Assembly (NCBI RefSeq): GCF_014279975.1
Contig: NZ_CP047936.1
Location: forward strand, 1 to 64,000
Source of the DNA: Synechococcus sp. BIOS-U3-1
GTDB lineage: Bacteria; Cyanobacteriota; Cyanobacteriia; PCC-6307; Cyanobiaceae
Reading direction: 5' to 3'
DNA: 64,000 bases
Shown here: positions 1-64,000 of the stretch, in pieces
How the letters are laid out: each line of letters opens with the position of its first letter
How positions within the stretch are numbered: the first letter of the stretch is position 1
The notes under the pieces: generated by a model
The model's input: only the letters and a program-made list of their open reading frames with translations
The model's database searches: none
Told to the model about the DNA's origin: nothing
Program-made: the position numbers and the translations under genes

Positions 1-60
1 TGATGGTTTTCCACGGTTTCCACAGTCCCTACTACGGCTGTTTTAGTTGTTTCTTCTAAA
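1..60. other. oriC: Possible edge of oriC with two DnaA-box-like sites
   Basis: Two tandem sequences close to the DnaA box consensus TTWTCCACA are visible: TTTTCCACG at 7-15 and GTTTCCACA at 16-24. They lie about 150 bases upstream of dnaN. In marine Synechococcus and Prochlorococcus the chromosome is conventionally numbered from dnaN and the origin is thought to lie beside it. Only the edge is in the window, so a full origin cannot be confirmed. The rest of 25-173 shows no other clear element. Confidence 0.45.
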
Positions 61-173
61 AGACTTAAACAGCCAGTAAGCAGCAAGAACAGAACGTTCG
101 TTTTGACCATTGCGCTTCGTGCGTCCCTGTGAAACCGTGGGTGACCTCAGGCCTTGCAGCGGACAACGTCGCC

Positions 174-1340
174 ATGAAACTGGTTTGTTCCCAAACGGAA
201 CTCAACGCTGCGCTGCAACTGGTCAGCAGGGCAGTTGCAGCAAGACCGACCCATCCGGTGCTTGCCAACGTGTTGCTGACCGCGGATGCCGGTACTGATC
301 GATTGAGCCTTACGGGTTTTGACCTCAACCTGGGCATTCAGACGTCTCTCGCAGCGACTGTTGAAACCAGTGGTGCGGTAACGCTGCCGGCGCGCCTTTT
401 TGGTGAGATCGTTTCCCGCCTTTCCAGCGATTCACCCATCACCCTTGTCACAGACGAAGCCGGGGAACAGGTTGAACTCACCAGCCTGAGTGGTAGCTAT
501 CAGATGCGAGGCATGCCCGCGGATGATTATCCGGAGCTGCCTTTGGTCGAGAACGGCACAGCGCTCAAACTGGATCCAGCAGCTCTCGTGAAAGCACTGC
601 GCAGCACCTTGTTTGCCAGCAGTTCTGACGAAGCCAAGCAGCTGCTCACCGGGGTGCATCTGCGTTTTGATCGGACCAGCCTTGAGGCTGCTTCCACGGA
701 TGGTCATCGTCTGGCGGTGCTCAGCGTCGATGATGCATTGCAGGATCCTCTTGCTCATTCTGATCAGGACGATTCGGAAGAGGCTGGTCTCGCTGTCACC
801 CTGCCGGCCCGCTCCCTGCGTGAAGTTGAACGTCTGATGGCGGGATGGAAAGGAACAGACGCAGTGAGTCTGTTTTGCGAAAGCGGTCAAGTGGTGGTTC
901 TAGCCGCTGATCAGATGGTGACCAGTCGCACGCTCGAGGGCACGTATCCCAATTACCGCCAGCTCATTCCTGAGTCGTTTAATCGCACGCTTGATCTTGA
1001 TCGTCGGGCCTTTGTGGCTTCACTTGAACGCATCGCTGTCTTGGCAGATCAGCACAACAATGTTGTCCGCATCGGTAGTGATCCTGAAAAGGGTCTGGTT
1101 CAGATCAGTGCCGATGCTCAGGATGTTGGCAGCGGCTCCGAGTCGCTACCCGCTCAGATTGAAGGTGACCCCGTTCAGATCGCATTCAACGTGCGTTACG
1201 TGCTTGATGGTTTGAAAGCGATGGATTCGGAACGTGTTCGTCTGCAGTGCAATGCCCCGACAACCCCAGCCATCCTTTCACCGTCAGACGATGCATCGGG
1301 TCTCACCTATCTGGTGATGCCTGTTCAGATTCGTTCCTGA
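174..1340 (+). CDS. dnaN: DNA polymerase III beta subunit (sliding clamp)
   Basis: This encodes the ring-shaped clamp that tethers the replicative polymerase to DNA. The 388-residue product starts MKLVCSQTELNAALQ, typical of DnaN, and shows the three repeated clamp subdomains by length and pattern (for example TLPARLFGEIVSRL, STDGHRLAVLS, TYPNYRQLIPE). It ends in the usual clamp C-terminus, LVMPVQIRS. An in-frame GTG at 129 would add 15 residues with no family support, so the ATG at 174 is preferred. It is first of a same-strand run with the PRC-barrel gene, purL and purF, as in other picocyanobacteria. Confidence 0.97.
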   Translation: MKLVCSQTELNAALQLVSRAVAARPTHPVLANVLLTADAGTDRLSLTGFDLNLGIQTSLAATVETSGAVTLPARLFGEIVSRLSSDSPITLVTDEAGEQVELTSLSGSYQMRGMPADDYPELPLVENGTALKLDPAALVKALRSTLFASSSDEAKQLLTGVHLRFDRTSLEAASTDGHRLAVLSVDDALQDPLAHSDQDDSEEAGLAVTLPARSLREVERLMAGWKGTDAVSLFCESGQVVVLAADQMVTSRTLEGTYPNYRQLIPESFNRTLDLDRRAFVASLERIAVLADQHNNVVRIGSDPEKGLVQISADAQDVGSGSESLPAQIEGDPVQIAFNVRYVLDGLKAMDSERVRLQCNAPTTPAILSPSDDASGLTYLVMPVQIRS

Positions 1341-1342
1341 CC

Positions 1343-2113
1343 TTGACGCTGCCTGATCCACTTCTGCTCAGTGATCTGCTGAGGCACCGTGTGCGTTGTG
1401 ATCAAGGACTTGATCACGGCATGGGAGTGATGGCCTGGATGCATCCTCCGGTGCATCGCTTGTTGGGTTGGGTCAGTCGTCCTTCCGCTCTGCGTAACTC
1501 CCGTACGGTCTGGAGACTTGATCAGTGTCGTGGTTTCGATGATCAGCAGGTGTTTGTGAAGGGGGCTCCGTCAGAGATTGATCAGCTCACCCTTGAGCGG
1601 CTTCCCACCTTGCTTGATGCCGATTTGCTCGATGTCGCTGGGGAGCGCCTTGGCCAGGTTGCAGATCTCGCTTTTGTTCCCTCCACCGGCGAGATTCTTC
1701 ATTACCTGGTGTCTCGCAGTGATCCACGTTTGCCAGGAAGCAGCCGCTGGCGGCTGACCCCTGATCGCATCGTTGATCAGCAGCCAGGCTTGGTTTCCAC
1801 TGGCCTTCGTGATCTGGATGATCTTCCCGAGGCGCGCGCCAGTGTTCGTCAGGATTTCGTTCGGAGATCTCGTCACTGGAGGGAGCAGTTGCAACACCTC
1901 GGTGATCGAGCCGGCGAACGGCTTGAGGGGTGGCTGGAGGAACCTCCCTGGGATGAACAGCGGTCTCGCCGTGATCTAGAGGAGCCTGATGTTCGTCCCC
2001 AGGCCATGGATTCAGATCCTCTGGAGGATTGGCAAGACGACGATTGGATCGATCGCGAGCCTGCTATGCAGAATCGTCGGCCTTCCCAACGAGATGGAGA
2101 TCCGTGGATCTGA
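1343..2113 (+). CDS. PRC-barrel domain protein, conserved in picocyanobacteria
   Basis: The 256-residue soluble protein of unknown role sits immediately after dnaN (2-base gap). A PRC-barrel-like segment lies near residues 85-150, around LGQVADLAFVPSTGEILHYL. The C-terminal third is rich in Asp, Glu, Arg and Trp and looks disordered. The TTG at 1343 gives the N-terminus MTLPDPLLLSDLL, which I recall as conserved in this position; a longer reading frame would overlap dnaN by about 95 bases. PRC barrels occur in RimM and photosynthetic reaction-centre proteins, but no specific function can be assigned here. Confidence 0.8.
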   Translation: MTLPDPLLLSDLLRHRVRCDQGLDHGMGVMAWMHPPVHRLLGWVSRPSALRNSRTVWRLDQCRGFDDQQVFVKGAPSEIDQLTLERLPTLLDADLLDVAGERLGQVADLAFVPSTGEILHYLVSRSDPRLPGSSRWRLTPDRIVDQQPGLVSTGLRDLDDLPEARASVRQDFVRRSRHWREQLQHLGDRAGERLEGWLEEPPWDEQRSRRDLEEPDVRPQAMDSDPLEDWQDDDWIDREPAMQNRRPSQRDGDPWI

Positions 2114-2158
2114 GCGGTCACGGTCGGGCTGTCGGCAACACTGGGAGCAGATGACCTG

Positions 2159-4507
2159 TTGACTGTGGTCCAGTCTTCTTCTGTGGCTGAGACGTTTGAT
2201 GTCGCGGCCGCCCTCCGCCAGGAAGGGCTCACGCAACAGGATTACGTCGAGATTCAACGTCGGCTTGGGCGAGACCCCAACCGGGCTGAACTCGGCATGT
2301 TTGGGGTGATGTGGTCAGAGCACTGCTGTTATCGCAACTCCAGACCCCTGCTTAGTGGTTTTCCAACAGAGGGGCCTCGCATTCTGGTGGGTCCCGGTGA
2401 GAACGCCGGTGTGGTGGATCTCGGAGGTGGTCATCGCCTCGCGTTCAAGATCGAGAGCCACAACCATCCTTCGGCAGTGGAACCTTTTCAAGGAGCTGCA
2501 ACAGGTGTTGGTGGAATCCTTCGGGACATTTTCACCATGGGTGCTCGTCCGATTGCTCTGCTGAATGCCTTGCGTTTCGGTCCCCTGGAAGATCCAGCCA
2601 ATGTTGGATTGATGCAGGGCGTGGTGGCTGGCATTGCCCATTACGGCAATTGCGTGGGTGTCCCCACCGTGGGCGGTGAAGTGGCATTTGATCCTTCCTA
2701 CAGCGGAAATCCTCTGGTCAATGCGATGGCCCTCGGTCTGATGGAGACCGATGACATTGTGAAATCCGGTGCTTCGGGCGTTGGTAATCCCGTGATTTAC
2801 GTGGGCAGCACCACGGGTCGTGATGGCATGGGTGGAGCCAGTTTTGCGAGCGCTGAGCTCAGCTCCGCTTCTCTGGATGATCGTCCTGCTGTGCAGGTCG
2901 GAGATCCTTTTTTAGAAAAAGGGTTGATAGAAGCCTGTCTGGAGGCGTTTCAGAGCGGTGATGTGGTCGCTGCTCAAGACATGGGCGCTGCCGGTCTCAC
3001 TTGCAGCTGTTCGGAGATGGCAGCCAAGGGAGATCTGGGAATTGAGCTTGATCTCGACAAGGTGCCTGCTCGAGAGCTGGGTATGACCGCTTACGAATAC
3101 CTGTTATCTGAATCACAGGAGCGCATGCTTTTCGTGGTGCGCGCTGGCCGCGAAGAGCCTCTGATGGAGCGTTTCCGGCGCTGGGGTTTGCAGGCGGCTG
3201 TAGTGGGTCGAGTCTTGGCTGAACCTGTGGTTCGGGTGCTTCAGGCAGGCCTTGTGGCTGCAGAGGTCCCTTCAAGGGCTTTGGCGGAAGACACGCCGAT
3301 CAATCACCACGATTTGCTCAGTGAGCCTCCTGCTGAGATTCAGGAGCTGTGGCGGTGGTCGGAGGCGGATCTCTCTTTGCCGAGCCAGGGCCATGACTGG
3401 AGTCAGAGTCTTCTGCGCTTGTTGGATGATCCAACGATTGCGAGCAAACGCTGGGTGCATCGCCAGTACGACCAGCAGGTATTGGCAAACACCGTGGTGT
3501 CTTCCGGATCCGCAGATGCAGCGGTGATCCGACTTCGGCCTCAGCAGGGTGAAGGATCACTGGATGCCTCCACCAAGGGAGTGGCAGCCACGGTGGATTG
3601 TCCCAACCGTTGGGTTGCACTGGATCCTGAACGAGGTGCCCAGGCAGCTGTTGCCGAAGCCGCACGCAATCTGAGCTGCGTTGGCGCTGAACCCCTTGCC
3701 GTGACCGACAATCTCAATTTCCCTTCTCCTGAAACCCCCAAGGGTTACTGGCAGCTTGCGAAGGCATGCAGTGGTATTTCGGATGCGTGTAGAGCTCTCA
3801 ACACCCCCGTGACCGGTGGCAATGTCTCGCTCTACAACGAGATCAAAGCTGATGACGGCAGCCTGCAGCCGATCCATCCCACGCCTGTGATCGGCATGGT
3901 TGGTGTTGTCAATGACATCGCGACTGTGATTGGCCTGGGATGGCGACAGGCTCAGGATTCCATCTACCTGATTGGTGTCGGCCCTGATGACGCCAAGGCA
4001 CTGTCCCTAAGCCTGGCCGGTAGTGCTTATCAACAGCTGACGACAGGGACTCTTGCTGGTCGACCGCCTCTTCCGGATCTTCCGATGGAAGCCAAGGTTG
4101 GGTGCCTTGTGCGTGAGGCCATCACTCGCGCTCTGCTGGGCTCAGCCCATGACTGCAGTGATGGCGGTCTCTGCGTGGCTTTGGCGGAATCTTCGATTGC
4201 TTCGGGTTTGGGAATCGAGATCGACCTCAGTGTTCAGGGTGTGCGTTTGGATCGCGTTCTCTTTGCTGAAGGTGGGAGTCGGATCGTGGTTTCAGTGAAG
4301 GCAGATCGAGTTCGGCAATGGGAAGCGCTATTAGCTGAGCAGGACGATCTGCCAATCATTCGGATTGGTGTTGTGACCGAAAACCCTTACTTAGAGGTTC
4401 GTGTTGATCAGAACCCTTGCCTGAATCTGGAAATTGAGCAATGTCGTCATGCTTACAACAGTTCACTACCGCGAAGAATTGATGGTGTCGGGAAGGTTGG
4501 TCAATGA
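2159..4507 (+). CDS. purL: Phosphoribosylformylglycinamidine synthase II
   Basis: This is the large amidotransferase-dependent subunit that converts FGAR to FGAM in purine synthesis. The 782-residue size fits the small PurL type, which works with separate PurQ and PurS. Visible family signatures include [15 protein letters not shown] near residue 50, [20 protein letters not shown] near 100, and the second AIRS-like half with GGNVSLYN and HDCSDGGL. The start is TTG at 2159; GTG at 2165 is a close alternative. It precedes purF, separated by an AT-rich gap (4508-4643). Confidence 0.97.
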
Positions 4508-4643
4508 TCACGTGTCGTTTTGCTAATGTTGAAATGATTTTGTTTTGCGCCTTGTTTATCTTTCGCGATGAACGGATTAATGATTTATCTGTGAAATCAT
4601 CAATCATATCTGATTCATTTTTTAACTTTAGCGGCTCGTAATT

Positions 4644-6101
4644 ATGTGTGGAATTATTGGAGTCTTTTCTGTTGATTCTGTTAATCAACAGATCTATGAC
4701 AATCTTTTGCTGCTACAGCATCGCGGACAGGATTCTGCAGGAATCGTCACGATGGACAATTATACATTTCACATCCATAAACAACGTGGGAGGGTTCGTG
4801 AGGCATTCCGAACGCGTGATATGCGCAAACTTCACGGAAATGTTGGCATTGGTCATGTTCGCTATGCCACTAGTGGGGCCGCTGCAGCTGAAGATGAAGT
4901 CCAGCCTTTTTATGTTAACGCTCCTTATGGAATAACCTTTGTTCATAATGGGAACCTGACCAATACTAGTCAGCTCGAACAGGATCTTTTCAAGATTGAT
5001 CGACGCCATACCAACTCTTCTAGTGACACGGAGATGTTGGTTAATGTTCTTGCGACTGAGATCCAATCCCACCTCACCGGTCCTGACCTTTCTCCCGATC
5101 AATTGTTTGATGCTGTGGCCTCCCTGCATTGCAGGGTTAAGGGTTCATACGCAGCGATTGCTCTGATTTCGGGCCGAGGCCTTCTTGCTTTCCGTGATCC
5201 CTTCGGCATTCGGCCGTTGATTCTTGGCCGCAGGACTGCAAAAAATGGAAAGGATGAATGGATTGTTGCGAGTGAATCGCTAGTGATTGAAAATAGTGGC
5301 TATGAAATTGTTCGGGATGTTGAACCTGGAGAAGCGATCTTTATCGACTTTGATTTCAATCTTCATCAACGTCAGTGTGCGCGGTCTTCTCAGCTTGTTC
5401 CCTGCGCTTTTGAATACGTTTATTTGGCGAGGCCAGATTCTGTTATGAACGGAATCTCTGTTTACGAAACAAGGCTTCGTATGGGTGATCTACTTGCAAA
5501 AACAATTATTGACTCATTACCAGCAGGTGATATTGATGTTGTGATGCCAATACCAGATTCAGCTAGACCTTCTGCGATGCAAGTGGCGAAACAACTTGGG
5601 ATTGAATATCGAGAAGGATTTTATAAGAACCGTTATGTCGGTCGAACTTTCATCATGCCTGGTCAGGCTGAAAGGAAAAAATCAGTGCGCCAAAAACTTA
5701 ATGCATTAGGCACTGAATTTACTGGCAAAAATGTTCTGATCGTTGATGACTCAATTGTTCGTGGTACGACCTCCAAGGAAATTGTGCAGATGGCGCGTGA
5801 CGCTGGTGCGAATCAGGTCACATTCACATCGGCTGCACCTCCTGTGCGCTTCCCCAATGTGTATGGGATCAACATGCCCACTAGGGGAGAGCTCTTAGCT
5901 CATGGACGGTCGATCGATCAAATCGCAGATGTGCTTGCTGCGGATCATGTTGTTTATCAGAGCGTAGAAAATCTTAAGAAAAGCATCGTTCAAGGAACTG
6001 ATATTGAGGATCTTGAAATGTCCTGTTTTGATGGTCAATATGTAACTGGAGATATTGATGAAAACTACTTCAAGTGGTTGGAGGGTAATTGTAGCTCTTG
6101 A
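4644..6101 (+). CDS. purF: Amidophosphoribosyltransferase
   Basis: This catalyses the first committed step of purine synthesis, PRPP plus glutamine to phosphoribosylamine. The 485-residue protein begins MCGIIGVFS, so Cys2 becomes the N-terminal glutamine amidotransferase nucleophile after Met removal, which fixes the start. GHVRYATSG (near residue 70) belongs to the Ntn domain; the PRPP-binding loop VLIVDDSIVRGTTS is near residue 365. The gene and its upstream gap are visibly more AT-rich than purL or the next gene. Regulation is not apparent, although the gap could hold its own promoter. Confidence 0.97.
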   Translation: MCGIIGVFSVDSVNQQIYDNLLLLQHRGQDSAGIVTMDNYTFHIHKQRGRVREAFRTRDMRKLHGNVGIGHVRYATSGAAAAEDEVQPFYVNAPYGITFVHNGNLTNTSQLEQDLFKIDRRHTNSSSDTEMLVNVLATEIQSHLTGPDLSPDQLFDAVASLHCRVKGSYAAIALISGRGLLAFRDPFGIRPLILGRRTAKNGKDEWIVASESLVIENSGYEIVRDVEPGEAIFIDFDFNLHQRQCARSSQLVPCAFEYVYLARPDSVMNGISVYETRLRMGDLLAKTIIDSLPAGDIDVVMPIPDSARPSAMQVAKQLGIEYREGFYKNRYVGRTFIMPGQAERKKSVRQKLNALGTEFTGKNVLIVDDSIVRGTTSKEIVQMARDAGANQVTFTSAAPPVRFPNVYGINMPTRGELLAHGRSIDQIADVLAADHVVYQSVENLKKSIVQGTDIEDLEMSCFDGQYVTGDIDENYFKWLEGNCSS

Positions 6102-6131
6102 AATAAAGCTCTTGCTTCAGTTTGAATAAAT

Positions 6132-8633
6132 TCAGTTCAGAAGAGGAACAAGTTGAACCAGTGTTTCTTCTGCTTTGAATATGAGCTGTGTGGGTTGATT
6201 GCTATCCAAGCTGATTGTTGTGTTGTGGATGCGGGCATGGCGTCCCTTGTTGGTCACCACACCCACCAGATCTGCGCTTTCACAGACTGAGACAAGGTGA
6301 TCGCTTTGCTTGGCATCGCCGTTCAGGTTTACAGCGATCTCTCCAAGATCTCCACGTTTGCATCGGCGTAGTTCACTGAGGGAAAGGCGAATGAGACCAC
6401 CGTTGTTGGTTCCGATCAGCACTTCTCCACTGTTGATTGATTTAGAGCAGGTGCTATCGGCGGGTTGGCTGACTGCTCCCACTAGGTTTTCTCCGGGCAG
6501 CATGCGCATGGTCATTGGCCCCTGAGCCAATTTGCCCATCAAGGGCAGGCATTGCTCTTCAACTGGCAGGCAAAGAATGCGACCGATGTCACTCACAAGA
6601 GCGACCGTTCCACCTTCTTCGCAAATCACTGCTGAAAGCAGTGAGACGCCTTCCTTCAGCTTCAAGATGGTGGCGGCGCGACCCGAAAGCTCCTGAATCT
6701 CATCCAATGGAAGTCGTTTGAGGCGTCCGTCCGTGGTCAGCAGACCGAGAGACATGCGGCTGTTGCTGTTTTTGTCATCGACAGCGGGAAGTCGAAGCAG
6801 GGTGATGACCTTTTCGCCTTCTAATGCGGTCGGCAGGAAGCGCTCCAACCCGCCAGGTTGCTGGCCAGCAAACTCCCAACGCACCAGTGCGATGCGACCA
6901 CTGGCGGTGAGTGCCAGCAGTCGTGGTGCAGGGTTGATCGGCAGGATTAGTCGCGCAGGAGAGGGTTCGTCACCCAGACCGACTGCTTCATTCAGATGTA
7001 ATCGGCCGAGCAGCTGGGGGCTCACCACCTTCACCTGACCGTCGGTTTGGATCAGGATCCGCGATTCAGGTGGTAGAGCATCGAGCGCCTGACGGCGTTG
7101 CAGTTCTGCATTGGGTCGCTGGCTTGCAGCTCGTTCTGCCAGCAGGTGATCGCCTCCTTCCACCAGTCGAGTGCGGCGTGGGGTGGCAAAACGTTTTTTC
7201 AGTTGGCGGAGTTCCTGAACCAGGGCATCTAGCAGCTGTTCGCGATTGTCCAGCAACAGCCTCAGTCTTTGCCGTTCAGCTCGCAGTTCATCAGCTTCCT
7301 GGCGCAGGCTCTGCTGCTCTAGGCCAGTGAGCCGCCGCAATGGCATGGCCAGAACCGCATCAGCCTGCCGCTCGCTCAGATCCAGCTGCACCATCAGGCT
7401 CGCTCGGGCTGTTGATGCGTCGCGCGCCTCTTGAATCATGGCGATGACTTTCTGCAGGGAAGCCAGGGCCGTGATCAGACCTTCCACCACCTCGAGCCGG
7501 TCTTCCGTTTTGCGCAGGGCATGGCTGGTCCGGCGAATCAGGGTTAGCTCCCGATACTCCAGGAAGGTCTGCAACATTCGACGCAGCGACAGTTGCCGAG
7601 GTTGACCGTCAACCAGGGCCAGAAGGATGGCTCCGAAATTGCTCTGCAGAGACGTTCTTCGCTGTAAGTCCTTCAGAACGGTTTCTGTATCGGCGTCTCG
7701 CCTCAGTTCCACCACAATCCGCATCCCTTCGCGGTCGCTTTCATCGCGAATGTCGGCAATGCCACCGATCTTTCCGTCGTTGACTTGTTCAGCAAGCTTT
7801 TCGATCCAGCCAGCCTTGCTCAATTGATAAGGCAGCTCAGTGACAATCACCGCATTGCGCTTGTGTTTGCCCTTTCCAGGCTGTACCTCTTCGATATGGG
7901 TGACGCCCAGCATCGGAATGCTGCCGCGACCGCGGAGATAGGTGTCACGAATTCCGCTGCCCAGCAGCACTTCACCGCCTGTAGGGAAATCTGGCCCTGG
8001 GATCAGAGCTAGTAACTTCTCATCGCTTAGATCAGGTTTTCTCACCAGCGCCACCAAGCCATCCACCACTTCACCGAGGTTGTGGGGGGGGATGCTGGTG
8101 GCCATGCCGACCGCAATGCCGGCGCAGCCGTTCAGAAGCAGAAACGGCAGCTGTGCTGGCAGAACCGTCGGTTCCTGCTGGGATCCATCGAAGTTGGCAG
8201 CGAAATCGACTGTGTCGTCGCCGATCTCATCCAGCAGTGCCTCATGGGCGATCGGTGCCAGCCGCGTTTCGGTGTAACGCATTGCAGCAGGTGGGTCATC
8301 GTCCACGGAACCGAAGTTGCCGTGGCCGTCCAGCAGCGGGTGGCGGCTTGAAAAGGTCTGGACTTGCCGAACAAGGGCGTCGTAAACCGCCTGATCGCCG
8401 TGAGGGTGGTACTTACCGAGAACGTCTCCAACAACGCGGGCGCATTTGCGATAGGGGCGATCAGGGGTCAGCCCAAGTTCGTGCATCGCGTAGAGGATGC
8501 GTCTCTGAACCGGTTTGAGACCGTCGCGGACATCAGGCAAAGCCCGACCCACGATCACGCTCATCGCGTACTCGAGATAGGAGCGCTGCATCTCGTGATG
8601 CAGGGCGATCGGTTGAACGCGCTCCTCGGCCAT
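6132..8633 (-). CDS. parC: Type II topoisomerase subunit A (ParC/GyrA-like)
   Basis: This is the DNA-cleaving A subunit of DNA gyrase or topoisomerase IV, 833 residues. The breakage-reunion domain is clear: [35 protein letters not shown] and the catalytic Tyr in [11 protein letters not shown] near residue 120. The C-terminal beta-pinwheel has no canonical QRRGGKG GyrA box, only a weak CKRGDLGEI-like stretch near residue 765. I therefore lean to a ParC-type or divergent GyrA. It converges on purF with a 30-base gap and is followed on the same strand by the TPR gene upstream. Assignment to gyrase or topo IV is uncertain. Confidence 0.9.
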
Positions 8634-8688
8634 CCGCTCCGGAATCTAGAAAGCAGAAGGCGTTAAGCCTACAGATCTTCCTCCTGAA

Positions 8689-9588
8689 TCACTCAGCTGA
8701 TTTGGGATCGGCATTGGCTTCAGCACGTTCGACGGTTCCTCTGAGGCTGGGTGTCGTCAGCAGAACGTCAGTCGCCTGGCGAAGTTTCGAGCCCCAGAGT
8801 TGATTCTGCTGATGGCCTGGAAGCACATAATTAGGATCTTCAGCGAGCGCTTTGCTAGCCAGTTCAATCGATTCAGCGTCGCCCGGAGTCTGTTGATTGA
8901 GTGCAGCGGCCAGAGCCAGCATCGGTTCAGGATTGCGTTTGATCGCCAGCACCGAGCGCCAGCGTTTGATGGCTTCGGCTATGTCGCCCATCTCGAACAG
9001 CACAAGAGCCTGGTTATTCAGAGCTTCCCAGAAGCTGGGTTTGATCGTTGTGGCCCGTTCAAAAGCCTTCAAAGCTTTCTTCAGGTCCGACTGCATGACG
9101 CGGGCATTGCCGAGATCAAAGTAGGCACCGGCATTTTTAGGGTCCAGTCGCAGGCCCTCATTGAGCAGGGAGATGGCGTCATCTGGACGCTCGTCCCGCA
9201 GTGCAATGGACGCTTCTGCAAACCAGAGTCCGGCTTTCCCCGGTTTCAGTGCTTTGGCCTTGGCCAATGATTCAGCGGCCTCTTTGAGCTGATCACTGCG
9301 CAACTGGGCTTCGGCCAGAACGGACCACAGTCGTTCGTCATTGGGCTGGAGTCTGACGGCCAGTGCAGCGAGGCTTGCGGCTTCCTCAGGTTGACCCAGG
9401 CGCAGCAACTGTGCAGCTGTACGGCCGATGCCGACGCCGGCACCTTCCAGTTCCTGGGCACTGGGTGTATACACATAGGGAGTGAGAGCCCTGACCGGTG
9501 CAGCACTGAGAGCACCGATGGTTCCGGTCAGCATCGTGATCATCAGAGCCTGATGCCAGCTCCGTCCTCTACGAGCTTGAACTCCCAT
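8689..9588 (-). CDS. Exported TPR-repeat protein
   Basis: The 299-residue protein has an N-terminal hydrophobic stretch (about residues 14-35, ending APVRA) that looks like a signal peptide or anchor. Tandem tetratricopeptide repeats follow from about residue 55 to 240, for example LAALAVRLQPNDERLW and AYFDLGNARVMQSDLKKALK. TPRs mediate protein-protein contacts, and the partner is unknown. The gene lies between queG and the topoisomerase gene on the same strand, the order found in other picocyanobacteria. It probably acts in the periplasm or at a membrane. Confidence 0.85.
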   Translation of the reverse strand: MGVQARRGRSWHQALMITMLTGTIGALSAAPVRALTPYVYTPSAQELEGAGVGIGRTAAQLLRLGQPEEAASLAALAVRLQPNDERLWSVLAEAQLRSDQLKEAAESLAKAKALKPGKAGLWFAEASIALRDERPDDAISLLNEGLRLDPKNAGAYFDLGNARVMQSDLKKALKAFERATTIKPSFWEALNNQALVLFEMGDIAEAIKRWRSVLAIKRNPEPMLALAAALNQQTPGDAESIELASKALAEDPNYVLPGHQQNQLWGSKLRQATDVLLTTPSLRGTVERAEANADPKSAE

Positions 9589-9602
9589 CTCTGAACCAAG
9601 AA

Positions 9603-10589
9603 TCAGTCCACACTAGGGGGGTTATCAGGTCTCGCTGCAGCGGCATTGCGTCTCCACATCCATGGTTTGATGCGGCGTAGAGCTGATCCCCGCAGCCGCT
9701 CATCCCAATCCTGATCCGTCCAGGTCTGGACCTGCTCGGCCTTGAGGTCCAATAGCCAGGATCTTGGTTGCACATCAGGATCATCGCTGGATGGAATCAC
9801 GCCCTGGTTGAAAGGGCAGACGTCCTGGCAGATGTCACATCCGGCGACCCAGGGGCCCATGGCTTCGGCGATGGCTGCGGGCAGTTCCGGATTGCGGTTT
9901 TCCAGGGTGTGAAAAGCGATGCAGCGCCGCGCATCCACTACAAAAGGTTCCGTGATCGCACTGGTTGGGCAGGCGTCGATACAGGCGCGGCATTGCCCGC
10001 ATCGTGCTTTGGCTGGTTGATCGGCCTGGAGTTGTTCCGTGGTGATGAGATGACCGATCACCATCCATGAGCCCCTTCTGGCGTGGATCACGTTGCTGTG
10101 TTTGCCGATCCAGCCAAGCCCTGCCTCTTCCGCCCAGGCTTTGTCGAGAAGTGGTTCAGCATCCACGCAGACGCGCCAGCGACACTGAGGTCGGATTGTT
10201 TCCAGCCAGCGGCCGACCCGTCGAAGGCGCTGATTCACGACCCTGTGGTAATCCCTTCCCCAGGCGTAGCGGGCGACCGCCAGACGGTCTGGAGGCCGCT
10301 CTGCAGCGACGTGATAATTCAAGCCCACCGCCAGGATGCTTTGAGCTCCTTCCAGCAGGCTTGCTGCTGAAAGGCGACGTGGTGCCGCCATCCATTTCAT
10401 GTCTGCTTGGTGGCCCGCCTCCAACCAGCGCTGCAATGCAGCAGTCCGCAGTTGTAATCGTTGGCTGCCTGGCAACAAGGCGATGCCAACTGGGTCGAAT
10501 CCCTCTTCCTTGGCCCGTTGCTTGAGGGCCAGGCTCAGCTCTGCAACGTTGGCTGGAACATTCAAAAATCCGACCTTAAAGTTGGACAC
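9603..10589 (-). CDS. queG: Epoxyqueuosine reductase
   Basis: This catalyses the last step of queuosine synthesis in tRNA, reduction of epoxyqueuosine. The 328-residue protein carries two ferredoxin-like [4Fe-4S] motifs near residues 200-260: CGQCRACIDACPT and CDICQDVCPFN. The N-terminal cobalamin-binding part shows SILAVGLNYH. The GTG start at 10589 gives MSNFKVGFLN; a few of these residues may be extra, since the QueG fold starts at about residue 14. It is 17 bases from a divergent membrane-protein gene and 14 bases from the TPR gene. Confidence 0.93.
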   Translation of the reverse strand: MSNFKVGFLNVPANVAELSLALKQRAKEEGFDPVGIALLPGSQRLQLRTAALQRWLEAGHQADMKWMAAPRRLSAASLLEGAQSILAVGLNYHVAAERPPDRLAVARYAWGRDYHRVVNQRLRRVGRWLETIRPQCRWRVCVDAEPLLDKAWAEEAGLGWIGKHSNVIHARRGSWMVIGHLITTEQLQADQPAKARCGQCRACIDACPTSAITEPFVVDARRCIAFHTLENRNPELPAAIAEAMGPWVAGCDICQDVCPFNQGVIPSSDDPDVQPRSWLLDLKAEQVQTWTDQDWDERLRGSALRRIKPWMWRRNAAAARPDNPPSVD

Positions 10590-10606
10590 CCTTTTGGCAT
10601 CGTGCC

Positions 10607-11266
10607 GTGTCAGCTCCCTCCCAAGACTCTTCTTTGCGTGCCGCGCCCTTATTGCGCTGGTTGGGAATCACGTTGGTGCTTCTGCTCGCTTTGCAGATCG
10701 GAGTGGTGCTCAGTGCTGCGGATTGGAGCAATGGGGTATTTCAGCAACTCTTGATCGAACGCCTCGTAAGCCAGGCGCCGATGGGTTTCGTCGGTTTGCT
10801 GTTGATGCTGATTGGGTCTCGCCTGGATCACCCGCAGCAGCTCCGTACACCGATCCGCTGGGTCGTCTGCATTGTTTCCGCAGTTCTGGCTGTGCTCATG
10901 ATTGCGGTGATTATCCCCGGAATTTCAGGGAATCAATCCTTGATGGGGGAGGCCGATCAGGCCCTTGAGCAAAGCCGCAATCAGCTGGCGATGGCCGAAA
11001 GGGAATCGGCTAAACCGGGAACTGCAAAAGTTTTCGGAGAGCAATTAGCTCAGGCTGGTCGGCTTCCTGCTGATGCCACCGAAGAGGACAAGATCCAGGC
11101 AGCTCAGGAGTATTTCGAGAACCAGTTGACCCAGATGCGCGAGCAGATCCAGCAGGCTGAACGCCAACGTGAACTGACGATCAATCAGCGTTTCTTCGGT
11201 GGCACCATCAGTGCTGCCGTCCTGGCTGTGGCACTGGTTTTGCTCGCTCTCGGCGCTGTCCTCTAG
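10607..11266 (+). CDS. Membrane protein with coiled coil (HpsJ-like)
   Basis: The 219-residue integral membrane protein has four hydrophobic segments (about residues 20-40, 55-70, 84-106, 196-217). Between the third and fourth is a long, charged, Glu/Gln-rich helical stretch (residues 115-190) that looks like a coiled coil. The arrangement resembles the cyanobacterial HpsJ family, but I assign this only by overall architecture. It starts with GTG, divergent from queG, and runs into the DUF502 gene with a 49-base gap. Function is unknown; a role in envelope or secretion is possible. Confidence 0.7.
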   Translation: MSAPSQDSSLRAAPLLRWLGITLVLLLALQIGVVLSAADWSNGVFQQLLIERLVSQAPMGFVGLLLMLIGSRLDHPQQLRTPIRWVVCIVSAVLAVLMIAVIIPGISGNQSLMGEADQALEQSRNQLAMAERESAKPGTAKVFGEQLAQAGRLPADATEEDKIQAAQEYFENQLTQMREQIQQAERQRELTINQRFFGGTISAAVLAVALVLLALGAVL

Positions 11267-11315
11267 TCGCTGGTTAAGTTGGTGGGACTCGTTGGCTCCT
11301 GGCCCCCGGCGTTCC

Positions 11316-12053
11316 TTGGTTCAGTCCAATTCAAGACCTGACCTGTCGCTTAGCGCCAGGCTTCAGAATGATCTCAAGAACGATCTAATTGCGGGTCTTC
11401 TGGTGGTCATTCCGCTTGCCACCACCATCTGGCTTTCCACGGTTGTCAGCAAATTTGTGCTGGCGTTCGTTACATCGATTCCGAAACAGTTCAATCCATT
11501 CATCAACCTCAATCCCCTGCTTCAGGATTTGATCAATCTGGCGCTCGGGCTGACGGTTCCCTTAATGGGAATTCTCTTGATCGGTTTGATGGCGCGAAAC
11601 ATCGTTGGTCGATGGCTGTTGGAATTCGGTGAGGGAACTCTGCAGCGCATTCCTCTAGCCGGTTCTGTTTACAAAACGCTCAAACAGCTGCTGGAAACGT
11701 TTCTTCGCGATAACTCCCGCCGTTTTCGACGCGTTGTGCTGGTGGAGTACCCGCGCGAGGGTCTTTACAGCGTCGGTTTTGTGACCGGCCAAGTTGGGCC
11801 GTCTCTTCAGTCAGATCTCGGTCAGAACCTTTTGAGTGTGTTTATCCCTACGGCACCCAACCCCACCACAGGTTGGTACACCCTTGTTCCAGAGGGCTCC
11901 GTTAAAGAACTCGATATTTCTGTTGAGGATGCGTTCCGAACCATCATCTCCGCCGGCATTGTGAATCCGGACGAACGCGAAGCTCCGGTAAATCGCAGTT
12001 TTTCCAGTCTGATCGCTCAGCTCAGAGCATCTGTGGCACCCTCATCGTCATGA
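11316..12053 (+). CDS. DUF502 family membrane protein
   Basis: The 245-residue protein has two transmembrane segments, near residues 20-40 and 65-90 (LNPLLQDLINLALGLTVPLM), followed by a soluble domain. Conserved DUF502 phrases include IPLAGSVYKTLKQLLETF and FVTGQVGP. The family is widespread in bacteria and plants (COV-like) and has no settled function. A TTG at 11316 gives MVQSNSRPDLSLSARLQ and a normal family length; the longer frame would overlap the previous gene. It lies 28 bases before nusB. Confidence 0.85.
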   Translation: MVQSNSRPDLSLSARLQNDLKNDLIAGLLVVIPLATTIWLSTVVSKFVLAFVTSIPKQFNPFINLNPLLQDLINLALGLTVPLMGILLIGLMARNIVGRWLLEFGEGTLQRIPLAGSVYKTLKQLLETFLRDNSRRFRRVVLVEYPREGLYSVGFVTGQVGPSLQSDLGQNLLSVFIPTAPNPTTGWYTLVPEGSVKELDISVEDAFRTIISAGIVNPDEREAPVNRSFSSLIAQLRASVAPSSS

Positions 12054-12081
12054 GTCGTTCGCTCGATACATCCCGCCGCTT

Positions 12082-12708
12082 ATGCAAACCCGAACTCTCT
12101 CCCGTGAGCTTGCACTGTTTGTGCTCGGTCAGTGCGCTGAACGAGAGCGTTCCTCAGCGGCCCAGGACAATCTTGAGACACTGCTTCAGAAAGCGCTCGA
12201 TAGCCTGATGCAGCACTGGCGCGAGGTCCTTGACCATTGCGCTGGTGATCTGGACAAGGCTCAGCAGTCTCTGCTCGATAGCGAGTTGCAGGACGGTAAT
12301 GCCTCCACCGATATGGCCTCTGTTCGGACCCATCTGCGGGACACGCTCACTGGGGCTGAACAGGTGCTCAATGGTCTCTCGGCCAGTCTCGAATTGCCTC
12401 GTCTTCTGGCGCTTGCTGATCAGGAACAGGTTCGTCAGGAAGCCATGCGTCGAATCCAGTTGGTTCTGAAGTCTCGTCAGGACATCGACGCTCAACTGGA
12501 TGGCGTTATGGAAGGTTGGAGACTCAGCCGGCTGCCTCGCATTGATCGCGACATCCTGCGCTTGGCAGTGGTCGATCTGCGTTCCATGAACACCCCAGCT
12601 TCCGTGGCCTGCAGTGAAGCTGTTGAGTTGGCTAACCGCTACAGCGATGAACAGGGTCGTCGCATGATCAATGGAGTTCTGCGGCGTCTTCAGAACGCCA
12701 CCTCTTAG
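12082..12708 (+). CDS. nusB: Transcription antitermination factor NusB
   Basis: NusB binds boxA RNA with NusE (S10) to support rRNA transcription antitermination. The 208-residue product is longer than the usual 140-160 because of an inserted N-terminal helical region. The C-terminal core is typical: SRLPRIDRDILRLAVVDLRSM near residue 150 and ACSEAVELANRYSDEQGRRMINGVL near 175. It lies 17 bases before ftsY and is probably co-transcribed with it. The extended N-terminal half is usual for cyanobacterial NusB as far as I know. Confidence 0.93.
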   Translation: MQTRTLSRELALFVLGQCAERERSSAAQDNLETLLQKALDSLMQHWREVLDHCAGDLDKAQQSLLDSELQDGNASTDMASVRTHLRDTLTGAEQVLNGLSASLELPRLLALADQEQVRQEAMRRIQLVLKSRQDIDAQLDGVMEGWRLSRLPRIDRDILRLAVVDLRSMNTPASVACSEAVELANRYSDEQGRRMINGVLRRLQNATS

Positions 12709-12725
12709 GCGCTGCTTTTATTCGA

Positions 12726-14345
12726 ATGGTTTACGACTGGTTCAATCGAAGCCCGGAGTCTCCCCAGCCTTCCGAGCCGTCACCGAAGCCTGAGCAGGCT
12801 GTTGATCCTGCAATCGCCCCGGACAGCTCCGGGGAGATCGCATCGATCGAAGAATCCGTGCAGGAGTCATCGGAGCAGTCCGCCGAGGCTTCCGCTGAGG
12901 ATGACCCGCTCGAGTGGGCACGGCAGGCCTATGCGCGACTGAAAGCGCAAAAGGAGCTTGACAAGACCACGCAGTCAGCAGCGCCGGAATCGTCGATTAG
13001 TGCTGAGCCGGTTGCAGTGGCTTCCGAGCCACCTGCGCCCGAATCTGCGGTTCCAGCTCCGCAACCCGACTCACAACAGACCTCTGCATCCCAACAGCCT
13101 TCTGCATCCCAACAGCCTTCTGCATCTCAACAGCCTTCTGCATCTCAACAGCCTTCTGCATCTCAACAGCCTTCTGCACCTGGACTGTCCCTGCTGGAGC
13201 AGGCTGCGGCGCAGCGCCAGGAACGACAGCAGCAGCTGGAGCAGGTTTCACCCCCTGTTGCTGCTGAGTCAGTAACGGCGACGCCAGTCCGGCCTCAGGA
13301 GACGGCTGATCAGTCTGACGAGCCAAGTCTTGGCGAGTTCGATGAAACCTTCACCTGGTCAGCAGAGGTCCTTGCCGCCCAGGGTCTTCGGGCTGATCAG
13401 ATCACCCTTGAAGAGATCGATTGGCTCGGCCGTCTGCGTCAGGGGCTTGAAAAGACCCGTCAAGGCTTTGTCACAGGTCTGCTGGAAAACCTCGGCGATG
13501 ACCCACTGACCCCGGAGGTGCTTGACGACCTCGAGTCGCTGCTTCTGAGGGCAGATGCAGGAGTTCAGGCCACAGACCAAGTGCTCGATGCTTTGCGAAC
13601 GCGCATGAATGAACAGGTTGTGGATCCCACCGAGGGCATCCGCTTCCTCAAGGAACAGTTGCGTGATCTGCTCGACAAGCCCACGCGTGACAGCGGTGTG
13701 AAGTTGCTTGCTCCTCAGCGTGATCAGCTCAATGTCTGGCTGATGGTCGGTGTGAACGGCGTCGGCAAGACCACAACCCTTGGCAAACTCGCGAATCTCG
13801 CGGTTCGAAGTGGTTATTCGGCGCTGATCGCCGCAGCCGACACCTTCAGGGCCGCGGCCGTTCAGCAGGTGCAGGTCTGGGGAGACCGCAGTGATGTGGC
13901 GGTGATTTCGAACCCTTCATCGAATGCTGACCCAGCGGCAGTGGTCTTCGATGCCATCGGAGCAGCCCGAGCCAAGGGCACTGATCTTGTGTTGGTTGAC
14001 ACGGCCGGTCGCCTTCAGACGAAGCACAACTTGATGGAGGAATTGGAGAAGATTCGTCGCGTCGTGGATCGTCTGGCTCCTGAAGCTCATGTGGAATCCC
14101 TGCTCGTTCTCGATGCCAGTCAGGGTCAGAATGGCCTCAAGCAGGCGATGGCCTTTGCCAAAACTGTTGGACTCACCGGTGTGGTGATCACCAAGCTCGA
14201 TGGAACGGCCCGAGGTGGAGTGGCTCTGGCTGTGGCCTCCGAGGCCGGGCTGCCGATCCGCTTTATCGGTGCCGGTGAGGGAATCCGGGATCTGCGGCCG
14301 TTCAACAGTTTCGAGTTTGTTGAAGCACTGCTGGCTGGTCGCTGA
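12726..14345 (+). CDS. ftsY: Signal recognition particle receptor FtsY
   Basis: FtsY is the SRP-receptor GTPase that delivers ribosomes to the membrane or thylakoid translocon. The 539-residue protein has a long acidic, Gln/Ser/Pro-rich N-terminal region (about 1-210) and then the NG domain. GTPase motifs are GVNGVGKTTTLGKL (near residue 340), DTFRAAAVQQ, DTAGRLQTK and TKLDGTARGG. The N-terminal region contains a perfect tandem SASQQP repeat (13083-13172). It is preceded by nusB and followed by a PP2C phosphatase gene, the usual picocyanobacterial order. Confidence 0.96.
   Translation: MVYDWFNRSPESPQPSEPSPKPEQAVDPAIAPDSSGEIASIEESVQESSEQSAEASAEDDPLEWARQAYARLKAQKELDKTTQSAAPESSISAEPVAVASEPPAPESAVPAPQPDSQQTSASQQPSASQQPSASQQPSASQQPSASQQPSAPGLSLLEQAAAQRQERQQQLEQVSPPVAAESVTATPVRPQETADQSDEPSLGEFDETFTWSAEVLAAQGLRADQITLEEIDWLGRLRQGLEKTRQGFVTGLLENLGDDPLTPEVLDDLESLLLRADAGVQATDQVLDALRTRMNEQVVDPTEGIRFLKEQLRDLLDKPTRDSGVKLLAPQRDQLNVWLMVGVNGVGKTTTLGKLANLAVRSGYSALIAAADTFRAAAVQQVQVWGDRSDVAVISNPSSNADPAAVVFDAIGAARAKGTDLVLVDTAGRLQTKHNLMEELEKIRRVVDRLAPEAHVESLLVLDASQGQNGLKQAMAFAKTVGLTGVVITKLDGTARGGVALAVASEAGLPIRFIGAGEGIRDLRPFNSFEFVEALLAGR
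13083..13172 (+). repeat. Five tandem 18-bp repeats inside ftsY
   Basis: The unit TCTGCATCYCAACAGCCT occurs five times in exact register, encoding (SASQQP)5. The first two copies carry C at the variable base and the last three carry T. The array lies in the non-conserved acidic linker region of FtsY, where length change is likely to be tolerated. Confidence 0.95.
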
Positions 14346-14426
14346 AGGTTGTCCTCAAGGCGGATCTGAAGCAATCAGCTTTCTCCGTTCAGAGTTGCTA
14401 CCTTGCGGTTCCTGCCAGGGGCTGCC

Positions 14427-15836
14427 GTGAGCAGCAATTCATCACGGCGCCATCCGGCCTCTTCGCTTCGCTCAGGGCCTTCGTCCCTGACGGCGACAAC
14501 GTCGCTGCGACAGTTGCTCGACAGTCTTTCCAAGGAACAGCGTGCCAATCAGGAGCTGCTGGTTTCGATCGGTTTTGCGCTGCGCAGTTTCACCAACCTC
14601 AATCGTTTCCTTGAGCTTGTGCCGGTTGTGGCTTCTCGTCTGGTGGGAGTCGATGGGGCACTGCTCATCCCTTTTCAGGCTGACGGACGTCTGTGGACAG
14701 ATCAGTTGCAGCTGCTGTCGGTTTTGCGTTCGGAGACGTTGTTGCAGGCGGTGATCAACCATGAGCCTGGACGTTCGGCCGGCTTTGGTTCTGATGATGC
14801 CCTCGTGCTTGGCCTGGATCGACTGGTGCAAAGTCACCTCGGATCGGCCGGCGTGTTCGCAACCTCTCTGGTGGCCAGAGGTCGTCAGCGCGGACGCCTC
14901 TATGTGTTCAACACGACCGGCCCGCTGGTCTGGAGCGATGCCCATCGCCGAAATGTGCAGCTGGTGGCTGATCTCACCGGTGTTGCGATCGAAAACGATC
15001 AGATGCTCCAAGAGGCCCGGCTGCATGAGCGCATGGATCGCCAGCTCAGCATCGGTGCCGAGATTCAGGCCCAGTTGCTGCCGGATCATTGTCCGGTGAT
15101 TGAGGGTGTCGAACTGGCGGCTCGTTGCCGTCCGGCTTTTCAGGTGGGTGGTGACTACTACGACTTCATCCCCACACGTCCAGAGTTGATTGGTCGTCGG
15201 CGAGAGCGTGGTCGCTGGTCGCTGGTGATGGGCGATGTGATGGGTAAGGGCGTTCCAGCCGGTCTGCTGATGACCATGCTGCGTGGCATGTTGCGTGCGG
15301 AAGTGCTGAGCGGATTACCGCCTGACCGCATCCTTCATGACCTCAACCAGCTCGCGCTTGAGGATCTGTCCCAGTCGCATCGCTTTGTGACGCTGTTTTA
15401 TTCGGATTTTGATCCGAGAACGCGTCGACTTCGCTTTGCTAATGCTGCGCATAATCCGCCTTTGATCTGGCGGGCTCAGCAACGCTGCATCAGTCGTTTG
15501 GATGCACCGGGTTTGTTGATCGGTCTGCAGCCCGAGGCGGAATATGGAAGTGGTTCCACGGTTCTCGAACCCGGCGACGTGCTGCTGTACTACACCGATG
15601 GCGTCACCGAGGCACCGGGGTTGACCGGTGATCGCTTCGATGAGGCGCGCCTGATTCGCAACCTCGAGACCGCCTGTCGTTCGGGTACCGGTTCGCAGGG
15701 AATTCTTGATCAGTTGTTCAGTCGTCTTGATCGCTTTGTGGGGGCGGATCGACAGCTCGAAGATGATGCCTCGATGGTGGTTCTCAAGGTTCGGGAGGAG
15801 GTGATGTTGCCATCGGTTCCAAGGTCTCCGGCCTGA
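14427..15836 (+). CDS. PP2C-type (SpoIIE/RsbU-like) serine phosphatase with GAF-like domain
   Basis: The 469-residue signalling phosphatase has an N-terminal GAF-like segment (about residues 60-190) and a C-terminal SpoIIE-type PP2C domain. Metal-binding and core motifs are visible: GGDYYDFIP near 250, VMGDVMGKGVPAGLLM near 275, NAAHNPPLIW near 350, YYTDGVTEAP and DDASMVVLKV at the end. Family members dephosphorylate anti-sigma antagonists in partner-switching systems, and no such partner is encoded nearby. GTG at 14427 is preferred over TTG at 14403. It lies between ftsY and argH. Confidence 0.9.
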   Translation: MSSNSSRRHPASSLRSGPSSLTATTSLRQLLDSLSKEQRANQELLVSIGFALRSFTNLNRFLELVPVVASRLVGVDGALLIPFQADGRLWTDQLQLLSVLRSETLLQAVINHEPGRSAGFGSDDALVLGLDRLVQSHLGSAGVFATSLVARGRQRGRLYVFNTTGPLVWSDAHRRNVQLVADLTGVAIENDQMLQEARLHERMDRQLSIGAEIQAQLLPDHCPVIEGVELAARCRPAFQVGGDYYDFIPTRPELIGRRRERGRWSLVMGDVMGKGVPAGLLMTMLRGMLRAEVLSGLPPDRILHDLNQLALEDLSQSHRFVTLFYSDFDPRTRRLRFANAAHNPPLIWRAQQRCISRLDAPGLLIGLQPEAEYGSGSTVLEPGDVLLYYTDGVTEAPGLTGDRFDEARLIRNLETACRSGTGSQGILDQLFSRLDRFVGADRQLEDDASMVVLKVREEVMLPSVPRSPA

Positions 15837-15868
15837 CAAGCTGAATGAATCTGTGTTGAGGGCGGACC

Positions 15869-17281
15869 ATGGCAGGTGGAGTGACGGGCGGAGGCTCCTC
15901 CACCTGGAGTGACCGGTTCGAACAGGGACTGCATCCGGCGATTGAACGGTTCAATGCCTCGATCGGCTTCGACATCCATCTCCTTCAGGAGGATCTGGAT
16001 GGTTCAGTCGCCCATGCCCGCATGTTGGCCGAGTGCGGCGTAATTGCCTCGGTGGAGGCTGATCAGCTCTGCAGCGGTCTGGAACAGATCCGCGCAGAAG
16101 CGGCTGCCGGCAGCTTCAATCCCGGCCTTGACGATGAGGATGTGCACTTCGCTGTCGAGCGCAGGTTGATTGCCCTGCTGGGGCCGGTGGGAAAAAAGTT
16201 GCACACCGGACGCAGTCGCAATGATCAGGTGGGCACCGATCTGCGTCTGTGGCTTCGTCGTCGAATTGATGAGCTTGACCCGCAGGTGCGGATGTTTCAG
16301 ACCGCTCTGCTGCGTCAGGCGCTTGATCACCGCAACACGCTGATTCCCGGTTACACCCACTTACAGAGGGCGCAGCCCGTTTGTTTGGCACACCACCTGC
16401 TCGCTTATGTAGAGATGCTCGAGCGGGATCGTCAGCGGTTTCAGGATGTGCGTAAGCGCGTCAACTGCTCACCGCTGGGTGCCGCAGCACTGGCTGGAAC
16501 GCCCGTGCCGATTGATCGGCGCAGCACCGCTGCAGCCCTGGGATTCGAAGATATTTATGCCAACAGCCTTGATGCTGTGAGTGATCGCGATTTCGCTGTG
16601 GAGTTTTCAGCTGCTGCATCGTTGTTGATGGTGCACCTCAGCCGTCTTGCTGAGGAGGTGATCTTCTGGGCTTCAGAGGAATGTGGATTTGTGCGCCTGA
16701 GTGATCGTTGCGCCACTGGCAGCAGCTTGATGCCGCAAAAGAAGAATCCTGATGTTCCTGAACTGGTCCGTGGCAAATGCGGTCGGGTCTTCGGTCATCT
16801 GCAGGGGCTGCTCACCATGATCAAGGGGCTGCCGCTGGCGTACAACAAGGATTTTCAGGAAGACAAGGAAGCGCTGTTTGATGTGGTGAACACCAGTGTC
16901 CAGTGCATCGAGGCGATGACGATTCTGATCGAGGAAGGGCTGAGCTTTCGTCCTGATCGTCTGGAAGCTGCTGTCGGTTCAGATTTCTCCAATGCCACCG
17001 ATGTGGCCGACTATCTGGTGGCCCGACAGGTCCCTTTCCGCGAGGCATATCAGATTGTTGGTTCTGTGGTGAAGCAGTGTCTGAGCGATGGACTATTGCT
17101 GCGTGATCTGAGCCTTGAACGTTGGCAGCAGTTTCATCCCTCGATTGACGCCGACCTGTTTGATGCTCTCGCGCCCCGACAGGTTGTTGCCGCTCGCATT
17201 AGCGAGGGCGGTACTGGGTTTGAGCGGGTCGAGGAGCAGTTGGCGCTCTGGAGCGACCGGCTCGAATTAACGAATCACTGA
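15869..17281 (+). CDS. argH: Argininosuccinate lyase
   Basis: This is the last step of arginine synthesis, splitting argininosuccinate into arginine and fumarate. The 470-residue protein has the superfamily signature [12 protein letters not shown] near residue 290, with the catalytic Ser in its flexible loop, plus [16 protein letters not shown] near 110 and [16 protein letters not shown] near 210. The ATG at 15869 gives a short Gly-rich N-terminal tail before the [16 protein letters not shown] motif. It is 32 bases downstream of the phosphatase gene. Confidence 0.97.
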
Positions 17282-17400
17282 TCATTTCGCGAGACCGGGT
17301 CTACGCTGAATGAGCCAGAGGTTATTGATCCTTTCTTGGATCCTGAACCGATGGCTTGTCTGATCCGATTGGGTCCTTTCTCTTCAGGTCCAGCAGTCAA

Positions 17401-17970
17401 GTGAGCATTTTTGTCGGCAATCTGCCCTTCCGCGCTGAGCAGGAAGACGTGATCGAACTGTTTGCCGCTCATGGAGAGGTCACGAACTGTGCCCTTCCTC
17501 TTGAGCGTGACACCGGTCGCAAGCGTGGTTTCGCCTTCGTGGAGATGGTCGATGAAGCGGCGGAGGCCGCGGCGATCGAAGCTCTCCAGGGAGCTGAGCT
17601 AATGGGTCGTCCCCTGCGCATCAACAAGGCTGAGCCCCGCGGCAGTGCACCTCGCCGTGGTGGTGGTGGTGGCAACTACGGCGGCGGTGGTGGCGATCGT
17701 CGCTCCGGTGCCCGTGGCTGGGAAGATCGCAGCTATGGAGGGGGTTCCTCAGCCGGCGGTTCTTCAGGCGGCGGTTACAGCGGTGGTGGAGCTGCTGCTG
17801 GCGGTGGCGACCAGTCAGGTTCTCCTTACGGTGGCGGTATTGAAGACGGTCGCCGCAGTCGTCGTCGTGGTGGTGCTTCCCAGACCGATGGTGGTGGCAG
17901 CGGCTACGGCGGTGGCGGCGGTGATGGCGGTGGAGATGACTACGGCGGTTATGGCGGAGCCGAAGGCTGA
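17401..17970 (+). CDS. rbp: RNA-binding protein, single RRM plus Gly-rich tail
   Basis: This is a cyanobacterial Rbp-type protein that binds RNA. The RRM covers about residues 1-80, with RNP2 IFVGNLPF at the extreme N-terminus and RNP1 KRGFAFVEM near 43. The remaining ~110 residues are extremely rich in Gly, Ser, Arg, Tyr and Asp, an RGG-like disordered tail. GTG at 17401 (MSIFVGNLPF) is chosen because it places RNP2 as in the family; a longer frame from 17356 adds non-homologous residues. Family members are linked to cold response and mRNA localisation near thylakoids in other cyanobacteria; here that is inference. Confidence 0.92.
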   Translation: MSIFVGNLPFRAEQEDVIELFAAHGEVTNCALPLERDTGRKRGFAFVEMVDEAAEAAAIEALQGAELMGRPLRINKAEPRGSAPRRGGGGGNYGGGGGDRRSGARGWEDRSYGGGSSAGGSSGGGYSGGGAAAGGGDQSGSPYGGGIEDGRRSRRRGGASQTDGGGSGYGGGGGDGGGDDYGGYGGAEG

Positions 17971-17994
17971 GCACTGAGTTGTTCAGTTCGCCTT

Positions 17995-18999
17995 TTAAAG
18001 CCCGGCATCTTTGAGTTGCTGGGCCGACCCTTCCAGAACGTTGAGGTCTGCCCCTTTGAGCTGGGCTTGATGACCTAGATCTCGCCGCCAGTGGCGGGCA
18101 CCTGGCACTCCTTCCACCAGTTGTACAAGGTGGCGGCAGAGATCCCACAAACGTCCACCCCGTTTCAGGTGGCGTTCGGCATGGGGCATCAGGCCTGTGA
18201 TCACGTCCGAAGCTTTCACAATCCTTGGAGCTTCGCCATAGATCAGAGCATCCATCGGTGCCCAGCGCAGAGGATGTGCGTAGGCAGCCCGGCCAACCAT
18301 CGCGCCATCGCAGTGAATCAGTGCGGATAGGCATTGCTCCGGGGTGTCGAGTCCTCCGTTCAGCTCGATCATGAGTTCAGGCCTTCGTTGTTTGAGCGCG
18401 ATTACCCGCTCGTGCTGCAACGGAGGGATCGTTCGATTCTGTTTGGGATCGAGGCCATCCAGCCAGGCTTTGCGTGCATGCACGCTGAAGCGGGTGGCGC
18501 CAGCCGCCGCAACCTGATCTACAAAAGCAGTCAGCAGGGTGTCGCTATCGAGATCATCAATTCCAACCCTGTGTTTCACCGTCACCGGCAGCGCACTGGC
18601 GGCCACCATCGCTTCCACGCAGCGGGCGACGCGTTCGGGTTCTGCCATCAGGCAGGCTCCAAAATTGCCGGCCTGAACTCGAGGACTTGGGCAGCCCACA
18701 TTGAGGTTGATTTCGTCATAGCCCCAGTCCGCTGCCATACGCGAGGCCTCTGCGAGCAGTTGTGGCTGATCACCGCCCACTTGCAGTGCGATCGGATGCT
18801 CTTCCACATCGAAGTCGAGTAGGCGTTCTCTTCGCTTGGTGTAGTGAAGCGCCTGGGCTACCACCATTTCGCTATACAGCAGTGCATGACAGCTGATCTG
18901 GCGCATTAGCTGGCGGAAATGCCGGTCTGTGCAGTCCAGCATTGGAGCGATGCTGAAGCGCCAGCAAGGTTCCCGATCGGTTTTGGTGAGGGAATCCAT
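17995..18999 (-). CDS. dusA: tRNA-dihydrouridine synthase (DusA-type)
   Basis: This FMN enzyme reduces specific uridines in the tRNA D-loop. The 334-residue protein shows SIAPMLDCTDRHFRQLMRQI near residue 17, the catalytic-Cys motif NLNVGCPSPRVQAGNFGACL near 95 and VKHRVGIDD near 140. DusA-type length and the YTKRRERLLDF segment near 55 fit. It converges on the RNA-binding protein gene with a 24-base gap, and its 5' end faces msrB. Confidence 0.94.
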   Translation of the reverse strand: MDSLTKTDREPCWRFSIAPMLDCTDRHFRQLMRQISCHALLYSEMVVAQALHYTKRRERLLDFDVEEHPIALQVGGDQPQLLAEASRMAADWGYDEINLNVGCPSPRVQAGNFGACLMAEPERVARCVEAMVAASALPVTVKHRVGIDDLDSDTLLTAFVDQVAAAGATRFSVHARKAWLDGLDPKQNRTIPPLQHERVIALKQRRPELMIELNGGLDTPEQCLSALIHCDGAMVGRAAYAHPLRWAPMDALIYGEAPRIVKASDVITGLMPHAERHLKRGGRLWDLCRHLVQLVEGVPGARHWRRDLGHQAQLKGADLNVLEGSAQQLKDAGL

Positions 19000-19065
19000 C
19001 CCTCCATGCTGCCTGGTTCCTGGTTCCGAGTTGTCTAGAACAGATCAATCAATGACGCGACATCG

Positions 19066-19578
19066 GTGATACCCTCCACCCTCGAAAAGTGGCTCTTGAG
19101 CAGGCGCTCCATGCTGTTCGCCACGGTTTCAGGGCTAGTTGGTGTTTTCCTGGCTCCGAAGAAGGTGTCCGCTGCTTCCGATGCATCGGATGCGCAGTGG
19201 GATCTCTCCGATCAGGAATGGAAGAAACGGTTATCTACAGATTCGTATCAGGTGCTGCGAAGGGAAGGCACTGAGCCGCCATTCACCAGTGAGCTCAACA
19301 GTGAGAAGAGATCCGGTACTTATCACTGTGCAGGTTGCGATCTGTCGCTGTTCTCATCCCAGGCCAAGTTCGACAGTGGCACGGGTTGGCCAAGCTTCTG
19401 GCAGCCCCTCCCAGGTGCCATCGACACGAAAGTAGATTTCAAGCTGATTGTTCCTCGCACGGAATACCACTGCAGCCGCTGCGGCGGCCACCAGGGTCAT
19501 GTGTTCAATGACGGTCCCAGGCCCACCGGCAAGCGCTACTGCAATAACGGCGTCGCTCTGCGCTTCCAGCCCGCTTGA
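19066..19578 (+). CDS. msrB: Peptide-methionine (R)-S-oxide reductase, exported
   Basis: MsrB repairs R-methionine sulfoxide in oxidised proteins. The 170-residue product has both structural zinc pairs (CAGC and CSRC, near residues 90 and 139), the GTGWPSF motif and the catalytic Cys in RYCNNG near 162. The N-terminus SRRSMLFATVSGLVG followed by an Ala-rich cleavage region looks like a twin-arginine signal, so it may act in the periplasm or thylakoid lumen. The start GTG at 19066 is needed to include this signal. Its 3' end overlaps the next gene by about 70 bases. Confidence 0.92.
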   Translation: MIPSTLEKWLLSRRSMLFATVSGLVGVFLAPKKVSAASDASDAQWDLSDQEWKKRLSTDSYQVLRREGTEPPFTSELNSEKRSGTYHCAGCDLSLFSSQAKFDSGTGWPSFWQPLPGAIDTKVDFKLIVPRTEYHCSRCGGHQGHVFNDGPRPTGKRYCNNGVALRFQPA

Positions 19579-20836
19579 TCTGATTGTGATCGGTGGTGGT
19601 CCTGCCGGTTACATGGCAGCGATCACCGCCGCTGAGCAAGGTGTGCGTGAGGTTGTGGTTTTGGAGGCCACGCCAGAGCCACTGCAGAAGGTGCGCATCA
19701 GTGGTGGTGGTCGCTGCAATGTCACGCATGCTTGCTGGGATCCGGCGGAGCTTTCCACTCATTACCCCCGAGGCAGTCGGCCGTTGCGGGGCCCATTCAG
19801 TCGCTTTGCCTGTGGTGATGCAATCGCCTGGTTTGATGAGCGTGGCCTCACCCTTGTTGAGGAACCAGACGGACGCATGTTTCCGCAGCAGAACCGCTCG
19901 GAGGCGGTGATTCACTGCTTGCAGAAGGCTGCGACTGGGGTGGGGGTACAGCTGCGGACGAAGGTGATGGTGCAGCAGGTTGCGGCACAGAGGGATGGTG
20001 GTTTTGTGGTTGATGGGCGTGGGCTTGAGCAGCCTTTGAAGGCTCGCAACCTGATGCTGGCAACCGGTGGCCATCCCAGTGGTCGAAAACTTGCGGAGTC
20101 CCTCGGTCATCAAGTGGTGCCGCCTGTTCCCTCTTTGTTCAGCCTGTCGCTGGGCACCAAAGCACTTGCTGCTTGCAGCGGCATTGCCATTGATGACGTG
20201 AGCCTCGATCTCAAGCTCGGGGATCAGCGCTTTCGGCAAACCGGCCGGGTCTTGATTACCCACCGCGGACTCAGTGGTCCTGCAACGCTGCGACTCTCCG
20301 CTTTTGCTGCGCGAGCGCTTTATCAAAGTCACTACAAGGGCGAGCTGAAAGTGGACTGGAGTTCTGGCCTGGGTCGCCAGGGTGTGGAGCAGAGGCTGCA
20401 TCAGTGGCGGTTGGACAAAGCTCGACGCACCTTGATTTCGGCCAAACCGTTTGAGCACTTGCCGCGTCGTTTGTGGCAGGCCTTTCTGTCAGAGATTGCA
20501 GTCGATGGCGACCGCCGTTGGGCGGATCTGCCGTTGAAGGCTGAGCGTCAGCTGGTCGAAATTCTCTGCGCTCAGCGTCTGCCGATTCAGGGCCGGGGCC
20601 CATTTGGAGAGGAGTTCGTTACTGCTGGTGGAGTGGCCCTGGGCGAGGTGAACCTGGCCACGATGGAAAGTCGTCGCTGTCCTGGGCTCTATGTCGCTGG
20701 GGAACTCTTGGATGTAGATGGCGTCACCGGTGGGTTCAACTTCCAGGCTTGCTGGAGTGGAGGCTGGCTTGCTGGCCAGGCCATCGCCGCCGCTGAACCC
20801 CAGCTGGCTGTTACTGAATCTGATCAAACACAGTGA
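19508..20836 (+). CDS. HI0933-family NAD(P)/FAD-dependent flavoprotein
   Basis: This is a putative flavin-dependent oxidoreductase of unknown substrate. The N-terminal dinucleotide fold shows DLIVIGGGPAGYMAAITAAE and the family signature KVRISGGGRCNVTH. The C-terminal end has VTAGGVALGEVNLATMESR and GFNFQACWSGGWLAG, typical of HI0933-like proteins. Starts are ambiguous: ATG at 19508 or 19499, or TTG at 19448, all lie inside msrB because no start occurs between msrB's end and the FAD motif. Its end overlaps convergent pilC by 26 bases. Confidence 0.85.
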   Translation: MTVPGPPASATAITASLCASSPLDLIVIGGGPAGYMAAITAAEQGVREVVVLEATPEPLQKVRISGGGRCNVTHACWDPAELSTHYPRGSRPLRGPFSRFACGDAIAWFDERGLTLVEEPDGRMFPQQNRSEAVIHCLQKAATGVGVQLRTKVMVQQVAAQRDGGFVVDGRGLEQPLKARNLMLATGGHPSGRKLAESLGHQVVPPVPSLFSLSLGTKALAACSGIAIDDVSLDLKLGDQRFRQTGRVLITHRGLSGPATLRLSAFAARALYQSHYKGELKVDWSSGLGRQGVEQRLHQWRLDKARRTLISAKPFEHLPRRLWQAFLSEIAVDGDRRWADLPLKAERQLVEILCAQRLPIQGRGPFGEEFVTAGGVALGEVNLATMESRRCPGLYVAGELLDVDGVTGGFNFQACWSGGWLAGQAIAAAEPQLAVTESDQTQ

Positions 20837-22088
20837 ACATCGGCAGATACATCGCCAGCAGGATCGAGCCAACAATGCCACCCACAACCACGATCATCGC
20901 GGGTTCCAGCATGGAGGTGAGTGCCTTCACGGACGCTGCCACCTCGTCTTCATAGAAGTCAGCCACCTTGCTAAGCATCTGGTCCATTTCCCCAGTTTCC
21001 TCGCCGATCGAGAGCATGCTCAGGGCCATGTCGGGCAACACTTTCTGTCGCGTCAACGCCGTACTCAGTAGCACTCCTTCCTGAACCAACGCTCTCGAAT
21101 CGAGGATCGCGTCGGAAATGATCGAATTGCCTGCTGTTTCACTGGAGATCTCCAGTGACATCAGGATCGGTACGCCTGCTCGGCTCAGAGAGCTGAAGAT
21201 CCTGCAGAACTGTGCTGTTGCAGTTTTCATGATCAGGTCCCCGAACAGGGGCAGCTTCAGGATCAATCGGTCGACCACACGTCTGCCGTTATGGGTCGTG
21301 TAGTAGCGGCTAAACAGCCATGCAGCCATCAGAAGACCTCCGGCAAACACCAGAGCTGCGGAAGAGCGCAGCAGTTCGCTCAGGTCCACCATCAGCTGGG
21401 TGAACAGTGGCAGTTCCGCGCCAAGATCCTCGAAGATCCCAGCGAACGTGGGAATGAGGAAGATGGTCATCCCCAGAAATACCAGGATTGCGATCACCAG
21501 CACCGCTACTGGATAGCCCAGGGCACCCTTGATCTGATTCTGCAGACGAGCATTGTCTTCCAGCAGCTTGGCGAGTCTTTTCAGCGATTCATCCAGTACT
21601 CCACCTGCTTCACCGGCTTCCACCATGGCTACGGTGAGCTGGTCAAACACTTTGGGCCACTGACGCATCGCAGTACCCATGGCAGTGCCCTGGTTCACTT
21701 GCATGCCCACCGCGGTCAGCGCTTGTTTGAACATCGGCAGCTTCTGCTGGGTGGTCATCAGATCGAGGCTGCGCACGATGGGCACCCCTGCATTCACGAG
21801 CGCCGCAAGCTTGCTGGCCCATACGGCTTTCTCTTTCACGCCTGGAGGTTTCTGAAAGGCCCCCCCTAAATCCATGGACAGCCAGCTTCCATTGGAAGCT
21901 CCATCTGTTTTGCCTTTCGTTTCAGGCTGGCTGCCTCTTGCGCTGCTGGTTTCGCTGGCACGCAGTTCAGTGGCCTTGATACCTCGTCGTCGTAACTGAC
22001 GCTTGGCTGTTGCGAGATCGATGGCTCTGATCTTCATCGAGCGCTCCTGCCCTGTGGCGGAGGTGTAGGTGGCGGTGAAGGTGGCCAT
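20811..22088 (-). CDS. pilC: Type IV pilus inner-membrane platform protein PilC
   Basis: This polytopic platform protein of the type IV pilus/type II secretion machine couples the motor ATPases to pilin assembly. The 425 residues contain two GspF repeats, for example WASKLAALVNAGVPIVRSL near 90 and FCRIFSSLSRAGVPILMSLE near 295, and three hydrophobic stretches (about 190-215, 240-260 and 400-420). It is last of the minus-strand series pilB, pilT, pilC, 16 bases after pilT. A functional pilus also needs pilins and a secretin encoded elsewhere; marine picocyanobacteria use related systems for DNA uptake. Confidence 0.95.
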   Translation of the reverse strand: MATFTATYTSATGQERSMKIRAIDLATAKRQLRRRGIKATELRASETSSARGSQPETKGKTDGASNGSWLSMDLGGAFQKPPGVKEKAVWASKLAALVNAGVPIVRSLDLMTTQQKLPMFKQALTAVGMQVNQGTAMGTAMRQWPKVFDQLTVAMVEAGEAGGVLDESLKRLAKLLEDNARLQNQIKGALGYPVAVLVIAILVFLGMTIFLIPTFAGIFEDLGAELPLFTQLMVDLSELLRSSAALVFAGGLLMAAWLFSRYYTTHNGRRVVDRLILKLPLFGDLIMKTATAQFCRIFSSLSRAGVPILMSLEISSETAGNSIISDAILDSRALVQEGVLLSTALTRQKVLPDMALSMLSIGEETGEMDQMLSKVADFYEDEVAASVKALTSMLEPAMIVVVGGIVGSILLAMYLPMFTVFDQIQ

Positions 22089-22104
22089 GGTGTTGCTCTG
22101 TCGG

Positions 22105-23178
22105 TCAGCTGCTCACAAGTCGTTCCAGCTCTGAGGGCTTGCTGGCCTTGGCCAGTGCTTCCTGCAGGTTGATATCGCCGTGAGTCACCAGATTGGCCAG
22201 AGCCTTTTCCAGGGTCTGCATCCCCAGTGCGCCTCCGGTCTGAATCTGTGAATACAGCTGAGCGGTCTTGCCCTCGCGGATCAGGTTGGCGATGGCAGGG
22301 GTGTTGATCATGATTTCCTGAGCCATCACTCGGCCGAACTGACCTGGAGACGGGTTGTTGCGTTGGCAAAGCGTCTGTGAAAACACTGCCAACAAGCTCC
22401 CTGACAGTTGCACACGGATCTGGGTCTGCTGGCCAGGCGGGAACACATCAACCATCCGATCAACCGTTTGGGCTGCGGAACTCGTGTGCAGAGTGCCGAA
22501 GACGAGGTGACCTGTCTCCGCGGCGCTGATGGCCAGCTGAATGGTTTCCAAGTCCCGCATCTCCCCAACCAGGATCACGTCTGGGTCTTCCCGCAGTGCT
22601 GCTCTGAGTGCATTCCCAAAGCTGCGGGTGTCCTCGTTGAGCTGACGCTGGTGAACCAGGCTTTGGTCGCTTTTGTAGACGAATTCGATCGGGTCCTCGA
22701 TCGTGAGGATGTGCTCGGCTCGGCTGTGATTGATGTGATCCAGCAACGCGGCCAGGGTGGTGGTCTTGCCCGAGCCGGTGGGTCCAGTCACCAGCACTAG
22801 GCCCCGAGGTCGTTTGCTGGTTTCCACCACCACTGCAGGCAGGTTCAGCAATTCGATGCTTGGGATCGTGCTGCCCAGTGCCCTTAAGCAGGCCGCATAG
22901 CTCCCCTTCTGGCGATAAACGTTCACCCGGAAACGGGCCACTCCTTTGAGGCCGTAAGCGCAGTCGAGTTCCCACGTCTGCTCAAGGGTCTTGCGTTGGC
23001 TGTTGTTGAGCATCGAGAAGATCAGCCGGTTGCAGCTGTCCTCCAGCAGGGCTTCATCACGCATCGGCCGTAGTTTGCCGCTGAAACGTCCGTAGGGGGG
23101 TTGGCCGCTGGCGAGATGCAGGTCACTGCCACCGTTGTCCACCAGCTCCTGCATCAGGTCCTCGATCATCAGCTCCAT
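22105..23178 (-). CDS. pilT: Type IV pilus retraction ATPase PilT
   Basis: This hexameric ATPase depolymerises pili. The 357-residue protein has Walker A GPTGSGKTTTLAALLDHI near residue 134, Asp box LTIEDPIEFVY, Walker B region DPDVILVGEMRD and the His box TGHLVFGTLHTSSAA. The N-terminal PAS-like domain begins DLMQELVDNGGSDLHL. The C-terminus carries the AIRE-like equivalent ANLIREGKTAQLYSQIQ typical of PilT. It is 10 bases downstream of pilB and upstream of pilC in one operon. Confidence 0.95.
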   Translation of the reverse strand: MELMIEDLMQELVDNGGSDLHLASGQPPYGRFSGKLRPMRDEALLEDSCNRLIFSMLNNSQRKTLEQTWELDCAYGLKGVARFRVNVYRQKGSYAACLRALGSTIPSIELLNLPAVVVETSKRPRGLVLVTGPTGSGKTTTLAALLDHINHSRAEHILTIEDPIEFVYKSDQSLVHQRQLNEDTRSFGNALRAALREDPDVILVGEMRDLETIQLAISAAETGHLVFGTLHTSSAAQTVDRMVDVFPPGQQTQIRVQLSGSLLAVFSQTLCQRNNPSPGQFGRVMAQEIMINTPAIANLIREGKTAQLYSQIQTGGALGMQTLEKALANLVTHGDINLQEALAKASKPSELERLVSS

Positions 23179-23188
23179 CGCTTCGTCC

Positions 23189-24913
23189 TCATTGGCGCGG
23201 TGTCAGGCAGTAGGGACATTCCAGCCAACCTTCCTGGAGTCCGCCACCACATCCATGACAGGTCAGGGTGCTGAGGGCGCGGGCACGGCGTTCCGATTCA
23301 AGTCCGGCGTCTGTGAGAACCATTCGGCCCACTTCCTCCAGGGTTGTATGTCCTTCCCGTACTAGCTCCAGGCTGTAGCCCAGCAGGGTCTTCATCCCTC
23401 CCTCCAGAGCCAGCTGGCGCACCATGTCCGTCGTGGCGCCTTTGGCCACGGCGGCCGCCAGAGCCTCATTCATGCGCAGCACTTCATAGACCCCCACGCG
23501 GCCCTTGTAACCGCTGCCCTGACAGTGGGGACAAGGATTGACCTGGCCTTCGTGATGGTTGGCTTTCACAAAGCTCACGTTGGCTTCGTTGCTCGCCATC
23601 AGGCCGAAGCGACCCAACTCTTCGGGATCGGGGCGGTAGGCGATCTGGCAGTGGTGACAGACCCTTCGCAGAAGACGTTGCGAGACGATCCCGATCAATG
23701 AGGCACTGACCATGAAAGGTTCCACGCCCATCTCATCCAGTCGGGCAATCGCACTGGGGGCGTCATTGCAGTGCAGGGTCGTCAACACCAGGTGGCCTGT
23801 GAGCGCAGCTTCGATGGCCGTTTTCGCTGTTTCCAGATCGCGCGTTTCCCCCACCAGCAGTACATCCGGGTCCTGGCGCATGAAGGCTCTCAGTGCCTGA
23901 CTGAAATCAAATCCCTTCTCCCGGTTCACCTGGCATTGGGTAATGCCGGGCAAGGTGTATTCGATGGGGTCCTCCACGGTGGAAATGTTGATGCCTGGTT
24001 CATTGCGTTCCGCCAGCAGGGAGTACAGCGTTGTGGATTTACCGGATCCAGTCGGCCCTGTGACCAGGATCATTCCGAAGGGTTTTGAGCCGAGGGCGCG
24101 GACCAGCTCCAGCGTTCGAGGATTGGAAATCAGCTTGTCGAGTCCCAGCTGGGTGGCAGAGCTGTCGAGTAGCCGCAGCACGATCTTTTCGCCGAAGCGG
24201 CTCGGCAGACTGTTGACACGGAAATCCACCGTGCGGTTCTGGAAACGGCGCCGGATACGTCCATCCTGAGCAACGCGGCGTTCGGCAATGTCCAGCTCCG
24301 CCATGATTTTGAACCGTGAAGTCACGGCGGGAATCAGTCGGCTGGGCAGGGGTTCGATGTGGCTCTGAAGCACACCGTCTTGACGGAAGCGCAGCTGAAG
24401 TCCGGCCTGCTGTGGTTCCACATGGATGTCGCTGGCCCCAAGCTCTAGAGCCTGCATTAGGATCCGGTCCACCAGATTGATCACTGGCGACTGGTCTGCA
24501 TCGCTGAGGCTGGATTCGAGATCTTCAGGACCTGCGCTTTGTGCTGATGCCTCGTCGGGATCCTGAACCAGAACCGCTTCCACCGAAAAGTCCTGTAGGT
24601 AGGAGGTCGCTTTCTCTCCCAGGATGTCAGTCGTTGTAGTGGTGGTCTGAGGTGTGGGTGAGGCGTCCTCGGATGGCCTGTTCAGCAGTGCGTTAAGGCG
24701 CTCGGCAAGGGCAGCGTGACGTGCAGGTTCAAAACCCATCGCTTCCAGCTCCTGGAGCAATGAGGGTTCATCGGCGCTGACGAGCTTGCCTGGGATGGTC
24801 CGCTGCAACAGAAGTTCCAGTTCCAGATGACGGCGGTCGTCGCTCACGGATCCAATTCGCAGAAAGGTGCGGGCTTCCCCCGCTTGTGGGAGGACTGCCT
24901 CACCTATCAACAT
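23189..24913 (-). CDS. pilB: Type IV pilus assembly ATPase PilB/GspE with extra C-terminal Cys pairs
   Basis: This extension ATPase powers pilus assembly. In the 574 residues, the N-terminal domain precedes the core: Walker [16 protein letters not shown] near 290, [22 protein letters not shown] and [15 protein letters not shown]. The family zinc site is CHHCQ...[12 protein letters not shown] near 425-475. Beyond the normal end, the last ~25 residues contain a second pair of Cys motifs, CHGCG and CPYC, as in a zinc ribbon. It starts with ATG at 24913, overlapping nothing but facing grpE closely, and heads the pilB-pilT-pilC operon. Confidence 0.95.
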
Positions 24914-24942
24914 GTCTAGACGTGAATTCGCAACCGGTCAGC

Positions 24943-25680
24943 ATGAGTGGCGATGCTTCCACCCCAGCGCAGGATCCGTCATCGGCTGGTTCCGACGGCC
25001 AGCAACCTGTCGTGACTCCAAACGAAACTCTGGACACGACGCCAGTCGTGGACGAGGCACCGTCCGCTGAAGGCGCTGCCGAATCGGAGTCAGATTCCCA
25101 GTCCGTCGATAACGAGGCCCGTCTTGAGCAGCTCGAGAAGGAGCATTCCGCGCTCAGAGAGGAGCATGAAGTGTTGCGCGGTCAGTACGTGCGCATCGCC
25201 GCGGATTTCGACAACTTCCGCAAGCGTCAGAGTCGCGACCAGGATGACCTCAAATTGCAGCTCATCTGCAGCACCCTGAGTGAAATCCTTCCAGTTGTTG
25301 ATAATTTCGAGCGTGCTCGTCAGCAGCTCGATCCTCAGACGGAAGAAGCCCAGGGACTTCACCGCAGCTATCAGGGGCTCTACAAACAGCTGGTTGAGGT
25401 GCTCAAACAGCTGGGTGTTGCTCCGATGAGAGTGGTTGGCCAGGAGTTTGATCCAACCCTGCACGAAGCGGTGCTGCGTGAGCCCAGTGAAGAGCATCCA
25501 GAAGACGTGGTGATTGAGGAGCTGCAGCGCGGCTATCACCTCGACGGTCGCGTGCTGCGTCACGCCATGGTCAAGGTGTCGATGGGGCCTGGTCCGCAAC
25601 AGGCTGCCGGCAGCGAGACGTCCACCTCTGATGCTGAGGTCGCATCTGAAGAGGAGGCTTCGGGTGATGCCAGCAGTTGA
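24943..25680 (+). CDS. grpE: GrpE nucleotide-exchange factor
   Basis: GrpE releases ADP from DnaK. The 245-residue protein has an unusually long acidic, disordered N-terminus (about 1-65), then a coiled coil ([20 protein letters not shown]) and the GrpE core [20 protein letters not shown] near 90 and [20 protein letters not shown] near 165. The acidic tail after residue 220 is also disordered. ATG at 24943 is preferred; GTG at 24922 is possible. It is followed by dnaJ after 42 bases and is 29 bases from divergent pilB. Confidence 0.94.
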
Positions 25681-25722
25681 TCAGACCCCTGCTTTTACTG
25701 TGACCTTCGGAACGTCCAGCTG

Positions 25723-26853
25723 ATGGCCGATTATTACGAGCTGCTCGGTGTCAGCAGGGATGCTGATGCCGACACCCTCAAACGGGCCTATCGGCGACTG
25801 GCTCGCCAGTACCACCCCGATATCAACAAAGACGCCGGAGCAGAGGACCGCTTCAAGGAAATCGGTCGCGCCTACGAGGTTCTCAGCGATCCTCAGACCC
25901 GTGGTCGTTACGACCAATTCGGTGAGGCAGGGCTCGGTGGCGCTGCTGGTATGCCCGACATGGGCGACATGGGTGGCTTCGCCGATATTTTCGAAACTTT
26001 CTTCAGCGGGTTCGGGGGGGCCGCAGGTGGTGGACGTCAGCAACGCCGTCGTGGTCCTCAGCAGGGAGATGATCTGCGGTATGACCTCACGATCGATTTC
26101 GAGCAGGGGGTGTTCGGACAGGAGCGGGAGATTCGAGTCCCTCACTTGGAAACATGCACCACCTGCAGCGGCAGTGGTGCCAAGAGTGGCAGTGGACCCA
26201 CCACCTGCTCCACTTGTGGAGGTGTTGGCCAGGTGCGCCGGGCAACCAGGACCCCTTTCGGCAGTTTCACCCAAGTGGCGGAATGTCCCACTTGCAACGG
26301 CAATGGTCAGGTGATTGCTGATCCCTGCAATGCCTGTGGCGGTCAGGGTGTGACTCAGGTGCGCAAGAAGCTGCGGATCAATATTCCTGCCGGTGTTGAC
26401 ACCGGGACTCGTCTCAGGGTGACCGGTGAGGGCAATGCTGGCTTACGCGGTGGTCCTTCTGGCGACTTGTATGTGTTCCTGACCGTTAAACCGCACCCCT
26501 CTTTGCAGAGGGATGGATTGACGGTCCATTCCGAGGTCAAGGTGAGCTATCTCCAGGCGATTCTCGGTGACACGATTGAAGTGGACACTGTCGACGGCCC
26601 GACCAGTCTTGAGATTCCTGCAGGAACTCAACCCAATGCCGTTCTCACCTTGGACAACAAGGGCATTCCCAAGCTGGGTAATCCTGTGGCCCGCGGCAAT
26701 CAACGCATCACTGTCAATGTGAAACTCCCCACTCGTCTCAACAATGAGGAGAAGGGACTGCTCGAAGAGCTTGCCGGTCATCACTCCGCCAGGGGGGAGC
26801 AGCACCATCACCACAAGAGCGGCCTATTTGCGCGATTGTTCGGACAGCGCTGA
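25723..26853 (+). CDS. dnaJ: Chaperone protein DnaJ
   Basis: This type I J-protein co-chaperone of DnaK has 376 residues. The J domain includes the essential HPD in [10 protein letters not shown] near residue 33. A Gly/Met/Phe-rich linker follows (70-110). Four zinc repeats follow: [24 protein letters not shown] and CNACGGQG (about 145-210). The C-terminal substrate domains follow, and the protein ends with a His-rich stretch near the C-terminus. It follows grpE and is 2 bases before the TusA-like gene. Confidence 0.97.
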
Positions 26854-26855
26854 CC

Positions 26856-27098
26856 ATGACGGAACGTCTCCCCGATCGTCAGCTCGATCTCTGTGGGACG
26901 CCCTGTCCGCTCAATTTCATTCGCTGTCGGCTCACTCTTGAGAGCATGAGTTCCGGTCAATGCCTTCAGGTGGACCTTGATCCCGGCGAGCCAGAAGAGA
27001 TGGTGGTTCCTGGATTGCGTCGTGATGGCCATCAGGTCCATGTGGAATATCTCTCGGATGCCCAGGTGCGGCTGAAGGTGATCTGTGCCGGTCATTAG
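26856..27098 (+). CDS. TusA/SirA-like sulfurtransferase family protein
   Basis: The 80-residue protein has the family CPxP-like motif as LDLCGTPCPLNFIRCRLTLE near residue 10, with the active Cys expected at Cys17. TusA-type proteins relay sulfur for tRNA thiolation or molybdenum cofactor. The motif has Leu after the Pro (CPL), as in many members. It lies 2 bases after dnaJ and its last 14 bases overlap rsgA, so the three genes are probably translated from one mRNA. The specific sulfur pathway is not evident. Confidence 0.88.
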   Translation: MTERLPDRQLDLCGTPCPLNFIRCRLTLESMSSGQCLQVDLDPGEPEEMVVPGLRRDGHQVHVEYLSDAQVRLKVICAGH

Positions 27099-27999
27099 CC
27101 ATGAATTGCATTCGGGCATGGTCGTTGCTCTGCAGGCCAATTACCTCGAGGTGGAGCTTGAGGCCCCGCCTCTCGATGTTCCTTCCCGACTTCTCTGCAC
27201 GCGTCGCACCCGACTGACCCATCGCGGTGCGGCGGTCCATGTAGGTGATCGTGTTCGGGTGGAAGCTATTGATTGTGATCACGCCAGGGCCGTTGTTGCT
27301 GATGTGGAACCTCGGAGCAGTTTTCTGGTTCGTCCTCCGGTTGCCAACGCCTCCTGCATCTTGGTGGCGGTCGCCGTTGAGCAACCTTCTTTTGATGCCG
27401 ATCAGGTCAGCAGGTTCCTGCTCACGGCTGAGAAGACCGGATTGCAAGTTTTGCTCGTGCTGACTAAGTGCGATCTGCTGGATGCCGATGCTCTCTCACA
27501 ACTGCGGACACGTCTGCGGGGATGGGGGTATGAACCGATGCTTGTTTCCACCCGTTCTGGAATGGGGCTTGAGGAACTGCGCGCGCAATTGGCAACCGTT
27601 CCGATCTCGGTGCTTTGCGGCCCCTCGGGGGTGGGCAAGACTTCGTTGCTGAATGCTCTCCTGCCAGGACTGGCGTTACGGGTGGGTGCGGTGTCAGGTC
27701 GCCTGCAAAGGGGGCGCCACACCACCCGTCATGTGGAACTGCATGCGTTCTCCCCTGGCTCCAGGGTTGCTGATACTCCAGGGTTCAACCGTCCAGAATT
27801 GCCGGATGATGTCTCCAATCTGGAAGTGCTGTTTCCAGAGTTGCGTGTCCAGCTTGACCAACATCCTTGCCGTTTCCGTGACTGCCTGCACCGGGATGAA
27901 CCGGGCTGTGGTGTGACACGTGACTGGGAGCGTTATCCCCTGTACCGCAAAGCTGTAGAGGAGCTCCTTGAGATCAGCCGCCCATTCCGGGCAGGTTGA
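27085..27999 (+). CDS. rsgA: Ribosome small-subunit-dependent GTPase RsgA
   Basis: RsgA helps mature the 30S subunit. The 304-residue circularly permuted GTPase shows, in order, G4 LTKCDLL near residue 125, G1 [17 protein letters not shown] near 175 and G3 [11 protein letters not shown] near 230. A C-terminal zinc site C-x4-C-x-H-x5-C ([14 protein letters not shown] near 270) is intact. The N-terminal OB fold is residues 10-90. The GTG at 27085 overlaps the TusA-like gene; TTG at 27106 or ATG at 27118 are alternatives. Its end overlaps the convergent ybaB by 26 bases. Confidence 0.95.
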
Positions 28000-28315
28000 G
28001 ATCGAGACCGCCGGTGAGCTCCTGCATCCGCTCCTTCATGGTTCCAGTGGAACGTTCATAGGCCGACTGAAGCGCGGCGAGTGTGGCGGCTTCAGCGGCT
28101 TCCTGCCCTTCACTCAGCAGACTGGGATCCAATTTCACACGTAGGGGCTGCTGGTTGCCGGAGAGCCAGATGCAGGCTCGTCCGTCTTCGCTGCTGCCTT
28201 CAATCTCCATGGCATCGAGCTCTTCTTGCAACTTCTGAGCGTCTTGCTGGATCTGCTGTGCCTTGCGGAAGGCTTCGGTGAGCTGTCCAAAATTGGGAAG
28301 TCCGAACCCGGCCAT
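27974..28315 (-). CDS. ybaB: YbaB/EbfC nucleoid-associated protein
   Basis: The 113-residue DNA-binding protein belongs to the YbaB/EbfC family, which forms dimers with a tweezers fold. It begins [20 protein letters not shown], with the usual early helix [20 protein letters not shown] and the beta core VKLDPSLL. It follows murB by 24 bases on the same strand, so murC, murB and ybaB may form an operon. Its end overlaps rsgA. Confidence 0.92.
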
Positions 28316-28339
28316 GGCATCGCTGAAGGAACCGAAAGA

Positions 28340-29272
28340 TTAGGCCGCCATCTCGAATCCCAGTCGTTTGACTTCAGGCTGCAGCTGTATGCCGTGGGCA
28401 TCGGCCACTTCCTGTTGCACCAAGCCAATCAGATGACGGATATCTGCAGCGCAGGCTCCTCCCGTGTTCACAATGAAATTGGCGTGCAGTTCAGAGACTT
28501 GCGCTCCACCGACACGGCGGCCTTTCAGGCCAAGGCCTTCGATCAAACGTCCGGCCTTTGCCGGTTCTGGATTACGGAAGACGCTGCCGCAGCTCGGTTG
28601 CTTGTAAGGCTGGGTGCTGGTGCGATGGTTGAGATTTCCGCTGGTGCGCTGTTGCAGTTCGGCCGGATCATGACCTGCTTCAAGTTGAAATTCGGCGGCC
28701 ACCACCAGGAACGGTTGGGTCTGCAGAGCACTGTGGCGGTAAGCGAAATCGAGTGATTCCCGCTCAAGCCTCCGGATCCTGAAATCATCACCTTCCAGAG
28801 GAACCACATCCACGCTGATTAATCGCTCAGCCGTACAGCCACCCTGAGCACCGGCATTCATCACAGCGGCTCCGCCGACAGTGCCAGGGATGCCCACGGC
28901 CCACTCCAGCCCTTGCAATCCTTTTCTCGCGGCACGCCTGGCCAGAGTTGGGATCGGTTCACCAGAACTTGCCCGCACTTTGCCGGTCTGAGCATTCAGA
29001 TCAAGTCCCTGCAGCCGTCGCAGGCAGAGGGTGAGTCCTGGAAGACCTGCATCAGCAATCAGCAGATTGGAGCCTGCACCGATCACACGGACGGGTAACC
29101 CCTCATTTATTGCCCAATCGAGCAGGGTCGGAATCTGCTGGGCTTGATTCGGTTCGGCCAGCCATTGCGCTGGTCCTCCCACTCGCCAGGTTGTGTAGTG
29201 GGCCAGGGAAACCTGCTCCTGCAGGATTCCCTGATCCTTCAGGTCTTTCAAGCTGTCAGTGTCGACTGACAT
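28340..29272 (-). CDS. murB: UDP-N-acetylmuramate dehydrogenase
   Basis: MurB reduces UDP-GlcNAc-enolpyruvate to UDP-MurNAc in peptidoglycan synthesis. The 310-residue FAD enzyme shows [14 protein letters not shown] near residue 25, [12 protein letters not shown] near 60, [19 protein letters not shown] near 125 and the catalytic Ser region SCGSVFRNP near 240. Its start overlaps the end of murC by 25 bases, implying coupled translation. Confidence 0.96.
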
Positions 29273-30705
29273 GACGTCTGCTCCTGCAATGCGTTCGGTG
29301 ACAGCCGTGACCAGAGACTGTTCACATCACCGGCTCCCATCGCCAGTACGAGGTCATCGGCACAGCTGTGCTCTCGAACCAGATCAGCTAATTCGTCCAT
29401 GGTGTTTGCCACCAGAACGGTCTGATCGGCACTGTGTTGCTGAATGCAGGATGCCAGGGCTTCGCTGCTGACTCCGGGGATGGGAGCTTCACCGGCTGAG
29501 AACACCGGAGCCAGAACAACGATGTCGACGTTGGAGAGCGCCATCGCGAACTCGTTCTGAAATTCCTGAGTGCGGCTGTATCGATGGGGTTGAAACACCG
29601 CTAGAAGCCGTTTCGGACTACGCGGCAGCGGGCTTCGTCCACTGGACACCATGAGAGCTGCCATCGCCAGGGTTGCAGCCACTTCACTGGGGTGATGGGC
29701 GTAGTCGTCCACCACCAGACGTCCCTGCCAGTCGCCGCGATAGTCGAAGCGGCGACCGGGACTCTTCAGTTCATGGAGATGGTTGACCAGACGCTCGAGA
29801 GGAATTCCCTCCAAACGGCAAGCAGCAAGAGCTCCCAGGGCATTGCTCAGGTTGTGCAGCCCTGGAAGCGGCAGCGTGATTCGACCGACGTACTCAGCTT
29901 GTTCATAGAGATCTGCAACGGTGTGATCGCCTTCGAGGGCGACTGGAAGAGCGGCGAAATCAACGTTGTCGCTGCGTTGCACTGACCACCAAGCATCAGC
30001 TTGGAAGTGTTCACTCAGGATCGGGTCATCTTGGTTGGCAAGCAGTCGACCACAACCGGCCGCGAAGCGCCGCATGGTAGTGATCAGATCATCTAGATCC
30101 CTGTAGTGATCGGTGTGATCCAGTTCCAGATTGGTAATCACGCCCAGGGTTGCGTTGAATTTCACCAGCGAGCCGTCGGATTCATCGGCTTCTGCCACGA
30201 GTAGACGGCCTGAACCCGCATGTCCATTGCTTCCATAGCAAGGAACGATGCCACCGATGACAGCGGTGGGATCTTCACCAGCGCTGTGAAGAAGTGATGT
30301 GACCACTGTGCTCGTGGTGGTTTTGCCGTGACTGCCCGCTACCGCGATTGAAGGCTGTTGATCGATCAGGGCAGCGAGCAGATCGGAGCGGTGCCAGACA
30401 GTCAGTTGTAATTGCCGGGCTGCGGCCAATTCAGGATTGTTGTCCGGGATAGCGCTGCTGATCACAACCAACGGCGTTGCTAAACCCCGTCGTTTCAATT
30501 CATCGAAATTATCTGCCGTCTGCGAGGCGAAAGCCACCATCCCAAGCGACTGCAGGGCTTCCATTGCGGGAGACATCCTGCGGTCGGAGCCACTCACCCT
30601 GTGACCGCGGCTGAGCAGAATTCTCGCTAGTGCGGACATGCCGATTCCGCCTGCACCGATGAAGTGCACCGAGGAAGGGCTGTCAAGCGATCTGCTCAAG
30701 AACAA
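29248..30705 (-). CDS. murC: UDP-N-acetylmuramate--L-alanine ligase
   Basis: This ATP-dependent ligase adds the first amino acid of the peptidoglycan stem. The 485-residue protein has the N-terminal UDP-binding motif [20 protein letters not shown] near residue 15, the ATP loop [13 protein letters not shown] near 120, EADESDGSL near 170 and [14 protein letters not shown] near 330. It is first of the murC-murB-ybaB series and divergent from gap2 across a 163-base gap. Confidence 0.97.
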
Positions 30706-30826
30706 ATGCCATGGACGCGCACCTTAAATCAGCTTTTCTTGCTGACCACCAATTGGCGCAGACTGTCTTGTTAGGCCCCTCAAATTCGGGAGGGGAACCC
30801 ATTTCATTCAAAACTAGCGATTTCTG

Positions 30827-30832
30827 TATGAT
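30827..30832 (+). promoter_or_regulatory. Possible -10 element of gap2
   Basis: TATGAT lies 36 bases before the gap2 ATG in the 163-base murC-gap2 divergent gap. No good -35 hexamer is seen 17 bases upstream, as is common for cyanobacterial promoters. The call rests on this one hexamer and the strong expected expression of gap2. Confidence 0.35.
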
Positions 30833-30868
30833 CAGCGGCCATTCCCTGCGGATTGTCCGCTCCTGAAT

Positions 30869-31894
30869 ATGACTCTGCGCGTTGCGATCAATGGATTCGG
30901 CCGAATCGGTCGCAATGTGATGCGGGGATGGATCAGCCGTGGCGCTGACACCGACATCGAGATTGTGGGTGTGAATGCCACCTCGGACCCCAAGACCAGT
31001 GCTCACCTGCTGACCTACGACTCAATCTTGGGCAAGCTGGATCCCAGCGTAAAGATCGAAACCACTGACGACTCGATGATCGTCAATGGCAAGCAGGTGA
31101 AGTTCTTCTCCGACCGCAACCCCCTCAATTGCCCTTGGAAGGATTGGGGGGTGGATCTGGTTCTTGAGTCGACCGGTGTGTTCAACACCGACGAGAAGGC
31201 CAGCATGCACATTCAGGCCGGCGCCAAGAAGGTGATTCTCACCGCTCCCGGCAAAGGGCCCAAGGTCGGCACATTCGTGGTTGGTGTGAATGAGGACCAA
31301 TACCGTCATGAAGATTTCGACATCCTCAGCAACGCCAGCTGCACCACCAATTGCCTCGCCCCCTTGGTGAAAGTGATCGATCAGTCGATCGGCATCAATC
31401 GTGGCCTGATGACCACGATTCACAGCTACACAGGCGACCAGCGGATTCTCGATAACAACCATCGCGATCTACGTCGTGCCCGTGCCGCTGCTGTGAACAT
31501 GGTTCCCACCTCCACCGGTGCAGCCCAAGCTGTGGCTCTCGTTTACCCCGCTGTGAAAGGCAAGTTCACGGGTATCGCTATGCGCGTTCCCACTCCGAAC
31601 GTCTCTGCTGTTGACCTGGTGTTCGAGTCCACCCGTGCCTCGTCCGTCGATGAGATCAAGTCGATCCTCAAGGCTGCTGCTGATGGCCCCATGAGCAAGA
31701 TCATCAAGTACGGCGATCTGCCCTTGGTGTCTAGTGACTACGCCGGCACCAATCAGTCGACCATTTTTGACGCCGATCTGACCCTGGCCATGGGTGACAA
31801 CTTCTTCAAGATCGTCGCTTGGTACGACAACGAGTGGGGCTACAGCCAAAGGGTTGTGGACCTCGCCGAGGTGGTGGCCAGGAACTGGAAGTGA
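30869..31894 (+). CDS. gap2: Glyceraldehyde-3-phosphate dehydrogenase, Calvin-cycle type
   Basis: This enzyme reduces 1,3-bisphosphoglycerate in the Calvin cycle. The 341-residue protein has INGFGRIGRNVMRGW at the N-terminus, the catalytic Cys motif SNASCTTNCLAPL near residue 155 and WYDNEWGYSQRVVDL near the end. Length and sequence style fit the cyanobacterial Gap2 (NADP-using) form; cofactor choice is inferred from family. Codon use is biased toward C-ending codons, consistent with high expression. A clear terminator follows. Confidence 0.95.
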   Translation: MTLRVAINGFGRIGRNVMRGWISRGADTDIEIVGVNATSDPKTSAHLLTYDSILGKLDPSVKIETTDDSMIVNGKQVKFFSDRNPLNCPWKDWGVDLVLESTGVFNTDEKASMHIQAGAKKVILTAPGKGPKVGTFVVGVNEDQYRHEDFDILSNASCTTNCLAPLVKVIDQSIGINRGLMTTIHSYTGDQRILDNNHRDLRRARAAAVNMVPTSTGAAQAVALVYPAVKGKFTGIAMRVPTPNVSAVDLVFESTRASSVDEIKSILKAAADGPMSKIIKYGDLPLVSSDYAGTNQSTIFDADLTLAMGDNFFKIVAWYDNEWGYSQRVVDLAEVVARNWK

Positions 31895-31918
31895 TCAGGA
31901 TTTGATTTGATGTTCAGT

Positions 31919-31944
31919 CCCTCCCATCGGGAGGGATTTTTTTT
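31919..31944 (+). terminator. Rho-independent terminator of gap2
   Basis: A 7-bp perfect stem CCCTCCC/GGGAGGG with a 3-base loop is followed by A and eight T residues. It ends about 14 bases before the convergent thiL stop. Confidence 0.93.
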
Positions 31945-31957
31945 GGTCACACATCCT

Positions 31958-32947
31958 TCAGGCAGAGTCGAAGTGATCAAATCCTGCAGCGGTAACAGGA
32001 CGTCTGGTGTCACTCCACACGATCTGATTGCTCTCGGAGGTCACGCAGCCGATCCGCCGGCTTGCCGGTTGATGTTCAAGCCAGCGTTGGGCCCAGACGG
32101 CTGGGAGACTCAGCACCAGTTCAAAATCCTCTCCACCGTTGAGGCACCATTGGTCCCAGAGGTCGCCAGAAGGCCAACTCTCTGCCCGCGGGAGCCAGTC
32201 ACGGTTCAGTTGAGCTCCGCATTGACTGCTGTTGCAAAGAGCCTGTACCGCCGCCAGAAGGCCGTCGCTGCTGTCGGTGCCGGCCGCTCTCCAGGGCAAG
32301 TGCTCTGGTTTGTGCTCGAGCAGCGTGGTCAAGGCATCCAGCCGGGGGCTGGGGCGGCGATGGTGACTGATGGCCTGGTGTTGAAGGGCGTCCGTCAGTG
32401 CTCTGTTGCCATCCAGAATCGGATCACCTTGAAGCAGTGCTAGCCCTAAACGGCTCAGGCCATGGGCTCCGCTGGTGACGAGCCAGTCGCCTGGATAGGC
32501 ATCTGCGCGGTGTAGGCGTAAAGGCCCTAATCGGCCGAGTGCCGTGACCGAGATCAGTCTTTGCCTGCCTGAGGAGCAGTCCCCTCCCAGCAGGATGCCT
32601 CCATAGCAGTTGAGAGCTTCGCTGATCCCGCGGTACAGATCCTCTACCCAGTTCCATGGGGTGCTTCCTGGTGCCACCAGAGCCACCGTGATCCCATCCA
32701 CAGCAACGGCGCCGCTGGCTGCCAGATCGGACAGGTTGGTTGCCACTGCGCGCCAGCCCACATCCGCTGGGCTTGTGGTGAGGTCACTGAAGTGAATGTC
32801 ATCCACCAGGACATCTGTGTTCACAAGCAGCTGCCGGGGGTCGGGGACCAGGGTGGACGTGTCATCAGCCAGCTGACCCGGTGGAGCAAAGCAGGCCAGC
32901 CGCCTGAGCAGCTCCGCTTCACCCAGCTCCGCCAGTGTGACCGTCAC
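31958..32947 (-). CDS. thiL: Thiamine-monophosphate kinase
   Basis: ThiL phosphorylates TMP to the cofactor TPP. The 329-residue protein resembles the PurM/ThiL fold: N-terminal GQLADDTSTL, the Asp-rich metal loop LLVNTDVLVDDIHF near residue 42, NLSDLAASGA near 70 and GGDCSSGRQRLISVTALG near 120. Later GTDSSDGLLAAV near 220 and NGGEDFELVLSLP near 270 also match. It converges on gap2 and is 5 bases downstream of the cyclophilin gene. Confidence 0.94.
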   Translation of the reverse strand: MTVTLAELGEAELLRRLACFAPPGQLADDTSTLVPDPRQLLVNTDVLVDDIHFSDLTTSPADVGWRAVATNLSDLAASGAVAVDGITVALVAPGSTPWNWVEDLYRGISEALNCYGGILLGGDCSSGRQRLISVTALGRLGPLRLHRADAYPGDWLVTSGAHGLSRLGLALLQGDPILDGNRALTDALQHQAISHHRRPSPRLDALTTLLEHKPEHLPWRAAGTDSSDGLLAAVQALCNSSQCGAQLNRDWLPRAESWPSGDLWDQWCLNGGEDFELVLSLPAVWAQRWLEHQPASRRIGCVTSESNQIVWSDTRRPVTAAGFDHFDSA

Positions 32948-32952
32948 GGAGC

Positions 32953-34071
32953 TCAGGCGTGCTGCTGCAGTCGATCTGCACCGTCGACCACTTTGATCCG
33001 TTTGATTTCATCGTTGACGCCCAGTTCTTCGAGCACATCGAATCCGTCCACGACATAACCGAAGGCTGCATTGCGCCCATCCACCAGATTCAAACCTGCT
33101 GGTGTCAACTCTGCCTCGTACAGAAACAGAAAGAACTGAGACGAGCCGTCATCGAGGGCCTGATCGGAGTGTGCCCAACCCAGTGTTCCCAGGGTGGAGA
33201 AGGGAAGCACAGGAGTGGCTTTGAACAGACCGACGTCTTCGAAGGTTTGGTTATAAATGGTTTCCGGTTCATCGGGAACACGGATTTCCAGGGGCACGTG
33301 GCGTTCCTGCTTGGTTTTTGGATCTAAGTAACCGATATCAGGTCCTTTGGGATCGCCGCTCTGCAGGATGTAGAAATCTTCTGCACGGTTAAAGGGCAGA
33401 CCGTCATAGAAGCCCTTCAGGCTGAGATCAATGAATGCACCGGCAGTGAGAGGTGCGTTGTAACCATCCACCACAGCGGTGAGATCGCCCTCAGTGGTTT
33501 CGATCACCACGGTGGCTCGACCTGCCAGCCGCGGCAGGTCGTCGAATTCCGAAGGGATGTCGGGCAGTCGGTCATCAATCAGCAGTGCTTCCAGATCACC
33601 GATCTGGCTAAGGGTCTGGCGGCGTGACTGAATAAATCCCGCTTTGTCTTTCTCTTCAATGCGCTCCTGCAGGATGTTCAGGTCATTGGCCACCGAATCA
33701 AGGATCTGCTCAGCCCTTGATTGATCGTCGCTTGGCATCGCTGCGACGATTGCGCTTTTCTTGTCACTCAGCAGCGACTGAGTGCGCTTAAGGCCACGTC
33801 CGAGAGCACTCCAGCGCTTGGCGCGCAGGTCATCACTTGTGTATTCGAGCAGGTGCTGAAGATCGCGAAGATCTTCCTGATTCATGGGCAGGGAATCACG
33901 CAGGATCGCCGCCGGATCCTGTACGGCGTTCCCCTGGGGGAGTGCCGCCCAGACCGGTGGTGTCCAGGCCAAGCCAACCATCACAAGCAGGCTGATAAGC
34001 CATGCGCTCAGGCGCTGAAATCCCAACCGAATCGCCAACGAGAACCCCAGGTGCTGAAAGGACTTTGGCAC
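32953..34071 (-). CDS. CYP38/TLP40-like lumenal peptidyl-prolyl isomerase
   Basis: The 372-residue protein has an N-terminal signal-like segment (about residues 20-43, ending VWAA), a helical region (55-165) and a C-terminal cyclophilin domain. The cyclophilin part shows [47 protein letters not shown] and [16 protein letters not shown]. This architecture matches plant CYP38/TLP40 and cyanobacterial homologues needed for photosystem II assembly; that role is inferred. The catalytic Arg is FNR as usual. GTG start at 34071 lies 32 bases from divergent efp. Confidence 0.88.
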
Positions 34072-34103
34072 AGCCGTATGATCCCCTGAACCGTTCGGCG
34101 GGA

Positions 34104-34667
34104 ATGATCTCCAGCAACGACTTTCGCACCGGTACCACGATTGAGCTCGACGGTGCCGTTTGGCGCGTGGTCGAGTTCTTGCACGTGAAGCCTGGCAAAG
34201 GCTCGGCTTTCGTTCGCACCAAGCTCAAGGCTGTCCAAAGCGGCAGCGTTGTGGACAAAACCTTCCGCGCCGGAGAGATGCTCCCCCAGGCTTTGCTGGA
34301 GAAAACCACTCTTCAGCACACCTATATGGAAGGTGAGGACTTTGTCTTCATGGATATGTCGAGCTATGAGGAAACCCGCCTCACCGCTCAGCAGATCGGA
34401 GACAGCCGCAAATATCTCAAGGAGGGTATGGAGGTGAGTGTTGTCTCGTGGAACGAGAAGCCCCTCGAAGTTGAACTGCCCAACTCCGTTGTGTTGGAGA
34501 TCACTCAGACCGATCCCGGCGTGAAAGGTGACACGGCCACTGGTGGAACCAAGCCTGCGATTCTGGAAACGGGAGCGCAGGTGATGGTTCCTCTGTTCCT
34601 CTCGATTGGCGAGAAGATCAAGGTGGATACGCGCAATGATTCCTACTTGGGTCGGGAGAACAGCTGA
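34104..34667 (+). CDS. efp: Elongation factor P
   Basis: EF-P relieves ribosome stalling at polyproline runs. The 187-residue product is standard length and starts [20 protein letters not shown]. The modification loop is [14 protein letters not shown] with Lys near residue 32. ATG at 34104 matches the family start; an upstream frame from 34002 adds unrelated residues. It is 2 bases before accB, an arrangement found across cyanobacteria and many other bacteria. Confidence 0.97.
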
Positions 34668-34669
34668 TC

Positions 34670-35155
34670 ATGCAACTCGATCACGATCAGCTTCATAAGC
34701 TTTTAAACGCCCTGGGTGAGAGTGATATCCAGGAGTTCCGGCTTGAAGGCGACGACTTCCGTCTTGAGGTCCGTCGCAACCTGCCGGTTACAGCTGTTGC
34801 TGCTCCGGTGCCCCCTGTTGCCCAGGTTGGAATCCCGGTTCCTGTCGTTGATGTCCCTGCTCAAGGTGAAACAGTCCCAGCGGCTCCACCGCCTGCGGCA
34901 GGTTCGCGTTCTGATCTGGTCGATGTCACCGCACCGATGGTCGGCACCTTCTACACCGCCCCTGCCCCAGGCGACCCTCCTTTCGTCGAGATCGGCAACC
35001 GGATCAATGCTGGTCAGACGATCTGCATTCTTGAAGCGATGAAGCTCATGAACGAGCTGGAAGCAGAGGTTGCAGGTGAAGTGGTGGAAATCCTTGTGGA
35101 TAACGGCACCCCAGTGGAATTTGGTCAAGTGCTGATGCGCGTCAAGCCCGGCTGA
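34670..35155 (+). CDS. accB: Biotin carboxyl carrier protein of acetyl-CoA carboxylase
   Basis: This carries the biotin that delivers CO2 for malonyl-CoA synthesis. The 161-residue protein has a Pro/Ala-rich linker (about 45-75) and a C-terminal biotinyl domain with the target Lys in LEAMKLMNELEAE near residue 125. TAPMVGTFYTAPAPGDPPF precedes it. It is 2 bases after efp and overlaps convergent pdxA by 14 bases. Confidence 0.97.
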   Translation: MQLDHDQLHKLLNALGESDIQEFRLEGDDFRLEVRRNLPVTAVAAPVPPVAQVGIPVPVVDVPAQGETVPAAPPPAAGSRSDLVDVTAPMVGTFYTAPAPGDPPFVEIGNRINAGQTICILEAMKLMNELEAEVAGEVVEILVDNGTPVEFGQVLMRVKPG

Positions 35156-36176
35156 GTTCCCAGGCCGCCTGGATGGCGGCCAGCATGCTGGCCCCCCTTG
35201 CCACTCCTTGACCGGCGATGTCGAAGCCAGTGCCGTGGTCGGGGGAGGTGCGCAGAAAAGACAAGCCCAGGGTTGTGTTCACGGCCTGATCGAAGGCCAG
35301 CAACTTCACAGGAATCAGGCCCTGATCGTGATAGAGGGCCAGGATTCCATCCGGTCCGACCTGACGAGCATTGTTGCTCCAGGCTTCAGCTGCACTCAAC
35401 CAGCAGGTGTCTGGAGGGAGGGGGCCTCTCAGTTTCACGCAAGGATGGTCGCTCGCCCATCGCTCCAGTAGCGGCTTCAACCACTGCTGCTCCTCTCCTC
35501 CCAGCTGCCCCTGCTCTCCGGCATGCGGGTTGAGGCCCGCCACAAGCAATTGAGGAGAGGAATTGAAGCGCAGGCAGAACCCTGCTAGTTCATCAAGCTT
35601 GCGTTCAACCAGATCCGTGCTGAGAACGTCTGGAACCTGTCCAAGCGGGATGTGTGTGGTGGCTAGCAAAGTATTGAGCCTCCATCCAGTTGCTGGGGAG
35701 ACAGCCGTGAACAGCATCGAGGCAGTCTTGCGTCCATCCAGCTCTGCCAGACGTTCGGTTTGACCGGGATAGCGATGTCCCGCTTGATGCCAGGCATGTT
35801 TCGCGATCGGTGCGGTCACCAGTGCCCGTGCTTGTTGCTGTTTCACCAGCTCAACAGCCCTGCTCAGCCAGCGGAAACCGGCTTCACCGCTTCTTGCTCC
35901 TGAGTTACCGGGCTCGAGAGGCCCTCCAGGTACTGGTAGATCCTCAATCGTCAGTGCATCCGGATCCACGAAGGGATCCTTTGAATGCAGTCTCAGGTGT
36001 TGAGCAGTCTTTTGCAGGCTGGCCCTGCAGCCGACAAGCAGAGGAATCTGCATGTCGGCTGGGCGCCTGGGATCAGCCAGGGCCTTCAGTGTGACTTCCA
36101 TACCGATCCCAGCAGGATCACCGAGTGCGATCACAAGGCGTTGTTTCGCGTCAGGGCATTCGATGGATGAGGTCAT
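35142..36176 (-). CDS. pdxA: 4-hydroxythreonine-4-phosphate dehydrogenase
   Basis: PdxA is a DXP-dependent vitamin B6 biosynthesis enzyme. The 344-residue protein shows VIALGDPAGIGMEVTLKAL near residue 15, TAPIAKHAWHQAG near 120, the metal/substrate region LNPHAGEQGQLGGEE near 215, and SFLRTSPDHGTGFDIAGQG near 305. Its start codon region overlaps a tiny opposite-strand reading frame, and its end overlaps accB. Confidence 0.96.
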   Translation of the reverse strand: MTSSIECPDAKQRLVIALGDPAGIGMEVTLKALADPRRPADMQIPLLVGCRASLQKTAQHLRLHSKDPFVDPDALTIEDLPVPGGPLEPGNSGARSGEAGFRWLSRAVELVKQQQARALVTAPIAKHAWHQAGHRYPGQTERLAELDGRKTASMLFTAVSPATGWRLNTLLATTHIPLGQVPDVLSTDLVERKLDELAGFCLRFNSSPQLLVAGLNPHAGEQGQLGGEEQQWLKPLLERWASDHPCVKLRGPLPPDTCWLSAAEAWSNNARQVGPDGILALYHDQGLIPVKLLAFDQAVNTTLGLSFLRTSPDHGTGFDIAGQGVARGASMLAAIQAAWELSRA

Positions 36177-36240
36177 GCTGCGTTGGCTGGTGATCGGCCT
36201 ATTGCTCGATGGACTGGGGATGGCGCTTCGGGAGGCCTGA
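36175..36240 (+). CDS. Possible tiny membrane peptide
   Basis: The reading frame MLRWLVIGLLLDGLGMALREA (split here from 21 residues) is almost entirely one hydrophobic helix, starting ATG inside the divergent pdxA start. An ATG at 36163 would add four residues. I do not recognise it. The hydrophobicity could be accidental, so this is a weak call. Confidence 0.25.
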   Translation: MLRWLVIGLLLDGLGMALREA

Positions 36241-36289
36241 GCGTCATGGGTCCTGATCAGTCCTTCAAGTTTGATTCAGATTCCTCTGC

Positions 36290-37216
36290 TCAGTTCGGAG
36301 CACTCCGAGTCGGACTTCCCTTGAGGCTTTCCGTTTCCAGACAGTGGGCGAGCCCACTGCGGAAGTTGGGATGCACCATGGTGTAGCCAAGCGTCTTGCA
36401 GAGAAGATCGTTGCTCACTCTGCGGTTTTCGGCCCAGAAGCTACGGGCCATGGCGCTCATATCAGCTTCAGCATCCGCGTAATTGCGAGTCTTCGGCAGG
36501 TCGCAGTCCAATAGGTCTGCGGCATGACGCTGCATCACATGACTCGGAGCAGGCTCATGATCACAGAGGTTGACGACTGGAGGGTGCTGCCCTGCAGCAG
36601 AGCAGTGCATCAGGTGCAGGCAGGCCGCGGCGATGTCGTCGACGTGGACCCTGCAGAACACCTGGCCCGGCTTGTGTACGGGCTTCAAGGTGCCGGCCTT
36701 GATGGCGGCGAGAGGCGAGCGACCCGGACCGTAGATCCCTGGTAGCCGCAGAATCTGCACCGGCAGACCGCTGTTGAGCCACTCCTGTTCGCAGATCAGA
36801 CGTCTGCGGCTGCGATCCTGGCTGGGTTGTGGTGAATCCGCCTCGCTCACCCAAGCCCCTCCAGTGTCGCCGTAGACGCCAGTGGTGGAGAGATAGCCGG
36901 CCCAGCGAAGCGGTAGTTGACTGAGCTGAGCCCCCAGTGTCCGCAATACGGGGTCGTTCTGATCAGGCCCTGGGGGAATGGTGCTTAGCAGATGGGTCAC
37001 GCCATTGAGCTCTGCGTCCGTTGGCAGCACGTTTTGGGCAGTGTCAAAGCGCAGGGCTCTGCTCTCGGGATCGGGGTTTCTGCGAGTGGTGAGCACTCGG
37101 ATATTCAGGGCCTCAGCCAGTGCAGCGACCCGACGTCCACTGAAGCCAGCTCCAAGGATGCACAGCGTGGATCCAGCGGGCAGTGATCTGCAACGGTTGA
37201 CAAGTGTTTCTGGCAT
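36290..37216 (-). CDS. NAD(P)-binding sugar-epimerase-like protein
   Basis: The 308-residue extended-SDR-like protein has an N-terminal Rossmann motif, TLCILGAGFSGRRVAALAEA near residue 18. Further elements are YLSTTGVYGDTGGAWVSE near 125, LRLPGIYGPGRSP near 175 and the C-terminal MVHPNFRSGLAHCLE. The usual YxxxK catalytic pair is not clear (SRRRLICEQEWL in its place), as in several atypical SDRs of the YeeZ type. ATG at 37216 is chosen; a longer frame to 37432 is not supported. Substrate unknown. Confidence 0.8.
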   Translation of the reverse strand: MPETLVNRCRSLPAGSTLCILGAGFSGRRVAALAEALNIRVLTTRRNPDPESRALRFDTAQNVLPTDAELNGVTHLLSTIPPGPDQNDPVLRTLGAQLSQLPLRWAGYLSTTGVYGDTGGAWVSEADSPQPSQDRSRRRLICEQEWLNSGLPVQILRLPGIYGPGRSPLAAIKAGTLKPVHKPGQVFCRVHVDDIAAACLHLMHCSAAGQHPPVVNLCDHEPAPSHVMQRHAADLLDCDLPKTRNYADAEADMSAMARSFWAENRRVSNDLLCKTLGYTMVHPNFRSGLAHCLETESLKGSPTRSAPN

Positions 37217-37270
37217 GAGTACAAACGTATTAGTGGCATTGCAGCCTTGACCAGTTCCTGTCTTCCCCTG

Positions 37271-37483
37271 ATGTCCTCTCGGGTGTCCATGCTGCCTCGA
37301 AGTGCTGGGAATCGCAGCATCGATACCTCGATTGGCGAGAGCATTGCTCTGCGTCGCTTGGCGGCGACCCTGTTTGCCTCGGTGTTGGTGAGTGCGGCTT
37401 TTGTGCTCGCACCCGAGCAGCCTGAGCAGCAAGCCTCAATCTGTCAGCAGCATCATTCAGCAGAGGCTTGCAGGGTCTGGTGA
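37271..37483 (+). CDS. Small conserved membrane or secreted protein
   Basis: The 70-residue protein has one hydrophobic segment (about 28-46, LAATLFASVLVSAAFVLA) and a short polar tail ending CQQHHSAEACRVW with two Cys. I recall similar small proteins in picocyanobacteria with this Cys-containing end, but no function. ATG at 37271 or 37289 are both possible. The two Cys could form a disulphide outside the membrane. It lies between the epimerase-like gene (divergent) and HNH gene (convergent). Confidence 0.6.
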   Translation: MSSRVSMLPRSAGNRSIDTSIGESIALRRLAATLFASVLVSAAFVLAPEQPEQQASICQQHHSAEACRVW

Positions 37484-37505
37484 TCAGGGATGGCGTTGCA
37501 TTGTT

Positions 37506-37952
37506 TCAGGCAGCCTCGAGGCCCCAATCTTGATGTCTCTGGCGATTGTGGGATCCATCCGGCGCGATTGATGCATCGGTGATCTGATTGAGTTCAGTTT
37601 GATTGAGTTCAGGTTGTGCCCATTGCAGAAGTCGCAGGGCAAGGCGCAAGTCACCATCCATCCAGGCACGGATCGCCATGGCTCGGCGCGGATCGTAAAA
37701 GCGTTGACGTCGATACCAATCAAAAACATCGGAATCGGATTTGTGCCCATTGCAAGAGAGGCAGGCAGGAACGCAATTTTCAGTAATGCTTAAACCGCCC
37801 TTCGCTCTTGGAAGAATATGGTCAATCGATTCAGATTGTTTTCCGCAGTAGATACAGCTTTTACCGGTATAAGTATGTAGCGATTGTCGCCATCTTCGGA
37901 CTCGCAGTTTCGGGCATAAATCTTCAAGGAAAACTGCGTCCCTGTTATGCAT
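37506..37952 (-). CDS. HNH endonuclease family protein
   Basis: The 148-residue protein has a compact zinc HNH domain: CIYCGKQSESIDHILPRAKGG (first CxxC plus DH, residues ~34-53) and NCVPACLSCNGHKSD (second CxxC plus the HNH Asn/His). The N-terminal LEDLCPKLRVRRWRQSLHTY and C-terminal RRQRFYDPRRAMAIRAWMDG segments are well conserved in this family in cyanobacteria, as I recall. The cellular role is unknown. Upstream (37953-38160) is an AT-rich gap with no other convincing gene. Confidence 0.88.
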   Translation of the reverse strand: MHNRDAVFLEDLCPKLRVRRWRQSLHTYTGKSCIYCGKQSESIDHILPRAKGGLSITENCVPACLSCNGHKSDSDVFDWYRRQRFYDPRRAMAIRAWMDGDLRLALRLLQWAQPELNQTELNQITDASIAPDGSHNRQRHQDWGLEAA

Positions 37953-38160
37953 CCGAGTAATTCGGTTGAAATAATTCTGGCGCTTTCGCTGGGTTCGTCA
38001 ATGTGTTCTTCGCTGCATTTTTGGCATTTTTTCAAGTGTGATATTTGAGTTTCAAACCCCTTGTGGTAATCAGCAGAAGCAATAGAATTTCGTTTGCTGA
38101 TTTGTCGTTACGGCTTCATCAACGTCCTGCTGCAGCCTCGGGCTGACCCCTTCAGGACTT

Positions 38161-39711
38161 GTGAGGGTCACCTATCCCTTTGATGCCGTCACCCATGCGC
38201 AGATGGGCCGGATTAGGCCTCGGGGACTCTGGAAAGGATCGCAGCATGGTTGGGAGTTTCCATTGGCCGCAGCCGAGTGCCTGCTCGACCGTTTGGGCTC
38301 ACGTTTTCAGGTTGAAGAGGAACTCTTGCGTTGGCTGGACTGGCACCGTCATCCACTGCCACCACTTCCACATCACCGTGAGTTGATGGCCCGTGCCGAC
38401 CTGGATCAGCCTCTTGCTGATGGGCGTACACCGCTTCCTCATCAACGGTCGGGTGCTCGCTGGTTGCTGGCACGTCGTGGAGCGTTGCTCGCTGATGAGA
38501 TGGGGCTGGGAAAGACGCTCACGTCCCTGCTGGCGGCACGGGCATTGCTGCGTGTTGTGCCCCTGCGACTGATGGTGATCGCTCCTGTGGGACTGCACTC
38601 ACACTGGCAGCGCGAAGTGGAGTCTCTCAATCTCGAGTGCACACTCCACAGCTGGGCCCGTTTGCCGGGCGACCTTCCCGAAGCAGGAACACTTCTGGTG
38701 GTTGATGAAGCCCATTACGCCCAGTCACTTCACGCACAGAGGACCCAGGCCCTGTTGCGCTTGGCCCGCCATCCCCGGCTGCGGGCTGTGTGGATGCTCA
38801 CGGGCACACCAATCCGCAATGGTCGACCGATTCAGTTTTTCCCGCTGCTAGCGGCCATGGATCATCCACTCGCTCGCGATCAGCGTTCATTTGAGGAGAT
38901 CTTCTGCCAGGGTCACTGGACTGAGCAGGGTGGTCGGCGCCGCTGGCGTGCCGATGGTGCCAGTCGTCTGGAGGAGTTGCGGCGTCTCACCCGACCATTG
39001 GTTCTGCATCGGCGCAAGCAGCAGGTGCTCGATCTGCCCGCCAAGCAGCGTTGCTTTCATGGCGTTTCACTGGCTGCTGATCAGTCCATTGGATTCGATC
39101 ACCGCCTGCATCTTGTGGTGGAGGACTATCGCCGGCGGGTGCAGCTCGGTGAAGTGCGTTCGGATGCTGAAGCACTGGCCGTGCTCACCTCCCTGCGCAT
39201 GATTGCGGCCGAATTCAAGCTTCCGGCGACTCAGACGCTGGTGGAGCGGTTACGTGCTGATGGTGAGGCCATCGTGCTATTCAGCTCCTTCGTATCACCG
39301 CTGCAGCTCCTGCAGGAGCGCCTGGGTGGTGAATTGCTAACCGGTCGGCAAAAACCGGAGCAGCGACAAGCTGCAGTGGATCATTTTCAGGCTGGTGGAA
39401 CGGATTTGCTCCTAGCGACCTATGGCTGTGGAGGTTTGGGATTCACACTGCATCGTGCACGTCAGGTCGTGCTTCTGGAGCGGCCATGGACCCCAGGCGA
39501 TGTTGATCAGGCGGAGGATCGTTGTCACCGCATCGGTATGGATGGTGGGCTGACCAGCCATTGGCTTCAGCTTGGCCTGGCCGATCAGCTCGTGGATGGT
39601 CTTGTGGCCAGCAAGGCTGACAAGATCGAGTTGCTGCTGGGCCCACGTCGTATCAGCGTGGATCGTCAGCCGTTGCCTGCCATGGTGGCTCGTTGCTTGC
39701 AGGACTGCTGA
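38161..39711 (+). CDS. SNF2-family DEAD/DEAH helicase-like ATPase
   Basis: The 516-residue protein is a Swi2/Snf2 ATPase. The order of motifs is I ALLADEMGLGKTLTSLL near residue 110, II VVDEAHY (DEAH) near 180, III WMLTGTPIRNGRP near 215, V LLATYGCGGLGFTLHRA near 420 and VI DQAEDRCHRIG near 450. It is small and lacks accessory domains, resembling SMARCAL1/HepA-type annealing helicases. The GTG start follows an AT-rich gap. Bacterial members act in DNA repair or transcription recycling; this one's role is not known. Confidence 0.9.
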   Translation: MRVTYPFDAVTHAQMGRIRPRGLWKGSQHGWEFPLAAAECLLDRLGSRFQVEEELLRWLDWHRHPLPPLPHHRELMARADLDQPLADGRTPLPHQRSGARWLLARRGALLADEMGLGKTLTSLLAARALLRVVPLRLMVIAPVGLHSHWQREVESLNLECTLHSWARLPGDLPEAGTLLVVDEAHYAQSLHAQRTQALLRLARHPRLRAVWMLTGTPIRNGRPIQFFPLLAAMDHPLARDQRSFEEIFCQGHWTEQGGRRRWRADGASRLEELRRLTRPLVLHRRKQQVLDLPAKQRCFHGVSLAADQSIGFDHRLHLVVEDYRRRVQLGEVRSDAEALAVLTSLRMIAAEFKLPATQTLVERLRADGEAIVLFSSFVSPLQLLQERLGGELLTGRQKPEQRQAAVDHFQAGGTDLLLATYGCGGLGFTLHRARQVVLLERPWTPGDVDQAEDRCHRIGMDGGLTSHWLQLGLADQLVDGLVASKADKIELLLGPRRISVDRQPLPAMVARCLQDC

Positions 39712-40091
39712 CGGACGTTCAGCTCGTGCTCGAGCAGAGGATCTCTTGAACCGTTCTTGCCTTGGAGCAGGGAGGCCGCCTGGCTCACATCAGCGCAGGC
39801 TTCCGCGTCGCGCCCCATGAGTGTGTGGATCAGAGACCTGTCGGTCAGGGGCACTGGATTGTCAGGGTGACTCACCACCACCGCATTGCAATGCTCCAAG
39901 GCTCTGTCCAGCCGCTGCAGATTGAGATCTTCAAGACAGCTGGATGCTTTCACTAATGAATCCGGTAAGGCAGCTTGTGGACTCTCAGCGTTCTTGCAGG
40001 CTTGGATCGTGAGCAGCAGACCACTGATCAGGAGCACCGACTGCGGCCATGTGGACCGCCAAATGACTCGCAGAGGCCTATGCAACGACAA
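39666..40091 (-). CDS. Putative lipoprotein or membrane-anchored TPR-like protein
   Basis: The 141-residue protein has a hydrophobic N-terminal stretch (about 15-31) ending LLLTIQACKN, a possible lipobox. It then has a TPR-like helical pair, LQRLDRALEHCNAVVVSHPDNPVPLTDRS-like pattern around residues 58-86. Its 3' end overlaps the SNF2 gene by 46 bases. I do not recognise the family. Confidence 0.6.
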   Translation of the reverse strand: MSLHRPLRVIWRSTWPQSVLLISGLLLTIQACKNAESPQAALPDSLVKASSCLEDLNLQRLDRALEHCNAVVVSHPDNPVPLTDRSLIHTLMGRDAEACADVSQAASLLQGKNGSRDPLLEHELNVRQQSCKQRATMAGNG

Positions 40092-40096
40092 CGGTT

Positions 40097-40513
40097 TCAG
40101 TAGCTGTATCGATCATCAGCATCCCAGTCTGCTGAAGACTCACTATTGGAGCTGTTGTTCGTGATTGAGCTCGTATTGGCGGCGCTTGAGGACTTCTTGG
40201 AAGTTTTGCCTCCGAACAGATCCCCGAGATAACGACCGCAATCCGGATAGCTGCCTGGTTCATCCACCACCGTTTCGGTGATCATCACGGCGGCATGCTC
40301 CGGGGATGTCTTGAACACTCCACTGCTCTGACGCTTGATCAGGGCATAGGAGGCTTCGAAGCTCACTGAGTGATCATTGCCGTTGCTGCGCATGTAGCAA
40401 TAAACCTGAGCGCCTTTTTCTGACCCAGCGCTTTCAGCCCCAACAGGTGCAGCTGTGAGCAACATCCCCGTAAGAGGCAGCAGGACGGCGAGACGGGTGC
40501 GGAGGCTGGCCAT
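40097..40513 (-). CDS. Conserved exported protein of unknown function
   Basis: The 138-residue protein has a clear signal peptide (residues 1-26, ending PVGAES). The mature part contains VYCYMRSNGNDHSVSFEASY and VDEPGSYPDCGRYLGDLFGG, and a Ser/Asn-rich disordered tail. Two Cys may pair in the periplasm. I associate it loosely with cyanobacterial DUF6554, but that is from memory. It is followed after 5 bases by the TPR-like lipoprotein gene on the same strand. Confidence 0.7.
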   Translation of the reverse strand: MASLRTRLAVLLPLTGMLLTAAPVGAESAGSEKGAQVYCYMRSNGNDHSVSFEASYALIKRQSSGVFKTSPEHAAVMITETVVDEPGSYPDCGRYLGDLFGGKTSKKSSSAANTSSITNNSSNSESSADWDADDRYSY

Positions 40514-40576
40514 TGATGGACAGAGAAGGCGATATGCGTCAACGTATCGGCTCGCGTTTGGCTGTCCAGAGGGGAA

Positions 40577-41092
40577 TCAAGAATTACCCAGTCCAAGAGG
40601 TGTGAGCAGTTTCACCACCAGTGGAAGGACCAGAAGCACGGTGATCAGGCGCACAGCATGCAGTGCGGCAACAGCGGCCCCAACGCCGTAATCCTCTCCG
40701 ACCAGGCTCATGCCGCTGATTCCGCCGGGCGCTGCTCCCAGCAAGGTGATCAACGGATCGACCCCAAACAGACGACTTGTCCAGAGGCCAACCACCAGAC
40801 CTGTCATCACCAGCGTGAGAGTAATCAGCACCGCAGGCTTCCAGAGATGTTGCAGTTGCTCGAGAGAGGTTCGCGTCAGTCCGGTGCCGATCACAGTTCC
40901 GATTCCGATTTGAAGAGCGGTGCGTGTACCAGGCGGCCATTCGGCAACCTCAATGCGCCCGCTCATGCTCACGATCGCAGCACCGATCAGTGCTCCCGCA
41001 AGCGGTGCTGCTGGAATCCCTGTTCTCATTGCGAGTAGTCCCATACCAGTTCCGGCCAGGGCATACACCAGCAGGGTCATCAAAGAAGGCAT
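40577..41092 (-). CDS. Half-length AbrB/AimA-type membrane protein
   Basis: The 171-residue integral membrane protein resembles one unit of the AbrB-type membrane family (PF05145; duplicated in full-length members). Key phrases are IPAAPLAGALIGAAIVSMSG, PGTRTALQIGIGTVIGTGLT and LLGAAPGGISGMSLVGEDYG. It has about five hydrophobic segments. The ATG at 41092 or 41080 is chosen since the upstream frame is unlike the family. Full members are near 350 residues, so this is single-unit. Possibly a transporter; substrate unknown. It is divergent from the 105-aa gene. Confidence 0.72.
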   Translation of the reverse strand: MPSLMTLLVYALAGTGMGLLAMRTGIPAAPLAGALIGAAIVSMSGRIEVAEWPPGTRTALQIGIGTVIGTGLTRTSLEQLQHLWKPAVLITLTLVMTGLVVGLWTSRLFGVDPLITLLGAAPGGISGMSLVGEDYGVGAAVAALHAVRLITVLLVLPLVVKLLTPLGLGNS

Positions 41093-41209
41093 GGCACCCG
41101 CAGGCAGCAGATCTCTCAGTTTGAAGCCAGAGCGGGATCGCCATGCGCAGAGCTCTTGAGAGTTGCTCACCCATGTGTTGTCATCAGGCCAGCACTCGCC
41201 TGTCTTCGG

Positions 41210-41527
41210 ATGACTCAGTCCGTGTCCTTCCGCATCACTCGTACGGCGGAAGATGTCGCCCAGATGCTCAATGCCCTGTCGCAGCGTCTTGTCAAGCTTG
41301 AACAGCGTCTGGAGAGTCTGGAGCTGCAGATGCGTCAGCAGCGCAGTGGGGCTGAGAGCATGCCTGATGAAGAACGCCAGCGTCTGGATGATGTGGACCA
41401 ACTGCTGCTCGATTGCCAGGAGTTGCTGAACAGCACTGAGTTGTGTTCGGATGCGGTATCAGATCCCGTAGGCATATCAGCTCAATCTTCACTGACTGAG
41501 TCTGACCACGAAGCTGCAGCTGCATAA
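41210..41527 (+). CDS. Small coiled-coil protein, unknown
   Basis: The 105-residue protein is mostly charged helix: AQMLNALSQRLVKLEQRLES around residues 16-45 has heptad-like Leu spacing, followed by an acidic region. ATG at 41210 is chosen; it could be read from further upstream. It lies 20 bases before the next small gene on the same strand. I do not recognise a function. Confidence 0.6.
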   Translation: MTQSVSFRITRTAEDVAQMLNALSQRLVKLEQRLESLELQMRQQRSGAESMPDEERQRLDDVDQLLLDCQELLNSTELCSDAVSDPVGISAQSSLTESDHEAAAA

Positions 41528-41547
41528 CGCTGGTCAGAAGTGGCAAA

Positions 41548-41811
41548 ATGAAAAGAAAGCGGCCCATGGCACCCACCACTTTCTCAACTTCTGGTCCACG
41601 CAAAAGCGGTAAAAGCCGTTGTTCCCTTGTGCCGGGTTCATCGGGGTTGTCTTCGGTCCATTCCAGCGGTTTCTTCGAGGGTGGTCATCAGCTTGAAAAG
41701 CTTGAATTCGCCTTGGCTGTAGCAATTACCCGAGGAGATCGATCCAGATCTGATCAGTTGCGTGGTCAGATCGCAGACCTGGGTGGCAATATCGAGGAAC
41801 CAGGCACCTGA
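41548..41811 (+). CDS. Small conserved protein of unknown function
   Basis: The 87-residue protein begins basic, then has PTTFSTSGPRKSGKSRCSLV and a short C-terminal helix LEKLEFALAVAITRGDRSRS. An internal ATG at 41566 (MAPTTF) is an equally good start. I recall this pattern as a conserved hypothetical in marine Synechococcus, with no known role. Confidence 0.6.
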   Translation: MKRKRPMAPTTFSTSGPRKSGKSRCSLVPGSSGLSSVHSSGFFEGGHQLEKLEFALAVAITRGDRSRSDQLRGQIADLGGNIEEPGT

Positions 41812-41950
41812 GCTGAGAATTCTTCTTTAGGAATGGAACGATGCTGAGACGTGAGAAGCATGAGCTCAAGTATTTGGAATCAGCTCCTTTAGTGAATTGA
41901 TATTTTCCGCGATCGTTTGATATTATCTATGCAATTATTGCACTGTCGCT

Positions 41951-42199
41951 TTGACGGCGTTGTTGAAATCTGCTGTACCTCTTCAATCCGTGGAGCCTGA
42001 CCGAGAGCAATTGCTCATTCGCGCCCGTGAATGGTTTAATCAAGCGCGCGCGCAGGCAAGCGAAGGAAATACCGCTGAATCAGCTCAATTGATCTTGAAA
42101 GCTCTCAATCAGGAACGTCGAGCTGGGAGTGTTGGACCACAGGTTGTGCAACTCATTAAACCCAGGGCTTCAACATCCAACTGGGGTAATCGAAGTTAA
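41951..42199 (+). CDS. Small helical protein of unknown function
   Basis: The 82-residue protein starts with TTG and contains an amphipathic helical pair, REQLLIRAREWFNQARAQAS and AQLILKALNQERRA. It looks like a single TPR-like hairpin. It is preceded by a 139-base AT-rich gap containing a possible promoter (TATTAT near 41928) and is followed by tRNA-Gly on the other strand. Unknown function. Confidence 0.55.
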   Translation: MTALLKSAVPLQSVEPDREQLLIRAREWFNQARAQASEGNTAESAQLILKALNQERRAGSVGPQVVQLIKPRASTSNWGNRS

Positions 42200-42230
42200 A
42201 TAAATATTGATCTTTTGTTCTAAAGTTTAA

Positions 42231-42302
42231 AGCGGGTGACCGGATTTGAACCGGCGACGTTCAGCTTGGGAAGCTGACATTCTACCACTGAATTACACCC
42301 GC
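42231..42302 (-). tRNA. tRNA-Gly (anticodon CCC)
   Basis: The 72-base cloverleaf reads on the minus strand: acceptor GCGGGTG pairing with CACCCGC, D arm ATTC/GAAT, anticodon arm TCAGC-TTCCCAA-GCTGA, T arm GCCGG-TTCAAAT-CCGGT (first pair G-T), discriminator T. Loop positions 34-36 are CCC, reading GGG glycine codons. CCA is not encoded. It lies 54 bases from the aminotransferase gene; no mobile element is attached here. Confidence 0.95.
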
Positions 42303-42356
42303 AACCTTATTAATCTAGCTCACATTGGAGATATTTTCAATAATGATTTTGATGTC

Positions 42357-43526
42357 TCACTGAATCAGGACTTCTGAGGCTGCGCTCAATCCTGCACCCA
42401 TGGATCCTTTGTGCAGGCCAAGCGATTGCAGAACGGATTCGATTGCTGCCACTGCCATCAGGACGTCTCTGTCACAGACAAATCCAAGATGTCCGATGCG
42501 GAACACCTTGCCCTTGAGATGATCCTGACCGCCGGCCAGCAGGATGTCGTAGCGCTCTTTGACAGCCTTGCGCAGCTGTTCGGCGTCGATTCCATCCGGT
42601 GCCACAGCCGTGATGGCAGGACTTCCATGCCCTTCCGCCGCGAACAGCTGCAGACCGATGGCCTTCATGGCTGCATGGGAAGCTGCGCGATGCCTGGAAT
42701 GGCGAGTAAATATTGCCTCCAGGCCTTCGGCTTGCATCATCTCCAGCGCTGCTTCGAGAGCGAAGTAGAGATTCACCGCTGGTGTGAAGGGGTTGCTGTT
42801 TTTGGCGGCTGTTTTCCGGTAGGGCCCAAGGTCCAGATAGAACTTCGGAAGATCGGAACCTTCATAGGCCTTCCAGGCTCGTTCGCTCATGGCAACGAAG
42901 CTCAGGCCGGGAGGCATCATGTAGCCCTTCTGGGAGCCAGAGGCGACAACATCCAAGCCCCAGGCATCCATCGGCACGTTGGCGGCTCCAAGACTTGTGA
43001 CGCAGTCAGCAATGGTGAGTGCTGTGCCATGACTTTTCACATGACCACTGATGCTCTCAAGGTCATTGATCACGCCGGTTGAGGTTTCGGAGTGAGTGAG
43101 GATCACCGCCTTGATCGCTTTGGCTGTGTCGGCTTCGAGTGCGCTGCGAAATGCGTCTGGATCGAGGGGCTGACCCCACTCAGCCGTGATCACTTGGACA
43201 TCTAAGCCGTAGGCCTTGGCCACTTTCACCCAGCGTTCGCCGAACTTGCCGTTGTCACCACAGAGCACCTTGTCTCCACGGCTGAGTGTGTTGATGATGC
43301 CCGCTTCCATGGCGGCGGTTCCGCTACCGGTGATGACGAGCACATCGTTGCTGGTTTGATGCAGCCAGCGCAGCTGCGCATTGGTGCGTTCCACCACGGC
43401 CTGGAATTCGCCGCTGCGATGGCCGATTGGGTGGCGGCCCATGGCCTTGAGCACTGTTTCGGGCACCGGGGTGGGTCCCGGGATCATCAGGGTGAGCTTG
43501 TCCTGCACGGGCTCAAGGGGTGCCAA
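42357..43526 (-). CDS. Alanine/serine-glyoxylate aminotransferase family protein
   Basis: This class V PLP aminotransferase probably uses glyoxylate in photorespiration. The 389-residue protein shows LMIPGPTPVPETVLKAMGRH at the N-terminus, ITGSGTAAMEAGIINTL near 65, DCVTSLGA near 170 and the PLP-Lys region SGSQKGYMMPPG near 195. The start is TTG at 43526, with no ATG before the conserved motif. Soluble hydrogenase small-subunit-like annotation exists for this family, but AGXT is more specific. It diverges from cbiD. Confidence 0.92.
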   Translation of the reverse strand: MAPLEPVQDKLTLMIPGPTPVPETVLKAMGRHPIGHRSGEFQAVVERTNAQLRWLHQTSNDVLVITGSGTAAMEAGIINTLSRGDKVLCGDNGKFGERWVKVAKAYGLDVQVITAEWGQPLDPDAFRSALEADTAKAIKAVILTHSETSTGVINDLESISGHVKSHGTALTIADCVTSLGAANVPMDAWGLDVVASGSQKGYMMPPGLSFVAMSERAWKAYEGSDLPKFYLDLGPYRKTAAKNSNPFTPAVNLYFALEAALEMMQAEGLEAIFTRHSRHRAASHAAMKAIGLQLFAAEGHGSPAITAVAPDGIDAEQLRKAVKERYDILLAGGQDHLKGKVFRIGHLGFVCDRDVLMAVAAIESVLQSLGLHKGSMGAGLSAASEVLIQ

Positions 43527-43612
43527 TCGTTCATCCTAAAAAATGATCCGCAGGGCTTCCCATCGCTACAACGTCTGCCTTTTCAGGAACCGGGCTGACA
43601 CTGCCTGTCTGG

Positions 43613-44734
43613 GTGGCGGCTGCGGCGCGGGCTGCGGCCCTTGTTCTGGGTGGATCTGCAGCGCCCTCGAGCGTTGACCTCAGAATTCCTTCTGAACAAG
43701 GGCTTCGTCGTGTGGAGGTGCATACGGCATCGCTGCTAGATGGTGGTCAAAAGGCCCTGGCGATCAGCATCTGCGATCCCGGAGCTGGATTGGATCTCAC
43801 CCGTGGCCTGGAGATCTGGGTGCTTGTGTGCCGTAGCTCCTCCGGGGAGGGATTGCAGATCCACGCCGGCGAGGGTGTCGGCCGGCTGGAGGACGACGGT
43901 TCACTGTGTATTTCAGGTTTTGCCCGTGAGTTGCTCGAGCTCAATCTCAGCGATCTGTTGCCGGTTTTGGGCGGCCTGGACGTTGAGGTGGTGTTACCCC
44001 GCGGACGCGAGTTGGCACTGCGCACCAGCAATTCCGCTTTCGGTGTGGTTGAGGGTCTTGCGTTGATTGGCACCCAGGCGGAGGTGCAGACCAGTGCCTC
44101 TCCTGATCAGCTGCAGTTGGCTCGTGACCGGTTGCGCGAGCTCACTGCGCAGACCGGCTTCGCCGGTCGGTTGACGCTTGTCATTGGTGAAAACGGCTTG
44201 GATCTGGCTGATCAGCTGGGACTGTCTGATCAGCAGCCGCTGCTGAAGTCAGGAAACTGGATCGGACCCCTGTTGGTGGCTGCTGCCGAATCCGGAGTAA
44301 GGCAGCTGCTTGTGTTTGGGTATCACGGAAAACTGATCAAATTGGCGGGAGGGATCTTCCACACCCATCACCACCTTGCTGATGCACGTCTGGAAGTGTT
44401 GGCTGCTCTGGCCGTGCAGCAGGGCCTCAGTCTGGAATCCATTCGCGCCCTGCTTCAAACCGCCTCGATTGAACAGGCCTGGTGTTGGCTGCAAGCCCAT
44501 GATCTGGAGCAGGCCATGGGTCTCTGGATGGCTGTGGCGGAGGCAGTTGAAGGCAGGAGTGAGGCGTATCTGAAGCGCTATGGCTGTACCGGTATGCGAG
44601 TTGGGGCAGCCCTGTTCAACAGGGACCGCCAGCTTCGCTGGACAGGTCCTGAAGGACGAAAGATGCTTCGGTATTGCAGCGTTCAACTGCATCCTGTGGC
44701 TTCTGATTCAGATCAAGGCCCTTCTCTACGCTGA
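43613..44734 (+). CDS. cbiD: Cobalt-precorrin-5B C(1)-methyltransferase
   Basis: CbiD methylates cobalt-precorrin-5B in anaerobic-type B12 (pseudocobalamin) synthesis. Motifs include VAAAARAAALVLGG, LLVAAAESGVRQLLVFGYHG and KLAGGIFHTHHHLADAR near 245. The frame is open upstream to 43547 and encodes TLPVWVAAAARAA, the usual CbiD start region, but contains no ATG, GTG or TTG before the GTG at 43613. The GTG given here would cut off TLPVW, so the true start may be a non-standard codon (CTG at 43595 or 43601, or ATC at 43562). Confidence 0.9.
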   Translation: MAAAARAAALVLGGSAAPSSVDLRIPSEQGLRRVEVHTASLLDGGQKALAISICDPGAGLDLTRGLEIWVLVCRSSSGEGLQIHAGEGVGRLEDDGSLCISGFARELLELNLSDLLPVLGGLDVEVVLPRGRELALRTSNSAFGVVEGLALIGTQAEVQTSASPDQLQLARDRLRELTAQTGFAGRLTLVIGENGLDLADQLGLSDQQPLLKSGNWIGPLLVAAAESGVRQLLVFGYHGKLIKLAGGIFHTHHHLADARLEVLAALAVQQGLSLESIRALLQTASIEQAWCWLQAHDLEQAMGLWMAVAEAVEGRSEAYLKRYGCTGMRVGAALFNRDRQLRWTGPEGRKMLRYCSVQLHPVASDSDQGPSLR

Positions 44735-44785
44735 TCCATTGGCGGCCGATTTCCGCGGCCTACCGTTCCACGGCTTTCGTGCGAG

Positions 44786-46372
44786 ATGTCCCAGGTTCCG
44801 ATTGAAGGTCAGCGTCAGCCGGCCATCGTCATTCTTGATTTCGGCTCCCAGTACTCCGAACTGATTGCTCGTCGGGTGCGCGAGACCGAGGTGTTCTCCG
44901 TGGTGCTGGGCTACAGCACCTCTGTTGAAGAGCTACGCAAATTGGCGCCCAAGGGGATCATCCTCAGCGGCGGTCCAAGTTCGGTGTACGCCGATGGCGC
45001 GCCTCTCTGCGATCCACAGATCTGGTCGATGGGGATTCCGGTTCTTGGCGTCTGTTACGGCATGCAGCTGATGGTGCAGCAGCTGGGCGGACGTGTTGTG
45101 GCAGCGACCGGTAAAGCCGAGTACGGCAAAGCACCGCTCGAGGTGGACGACCCCACGGACTTGCTCACCAATGTGGACAACGGCTCCACGATGTGGATGA
45201 GTCATGGGGATTCCGTTGAGGCCCTGCCGGAGGGCTTCGTGCGTCTTGCTCATACGGCCAATACCCCTGAGGCGGCCGTCGCTCACCATCAGCGCCAGTT
45301 GTATGGGGTGCAGTTCCATCCCGAGGTGGTGCATTCCACCTGCGGTATGGCGATGATCCGCAATTTCGTCTATCACATTTGTGGCTGCGAGCCTGACTGG
45401 ACGACAGCAACATTCATTGAGGAAGCCGTCAAGCAGATTCGCGATCAGGTGGGCGAGAAGAGGGTGTTGCTGGCTCTCTCAGGTGGCGTGGATTCCTCAA
45501 CCCTGGCCTTTCTGCTTAAGAAGGCCATTGGTGATCAGCTCACCTGCATGTTCATTGATCAGGGCTTCATGCGGAAGGGCGAGCCTGAATTCCTGATGGA
45601 CTTCTTCGACCGCAAGTTCAACATTCACGTTGAGTACATCAAGGCCCGGCAACGATTCCTGACCAAGCTCAAGGACGTCACGGATCCCGAGCAGAAGCGC
45701 AAGATCATCGGTACCGAATTCATTCGTGTGTTTGAAGAGGAGAGCAATCGCCTCGGTCCTTTTGATTACCTGGCCCAGGGCACGCTGTATCCCGATGTGA
45801 TCGAGAGTGCCGGAACGAATGTCGATCCCAAGACCGGTGAGCGGGTGGCTGTGAAGATCAAGAGCCACCACAACGTGGGTGGTCTTCCCAAGGATCTTCA
45901 GTTTAAGTTGGTGGAACCGCTGCGCAAGTTGTTCAAAGACGAAGTGCGCAAAGTCGGTCGCTCGCTCGGACTGCCTGAGGAGATTGTGCGTCGTCATCCC
46001 TTCCCGGGTCCGGGTCTGGCGATTCGCATCCTTGGTGAAGTCACAGCGGAGAAACTTGATTGCCTGCGTGATGCTGACCTGATCGTGCGTGAAGAGGTGA
46101 AGGAGGCCGGTCTGTATCACGACATCTGGCAGGCCTTCGCGGTTCTGTTGCCTGTGCGGTCGGTTGGGGTCATGGGTGACAAGCGCACCTATGCCTGGCC
46201 GATTGTGCTCCGCTGCGTGTCCAGTGAAGACGGCATGACCGCTGACTGGTCGCGATTGCCTTACGACCTGATGGAGACGATTTCCAATCGCATTGTGAAT
46301 GAGGTGAAAGGTGTGAATCGTGTGGTTTTAGACATCACCAGCAAACCGCCTGGCACGATTGAGTGGGAATAA
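44786..46372 (+). CDS. guaA: GMP synthase (glutamine-hydrolysing)
   Basis: This amidates XMP to GMP. The 528-residue protein has the amidotransferase domain with GGPSSVY, the nucleophile Cys in LGVCYGMQL near residue 88 and QFHPEVVHS near 180. The ATP-pyrophosphatase loop [14 protein letters not shown] is near 230, and the dimerisation domain ends IEWE. The last codons and stop form part of an 18-bp direct repeat (46358-46375) that bounds the adjacent element, so guaA is the insertion site and its coding end is intact. Confidence 0.98.
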
Positions 46373-46375
46373 TTC
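46358..46375 (+). repeat. attL: attL: 18-bp direct repeat at guaA 3' end
   Basis: ATTGAGTGGGAATAATTC is identical to 53392-53409. It encodes IEWE plus stop of guaA. A near-inverted copy of its left part (TCCCACACTCAA at 46393-46404) lies 17 bases further in, as might be expected for core-type recombinase sites. Confidence 0.93.
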
Positions 46376-46411
46376 TGGGGTACAAACCTCAGTCCCACAC
46401 TCAAAAATGGC

Positions 46412-46492
46412 GTTTCACGTGAGTTTCACGTAGGGTTCTTCTGTAGGCGTGACAGGGCATCTCGCTTGCTCTGTTTCACGTCGGTTTCACGT
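46412..46492 (+). repeat. Two pairs of GTTTCACGT direct repeats (putative integrase arm sites)
   Basis: GTTTCACGT occurs exactly at 46412, 46423, 46473 and 46484. Each pair has an 11-base period, about one helical turn. They sit between attL and the integrase gene, where arm-type integrase binding sites are expected. Only a near match (ATTTCACGT) occurs at the 3' end of the integrase gene. Confidence 0.65.
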
Positions 46493-46506
46493 GTCACCTT
46501 GTCACC
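46492..46506 (-). promoter_or_regulatory. RGTGAC-N3-GTGACA site 1
   Basis: On the minus strand this reads GGTGACAAGGTGACA, identical to site 2. It lies 86 bases before the Cys-rich mini-gene and overlaps the last base of the fourth GTTTCACGT. Confidence 0.75.
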
Positions 46507-46591
46507 TTCTCCATAGAGAAGTCGTACGGCAATAGCTTTCTCTACGAATGCTCCCTCAACGCCAGAAGCAGAAGAACGCTTTTCGGGTGCT

Positions 46592-46726
46592 GTGAGCAGC
46601 AGGAACCAGTTCGTCTGTCCCACGTGCGGGAAGGTTCCAGATCGGGTTCTTACTGAGGACGGACGCCCACATCAGTACTCGTTGAAGGTGCTACCACGGC
46701 ACAAGCAGGAGTGCTGTGCGAAGTAG
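46592..46726 (+). CDS. 44-aa Cys/His-rich mini-protein
   Basis: This GTG-started frame encodes MSSRNQFVCPTCGKVPDRV, continuing to a C-terminus with HKQECCAK. CPTC plus a later His/Cys/Cys cluster suggests a single zinc-binding unit. The frame overlaps the integrase start by 11 bases, suggesting coupled translation. It is too short for usual gene finding. I do not recognise it; a DNA- or protein-binding accessory (excisionase-like or antirepressor) role is only a guess. Confidence 0.5.
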   Translation: MSSRNQFVCPTCGKVPDRVLTEDGRPHQYSLKVLPRHKQECCAK

Positions 46727-48092
46727 GGGGGATAACAACAAGCAGTCATACGCCCTGTACGAAGAGTTGAAGCACTTACGGGTGGCACCAGAAGCGGGCA
46801 CCCCGTACATCTACAAGCGTCTGGATACTCAGGTTCATCTGCCCGTTGAAGAACGTGCGTGGCAGATACGTGTCCCAGTACCAAGCACCAAAGGCGTCAG
46901 GAAGTCCTTGAAGGTGACTGAGAAGGCGGATGCCATCTCCAAAGCAGAGGAGATGGTGCTGGAACTGAGGGTTCAGTTGAAGCAGGGCGTTGGTGTGATG
47001 CCTACTCCCGTTGAAAGCGTGGTGGAGAAGTTCCTTGAAACCAAACGTGCTCTGGTGCGTGACGCTTGGGAAAGCAAGGAAGACAGGGGACGCAAAAGCA
47101 TCACAGAGGAGAGGTATGGACTGATTGCTGGAAAACTCAGGAACTACCTCACACCCTTTTTGGGAGCGAAGACGGATGCTCGCAACATCCCCTATCGCAC
47201 TTGGAATGACTGGCAGGCGTGGAGGATAAAGAACAACACCAGAGCGCCTAAGCGCCCAAAGGCAATCACCATCCAAAACGAGATGGGAATGATTAGGGAG
47301 TGCTGGAAATGGGCGATGGAGAACGGGTACGTGCCGTTCTCACCCAAACTGCCGTTCCAGAACGAGAACCTCATTACCGACGACAAGGTGAAGAGGGAAA
47401 CGTGGGAGGCACACGAATGGAGTTCCTTCGCTCGTTTGGTTCGGGAATGGTTGAACGCTCAGTACGAAGGAACAGAGGAACACCTGTGGGACTGCTGGAT
47501 TTCGTACCAGATGCTTTTCTTCCTTGCGAACTGCGGGATGCGTGTTGGGGAACTGGTGAAGGTGAAGCGTAAGGACGTTCAGTTCTATCAACTTCAAGAA
47601 CGTGCTGACGAATGGATGAACGGGAAAATCTGCTGCTTAGTCCAAGTCCATCCATCAACCAAGACAGGTGCTCGTGAAGTGAATGCGATGGGTGGTGATT
47701 TTGCCAAGAGGGCGTGGGAGAAGTCCAAGTACAAGGAAAAAGATGATTTCTTGTTCTGTCATTTGGATGGAACTCCCTTCACTACAAGTCAGTTCATGAA
47801 AAAGTTTGAAAAGATGACTGCTTTTACGAATGAGGATGAACGATGGGGCAAGCACTTCGTTCCTTATTCGCTTAGACACCTGTACGCAACGACACGACTT
47901 CAACACGGCACATCACGTACCGCTCTTTGTGAAAATATGGGTGTGACAGAAACCTACCTCAGGAAACATTATTCCAAGTACCTAACCCGACTTGCTACTG
48001 CTGATTTGATGAAGATGGATAAGGATATTGGTTTGGGTGGCAAAATCATTTCACGTGGGAATGACTTCGCTATTCCTGAGGTGACGGAGTGA
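46716..48092 (+). CDS. int: Tyrosine integrase (site-specific recombinase)
   Basis: The 458-residue recombinase probably integrates and excises the element. Catalytic residues appear in order: Arg in NCGMRVGELVK near 275, Lys in HPSTKTGA near 312, RH in YSLRHLYATTRL near 386 and the Tyr in TYLRKHYSKYL near 418; the first His of HxxRH is Tyr, as in many phage integrases. An N-terminal SAM-like core-binding segment is near residues 95-190. GTG start at 46716 overlaps the mini-gene. A direct-repeat site (site 7) spans the stop. Confidence 0.93.
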   Translation: MRSRGDNNKQSYALYEELKHLRVAPEAGTPYIYKRLDTQVHLPVEERAWQIRVPVPSTKGVRKSLKVTEKADAISKAEEMVLELRVQLKQGVGVMPTPVESVVEKFLETKRALVRDAWESKEDRGRKSITEERYGLIAGKLRNYLTPFLGAKTDARNIPYRTWNDWQAWRIKNNTRAPKRPKAITIQNEMGMIRECWKWAMENGYVPFSPKLPFQNENLITDDKVKRETWEAHEWSSFARLVREWLNAQYEGTEEHLWDCWISYQMLFFLANCGMRVGELVKVKRKDVQFYQLQERADEWMNGKICCLVQVHPSTKTGAREVNAMGGDFAKRAWEKSKYKEKDDFLFCHLDGTPFTTSQFMKKFEKMTAFTNEDERWGKHFVPYSLRHLYATTRLQHGTSRTALCENMGVTETYLRKHYSKYLTRLATADLMKMDKDIGLGGKIISRGNDFAIPEVTE

Positions 48093-48094
48093 CA
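48080..48094 (+). promoter_or_regulatory. RGTGAC-N3-GTGACA site 7
   Basis: GGTGACGGAGTGACA, overlapping the integrase stop codon and the edge of the terminator for the facing operon. Confidence 0.6.
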
Positions 48095-48138
48095 TAAAAA
48101 AAGAGGGCAGGGGAAACTAATGAAAATCCCTGCCCTCT
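48095..48138 (-). terminator. Rho-independent terminator of the minus-strand operon
   Basis: An 11-bp perfect stem (48102-48112 with 48128-48138; AGAGGGCAGGG) is followed, in the minus direction, by seven T residues. It ends the rep-operon transcripts just before the integrase 3' end; there is no T-tract for the plus direction. Confidence 0.93.
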
Positions 48139-48140
48139 CT

Positions 48141-48377
48141 CTAAAACTCCTGCTGTGGTGGTGGTGAGTGTTGTACCTCTACTCCTTGCGCCATCGTTTT
48201 TGCTCTCGGTTCTGGTAGTAAAACCGAAGTGCTTCCTCCAAGACGAGTTCCTTTTTGTTGCGGAACTTGCTGCTGTCCTTGCGAAGGATAGTTTGTAGCA
48301 TCCCGCTTACTTCGTCTCCTAACTTTGCGCTTACGTACATCATCACGAAACTGCTTGAAGGTTTTCTTTTCTTCCAT
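48141..48377 (-). CDS. Basic 78-aa protein, unknown
   Basis: MEEKKTFKQFRDDVRKRKVR and the following RRRSKRD are very basic, followed by a Gln/Pro-rich tail. ATG at 48377 is chosen over an extension to 48446. It overlaps the RHH-like gene by 35 bases and sits directly before the terminator. It could bind nucleic acid; no family is recognised. Confidence 0.5.
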   Translation of the reverse strand: MEEKKTFKQFRDDVRKRKVRRRSKRDATNYPSQGQQQVPQQKGTRLGGSTSVLLPEPRAKTMAQGVEVQHSPPPQQEF

Positions 48378-48510
48378 ACTGCTCCCTAATCTTATTCTTG
48401 AACCAAGCAGAGCGAGAGAGGTAATCCTTCTTCCTACCTTCATCAAGCAGGTTTAGAAGTTCAACCTCGTCTCTGCCAAATGAAAGACAGATTGTAGTGT
48501 TGCTTCTCAT
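48343..48510 (-). CDS. 55-aa ribbon-helix-helix-like protein
   Basis: The frame starts MRSNTTICLSFGRDEVELLN, continues through a basic turn and ends KIREQYGRKENLQAVS. A short strand (TICLSF) followed by two helices fits a MetJ/Arc or MobC-like RHH fold, although this is a visual guess. Its upstream region (48511-48546) contains one of the 15-bp repeat sites (site 2), so it might be the autoregulator. It was missed by length-based gene calling. Confidence 0.5.
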   Translation of the reverse strand: MRSNTTICLSFGRDEVELLNLLDEGRKKDYLSRSAWFKNKIREQYGRKENLQAVS

Positions 48511-48531
48511 AATAGTATTACTCCTTATTTG

Positions 48532-48546
48532 GGTGACAAGGTGACA
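48532..48546 (+). promoter_or_regulatory. RGTGAC-N3-GTGACA site 2
   Basis: GGTGACAAGGTGACA, identical to site 1 in inverse orientation. It lies 22 bases upstream of the RHH-like start, just beyond the 68-aa gene's stop. Confidence 0.75.
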
Positions 48547-48753
48547 TCATTCTATACCGAATAGTTTATTCATATTGGAGAAAAACTCTCGCTCTTCTTC
48601 CTTCAATAGTTCCTTCTTGTAGTATCCTATCTGTTCTTTTATGTATGTGATACATTCATAATCTTCGGGTTCTGTTTCGTCAAGTTCAAGCAACTTGTCG
48701 TAGAAGAAGTTTAGTTTCTCTTGTATGGTTTCCTTCTTGTTTTTATCTCCCAT
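48547..48753 (-). CDS. Charged 68-aa helical protein, unknown
   Basis: The protein is largely Lys/Glu-rich helix (for example KKETIQEKLNFFYDKLLELD near the N-terminus). Its ATG at 48753 overlaps the rep-like stop by 11 bases, indicating translational coupling. I do not recognise the family; it resembles accessory proteins of plasmids and phage satellites only in general style. Confidence 0.6.
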   Translation of the reverse strand: MGDKNKKETIQEKLNFFYDKLLELDETEPEDYECITYIKEQIGYYKKELLKEEEREFFSNMNKLFGIE

Positions 48754-49351
48754 TTGTTAGTTCTCCTAAATCGCTGTTTTCGTAATCAAGGTGCTGCCAC
48801 TTGTCAAAATCTACGGATGATAATGACTTATTGACGTAGTGTAATCGGTACTTGATGTTTCCTATGCTTCTCCAATCAACACTTTGCTTTCCATAACCAA
48901 GTTTGCGGATATAGCGTTGGAGATGATTAGTAAGTGCTTCTGTCATTACATCGTCCATAGAGAAATCTCTGGCAACGATGTCAAACAGAGTACGTTTGTT
49001 GATTGTAATCTTTCTGTTGTTCTTACTCAACCAACTTAGTCCATCCATGCCTTCCATAAAGATATGAAGATGTAGTGCTCCTGAGGAATGAGGTTCAGTA
49101 AAAAACCATAATCTAATCCTGTTATTCGGTTTTCTATTGGGATAGAAGAAATCAAGAATAACCTTCTTGATGTGTTGATTATCAAGGTACTGGTTCAGTA
49201 CGTTTCTTTGTTGATAGGTGAATGACAGAGTTAGGAAGTACCTGAACTTTATGTTTAGAGTTTCAATCTTCCTCTCCAACCATTCTTCTGTTATTACTCT
49301 CTTAGAGTTTCTACTCTCGTACAAGTGACGAGGTGACAAATCAGTTGCCAT
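48743..49351 (-). CDS. rep: HUH endonuclease-like replication initiator
   Basis: The 202-residue protein has the three motifs of rolling-circle Rep/HUH enzymes in order: motif I FLTLSF (residues 39-44), motif II with H94-L-H96 in GALHLHIFMEG, and motif III Y172-V-N-K175. Length and spacing fit a minimal Rep without a helicase domain. A palindrome-rich AT region (49352-49414) lies directly upstream and repeat site 3 overlaps its 5' end. It could replicate an excised circle or be a relaxase-like protein. The gene is visibly AT-richer than its host. Confidence 0.65.
   Translation of the reverse strand: MATDLSPRHLYESRNSKRVITEEWLERKIETLNIKFRYFLTLSFTYQQRNVLNQYLDNQHIKKVILDFFYPNRKPNNRIRLWFFTEPHSSGALHLHIFMEGMDGLSWLSKNNRKITINKRTLFDIVARDFSMDDVMTEALTNHLQRYIRKLGYGKQSVDWRSIGNIKYRLHYVNKSLSSVDFDKWQHLDYENSDLGELTNGR
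49324..49338 (+). promoter_or_regulatory. RGTGAC-N3-GTGACA site 3
   Basis: AGTGACGAGGTGACA, inside the first codons of the rep-like gene, so a bound protein could block its transcription. Confidence 0.7.
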
Positions 49352-49414
49352 AACTTACATTTCATTTGAACTTGTATGTCTGCTTCCGTTACATACATTT
49401 TATATATGTAAGTT
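49352..49414. repeat. Nested inverted repeats upstream of rep (candidate replication origin)
   Basis: A 9-bp inverted repeat AACTTACAT (49352-49360)/ATGTAAGTT (49406-49414) flanks an AT-rich interval. Inside it TTACATA (49389-49395) pairs with TATGTAA (49405-49411). Such structures suit a nicking origin or an operator; function is inferred only from position before a Rep-like gene. The rest of the 210-base gap to 49561 holds site 4 (49495-49509) and nothing else I can name. Confidence 0.45.
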
Positions 49415-49494
49415 ATTGTCTATACAGATGTTTTTGTTAGTATTCTGTAACAAAACCCGATAATATGCTGCCTTACTCAACAACGAAGGAGGTT

Positions 49495-49509
49495 TGTCAC
49501 GTTGTCACT
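49495..49509 (-). promoter_or_regulatory. RGTGAC-N3-GTGACA site 4
   Basis: On the minus strand AGTGACAACGTGACA, in the gap between the 317-aa gene and rep, about 145 bases before the rep start. Confidence 0.7.
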
Positions 49510-49561
49510 TCAAAGAGATAAACAACGCAACTATATTTTTTAGTACCTTTGTTATTGTTCG

Positions 49562-50515
49562 CTAAATGAAACCAATCTGTTTCAGCAGAGTGTTGTTCCA
49601 TACTGCCAACTCCCTTCTTTCTGCCACAACGCTTTCCAGTCGTCGTTTCAGGTTGAAGCGTTGTGCTCTGTCTTCTGTCTTGTCCATCAGGTAGTTCAGT
49701 TTCGCTACGTACGCCTGTCCGTGCTTCTCCCAGAACTCCTTCTTCCCTCCATCAGCGTTGATGAGGAACCCCGTGAAGGAGCGAAGAGGTGTCTCGTGTA
49801 GTTCTCCAATCGTTTTCAGGTTGAACTGCTTCTTCACCTCCTCTGGCATCCCCTTGAACCATTTGGATGTCAGTTCTCGTTCCAGTACCCCTCGCCAGAA
49901 CACCTCTCGTTCTGCTCGCTCCTGCTGCTTCAACGTTCTGGTGCCATCTGTGTTGGCAACCCTCAGCACCACCCCGTATTCCTCACACGCCCTCCTGAGC
50001 GCCTCTTGAAGCGATTGGAGTTGCTCTGCCCCTAATGCCACCTCCTCTGGGCGATACACGCCGTAGAGGTGCTCCTGCTTCGTTCCCCAACGTCCTTTCT
50101 CTCCGTCTGCTGCTGCCAGAGCAGGGAACCTCACCTGCTTCGTGTAGTCCTTTGCCGTACGTACGGACATAGAAGGTGTGATGGCACCGCTACGTGCTCC
50201 TGTCACCAGTTCCTCTGCCGATAGAGAGCAGAGAACGTGAATGGTGGAGTACGAGGCAGGTAGTTGCTTCACGACATCTCTACGTTCCTTCTCTTGGAGG
50301 GACAGAAGTGTTTTCCCAACCACCTTCAACTTGGAAAACACCTTGTCTCCTATGCCCGTCTGCTCTGCGTAGAGACGAAATGTTGATGTATCCAGTCGGT
50401 TAGATGCTTCGGCAATCCCAAGTGACAGGGTGACAATCTGCTCTGCCGAACCGCTGTAAGGGTTCTCAGCGACAAAGCGTTGGAACGTTTCCATCGCAGC
50501 AACGATGTCTGTCAC
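49562..50515 (-). CDS. 317-aa protein of unknown function, possible DNA-binding
   Basis: No family is recognised with confidence. A stretch LPASYSTIHVLCSLSAEELV, followed by a segment ending MSVRTAKDYTKQV (about residues 85-130), resembles helix-turn-helix-type regions in KorB/ParB-like or DUF3102-like phage and plasmid proteins. The rest is charged helix ending in RLESVVAERRELAVWNN. The GTG start lies within repeat site 6, and site 5 lies in its first 30 codons, so it could be autoregulated. GC content looks closer to the host than the rep operon does. Confidence 0.6.
   Translation of the reverse strand: MTDIVAAMETFQRFVAENPYSGSAEQIVTLSLGIAEASNRLDTSTFRLYAEQTGIGDKVFSKLKVVGKTLLSLQEKERRDVVKQLPASYSTIHVLCSLSAEELVTGARSGAITPSMSVRTAKDYTKQVRFPALAAADGEKGRWGTKQEHLYGVYRPEEVALGAEQLQSLQEALRRACEEYGVVLRVANTDGTRTLKQQERAEREVFWRGVLERELTSKWFKGMPEEVKKQFNLKTIGELHETPLRSFTGFLINADGGKKEFWEKHGQAYVAKLNYLMDKTEDRAQRFNLKRRLESVVAERRELAVWNNTLLKQIGFI
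50421..50435 (+). promoter_or_regulatory. RGTGAC-N3-GTGACA site 5
   Basis: AGTGACAGGGTGACA, within the early codons of the 317-aa gene. Confidence 0.65.
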
Positions 50516-50524
50516 ACTGTCACC
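50510..50524 (-). promoter_or_regulatory. RGTGAC-N3-GTGACA site 6
   Basis: On the minus strand GGTGACAGTGTGACA; the second GTGAC provides the GTG start codon of the 317-aa gene. Confidence 0.7.
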
Positions 50525-50549
50525 CCTGCTCCCGACACACCATACACTC

Positions 50550-50623
50550 GCGTAGAGAAATCGTAGAGAAGAAGTTCCGTGAGGTGGTGTCCCTTTTTAC
50601 GACACAGCGTAGAGAAATCGTAG
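50550..50623 (+). repeat. Pair of 17-bp direct repeats with internal CGTAG-N6-CGTAG
   Basis: GCGTAGAGAAATCGTAG occurs at 50550-50566 and 50607-50623. Each copy contains CGTAG twice at an 11-base spacing. A one-base-different form (CCGTAGAGAAGTCGTAG) occurs in inverse orientation at 53208-53224, before the serine recombinase. The rest of 50516-50747, between the divergent 317-aa and cargo genes, shows only a short CCGA/TCGG hairpin near 50700. A regulatory role is likely but unproven. Confidence 0.55.
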
Positions 50624-50747
50624 GATAATACAGGGGTAATCAGGCGAGGGGAAACCTGATGCTTCTAACAAGTTGTTTAACGGTGCCTCTCAACGACCGA
50701 AATCAGTCGGTAGATGATTACAGTAAAGTTACATTTAATTTTGAGAA

Positions 50748-52070
50748 ATGTTTAGGGTCGAATATAAATATTCTGCCTGCATCAAGATCGTCACTGATGA
50801 CGTAAGAATTCTTTGCGATCCTTGGTTTGGAGGCGGTGCATATTCTGGGACTTGGCATCAATTCCCACCCGTAAAAAACAAGATGGGATTAATAGGCGAC
50901 TTCGACGTAATTTATATCAGTCACATTCATCCGGATCATTATTGTAGCGAAACCATTGCGGAATTATTATCCCATTATGGAAACAAAAATATTTTGGTGG
51001 TGGATTGGGGAGAGCATCCAAATTACCTCGCCAAAAAAATTGCGTCGGACGGATTTGGAGATAATCTAACAATCTCAAATGAAGTAACTTTTGGCGATAC
51101 ATCTGTTAAGATTTTACCAAACAGAACCGGTTCTGCTTCGGATATTGATAGCGCATTGATTGTTTCCTCTAAGAAATCAAAAAAAGCAGTCCTAAATGTA
51201 AATGATTGCATTTACAACGACTCTTTTTATGGAAAAATCAATGACGTTAAGATTCAAGATGGTCTTGAGTTCACATTGTTTTGCTTGGGTTACACAGGCG
51301 CTGGACCTTACCCGCAAACCTATTACTCTCCAATCCTTGATGAGAGGAAAATGCTTGACTTGGCGAATAAGAAAAAACAGCAATTTTTTGATAGGTATCT
51401 CAAAGCAATATCCAAAATTGAAAGCGTAAAGAGACTCCCCTTCGCTGGGAAATACGTCTTAAAAGGCGATCTTGCCATTCTTAATCAATATCGCGGTGTG
51501 GCAGATGCTCTTGAAGTCAAGCAAATTGACAAAGATGCCATAGTTCTTGATGACGGAGGGGATTCATATTTTGATCTTGAAAGCATCAAGTGTTCCTCTG
51601 AAAGACAAGACAGATATCCCCCAGTCAATTCCCTTCCTTCGGACAATGATTACGATTGGCGTACCAATGTAGGATTTACTCCGAATCCTACGCTTTTAAA
51701 GCGTCTTCTTTATAAGAGTGTCTCCAACGCCCACCCGCGCTCGGAATGCGACCAAGATTATTTATGGTCTATATACGCTTATGATTCGCCCTCTTTTATT
51801 GTTGACTTGTGGTCGCATCAAGAACCTTGGCGACTTATTGAACCGCTGATAACCTTTAACTGCAACAAGAATTCAGATGCTCGAGTGATAGCAACCGAAC
51901 CTGCGTGTCATTCTCATTTATTCATAGAAAGCAAAGCACTGTTTGCAGTTCTTACTGGCGTCTCGCATTGGAATAACTATGAGGTTGGTTCAGTCTTTCA
52001 AGTGAGAAGAGTGCCCGATATCTATGTGGGCGAGATGCAGAGATATCTGAATTTTCTCAGCGTTATCTAA
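50748..52070 (+). CDS. Metallo-beta-lactamase-fold hydrolase (cargo gene)
   Basis: The 440-residue protein has the MBL metal motif HxHxDH as SHIHPDHYCSE near residue 60, and LGYTGAGPYPQTYYSP near 180, a pattern I associate with UlaG/CMP-sialic-acid-hydroxylase-like MBL proteins. The C-terminal ~170 residues hold a separate domain with no clear match. Such proteins occur in surface-sugar loci, but here it stands alone. It is AT-rich, unlike the host. Its start has no strong Shine-Dalgarno. Function is unknown. Confidence 0.75.
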   Translation: MFRVEYKYSACIKIVTDDVRILCDPWFGGGAYSGTWHQFPPVKNKMGLIGDFDVIYISHIHPDHYCSETIAELLSHYGNKNILVVDWGEHPNYLAKKIASDGFGDNLTISNEVTFGDTSVKILPNRTGSASDIDSALIVSSKKSKKAVLNVNDCIYNDSFYGKINDVKIQDGLEFTLFCLGYTGAGPYPQTYYSPILDERKMLDLANKKKQQFFDRYLKAISKIESVKRLPFAGKYVLKGDLAILNQYRGVADALEVKQIDKDAIVLDDGGDSYFDLESIKCSSERQDRYPPVNSLPSDNDYDWRTNVGFTPNPTLLKRLLYKSVSNAHPRSECDQDYLWSIYAYDSPSFIVDLWSHQEPWRLIEPLITFNCNKNSDARVIATEPACHSHLFIESKALFAVLTGVSHWNNYEVGSVFQVRRVPDIYVGEMQRYLNFLSVI

Positions 52071-52103
52071 TGATTAAAGTTTAAGGCAGGTTTTCAGAGA
52101 CTG

Positions 52104-52182
52104 AGTTAGTCCATTGTAGTTGTGCGCTTAATTTCTTTTTCTTTTCGTCTGGTAATCGACGCAGTTAGTGGATTGTAATTGT
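52104..52182 (+). repeat. Near-identical 20-mer pair downstream of the cargo gene
   Basis: AGTTAGTCCATTGTAGTTGT (52104-52123) and AGTTAGTGGATTGTAATTGT (52163-52182) differ at three bases. They lie in the 207-base gap after the MBL gene. Function is unknown; no terminator hairpin is obvious in this gap. Confidence 0.45.
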
Positions 52183-52277
52183 ATTGCTGTGCCTGAACGA
52201 ATATGTTTGACGTGTTTCCTTTGGTCGCACCTGTGCTCGTAAGTGATGCGAATAAATGGTGATCTTGTAGTCATTAT

Positions 52278-52445
52278 TTAAGGTGGTGATTGATTGTGGT
52301 TTCGTCGTTTTGCTTCGTGAGTCTTCTTGTTTAAGCGATTTGCACGTTGTTCGGCAGTTCTGTAAGCATTCGGTTCGTGATGTTGTTCTTGGAACCTGTA
52401 CCAATCGCCAAACTGATTTTGCCATTCAATAATCACCTTAGTCAT
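52278..52445 (-). CDS. 55-aa phage-type small protein
   Basis: The frame MTKVIIEWQNQFGDWYRFQE continues to a basic C-terminus. The IEWQNQFG...YRTAEQRA pattern resembles small proteins I recall from cyanophages and Prochlorococcus. Its ATG lies one base after the serine recombinase stop, so the two are probably co-transcribed. Function is unknown. Confidence 0.6.
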   Translation of the reverse strand: MTKVIIEWQNQFGDWYRFQEQHHEPNAYRTAEQRANRLNKKTHEAKRRNHNQSPP

Positions 52446-52446
52446 T

Positions 52447-53109
52447 TCAGGAAACCTCCAAAGTAGTAAGCATTCTTGAAACCAGAGATGGATGAAAACT
52501 CCCTCCACGACTGGTTTTCATCCCACTTGCGTTCAATACTTCGCAGATGTTCCTAAGCGTTGCTCCTTGCTTTCTTAGAGGCAGGATGACGCCAGAGAAC
52601 TGCTGCGCTTCTCTACGTGCTTTTGCCTGACGTGCTTTCGCCAGAGCATCAAGGTGCTGCTTTGGCGCACCAAGTTTGGTTCCTCTCTCCTTCGCTGCTC
52701 GTAGTGCTGACTTCGTTCTCTGGGAGATGAAATCCCGTTCTTGCTCTGCCAAGCAGGCATAGATGTGGAGTTGAAACTTGTCTGCGTGAGGCATCTGGGC
52801 GACTTTGAAGTCCAGCGCCCTGTCCTCCATCAGCGAAGCGATGAAGGAGACACGACGGGACAACCTATCCAGTTTGGAAACGACGAGAACTGCCTTCTCT
52901 CGCTTCGCCAAAGCGATGGCAGCGTTCAACAGGGGACGTTCGTTGTCCTTGCCTGAATGAACCTCCACAAAACGCTCCACAACGCCGTAGGGAGTTTCTG
53001 CGTAGTTCTCCAAGAAGAGTTGGATGTCCCGCTCTTGCGCCTCTAAACCCAATCCGCTCTTGCCCTGTTCTGCCGAACTGACACGTAGATAGAGCACGTA
53101 CTTCCGCAT
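52447..53109 (-). CDS. Serine recombinase (resolvase/invertase family)
   Basis: The 220-residue protein begins MRKYVLYLRVSSAEQGKSG, with the nucleophile Ser11 after Arg9. KLDRLSRRVSF near residue 68 supplies the second active-site Arg set. A C-terminal helix-turn-helix is near residues 180-215 (ATLRNICEVLNASGMKTS). It is resolvase/invertase-sized, not a large integrase. ATG at 53109 is chosen; the frame continues to 53208 without family support. It is the last gene before the right repeat and could resolve multimers or invert DNA. Confidence 0.92.
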   Translation of the reverse strand: MRKYVLYLRVSSAEQGKSGLGLEAQERDIQLFLENYAETPYGVVERFVEVHSGKDNERPLLNAAIALAKREKAVLVVSKLDRLSRRVSFIASLMEDRALDFKVAQMPHADKFQLHIYACLAEQERDFISQRTKSALRAAKERGTKLGAPKQHLDALAKARQAKARREAQQFSGVILPLRKQGATLRNICEVLNASGMKTSRGGSFHPSLVSRMLTTLEVS

Positions 53110-53391
53110 AAACCTTTCTGTCCTGCTTTGAAACGCTCGTTTGACGCAGAACAAGCGCGACTTATCTACGTAGAAAAGTTTGTAACAAGATGGCAAGCGC
53201 GCACTCACTACGACTTCTCTACGGAGAGATGCCTAGAGTAAATGGAGGAAGGGCGGTATCTGAGGGATGCTTTCTCTACAAGGTTTCGTAGCAAACACCT
53301 TTCGCCCAAACACGTTTCTATGAAAGGGTTTCACTTGGTAAAATTGTCGCTGAAACCGCTTGGCAGGACTAAAACCTTGTTGAGTACCTGT
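53110..53391. other. Right end of the element, no gene recognised
   Basis: This stretch should hold the promoter of the serine recombinase. It contains the inverse CGTAG repeat (53208-53224), a further related segment with TCTCTACAAGG near 53271 and an imperfect GTTTCACTT near 53326. No convincing coding frame is seen on either strand. Confidence 0.5.
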
Positions 53392-53409
53392 ATTGAGTGG
53401 GAATAATTC
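53392..53409 (+). repeat. attR: attR: 18-bp direct repeat
   Basis: ATTGAGTGGGAATAATTC is identical to attL. It would encode the end of guaA (IEWE stop), so it regenerates guaA's end if the element excises. Sequence after it resumes host-like composition. Confidence 0.93.
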
Positions 53410-53538
53410 AGGATTGAAAGATAGAACTCGCTGGCTAATGAGACATAGTTGTTTTAAATGACTGGCCAAATCTCTTTAACTTTTCGAGAGCAGTGGCTCA
53501 CTTCTGAGTCAGACATTGCGTTGATTTGATTCTTTTTA

Positions 53539-53570
53539 GCATTGGTTTTGTGAAAAGAACCAACGCTTTT
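53539..53570 (+). terminator. Possible native guaA terminator, displaced by the element
   Basis: GCATTGGTT (53539-53547) pairs with AACCAACGC (53558-53566), with one A-C mismatch, and is followed by TTTT. It lies 130 bases after attR, where a guaA terminator would be in an empty site. The remaining 53410-53586 shows nothing else notable. Confidence 0.5.
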
Positions 53571-53586
53571 CTGATGCCATTTCAAG

Positions 53587-54288
53587 TTGGACGTCGACAC
53601 GAGTCTCAATCAGTCCCTTCAGGGGGCTGGTAGGCCGCTCCCGACACCGATATCCTTGGTTCCCGGCTTCAAGGATGTGACCGCTGCCCAACAGCAGGAC
53701 CAGCAACTGCAGCGACGTCTCCAGCAAGACAGTATTCAGCTTGCTGGCAAGACCATTTATATCAATCCTTTTCTCTACTGGCGACGCTTCGACAGCAACA
53801 CGGATCGCTGGCTGCGAGAGCCCGGACAGCTCAATGAGGATCAGATCCAGCAGAACCGCGGTCGTTTCTACCCAGAGCTGGAGTGGGCTCTGCTGGAACC
53901 CACTGATCAGGAGATCAAGGATGGTGCTGTGGAAATGTTCCTCAAAAGCCTGGAACTGATTGGGACGTTCCATCCCGACCTCACGTCGGGCCAGCTGCTT
54001 GAGGTTGAGCGCAAGATGGCGATCACTAAAAAGCGTTCCTTCGAGCGTTGGGTCGAGAAGTCGTATCGAAGGCGGACTCGGCTTCAAACCCGGGAGAAGC
54101 GGCGGTTCGCTCGTGATCGTTTCTTGCGGGGTTGGTCCGAGTGGATCTCCTTGGACACAACGCAGCATGCATTGGTACCCATCGTGGCTCTTGTCGTGTT
54201 GTCCGGTGTGGTCGGCTGGTCATTGGGATCATCCCGTTCAGCCTGTCCGACACTTGTTCTGCCTTCGGAGCAGACTGGACTTCGTTGA
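53587..54288 (+). CDS. Conserved protein with C-terminal membrane anchor, unknown
   Basis: The 233-residue protein is soluble and Gln/Arg-rich until a single hydrophobic segment near residues 195-215 (VPIVALVVLSGVVGWSLGS). A conserved central part contains KTIYINPFLYWRRFDSNTDR and WALLEPTDQEIKDGAV. The start is TTG at 53587; other starts are possible. It lies 18 bases before the next small gene and belongs to the host chromosome. No function is known to me. Confidence 0.7.
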   Translation: MDVDTSLNQSLQGAGRPLPTPISLVPGFKDVTAAQQQDQQLQRRLQQDSIQLAGKTIYINPFLYWRRFDSNTDRWLREPGQLNEDQIQQNRGRFYPELEWALLEPTDQEIKDGAVEMFLKSLELIGTFHPDLTSGQLLEVERKMAITKKRSFERWVEKSYRRRTRLQTREKRRFARDRFLRGWSEWISLDTTQHALVPIVALVVLSGVVGWSLGSSRSACPTLVLPSEQTGLR

Positions 54289-54306
54289 ATCATTAGGCCC
54301 GCCTCT

Positions 54307-54687
54307 ATGGCCGACAGCCAACCACTCGATTCACTGCGCTTGGCGCTGATGCAGGAGGTTTTGCCGATGGGTCTGGCGTTTGTTGATCGCGTCCGCACTG
54401 ATGGACCTGCCAAGGCGGTGGAGTCCGTCGCCAGCGGGGATGATCCGCTTGGCGATCTGCGACAGCAGGGTGAAGCCGCGGCACGGGAGGTTCGTGAACG
54501 CTTGGATCAGATCAGTCCAGGGCTGGGAAATCCCGTGATGTCTGTGCAGGTCGAGGTAGATGAGCCTCTGGAGGATCCAGGCAGGCTGGATTCTGATCAT
54601 GGTGACTCGTCTCAGTTGCAGGAGGTCTTGGCACGGATTGATGGGCGTCTGCAGCGGTTGGATGCGCTGATGAACAAGGCGAGTTGA
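54307..54687 (+). CDS. Conserved small protein of unknown function
   Basis: The 126-residue acidic protein starts MADSQPLDSLRLALMQEVL and ends with a helix VLARIDGRLQRLDALMNKAS that looks like a short coiled coil. No membrane segment is seen. Its stop overlaps the transpeptidase frame by four bases (TTGA), suggesting coupled translation. Confidence 0.65.
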   Translation: MADSQPLDSLRLALMQEVLPMGLAFVDRVRTDGPAKAVESVASGDDPLGDLRQQGEAAAREVRERLDQISPGLGNPVMSVQVEVDEPLEDPGRLDSDHGDSSQLQEVLARIDGRLQRLDALMNKAS

Positions 54688-56498
54688 CTGGGATGGCCGG
54701 TTCTGGTTCCTCGCAACGGGATGGTCAGCGTCAGAGCGGTTTGCGTCAGCAGCCACTGGTGCTTCTGGGGTTCGTGCTGCTGGTGAGTGCGGCGATGGTC
54801 TCCCGCCTGGTTTGGCTTCAGGTACTGGAAGGGTCCCGCTACCGCGAACTGGCTGACGAGAATCGCATTCGCCTTGTCCCTCGTTCACCAACACGTGGAC
54901 GGCTGCTGGATCGCAAAGGTCGTGTGCTGGCATCCAGCAAATTGACCTATTCCCTCTATGTCGAGCCTCGATTGGTGGATGAGGCCAGTTGGCCCGATCT
55001 GCGCGATCGTTTGGCTCGCTTGCTCAGCCTTGATGCGGCTGTGCTTGATCAGCGCCGCGGCAGCGGACAGGCGCGGGATGGTTACCGCATCAATCTGGCC
55101 ACTGATCTGAAGCCGGAACAGGTTCTACGTTTTCGTGAGCAGTCGCAGGGATTGAAGGGGGCCCAGGTTGATGTGGACATCCTGCGCTTCTATCCCCACG
55201 GAACCCTGGCGGCCCATGCCTTGGGTTACACCCAGCCCATCACGGAGGAGGAATACAAGACCCTTGCTGAAAAGGGGTACAAAATCCGAGATCGCATTGG
55301 GCGCATTGGTGTCGAGGCCGCCTATGAAGCCCATCTTCGCGGCGCCTGGGGTGGGCAGATGCTGGAGGTGAATGCCATGGGCGAGGTGCAGCGTCATCTC
55401 GGGGATCGGCCTTCGGTTGCCGGAAAGGACCTCAAGCTCACTCTTGATTTGGATCTGCAGAAGGCTGCTGAGCAGGCTCTGGCTGACAAGCCTGGGGGCG
55501 CGATCGTTGCGATGGATCCCCGTAATGGTGCCCTTCTTGCTCTGGCCAGCAAGCCCACGTTCGATCCCAATTTCTTCTCCAAGCTCGTCACGACTCAGAA
55601 GGAGTACGACGCACTGTTTTCCAATCCGAAAAAGCCATTGCTCAGCCGGTCCATGAATGCCTATGACCCCGGCAGCACTTGGAAGGCCGTCACGGCGATG
55701 GCTGGCATGGAGTCCGGGAAGTTTCCTGCTGATACGCAACTCAACACCACCGCCTGCATCACTTACGGAAGTCATTGCTTCCCTGATCACAACGGTGCCG
55801 GCTTCGGTCGTATCGGCTATGCCGATGCGTTGCGTTTTTCCAGCAACACCTTCTTCTATCAAGTGGGTGTTGGCTCGGGATCGCTTGCGTTGAAAAAGGC
55901 GGCAGATGCGCTCGGTTTTCAGCAGAAGACCGGCATCGAGATCGGCTGGGAGGAAAGTGTGGGCCTGGTGGGCGACGAAGACTGGGCAGCGGCGGGTCGT
56001 GGCTGGGCCGACCCCGGAACGACCCCTTGGATTCCGGAGGACATGGCCAGTGCCTCCATCGGGCAGTCGGTGGTGCAGATCACTCCCCTTCAGTTGGCCA
56101 GGGCCTATTCGGTGTTCGCTAACGGAGGCTGGCTGGTCACGCCTCATCTCGCTGATCAGGGGCTGGACTGGACGGATCCTGCCCGTCGCACCAAGGTCGA
56201 CATCAAACCATCTACGCTCAACAAGATCCGGGAGGGTCTGCGCAAGGTGGTATCTGATGGCACCGGTTATGGGTTGAACGGTCCTGGCATTCCAGCAGCT
56301 GGAGGCAAAACGGGCACGGCTGAAGACAGCACCGGCGGACCGGACCACGCCTGGTTTGCAACGTATGCGCCCTATCCAGAAGGGAAGATCGTGATCGTGG
56401 CGTTTGCCCAGAACACACCAGGTGGAGGGTCAGTGCACGCCCTGCCGATGGCCAAAAAAGTGATGGAGGTCTGGAACCGTCAGCGGGGCAAGCAATGA
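54684..56498 (+). CDS. Penicillin-binding protein 2/FtsI-type transpeptidase
   Basis: This class B PBP cross-links peptidoglycan for elongation or division. The 604-residue protein has a membrane anchor near residues 24-45, the class B start RGRLLDRKGRVLASSKLTYS near 70, and the catalytic triad: STWK near 330, SSN near 395 and KTG in AAGGKTGTAED near 540. TTG at 54684 or ATG at 54693 may be the start. MrdA or FtsI cannot be separated by eye; the short gap to sqdX on the other strand gives no clue. Confidence 0.9.
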   Translation: MTGMAGSGSSQRDGQRQSGLRQQPLVLLGFVLLVSAAMVSRLVWLQVLEGSRYRELADENRIRLVPRSPTRGRLLDRKGRVLASSKLTYSLYVEPRLVDEASWPDLRDRLARLLSLDAAVLDQRRGSGQARDGYRINLATDLKPEQVLRFREQSQGLKGAQVDVDILRFYPHGTLAAHALGYTQPITEEEYKTLAEKGYKIRDRIGRIGVEAAYEAHLRGAWGGQMLEVNAMGEVQRHLGDRPSVAGKDLKLTLDLDLQKAAEQALADKPGGAIVAMDPRNGALLALASKPTFDPNFFSKLVTTQKEYDALFSNPKKPLLSRSMNAYDPGSTWKAVTAMAGMESGKFPADTQLNTTACITYGSHCFPDHNGAGFGRIGYADALRFSSNTFFYQVGVGSGSLALKKAADALGFQQKTGIEIGWEESVGLVGDEDWAAAGRGWADPGTTPWIPEDMASASIGQSVVQITPLQLARAYSVFANGGWLVTPHLADQGLDWTDPARRTKVDIKPSTLNKIREGLRKVVSDGTGYGLNGPGIPAAGGKTGTAEDSTGGPDHAWFATYAPYPEGKIVIVAFAQNTPGGGSVHALPMAKKVMEVWNRQRGKQ

Positions 56499-56499
56499 T

Positions 56500-57648
56500 T
56501 TAAGCGGCAGTGCTCAGTTGCTGCTTCTGGAGAACGTTGCGGTAGTAACCGCGAAGCTGTTCAGTCGCGCCTGCCCAGCCCCAGCGTTCCGCTTCGTCCC
56601 TGGCGGCTCTGCGCAGTGACTGGCGTTCGATGTCATTGCCGAGCAGGCGACGCGTGGCTGTGATCAGGCTGGCAGCGCCTCCATCGTTGCCGTCGGGTTC
56701 ATACAAACAGCCATTTACTCCGTCAGTGATGATGTCGGGAATGCCACCGCGGTTGGCTCCAACTACGGGGCAACCGGCTGCCATCGCTTCCAGCAGAACT
56801 AGTCCGAGAGTTTCCGTGCTGGAGGGGAAGAGGAAGGCATCACCGCTTGCATAGGCGCTTGCCAGTTCTTCACCGGCTAGATAGCCCACAAATGTGGTGG
56901 CCGTTCCTTCGAAATGCTTTTCCAGCTGCTGGCGGTGGGGACCGTCGCCGACCAGCGCCAGACGAGCATCGGGAAGGGCTTCAAGCACAGGCTTGATCCG
57001 CTCGATCTGCTTCTCGGCGGAGAGTCGGCCTACATAAAGCAGCAGAGCACCGCGGTCGTCTTGGTCGCCCATCAGGCGTTGGCGCATTACGTTGCTGCGC
57101 AGCTCAGGACGGAACAGCTCGGTGTCCACCCCTCGCTGCCAAAGATCCGTGTGCTGAATGCCCTTCTCACTCAGCTCCTGAACCATGGCGGTGGAGGTGC
57201 AAAGATTCAAAAGAGCCTGGTTGTGAGCGGCTTTTAGGAGTTCCCACAGCAGTGGCTCCAGCATGCCCATGCCGTAGTGCTCGAGGTACTTGGGCAGATG
57301 GGTGTGATAGCTGGCAACCAGCGGGATTGATTTGGTCTTGGCAAGCCAGATGCCCCCAAGCCCCAACACCGCGGGATTCACAACGTGAATGAGGTCCGGC
57401 TGGAAGCTGTCGATCGCTTCGGATACGGCCGGACGCGGCAGAGCCAGCTTCAGCTCTGGATAGAGCGGCAGAGGCATCGCGGGCACACCGATCAGGCGGG
57501 CTCCCATGTACTCCTCAGGACAGCCTTCTGGGCAGAACACCATCACCTCATCGCCAGCATCCACCAGATGCTTCACCGTTTTGGTGAGCCGGGTGACGAT
57601 GCCGTCGACCTTGGGCAGGAAGGTTTCGGTGAAGAAGGCGATTTTCAA
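56500..57648 (-). CDS. sqdX: Sulfoquinovosyldiacylglycerol synthase
   Basis: This glycosyltransferase moves sulfoquinovose to diacylglycerol to make thylakoid sulfolipid. The 382-residue GT4 protein begins MKIAFFTETFLPKVDGIVTR; LLYVGRLSAEKQIER near 205 and the E(x7)E motif region STETLGLVLLEAMAAGCPVV near 285 are clear. It is 13 bases after sqdB on the same strand, as in other cyanobacteria. Confidence 0.95.
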   Translation of the reverse strand: MKIAFFTETFLPKVDGIVTRLTKTVKHLVDAGDEVMVFCPEGCPEEYMGARLIGVPAMPLPLYPELKLALPRPAVSEAIDSFQPDLIHVVNPAVLGLGGIWLAKTKSIPLVASYHTHLPKYLEHYGMGMLEPLLWELLKAAHNQALLNLCTSTAMVQELSEKGIQHTDLWQRGVDTELFRPELRSNVMRQRLMGDQDDRGALLLYVGRLSAEKQIERIKPVLEALPDARLALVGDGPHRQQLEKHFEGTATTFVGYLAGEELASAYASGDAFLFPSSTETLGLVLLEAMAAGCPVVGANRGGIPDIITDGVNGCLYEPDGNDGGAASLITATRRLLGNDIERQSLRRAARDEAERWGWAGATEQLRGYYRNVLQKQQLSTAA

Positions 57649-57661
57649 GGGAAGGGCCTGA

Positions 57662-58858
57662 TCAGGAGGCGGAGCTGATGGCGGTTGCCTGGGTTTTAGT
57701 CCAGGCAGAGGTACAGAGGATGCGGTTGCGATCGCAGCGATCGGCGTAGCGGGTGGCGATTTCCACCACTTCCTTCAACAGACCGTCATCGAGTGTGGTG
57801 GGGTTGAGCCCCAGCTCAATGAAACATCGGTTGTCGACGATTAGATCGTTTTCAACGGCTTCGTTGCGGGGGTTGGGCAGGTTGTTCACCTTGGCCCCAG
57901 TGATGGCTGCAACTTTTTTGGCCAGTTCACCCACCTGATGGCTTTCGGTCATCTGGTTAAAGATCTTGACCCGTTCGCCTTGTTCTGGGGGGTTGTCCAG
58001 AGCCAACTGGACGCAGCGCACGGAGTCGCGGATGTGAATGAAGGCGCGGGTCTGGCCTCCTGTGCCATGCACGGTGAGTGGATAGCCAATGGCCGCCTGC
58101 ATCAGAAAGCGATTGAGCACCGTTCCGTAGTCGCCGTCGTAATCAAAGCGGTTGGTCAGCCGTGGGTCGCGATCCGTCGCTTCAGTGTTCGTGCCCCAGA
58201 CGATGCCCTGATGCAGGTCTGTGATGCGCACCTTGTCGTTCTTGTTGTAGTAAAGGAAGAGAAGCTGATCCAGCGTCTTGGTCATGTGATAGACGCTGCC
58301 AGGGCTGGCTGGGTGGAGGATCTCTTCTTCGAAGCGACTGCCATCGGGCTGGGGCACCTCCACTTTCAAGTAGCCCTCAGGGATCGTGGCGCCTCTGTGG
58401 GAGCCGTATCCGTAGACGCCCATTGTGCCCAGATGGACCACATGAATGTCCTGGCCGGATTCCACGATGGCGGCTAGCAGGTTGTGGGTGCCGTTGACGT
58501 TGTTGTCGACGGTGTAGCGCTTGGTCGCGCTGCTTTTCATCGAATAGGGAGCTGCGCGCTGCTCGGCGAAGTGCACCACCGCTTCTGGCTTGTCCTGGTT
58601 GAGCAGATCCACCAGGCGCTCGTACTCGTGAGCGATATCCATGTGCACGAAGCGCATGGGCTTGCCGCCTATCTCTTCCCAGGCTTTCAGGCGATCACCG
58701 ATGTTTGCGATCGGTGTGAGCGATTCAACCTCCAGGTCGATGTCGATCTTGCGGCGGCTCAGGTTGTCCACAATCACAACGTCGTGGCCCTGATCCGCCA
58801 GATTCACGGCGCAGGGCCAGCCGCAGAAGCCGTCACCACCGAGAACAAGAACTTTCAC
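57662..58858 (-). CDS. sqdB: UDP-sulfoquinovose synthase
   Basis: SqdB converts UDP-glucose and sulfite to UDP-sulfoquinovose. The 398-residue SDR begins MKVLVLGGDGFCGWPCAVNL with the Rossmann motif; the catalytic region is SVYHMTKTLDQLLFLYY near residue 180. GTG at 58858 matches the family start; a longer frame to 58891 is not needed. It heads sqdB-sqdX. Confidence 0.96.
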   Translation of the reverse strand: MKVLVLGGDGFCGWPCAVNLADQGHDVVIVDNLSRRKIDIDLEVESLTPIANIGDRLKAWEEIGGKPMRFVHMDIAHEYERLVDLLNQDKPEAVVHFAEQRAAPYSMKSSATKRYTVDNNVNGTHNLLAAIVESGQDIHVVHLGTMGVYGYGSHRGATIPEGYLKVEVPQPDGSRFEEEILHPASPGSVYHMTKTLDQLLFLYYNKNDKVRITDLHQGIVWGTNTEATDRDPRLTNRFDYDGDYGTVLNRFLMQAAIGYPLTVHGTGGQTRAFIHIRDSVRCVQLALDNPPEQGERVKIFNQMTESHQVGELAKKVAAITGAKVNNLPNPRNEAVENDLIVDNRCFIELGLNPTTLDDGLLKEVVEIATRYADRCDRNRILCTSAWTKTQATAISSAS

Positions 58859-58916
58859 CCCAAACTCCTGCTGAAGCGTGCGAGCCGCCAATGAGGTGCA
58901 AGCTACTACAGGGTTT

Positions 58917-59084
58917 TCAGCTGATCGCCACGGTCAGGGCCATCAGTGCCACCACCAGCACTGAGCCGCTGATGATCAAGGCTCTGGAGGCACTGCTGCG
59001 GCTGGTGTCCTTGGCCATGACCTCCATTCGGGGCTCCTTGGCGAAGGCATTCAGACGTCCACCGTCTTCGGTTGTGACCTGCAT
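58917..59084 (-). CDS. psb34: Psb34-like (Ssl1498 family) small thylakoid protein
   Basis: The 55-residue frame MQVTTEDGGRLNAFAKEPRM continues to a single transmembrane helix (about 35-54). The TxDGGRLNxFAxEP start followed by one helix matches the Ssl1498/Psb34 family, which associates with photosystem II assembly intermediates and HLIP-type proteins in other cyanobacteria. It lies 59 bases upstream of sqdB and is too short for a standard length cutoff. Confidence 0.8.
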   Translation of the reverse strand: MQVTTEDGGRLNAFAKEPRMEVMAKDTSRSSASRALIISGSVLVVALMALTVAIS

Positions 59085-59171
59085 GGGTCCGTTGTGACTG
59101 GACGGACCTTATGAGTGCAATTGCTTAACGACATCCTTTATGTCGCTTGCTTCATGTCACTTCACCAGTCT

Positions 59172-59981
59172 TTACCTGACCAGGCCTGTGGTCGGAGAGC
59201 TGGCACTGGCTTGTTCGCGTTTGGGCAGTCGCCCAGAAAGGTAAGCAGTGCGGCCTGCTTGAACGGCCTGACCCATCGCTTCAGCCATCGCCGCAGGGTC
59301 ACCTGCTAGGGCGATGGCGCTGTTCACCAAAACGGCATCGGCGCCCATTTCCAGGGCGGCGGCGGCTTCACTGGGCACTCCGATTCCCGCATCCACCACC
59401 ACTGGAACACCGGCGTTCTCGATGATCAGCGCGATGTTTGATGCGTTGCGCAGCCCCTGTCCCGATCCGATCGGTGAACCAAGAGGCATCACTGTTGCGC
59501 AGCCCACCTCTTCAAGTCGTTGGGCGAGCAACGGATCGGCATTGATGTAGGGCAGCACCGTGAATCCCTCCTTCACAAGCTGTTCAGCAGCCTCAAGCGT
59601 TCCAAAGGGATCAGGCAAAAGGTGACGACTGTCGGGAATCACCTCCAGCTTGACGAACGTGTTGTCTTCCTGGCCTGCCAGTTTGGCCAGCTCACGTCCC
59701 AGCCTGGCCACACGCACGGCTTCCTCAGCATTGGCACAGCCAGCGGTGTTGGGCAGCATCCAGATGCGTTTCCAGTCGATCGCTTCCATGAGTCCGGCAT
59801 GTCCAGCTGCCACGGTTTGAACCCGTCTGACGGCCACGGTCACCATGTCGCAATCGGAGCGAACGAGGCTTTGTTGCATCGCATCCAGATCCGGATATTT
59901 GCCCGTGCCGGTCAACAGCCTGCTGTTGAACTGCCGACCACCGATCAGAAGTGGGTCAGTGCTGGACGGGGTCGAAGCCAT
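59172..59981 (-). CDS. thiG: Thiazole synthase
   Basis: ThiG forms the thiazole ring of thiamine. The 269-residue protein starts near [40 protein letters not shown] near 80, [20 protein letters not shown] near 135 and [20 protein letters not shown] near 190 follow. ATG at 59981 is chosen because the longer frame to 60092 overlaps a divergent gene. The gene order does not link it to other thiamine genes. Confidence 0.95.
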
Positions 59982-60072
59982 TAGAGGAGCTGCGGACTGG
60001 TGGGGAACCGGATCGGAAGTCGAACAGGCCACGGTTGAGGGACCTAGCCTGCGGCCATCATCCGTTCTCGTC

Positions 60073-60594
60073 ATGCCCATCACTATGGACATGAACGCGC
60101 CGATCGAGATCCCGGCGACGTTCGAACCGTCCTTACCTCTGGATGCCTCTGCATTGCAGGAGCCCCTTGAGCTTGAAGGTTCGGTTCAGCGTTTTGATCC
60201 GGTCGCTAGAGCCGCCAATATCGCAACGTCGATGCCAAGAGAGTGGTGCGGCAGTTACCTGTCGTTCTCGAGCGGCAACAGCGTGGATGTGAAACTCACA
60301 TTTGCGAGTGTTCTGCCCATCGGCCAGATGGTTGATTTGAGGGGAGACATGCAGATCGGCGAGATCAGTACGCCGGTGCAGGGCAATCTCAATGCCTCAT
60401 CGGATCAGGTGGATTTGTTGCCGCTCGCCAGTCAGCTCACAGACGACCTCGAGGCGGGTGGCAGCTACCTCGCTCTTCAAGGCATGACGCTTTCGAGTTG
60501 GCAGGCTCCACGAATTACCAATCGCGGTGGCAGCCTCAGTCTTGCTCCAAGCTGCCCTGGTTCAGAAGCCCCTGCTGTCAGGGCTCTCTGGTGA
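60073..60594 (+). CDS. Conserved soluble protein of unknown function
   Basis: The 173-residue protein lacks membrane segments. Central phrases are [19 protein letters not shown] and [20 protein letters not shown], suggesting a beta-rich fold. ATG at 60073, 60085 or 60091 may be used. It diverges from thiG and overlaps the convergent Ycf37-like gene by 33 bases. No function is recognised. Confidence 0.6.
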
Positions 60595-61152
60595 GTCTTG
60601 CTTTGATTCGATGAATGAACTGGTCTTTCGACTCCCTGTCGCTCTCTCCAAACGTTTGAGTCGGTTTTTTGCCGTTTTGTTTGACGGCTCAAGAGCCAGC
60701 ACTTTGCGGTAAAGGTCTGCGGCCTCTTCTCTATTCAGCAGTCGCTCCTGAGCAAAGGCCAGATTGTTGAGGGCCACTGGATAGTCCTGTTTCGCTTGCA
60801 ACGCAAATTTGTAGTGACGCACAGCGCCAGAAAAATCTTTCTGAGCAGCAAGAGAAAATCCAAGTGCGTTCTGGATCAGAGCTCGTGCTTCCTGAGGTTC
60901 ATTGTTCAGGCGTTTCACGGCCTGACGCAGTGTTGCTGTGGCTTTGGGGTAAAGACGTTTGCGTAATTGGACGCTGGCGAGCTCATACAGGTCGCCAGCA
61001 TCTTTGGAAGACCCAGCTTCAGATTGCTCAAGACGGATGAGCTCTGATTCATCACGACGAACACGCAGAAGCTGCCGACCTGCAATGACGGCAGCAATAG
61101 CGAGCAAGCCGATCAGTCCAAGCAGGTAGGTCTGCGGCAGGAATGAAGTCAT
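60562..61152 (-). CDS. ycf37: Ycf37-like TPR protein
   Basis: The 196-residue protein has an N-terminal membrane segment (about residues 8-26), then TPRs: ALGFSLAAQKDFSGAVRHYK and ALNNLAFAQERLLNREEAAD near 95-145. This anchor-plus-TPR form and its place next to rplT-rpmI fit Ycf37, a photosystem I assembly factor. Without alignment it could also be another TPR protein. It lies 34 bases after rplT. Confidence 0.65.
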   Translation of the reverse strand: MTSFLPQTYLLGLIGLLAIAAVIAGRQLLRVRRDESELIRLEQSEAGSSKDAGDLYELASVQLRKRLYPKATATLRQAVKRLNNEPQEARALIQNALGFSLAAQKDFSGAVRHYKFALQAKQDYPVALNNLAFAQERLLNREEAADLYRKVLALEPSNKTAKNRLKRLERATGSRKTSSFIESKQDSPESPDSRGF

Positions 61153-61186
61153 GAAGGCTGGTTGAGCTCCCGTGAAGGGACGCTAT

Positions 61187-61534
61187 TCAACCCTGAGTTG
61201 CGTTTACAACACTGGCGAAGCTGGAGGGGTCCACCACAGCCATTTGTGCCAGCATTTTGCGGTTCAGGCGCACATCAGCCTTCTTGAGACCACCGATCAA
61301 ACGGCTGTAGCTCACACCGTTTAAGCGAGCAGCAGCGTTGATTCTGGCAATCCACAGACGGCGGAAATCGCGCTTGCGCCGGCGCCGGTCGCGGTAGGCA
61401 TTACACAGAGCCTTCATCACTCGCTGATTGGCGGTGCGGAAGAGGGTTCCGTTGCTGCCTTGGAAGCCGCGAGCCAGGCGGAGAATCTTGTTGCGACGCT
61501 TACGGGCGACGTTGCCTCTTTTAACGCGTGCCAT
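61187..61534 (-). CDS. rplT: 50S ribosomal protein L20
   Basis: L20 binds 23S rRNA early in assembly. The 115-residue basic protein has the typical start [20 protein letters not shown] and the segment [20 protein letters not shown] near 55. It follows rpmI on the same strand after 69 bases, the standard order. Confidence 0.98.
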
Positions 61535-61603
61535 GGGTCTTGAAAAAGGGAATTAAGGACGATGTGATCAGATCCGTCGCTGCTTCGGAAAGCAAGCTGC
61601 GGA

Positions 61604-61801
61604 TTAGGCGTAGGGCATCATCAGGGCCACACGCTCTTCGTCGGTGCGGTCAACGACAGCTTTCGTTTTCAGGTGACGCTTCAATTTTGGACTTTTGTGA
61701 TCCAGGAGGTGATTGTGGAACGCGCGACGACGCAGGAATTTGCCGGTGCCTGTTGCTTTGAACCGCTTGGCGGCTGCTTTGCGGGTCTTGAGCTTGGGCA
61801 T
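61604..61801 (-). CDS. rpmI: 50S ribosomal protein L35
   Basis: The 65-residue basic protein begins [20 protein letters not shown] and contains [23 protein letters not shown] at 61801 is the family start; longer frames are not supported. No infC lies upstream in this window. Confidence 0.97.
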
Positions 61802-61907
61802 TTCTCTGGCGGCGCATGGCACAAGCGACAAACATAGAACCTCAACCTCCCTTCAGCCAAACGTTTTTTCAAGGTTCATGCTCAGATCAACTGTCGAGCT
61901 CGTTGCG

Positions 61908-63500
61908 ATGCCCCGTTCCGCTCCAGTTGCAGTCTTCAGGATTCTCCCCTGGATCTGTCTTCCGGTCATGGCGTCCTTGGGGTGTCAGGCCAGGGTTATC
62001 GAGCCGCCTTCGTCCCAGGCTGAGGCTGTTGCGGTTCCAACGCATCGAAGCGTGCCATTGCCGCCCTCGGCCAGGAATTCCATTCTCTGGGTGTCACTGG
62101 ATGATCATCTCGGGGCAGGAACTCGATCCGATCGTTCGGCTGCTCCATTGACCTTGATCAGCGCGGGAGTTGCTCCTCTGCAACTGCGGGATCGTGCTGG
62201 AAAGCTTGTGTTGTCGGCTGACCGGCTGCACTTCAGCTGGCGAAGGGTTGCTCTTCCGGAAGCTCTCGACGTGGCCCGACGGGTTGCGGGACCCTTCGCG
62301 AGCTTCGAGTCTGCCGATCAAATCGCTCAGCGATGGCGTGCTCAGGGAGTGAAGGCGCAGGTCGCCCATCCGGGTGAATGGGAGGTTTGGGCCCCCGCTA
62401 ATGCGCTGGATCTTTCTGAGGTGCGTTTGCGTGATGTCAGTGAGCGCATCAGCAGTGTTGTGATGCCTGTGCTCGAGGGCCCCTCGGGTGGTTACACCCT
62501 GCAGGGGCCCTTGCAGGTGCAGGCTTCCGATGGCCTGCGTTGGAACGGTGGTGTTCTGCGCGGACCGTTTCGTCTTCAGGCGGACGCCTACGGCACCTGG
62601 ACGTTGCTGGAGAAGCTTCCGCTGGAGCGTTATCTCGAGGGAGTGGTGCCTCATGAGATTGGAGCTGGATCCCCAGCGGCGGCTTTGCAGGCCCAGGCCG
62701 TGCTTGCCCGCACCTGGGCTTTGGCCAACAGCCATCGCTTTGCTTTGGATGGATATCACCTCTGCAGTGATACCCAATGCCAGGTGTACAGCGATCCACG
62801 GCTGGCTAGCTCCAGTGTGCGACAGGCGATCCGTGCCACGTCCGGTGAGGTTTTGTTGTGGAATGACCAGCCGATTCATGCCGTCTATCACGCGACCAAT
62901 GGCGGAGTCAGTGCGCACGCTGAGGAGGCCTGGGACATGGAGCCACTTCCCTACGTGAGGGTGCAGGCGGATGGTGTGGCCGCCTGGGGTCAGTCGATCT
63001 CTTTACCTCTGCGTCGTGACCAGGATGTGCAGTCTCTGCTGAACAACGGCGGTGGTGCCTATGGAGCAGGTCATCCCCGTTTTCGCTGGAGTCGTGTTTA
63101 CACCGCAGGACAGTTGGTCCAGGCACTTGCCGCTGCCGGTCAAGGCGATGCTGCCCCGACATCGATGAGCGTGCAGAAGCGCGGACCTAGCGGACGGGCT
63201 CTCGCCCTTGAGATTGACCGGGATCGTGGAGCGGCACCTGTGATGTTGAAGCTGGATGCCATCCGGCGCACCCTTCGCCGATTGCCCAGCACGTTGTTCG
63301 TTGTTGAAGCTGAAGGTTCAGGCGTCTGGCGCTTCCAAGGCGGAGGGTTTGGCCATGGAGTGGGGCTGTCCCAGGCCGGTGCGATCGATCTGGCCGATCG
63401 CGGTTGGAGTGCTCAGCGGATCCTTCAGCACTATTACCCCGGAACCCAGTTGGGGCCATTCATGGTGCCTGCCGAGTCCGCTCCTGCTGAGGCCCCCTAA
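61908..63500 (+). CDS. SpoIID/LytB-domain protein
   Basis: The 530-residue protein has a signal or lipobox-like N-terminus (VMASLGCQ near residue 25). A SpoIID-like domain follows from about 230 to 520: YLEGVVPHEIGAGSPAAALQ near 245, ARTWALANSHRF, and GGGFGHGVGLSQAGAIDLAD near the end. SpoIID is a lytic transglycosylase in spore formers; cyanobacterial members probably act on cell-wall glycan. Its ATG at 61908 or 61878 both give a leader. It is followed 7 bases later by the glycosyltransferase gene. Confidence 0.85.
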   Translation: MPRSAPVAVFRILPWICLPVMASLGCQARVIEPPSSQAEAVAVPTHRSVPLPPSARNSILWVSLDDHLGAGTRSDRSAAPLTLISAGVAPLQLRDRAGKLVLSADRLHFSWRRVALPEALDVARRVAGPFASFESADQIAQRWRAQGVKAQVAHPGEWEVWAPANALDLSEVRLRDVSERISSVVMPVLEGPSGGYTLQGPLQVQASDGLRWNGGVLRGPFRLQADAYGTWTLLEKLPLERYLEGVVPHEIGAGSPAAALQAQAVLARTWALANSHRFALDGYHLCSDTQCQVYSDPRLASSSVRQAIRATSGEVLLWNDQPIHAVYHATNGGVSAHAEEAWDMEPLPYVRVQADGVAAWGQSISLPLRRDQDVQSLLNNGGGAYGAGHPRFRWSRVYTAGQLVQALAAAGQGDAAPTSMSVQKRGPSGRALALEIDRDRGAAPVMLKLDAIRRTLRRLPSTLFVVEAEGSGVWRFQGGGFGHGVGLSQAGAIDLADRGWSAQRILQHYYPGTQLGPFMVPAESAPAEAP

Positions 63501-63507
63501 AGTCCTT

Positions 63508-64000
63508 GTGTTTCGTCGTGGTGGGAGGGCTGTGGCCGCAGGGACTGGAGATCACCGACGCGGCAAGACGGTCTTCTTCCTGGCGGCCTGTGGCTGGGCC
63601 GGCGCAGCGCCCCATTGGCTAGATCCATCCAGAAGCCTGATCCCCGCCATCACGTTGGCGATGCTGCTCGGCGGATATGCCCTGCGAACCTTGATGCGAG
63701 GTCCTGATCAGCAGAACAACAGCAGCGATCAGGATGATTCCCTGCCCACGTCAGCAGAGTTGCTCCCCACAGTGGATGTGGTGGTTGCTGCCCGTGATGA
63801 GGAAGCAGTGGTCACTCGCCTGGTGGAACGCCTCAGTGCGTTGCGCTACCCCGATGGTCGTCTGACCTTGTGTGTGGTGGATGACGGCAGCGAAGACCAC
63901 ACTCCCGACCGTCTCGCAGAGCTTCAGGTCCGCTTCCCTGCCTTACGGGTCATCAGCCGGCCTCGTAACGCCGGCGGAGGAAAGTCGGGTGCTCTCAACG
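63508..64000 (+). CDS. Glycosyltransferase family 2 protein (partial)
   Basis: The frame runs off the window end; about 164 residues are visible. A hydrophobic region (about 22-60) is followed by GT2 motifs: DVVVAARDEEAVVTRLV near 92, VVDDGSEDHTPDRL (the DDGS donor site) and RPRNAGGGKSGALN. GTG at 63508 is the likely start. Acceptor and product are unknown. Confidence 0.85.
   Translation, partial: MFRRGGRAVAAGTGDHRRGKTVFFLAACGWAGAAPHWLDPSRSLIPAITLAMLLGGYALRTLMRGPDQQNNSSDQDDSLPTSAELLPTVDVVVAARDEEAVVTRLVERLSALRYPDGRLTLCVVDDGSEDHTPDRLAELQVRFPALRVISRPRNAGGGKSGALN

Follow-up and report, generated by a model that had tools for sequence, protein, structure and literature searches.

In the MetJ system RHH dimers lie side by side on tandem 8-bp met boxes, as we propose below for an integrated element of Synechococcus, but MetJ is a chromosomal metabolic regulator and its met boxes are palindromic. 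On the rolling-circle plasmid pMV158 the RHH protein CopG represses the rep operon (PMC5703833), and the likeness to our element is a small RHH or RHH-like protein encoded together with a rolling-circle Rep and an operator at the rep operon. In contrast to pMV158, the element described here is integrated, its RHH1 gene lies downstream of rep whereas copG lies upstream of repB, the site recurs 7–10 times over the whole element, and the RHH fold of RHH1 is putative. Omega of pSM19035, an RHH ParB, binds contiguous 7-bp repeats, at least four of which are needed for full activation of ParA (PMC9499535); it resembles the proposed RHH1 in being an RHH protein on short tandem boxes, but instead of contiguous heptads we find boxes of an 8-bp period, mostly two per site, in dispersed sites. 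No ParA gene was noticed during an incidental reading of the window's element. RK2 KorB acts from operators adjoining or far from promoters (PMC11790492), and one plasmid-encoded global regulator with near and far operators would resemble the situation here, where a ParB-type protein is also encoded; the KorB operator is, however, a 16-bp sequence, and the ParB-type protein of our element seems to be tied to another repeat. Finally, the tycheposons of Prochlorococcus likewise integrate into picocyanobacterial genomes and carry tyrosine recombinases; according to a paper that cites them, they have tRNA genes at their borders (PMC10872708). Judged by this citing description only, our elements are set apart from them, as they lie at guaA and end in copies of the guaA 3' end. 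In the literature searched we found no description of a guaA integrative element family in Synechococcus or Prochlorococcus, and no relative was obtained from protein scans of IMG/VR (Rep, p317 and Int), a phage search (p317) or a plasmid search (Rep).

The window analyzed is a stretch of 64,000 nt from Synechococcus sp. BIOS-U3-1 (NZ_CP047936.1; host genome 2.71 Mb), to which all coordinates refer. It contains a 7-kb insertion that has a copy of the guaA 3' end on either side and encodes a tyrosine integrase, an HUH Rep, two small RHH-like proteins, a 317-aa protein (p317), a serine recombinase and a cargo protein (Table 1). A single tRNA gene, that of tRNA-Gly at 42231, was detected in the window, and the element is not integrated at a tRNA gene. 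The direct repeat D8 at its left end (95% over 21 bp) has its partner at 53392–53412, and similar bounding repeats delimit the related elements. At the place equivalent to the GTTTCACGT repeats the relatives carry element-specific repeats, and the GTTTCACGT repeats are probable integrase arm sites. We did not keep a reading of GTTTCACGTGA at the left end as parS, since this repeat differs from element to element and has a period of about 11 bp, as integrase arm sites do. Further copies of the second repeat CTACGATTTCTCTACG are found at 46513–46526 and 53209–53222.

Table 1. Features of the guaA element and its seven sites in the window.
Feature	Position	Strand	Remark
Left end, attL-like guaA 3' end copy (GAGTGGGAATAATTC)	46361–46378	+	direct repeat D8
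Four GTTTCACGT repeats, two pairs about 11 bp apart	46412–46492	+	repeat D10
Site 1, GGTGACAAGGTGACA, att-proximal	46492–46506	-	centre 138–148 bp from att in 5/6 site-bearing elements
ORF, 44 aa, CxxC, zinc-ribbon-like	46592–46726	+	Pfam: no match
Tyrosine integrase, 458 aa	46716–48092	+	PF00589 4e-10; phrog_1 9e-23
Site 2, GGTGACGGAGTGACA, overlapping integrase stop codon	48080–48094	+	at int stop in 5/6 elements
RHH2, second small RHH-like ORF, 55 aa	48179–48346	-	weak; profile found it in only 3 elements
RHH1, 55 aa, favoured putative binder of the sites	48343–48510	-	
Site 3, GGTGACAAGGTGACA, ends about 21 bp upstream of RHH1 ATG	48532–48546	+	off shared anchors
ORF, 68 aa, no assigned function	48547–48753	-	
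HUH replication initiator Rep, 202 aa, LHLH motif	48743–49351	-	PF23343 6.1e-7, above cut-off
Site 4, AGTGACGAGGTGACA, within rep codons 5–10	49324–49338	+	rep start region in 6/6 elements
Covarying hairpin upstream of rep, loop AACGGAAGCAG, candidate replication origin	49364–49412	-	
Site 5, AGTGACAACGTGACA, between p317 stop and rep	49495–49509	-	6/6 elements, inverted relative to site 4
p317, 317 aa, predicted ParB/Noc-like DNA-binding domain at residues 1–131	49562–50515	-	predicted structure
Site 6, AGTGACAGGGTGACA, within p317 codons V-T-L-S	50421–50435	+	same codons in 4/6 elements
Site 7, GGTGACAGTGTGACA, contains p317 start codon	50510–50524	-	anchor used in 2/6 elements; GTG start codon in second box
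Second repeat (CTACGATTTCTCTACG), two copies in front of p317	50550–50623	-	
Cargo, metallo-beta-lactamase-fold protein, 440 aa	50748–52070	+	PF13483 7.7e-7
Serine recombinase, 253 aa	52447–53208	-	PF00239 1.4e-23
Right end, attR-like guaA 3' end copy	53395–53412	+	

A preliminary description of this DNA had listed seven copies of RGTGAC-N3-GTGACA, two of them identical 15-mers, and had guessed that they are absent from the flanking chromosome. By pattern matching, position and strand were exact for 7/7 sites, sites 1 and 3 being the same 15-mer, and the contexts named for them (integrase end, upstream of the RHH-like gene, rep start, start codon of the 317-aa gene) proved correct; most of the sites lie at gene borders. 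By chance 0.02 sites would be expected in the window, and none of 100 shuffled windows reached seven. Allowing one mismatch added three places similar to GTGAC-N3-GTGAC in the window, every one outside the element. Across the 2.71-Mb genome GTGACNNNGTGACA (GTGAC-N3-GTGACA) occurs eight times, seven times in the element and once at 775116, a copy that we take as chance, so that the near-absence of the motif from the chromosome was borne out. RTGAC pairs in the element occur seven times at a gap of 3 and never at gaps of 0–2 or 4–10; each site is a tandem pair of 8-bp boxes (GTGACNNN). Copies of RTGACNNNRTGACA lie inside the element in 7/10 cases in the window's genome, 8/9 in G011, 7/8 in G294 and 6/6 in G512, compared with 0/4 in G312 and no match at all in G260, whose sites are without the last A. 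The motif is present in many copies and confined to a mobile element.

Five related guaA elements of Synechococcus and Prochlorococcus carry 7–10 RTGAC-N3-RTGAC sites apiece (L017 ten; L019, L020, L021 and L044 seven each, as in the window's element). The shuffle means for these six elements are 0.035–0.10, and the flanks of all six contain no site. Positions at gene starts and ends are conserved in the relatives: 32 of the 45 sites sit on shared anchors, with one orientation per anchor, and 13 lie off them, although the encoded proteins are only 35–65% identical between lineages. In 6/6 elements one inverted pair of sites brackets the rep start together with a covarying hairpin. That short motifs might recur by chance or through coding constraint could be suspected from the sites within coding sequence (rep start, p317 codons), but this explanation has practically no probability left, as it is refuted by the shuffles (0/100; 7–10 sites per element against means of at most 0.1) and by the conservation of positions and orientation despite such divergent proteins. 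An RNA-level site at start and stop codons was also ruled out, as some sites run with the direction of transcription and others against it.

The boxes have uniform letters in L017, in L044 and in the window's element, but these letters differ between elements: GTGAC in the window's element, ATGAC at 7/7 sites of L044 and TTAAC in two distant islands. A site mostly has two boxes, with up to three in the TTAAC islands. As ATGAC is found at all L044 sites and the p317 codons covered by a site read IVILSC there instead of IVTLSL (window's element, L017 and L021), selection seems to act on the sites at the DNA level. Relatives of the element have comparable sets with slightly altered letters, for the most part at matching positions, so the sites probably serve the element itself as a switchboard. 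A host or helper-phage protein as reader of the sites, in place of an element protein, might be considered because the element-encoded binder is so far putative and because cyanobacterial Pho boxes are 8-bp tandem repeats containing TTAAC. We regard it as very unlikely, as the box letters vary between elements while being uniform in three of them, and as host chromosomes hold few or no copies, whereas targets on the chromosome would be expected for a regulator of the host. In L042, L043, L045, L069, L072, L073 and L075–L080 no tandem set was conspicuous; the one-mismatch version is a weak test in these loci, giving at most 9 pairs at gap 3 but up to 25 at other gaps. The CAGCA set of L040 was apparent only, being mostly one short tandem repeat.

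As the sites span the whole element and 32/45 fall on anchors common to six elements, a dispersed operator set of the mobile element itself fits best, with RHH1 as the most likely binder, repressing rep; we give this reading an even chance of being right. Members of the RHH1 family are encoded in 8/8 genomes bearing a site set, including both TTAAC genomes, in which the motif was found first and RHH1 then beside further motif copies. Among the genomes without RHH1 in the p317 element a site set was seen in 0/11 (stretches read; Fisher p = 0.002, with related rows that are not independent). The closest relatives of the window's Int (69%) and p317 (64%) are found in L040, an element without Rep, RHH1 or sites, and therefore neither protein is the first choice as binder. 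Of the candidates named in the preliminary description the RHH-like protein is thus favoured and the 317-aa protein disfavoured, both as putative binders. The serine recombinase was rejected, as L021 has seven sites although its own enzyme is only distantly related (26% identity), and for a primase-like protein there was no match in the window.

The association of RHH1 with the sites has exceptions. Five genomes have RHH1 near the p317 gene but few or no sites: one site plus degenerate ones in G009/L018, one in G492/L043, none in the element of G519/L045 and none seen in G213/L042 and G004/L073. The latter two loci have the same strand residues as the TTAAC-type RHH1 but no TTAAC sites; comparing the proposed DNA-facing residues of RHH1 with the box letters gave no clear code, and a simple residue-to-box code was dropped. 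In the six guaA elements Rep accompanies the sites just as well as RHH1 does, the sites are kept in L019 (G260) although the RHH1 and Rep frames each contain a stop, and in G332 RHH1 and p317, putative members of one element, are on separate contigs. The window's RHH1 matched no Pfam family, and among five members there was one weak, unrelated match. The monomer model (pLDDT 63, low confidence) has helices at 15–29 and 33–45 and no strand, and its structural neighbours reach Z scores of 3.1–4.5 only; 9 of the 11 neighbours listed are repressors, antitoxins or regulators of the RHH type, e.g. Arc, TacA2 and CdbA. A profile search of solved structures gave nothing significant (best E 0.89; the RHH protein NikR at 1.1). 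We infer that RHH1 is an RHH protein that binds the sites, that its binding would repress, and that rep and RHH1 would form one operon.

Rep has both the HUH motif and the profile of a rolling-circle Rep, and in an alignment of five rows the HLH and Y-x-N-K columns are invariant. The hairpin upstream of rep, the presumed Rep origin, rests on covariation, in columns chosen after seeing the sequences, and not on energy, since single-sequence DNA folds gave z-scores of -2.9 to +1.0. With the inverted site pair around this hairpin in 6/6 elements, and rep present in all six site-bearing guaA elements (broken by a stop in L019), the boxes might instead be iterons: the HUH Rep would bind them to mark and regulate the origin, the hairpin pair being the core and the other sites handcuffing or titrating Rep. 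We consider this unlikely. The sites are not clustered at the origin by the nick site, as 2/7 flank it and the others are dispersed over 4 kb; no Rep was detected in the stretches read of the TTAAC islands (best E 0.14; L074 and L041 had none), and L018, L043 and L045 have Rep yet few or no sites. Thus, of the two options first offered, regulon operator or iteron set, dispersed operators agree best with the spread and the anchors, and a pure iteron set fits less well with sites kilobases from rep and two islands without Rep in the stretches read. The sites may still play a role at the origin, given the inverted pair around the candidate origin in 6/6 elements; this pair also stands at the start of the rep–RHH1 gene run in all six.

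The p317 model (pLDDT 80.9) begins with a helical DNA-binding domain, with no strands seen, and aligns to Spo0J, ParB and Noc over 109–113 residues with Z 7.6–7.8, a range reachable by chance for a helical protein, the top row being the Rubisco factor Raf1 (Z 8.2). Foldseek E values were not significant and a profile search of solved structures found no significant match (one at E 1.2). If the predicted ParB/Noc-like domain is genuine, p317 could bind the sites and silence or partition the element from dispersed operators in the manner of KorB; its gene itself contains two sites, and it occurs in every site-bearing genome, although genomes were chosen by p317 or Rep. This appears rather improbable to us, because the L040 p317 is the closest (64%) and comes without sites whereas that of L017 (52%) comes with ten, and because another repeat, TACGATTTCTCTAC, precedes p317 both in relatives that have these sites and in relatives that lack them, so that, from the sequences, p317 more probably reads TACGATTTCTCTAC instead of the boxes.

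Returning to RHH1 as the binder, we propose that one dimer would occupy each 8-bp box and two dimers would lie side by side on each site. As its gene lies a short way downstream of rep in the same strand, RHH1 would repress its own operon through the site pair flanking the rep start and candidate origin, and would thus limit rolling-circle replication in the way known from CopG on pMV158. Through the remaining sites the integrase, the 317-aa ParB-like gene and far operons would come under the same control, and the integrated element would thereby be kept quiet. More tentatively, and with more doubt than conviction, we suggest that guaA rolling-circle elements of picocyanobacteria rewrite their whole operator set together (GTGAC, ATGAC or TTAAC), while the 8-bp period is retained along with many of the positions and orientations, and that an RHH protein evolving with the sites drives this change. 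Such a set would be a repressor regulon plus an origin-flanking silencing complex, and the integrase arm repeats would change likewise at their period of about 11 bp. Operator sets that change their letters together in natural relatives would offer a series for studying how a regulator and its sites can change specificity without losing control, and the sites can be used to search Synechococcus and Prochlorococcus for a family of small integrative elements.

All seven RGTGAC-N3-GTGACA sites of the preliminary description were recovered as written within the guaA-inserted element of the window (shuffle expectation 0.02). Their suspected confinement to this element was borne out by a genome-wide count, with GTGACNNNGTGACA matching eight times in the 2.71-Mb genome, seven times within 46492-50524 and once at position 775116; using the looser RTGACNNNRTGACA, seven of ten matches fall inside the element. 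When RTGAC pairs in the element were counted at gaps of 0-10, we found seven at gap 3 and none at any other gap. The element encodes a tyrosine integrase (Int), a HUH replication initiator (Rep, PF23343), a serine recombinase, two small RHH-like ORFs, an ORF of 68 aa, p317 (317 aa) and a metallo-beta-lactamase-fold gene. Where this last gene sits beside p317, a primase/helicase-like gene is found in the related loci L017, L021 and L044, and the metallo-beta-lactamase-fold gene may therefore be cargo that replaced it.

Relatives were searched with Rep, which gave 8 positives among 400 family genomes, and with p317, which gave 27 of 400 at family level and 6 of 31 at genus level, besides 4/266, 1/1, 5/34 and 1/25 in further searches; these genome sets overlap, some include the genome of the window, and all searches covered samples of genomes. 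Six loci include Synechococcus sp. AG-679-A04 and Prochlorococcus sp. AG-409-O23 and AG-402-M15 as named relatives, from which the host is probably a marine picocyanobacterium; two of the six (L026, L027) are p317 relatives whose contigs bear the label of a gammaproteobacterial MAG (CPC27), which may reflect mis-binning or a wider host range. The window was compared with ten loci in which guaA adjoins the element (L017-L021, L040, L043-L045, L069), L020 ending at a contig end and L069, without a fixed right end, being taken as 8 kb. RTGAC-N3-RTGAC occurs ten times inside L017 and seven times each in the window, L019, L020, L021 and L044, once in L018 and L043, and not in L045, L040 and L069 (shuffle means 0.035-0.11). 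Pairs at other gaps number two in L017, one each in L019, L020, L018 and L043 and none in the remaining elements. As L019 and L020 are near-identical (p317 98%), five rather than six independent lineages bear sites. The tested flanks are free of the motif in 10 of 11 cases, the sole match, beside L045, falling about 140 bp into the remnant of a neighbouring element. A stricter genome-wide count gave four matches in G312, none of them in the element, and none in G260 (the genome of L019), because the boxes of both are not followed by A. In Prochlorococcus several guaA-end repeats stand in a row (L021 5921-17473, L044 394-12161, L045 4876-17916), a pattern suggestive of repeated insertion of elements at one spot, and a remnant at L045 13203 still holds the att-proximal site.

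With coordinates counted in the direction of the integrase gene, shared anchors account for 32 of the 45 sites across six elements, and the orientation is constant at every anchor. A site lies 138-148 bp from att in five of six elements and at the integrase stop in five, four of which have a second, opposite-facing site after it. The rep-start region carries one in all six, 20-59 bp into the longest ORF but 119 bp in L044, where the true start is uncertain. Another follows the p317 stop by 8-85 bp in all six, and these two are without exception oriented towards each other, with the region upstream of rep between them. Further anchors are found within p317 (4/6, 860-866 bp from its stop) and at its start codon (2/6); several of the 13 off-anchor sites are downstream of a recombinase-adjacent small gene or near the right end. 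The boxes read GTGAC throughout in the window (7/7) and L017 (10/10) and ATGAC at all seven L044 sites, and the first base is mixed A/G in L021 and L019/L020. The p317 codons beneath the site encode IVILSC in L044 versus IVTLSL in the window, L017 and L021, which points to selection on the DNA; relatives without the p317 site have other codons at that place. Two distant p317-bearing genomes show TTAAC boxes, also with an 8-bp period and often three in succession: in G147 all 13 pattern matches of the 2.6-Mb genome fall within 2436091-2468456 (backward control 0), and G332 has five on two contigs (backward control 2), while G213, G004 and G126 have none. Both types share xT[GA]ACA, and the TTAAC boxes may belong to the same system.

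Int (69%) and p317 (64%) of L040 are the closest to those of the window among the compared loci, but the L040 element has no site, no Rep and no RHH1, the 55-aa RHH-like protein; therefore Rep or RHH1 are the candidate binders. The TTAAC islands contain RHH1 matches (E 4e-18 and 2e-19) and, in the stretches examined of islands that may hold further genes, no Rep (best E 0.14), which favours RHH1 over Rep. Searching 24 genomes with a 12-row alignment, we found RHH1 in 14, including all eight with a site set (G000, G011, G260, G312, G294, G512, G147, G332), although the G260 frame holds a stop and RHH1 and p317 are on different contigs in G332. RHH1 presence is no guarantee of sites, as five genomes (G009, G492, G519, G213, G004) have it near p317 yet few or none. 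In eleven genomes RHH1 is missing from the neighbourhood of p317 (it is absent from ten, and in G193, the genome of L040, one copy lies about 500 kb away), and no site set was seen in the 4.7-18 kb covered per genome. The association of RHH1 with the site set gives a Fisher p of 0.002, with related rows, two of them contig ends (G098, G285), and with a weak test for other box types. RHH1 matched no RHH family in Pfam; nine of eleven structural neighbours of its low-confidence model are what we take to be RHH repressors or antitoxins.

For p317 (model pLDDT 80.9) the N-terminal domain resembles Spo0J, ParB and Noc in their DNA-binding domains, at Z 7.6-7.8, with Raf1 scoring 8.2; Foldseek alone gave no significant match. 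A second dispersed repeat, TACGA[CT]TTCTCTAC (at most 2 mismatches), is present in 3-8 copies in nine of ten elements tested and absent from L021 (shuffle means 0-0.2), with no flank copies in six of ten (window 1, L021 4, L045 1, L040 1); one more copy lies inside p317 of the window. This repeat goes with p317 whether or not GTGAC sites are present and is therefore the better candidate for the p317 target. Element-specific direct repeats with a period of about 11 bp next to att, also found at the left ends of L017, L018, L021, L040 and L043-L045, differ between elements (GTTTCACGT, CTACCCCG, GTTTGTTGC, GTTTCCCGT); they are probably integrase arm sites, and their letters likewise change as a set.

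Coordinates of the element and of features within it and its relatives
Feature	Locus	Position	Strand	Remark
Element	window	46361-53412		bounded by two guaA 3'-end copies
Left-end direct repeats	window	46412-46492		next to att; period ~11 bp
Second repeat CTACGATTTCTCTACG	window	46513, 50552, 50609, 53209		before int, p317 (twice), serine recombinase
Hairpin, invariant AACGGAAG loop, covarying stem	window	49364-49412	-	upstream of HUH rep
Same hairpin	L017	7677-7725
Same hairpin	L018	9585-9638
Same hairpin	L044	4193-4240
Same hairpin	L045	8654-8701
Metallo-beta-lactamase-fold gene	window	50748-52070		adjoins p317

The conserved stretch upstream of rep ends in a hairpin whose AACGGAAG loop is invariant in eight loci (seven distinct sequences); a pattern search found no copy in L043. 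With the pairing fixed on columns picked from the sequences themselves, and statistics thus biased in its favour, 83.7% of cells pair (0/500 shuffles as high; slid controls at best 55%), eight cells show two-sided changes (0/500), as do five of seven pairs (5/500), and the covariation score is 0.42 (0/500), further pair types being unexceptional (166/500). Adjoining HUH Rep, it is a plausible candidate nick site.

In protein type RHH1, in its proposed role, would be comparable to CopG (PMC5703833) and omega (PMC9499535), and the dispersed sites to the operators of KorB (PMC11790492), which lie both close to and distant from promoters. RHH1 dimers would bind side by side on the two 8-bp boxes and, around the candidate origin, would repress the gene run that includes rep and RHH1, and the remaining copies would extend this repression to int and p317. 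We propose that the sites are operators through which RHH1 may repress rep, int and p317.
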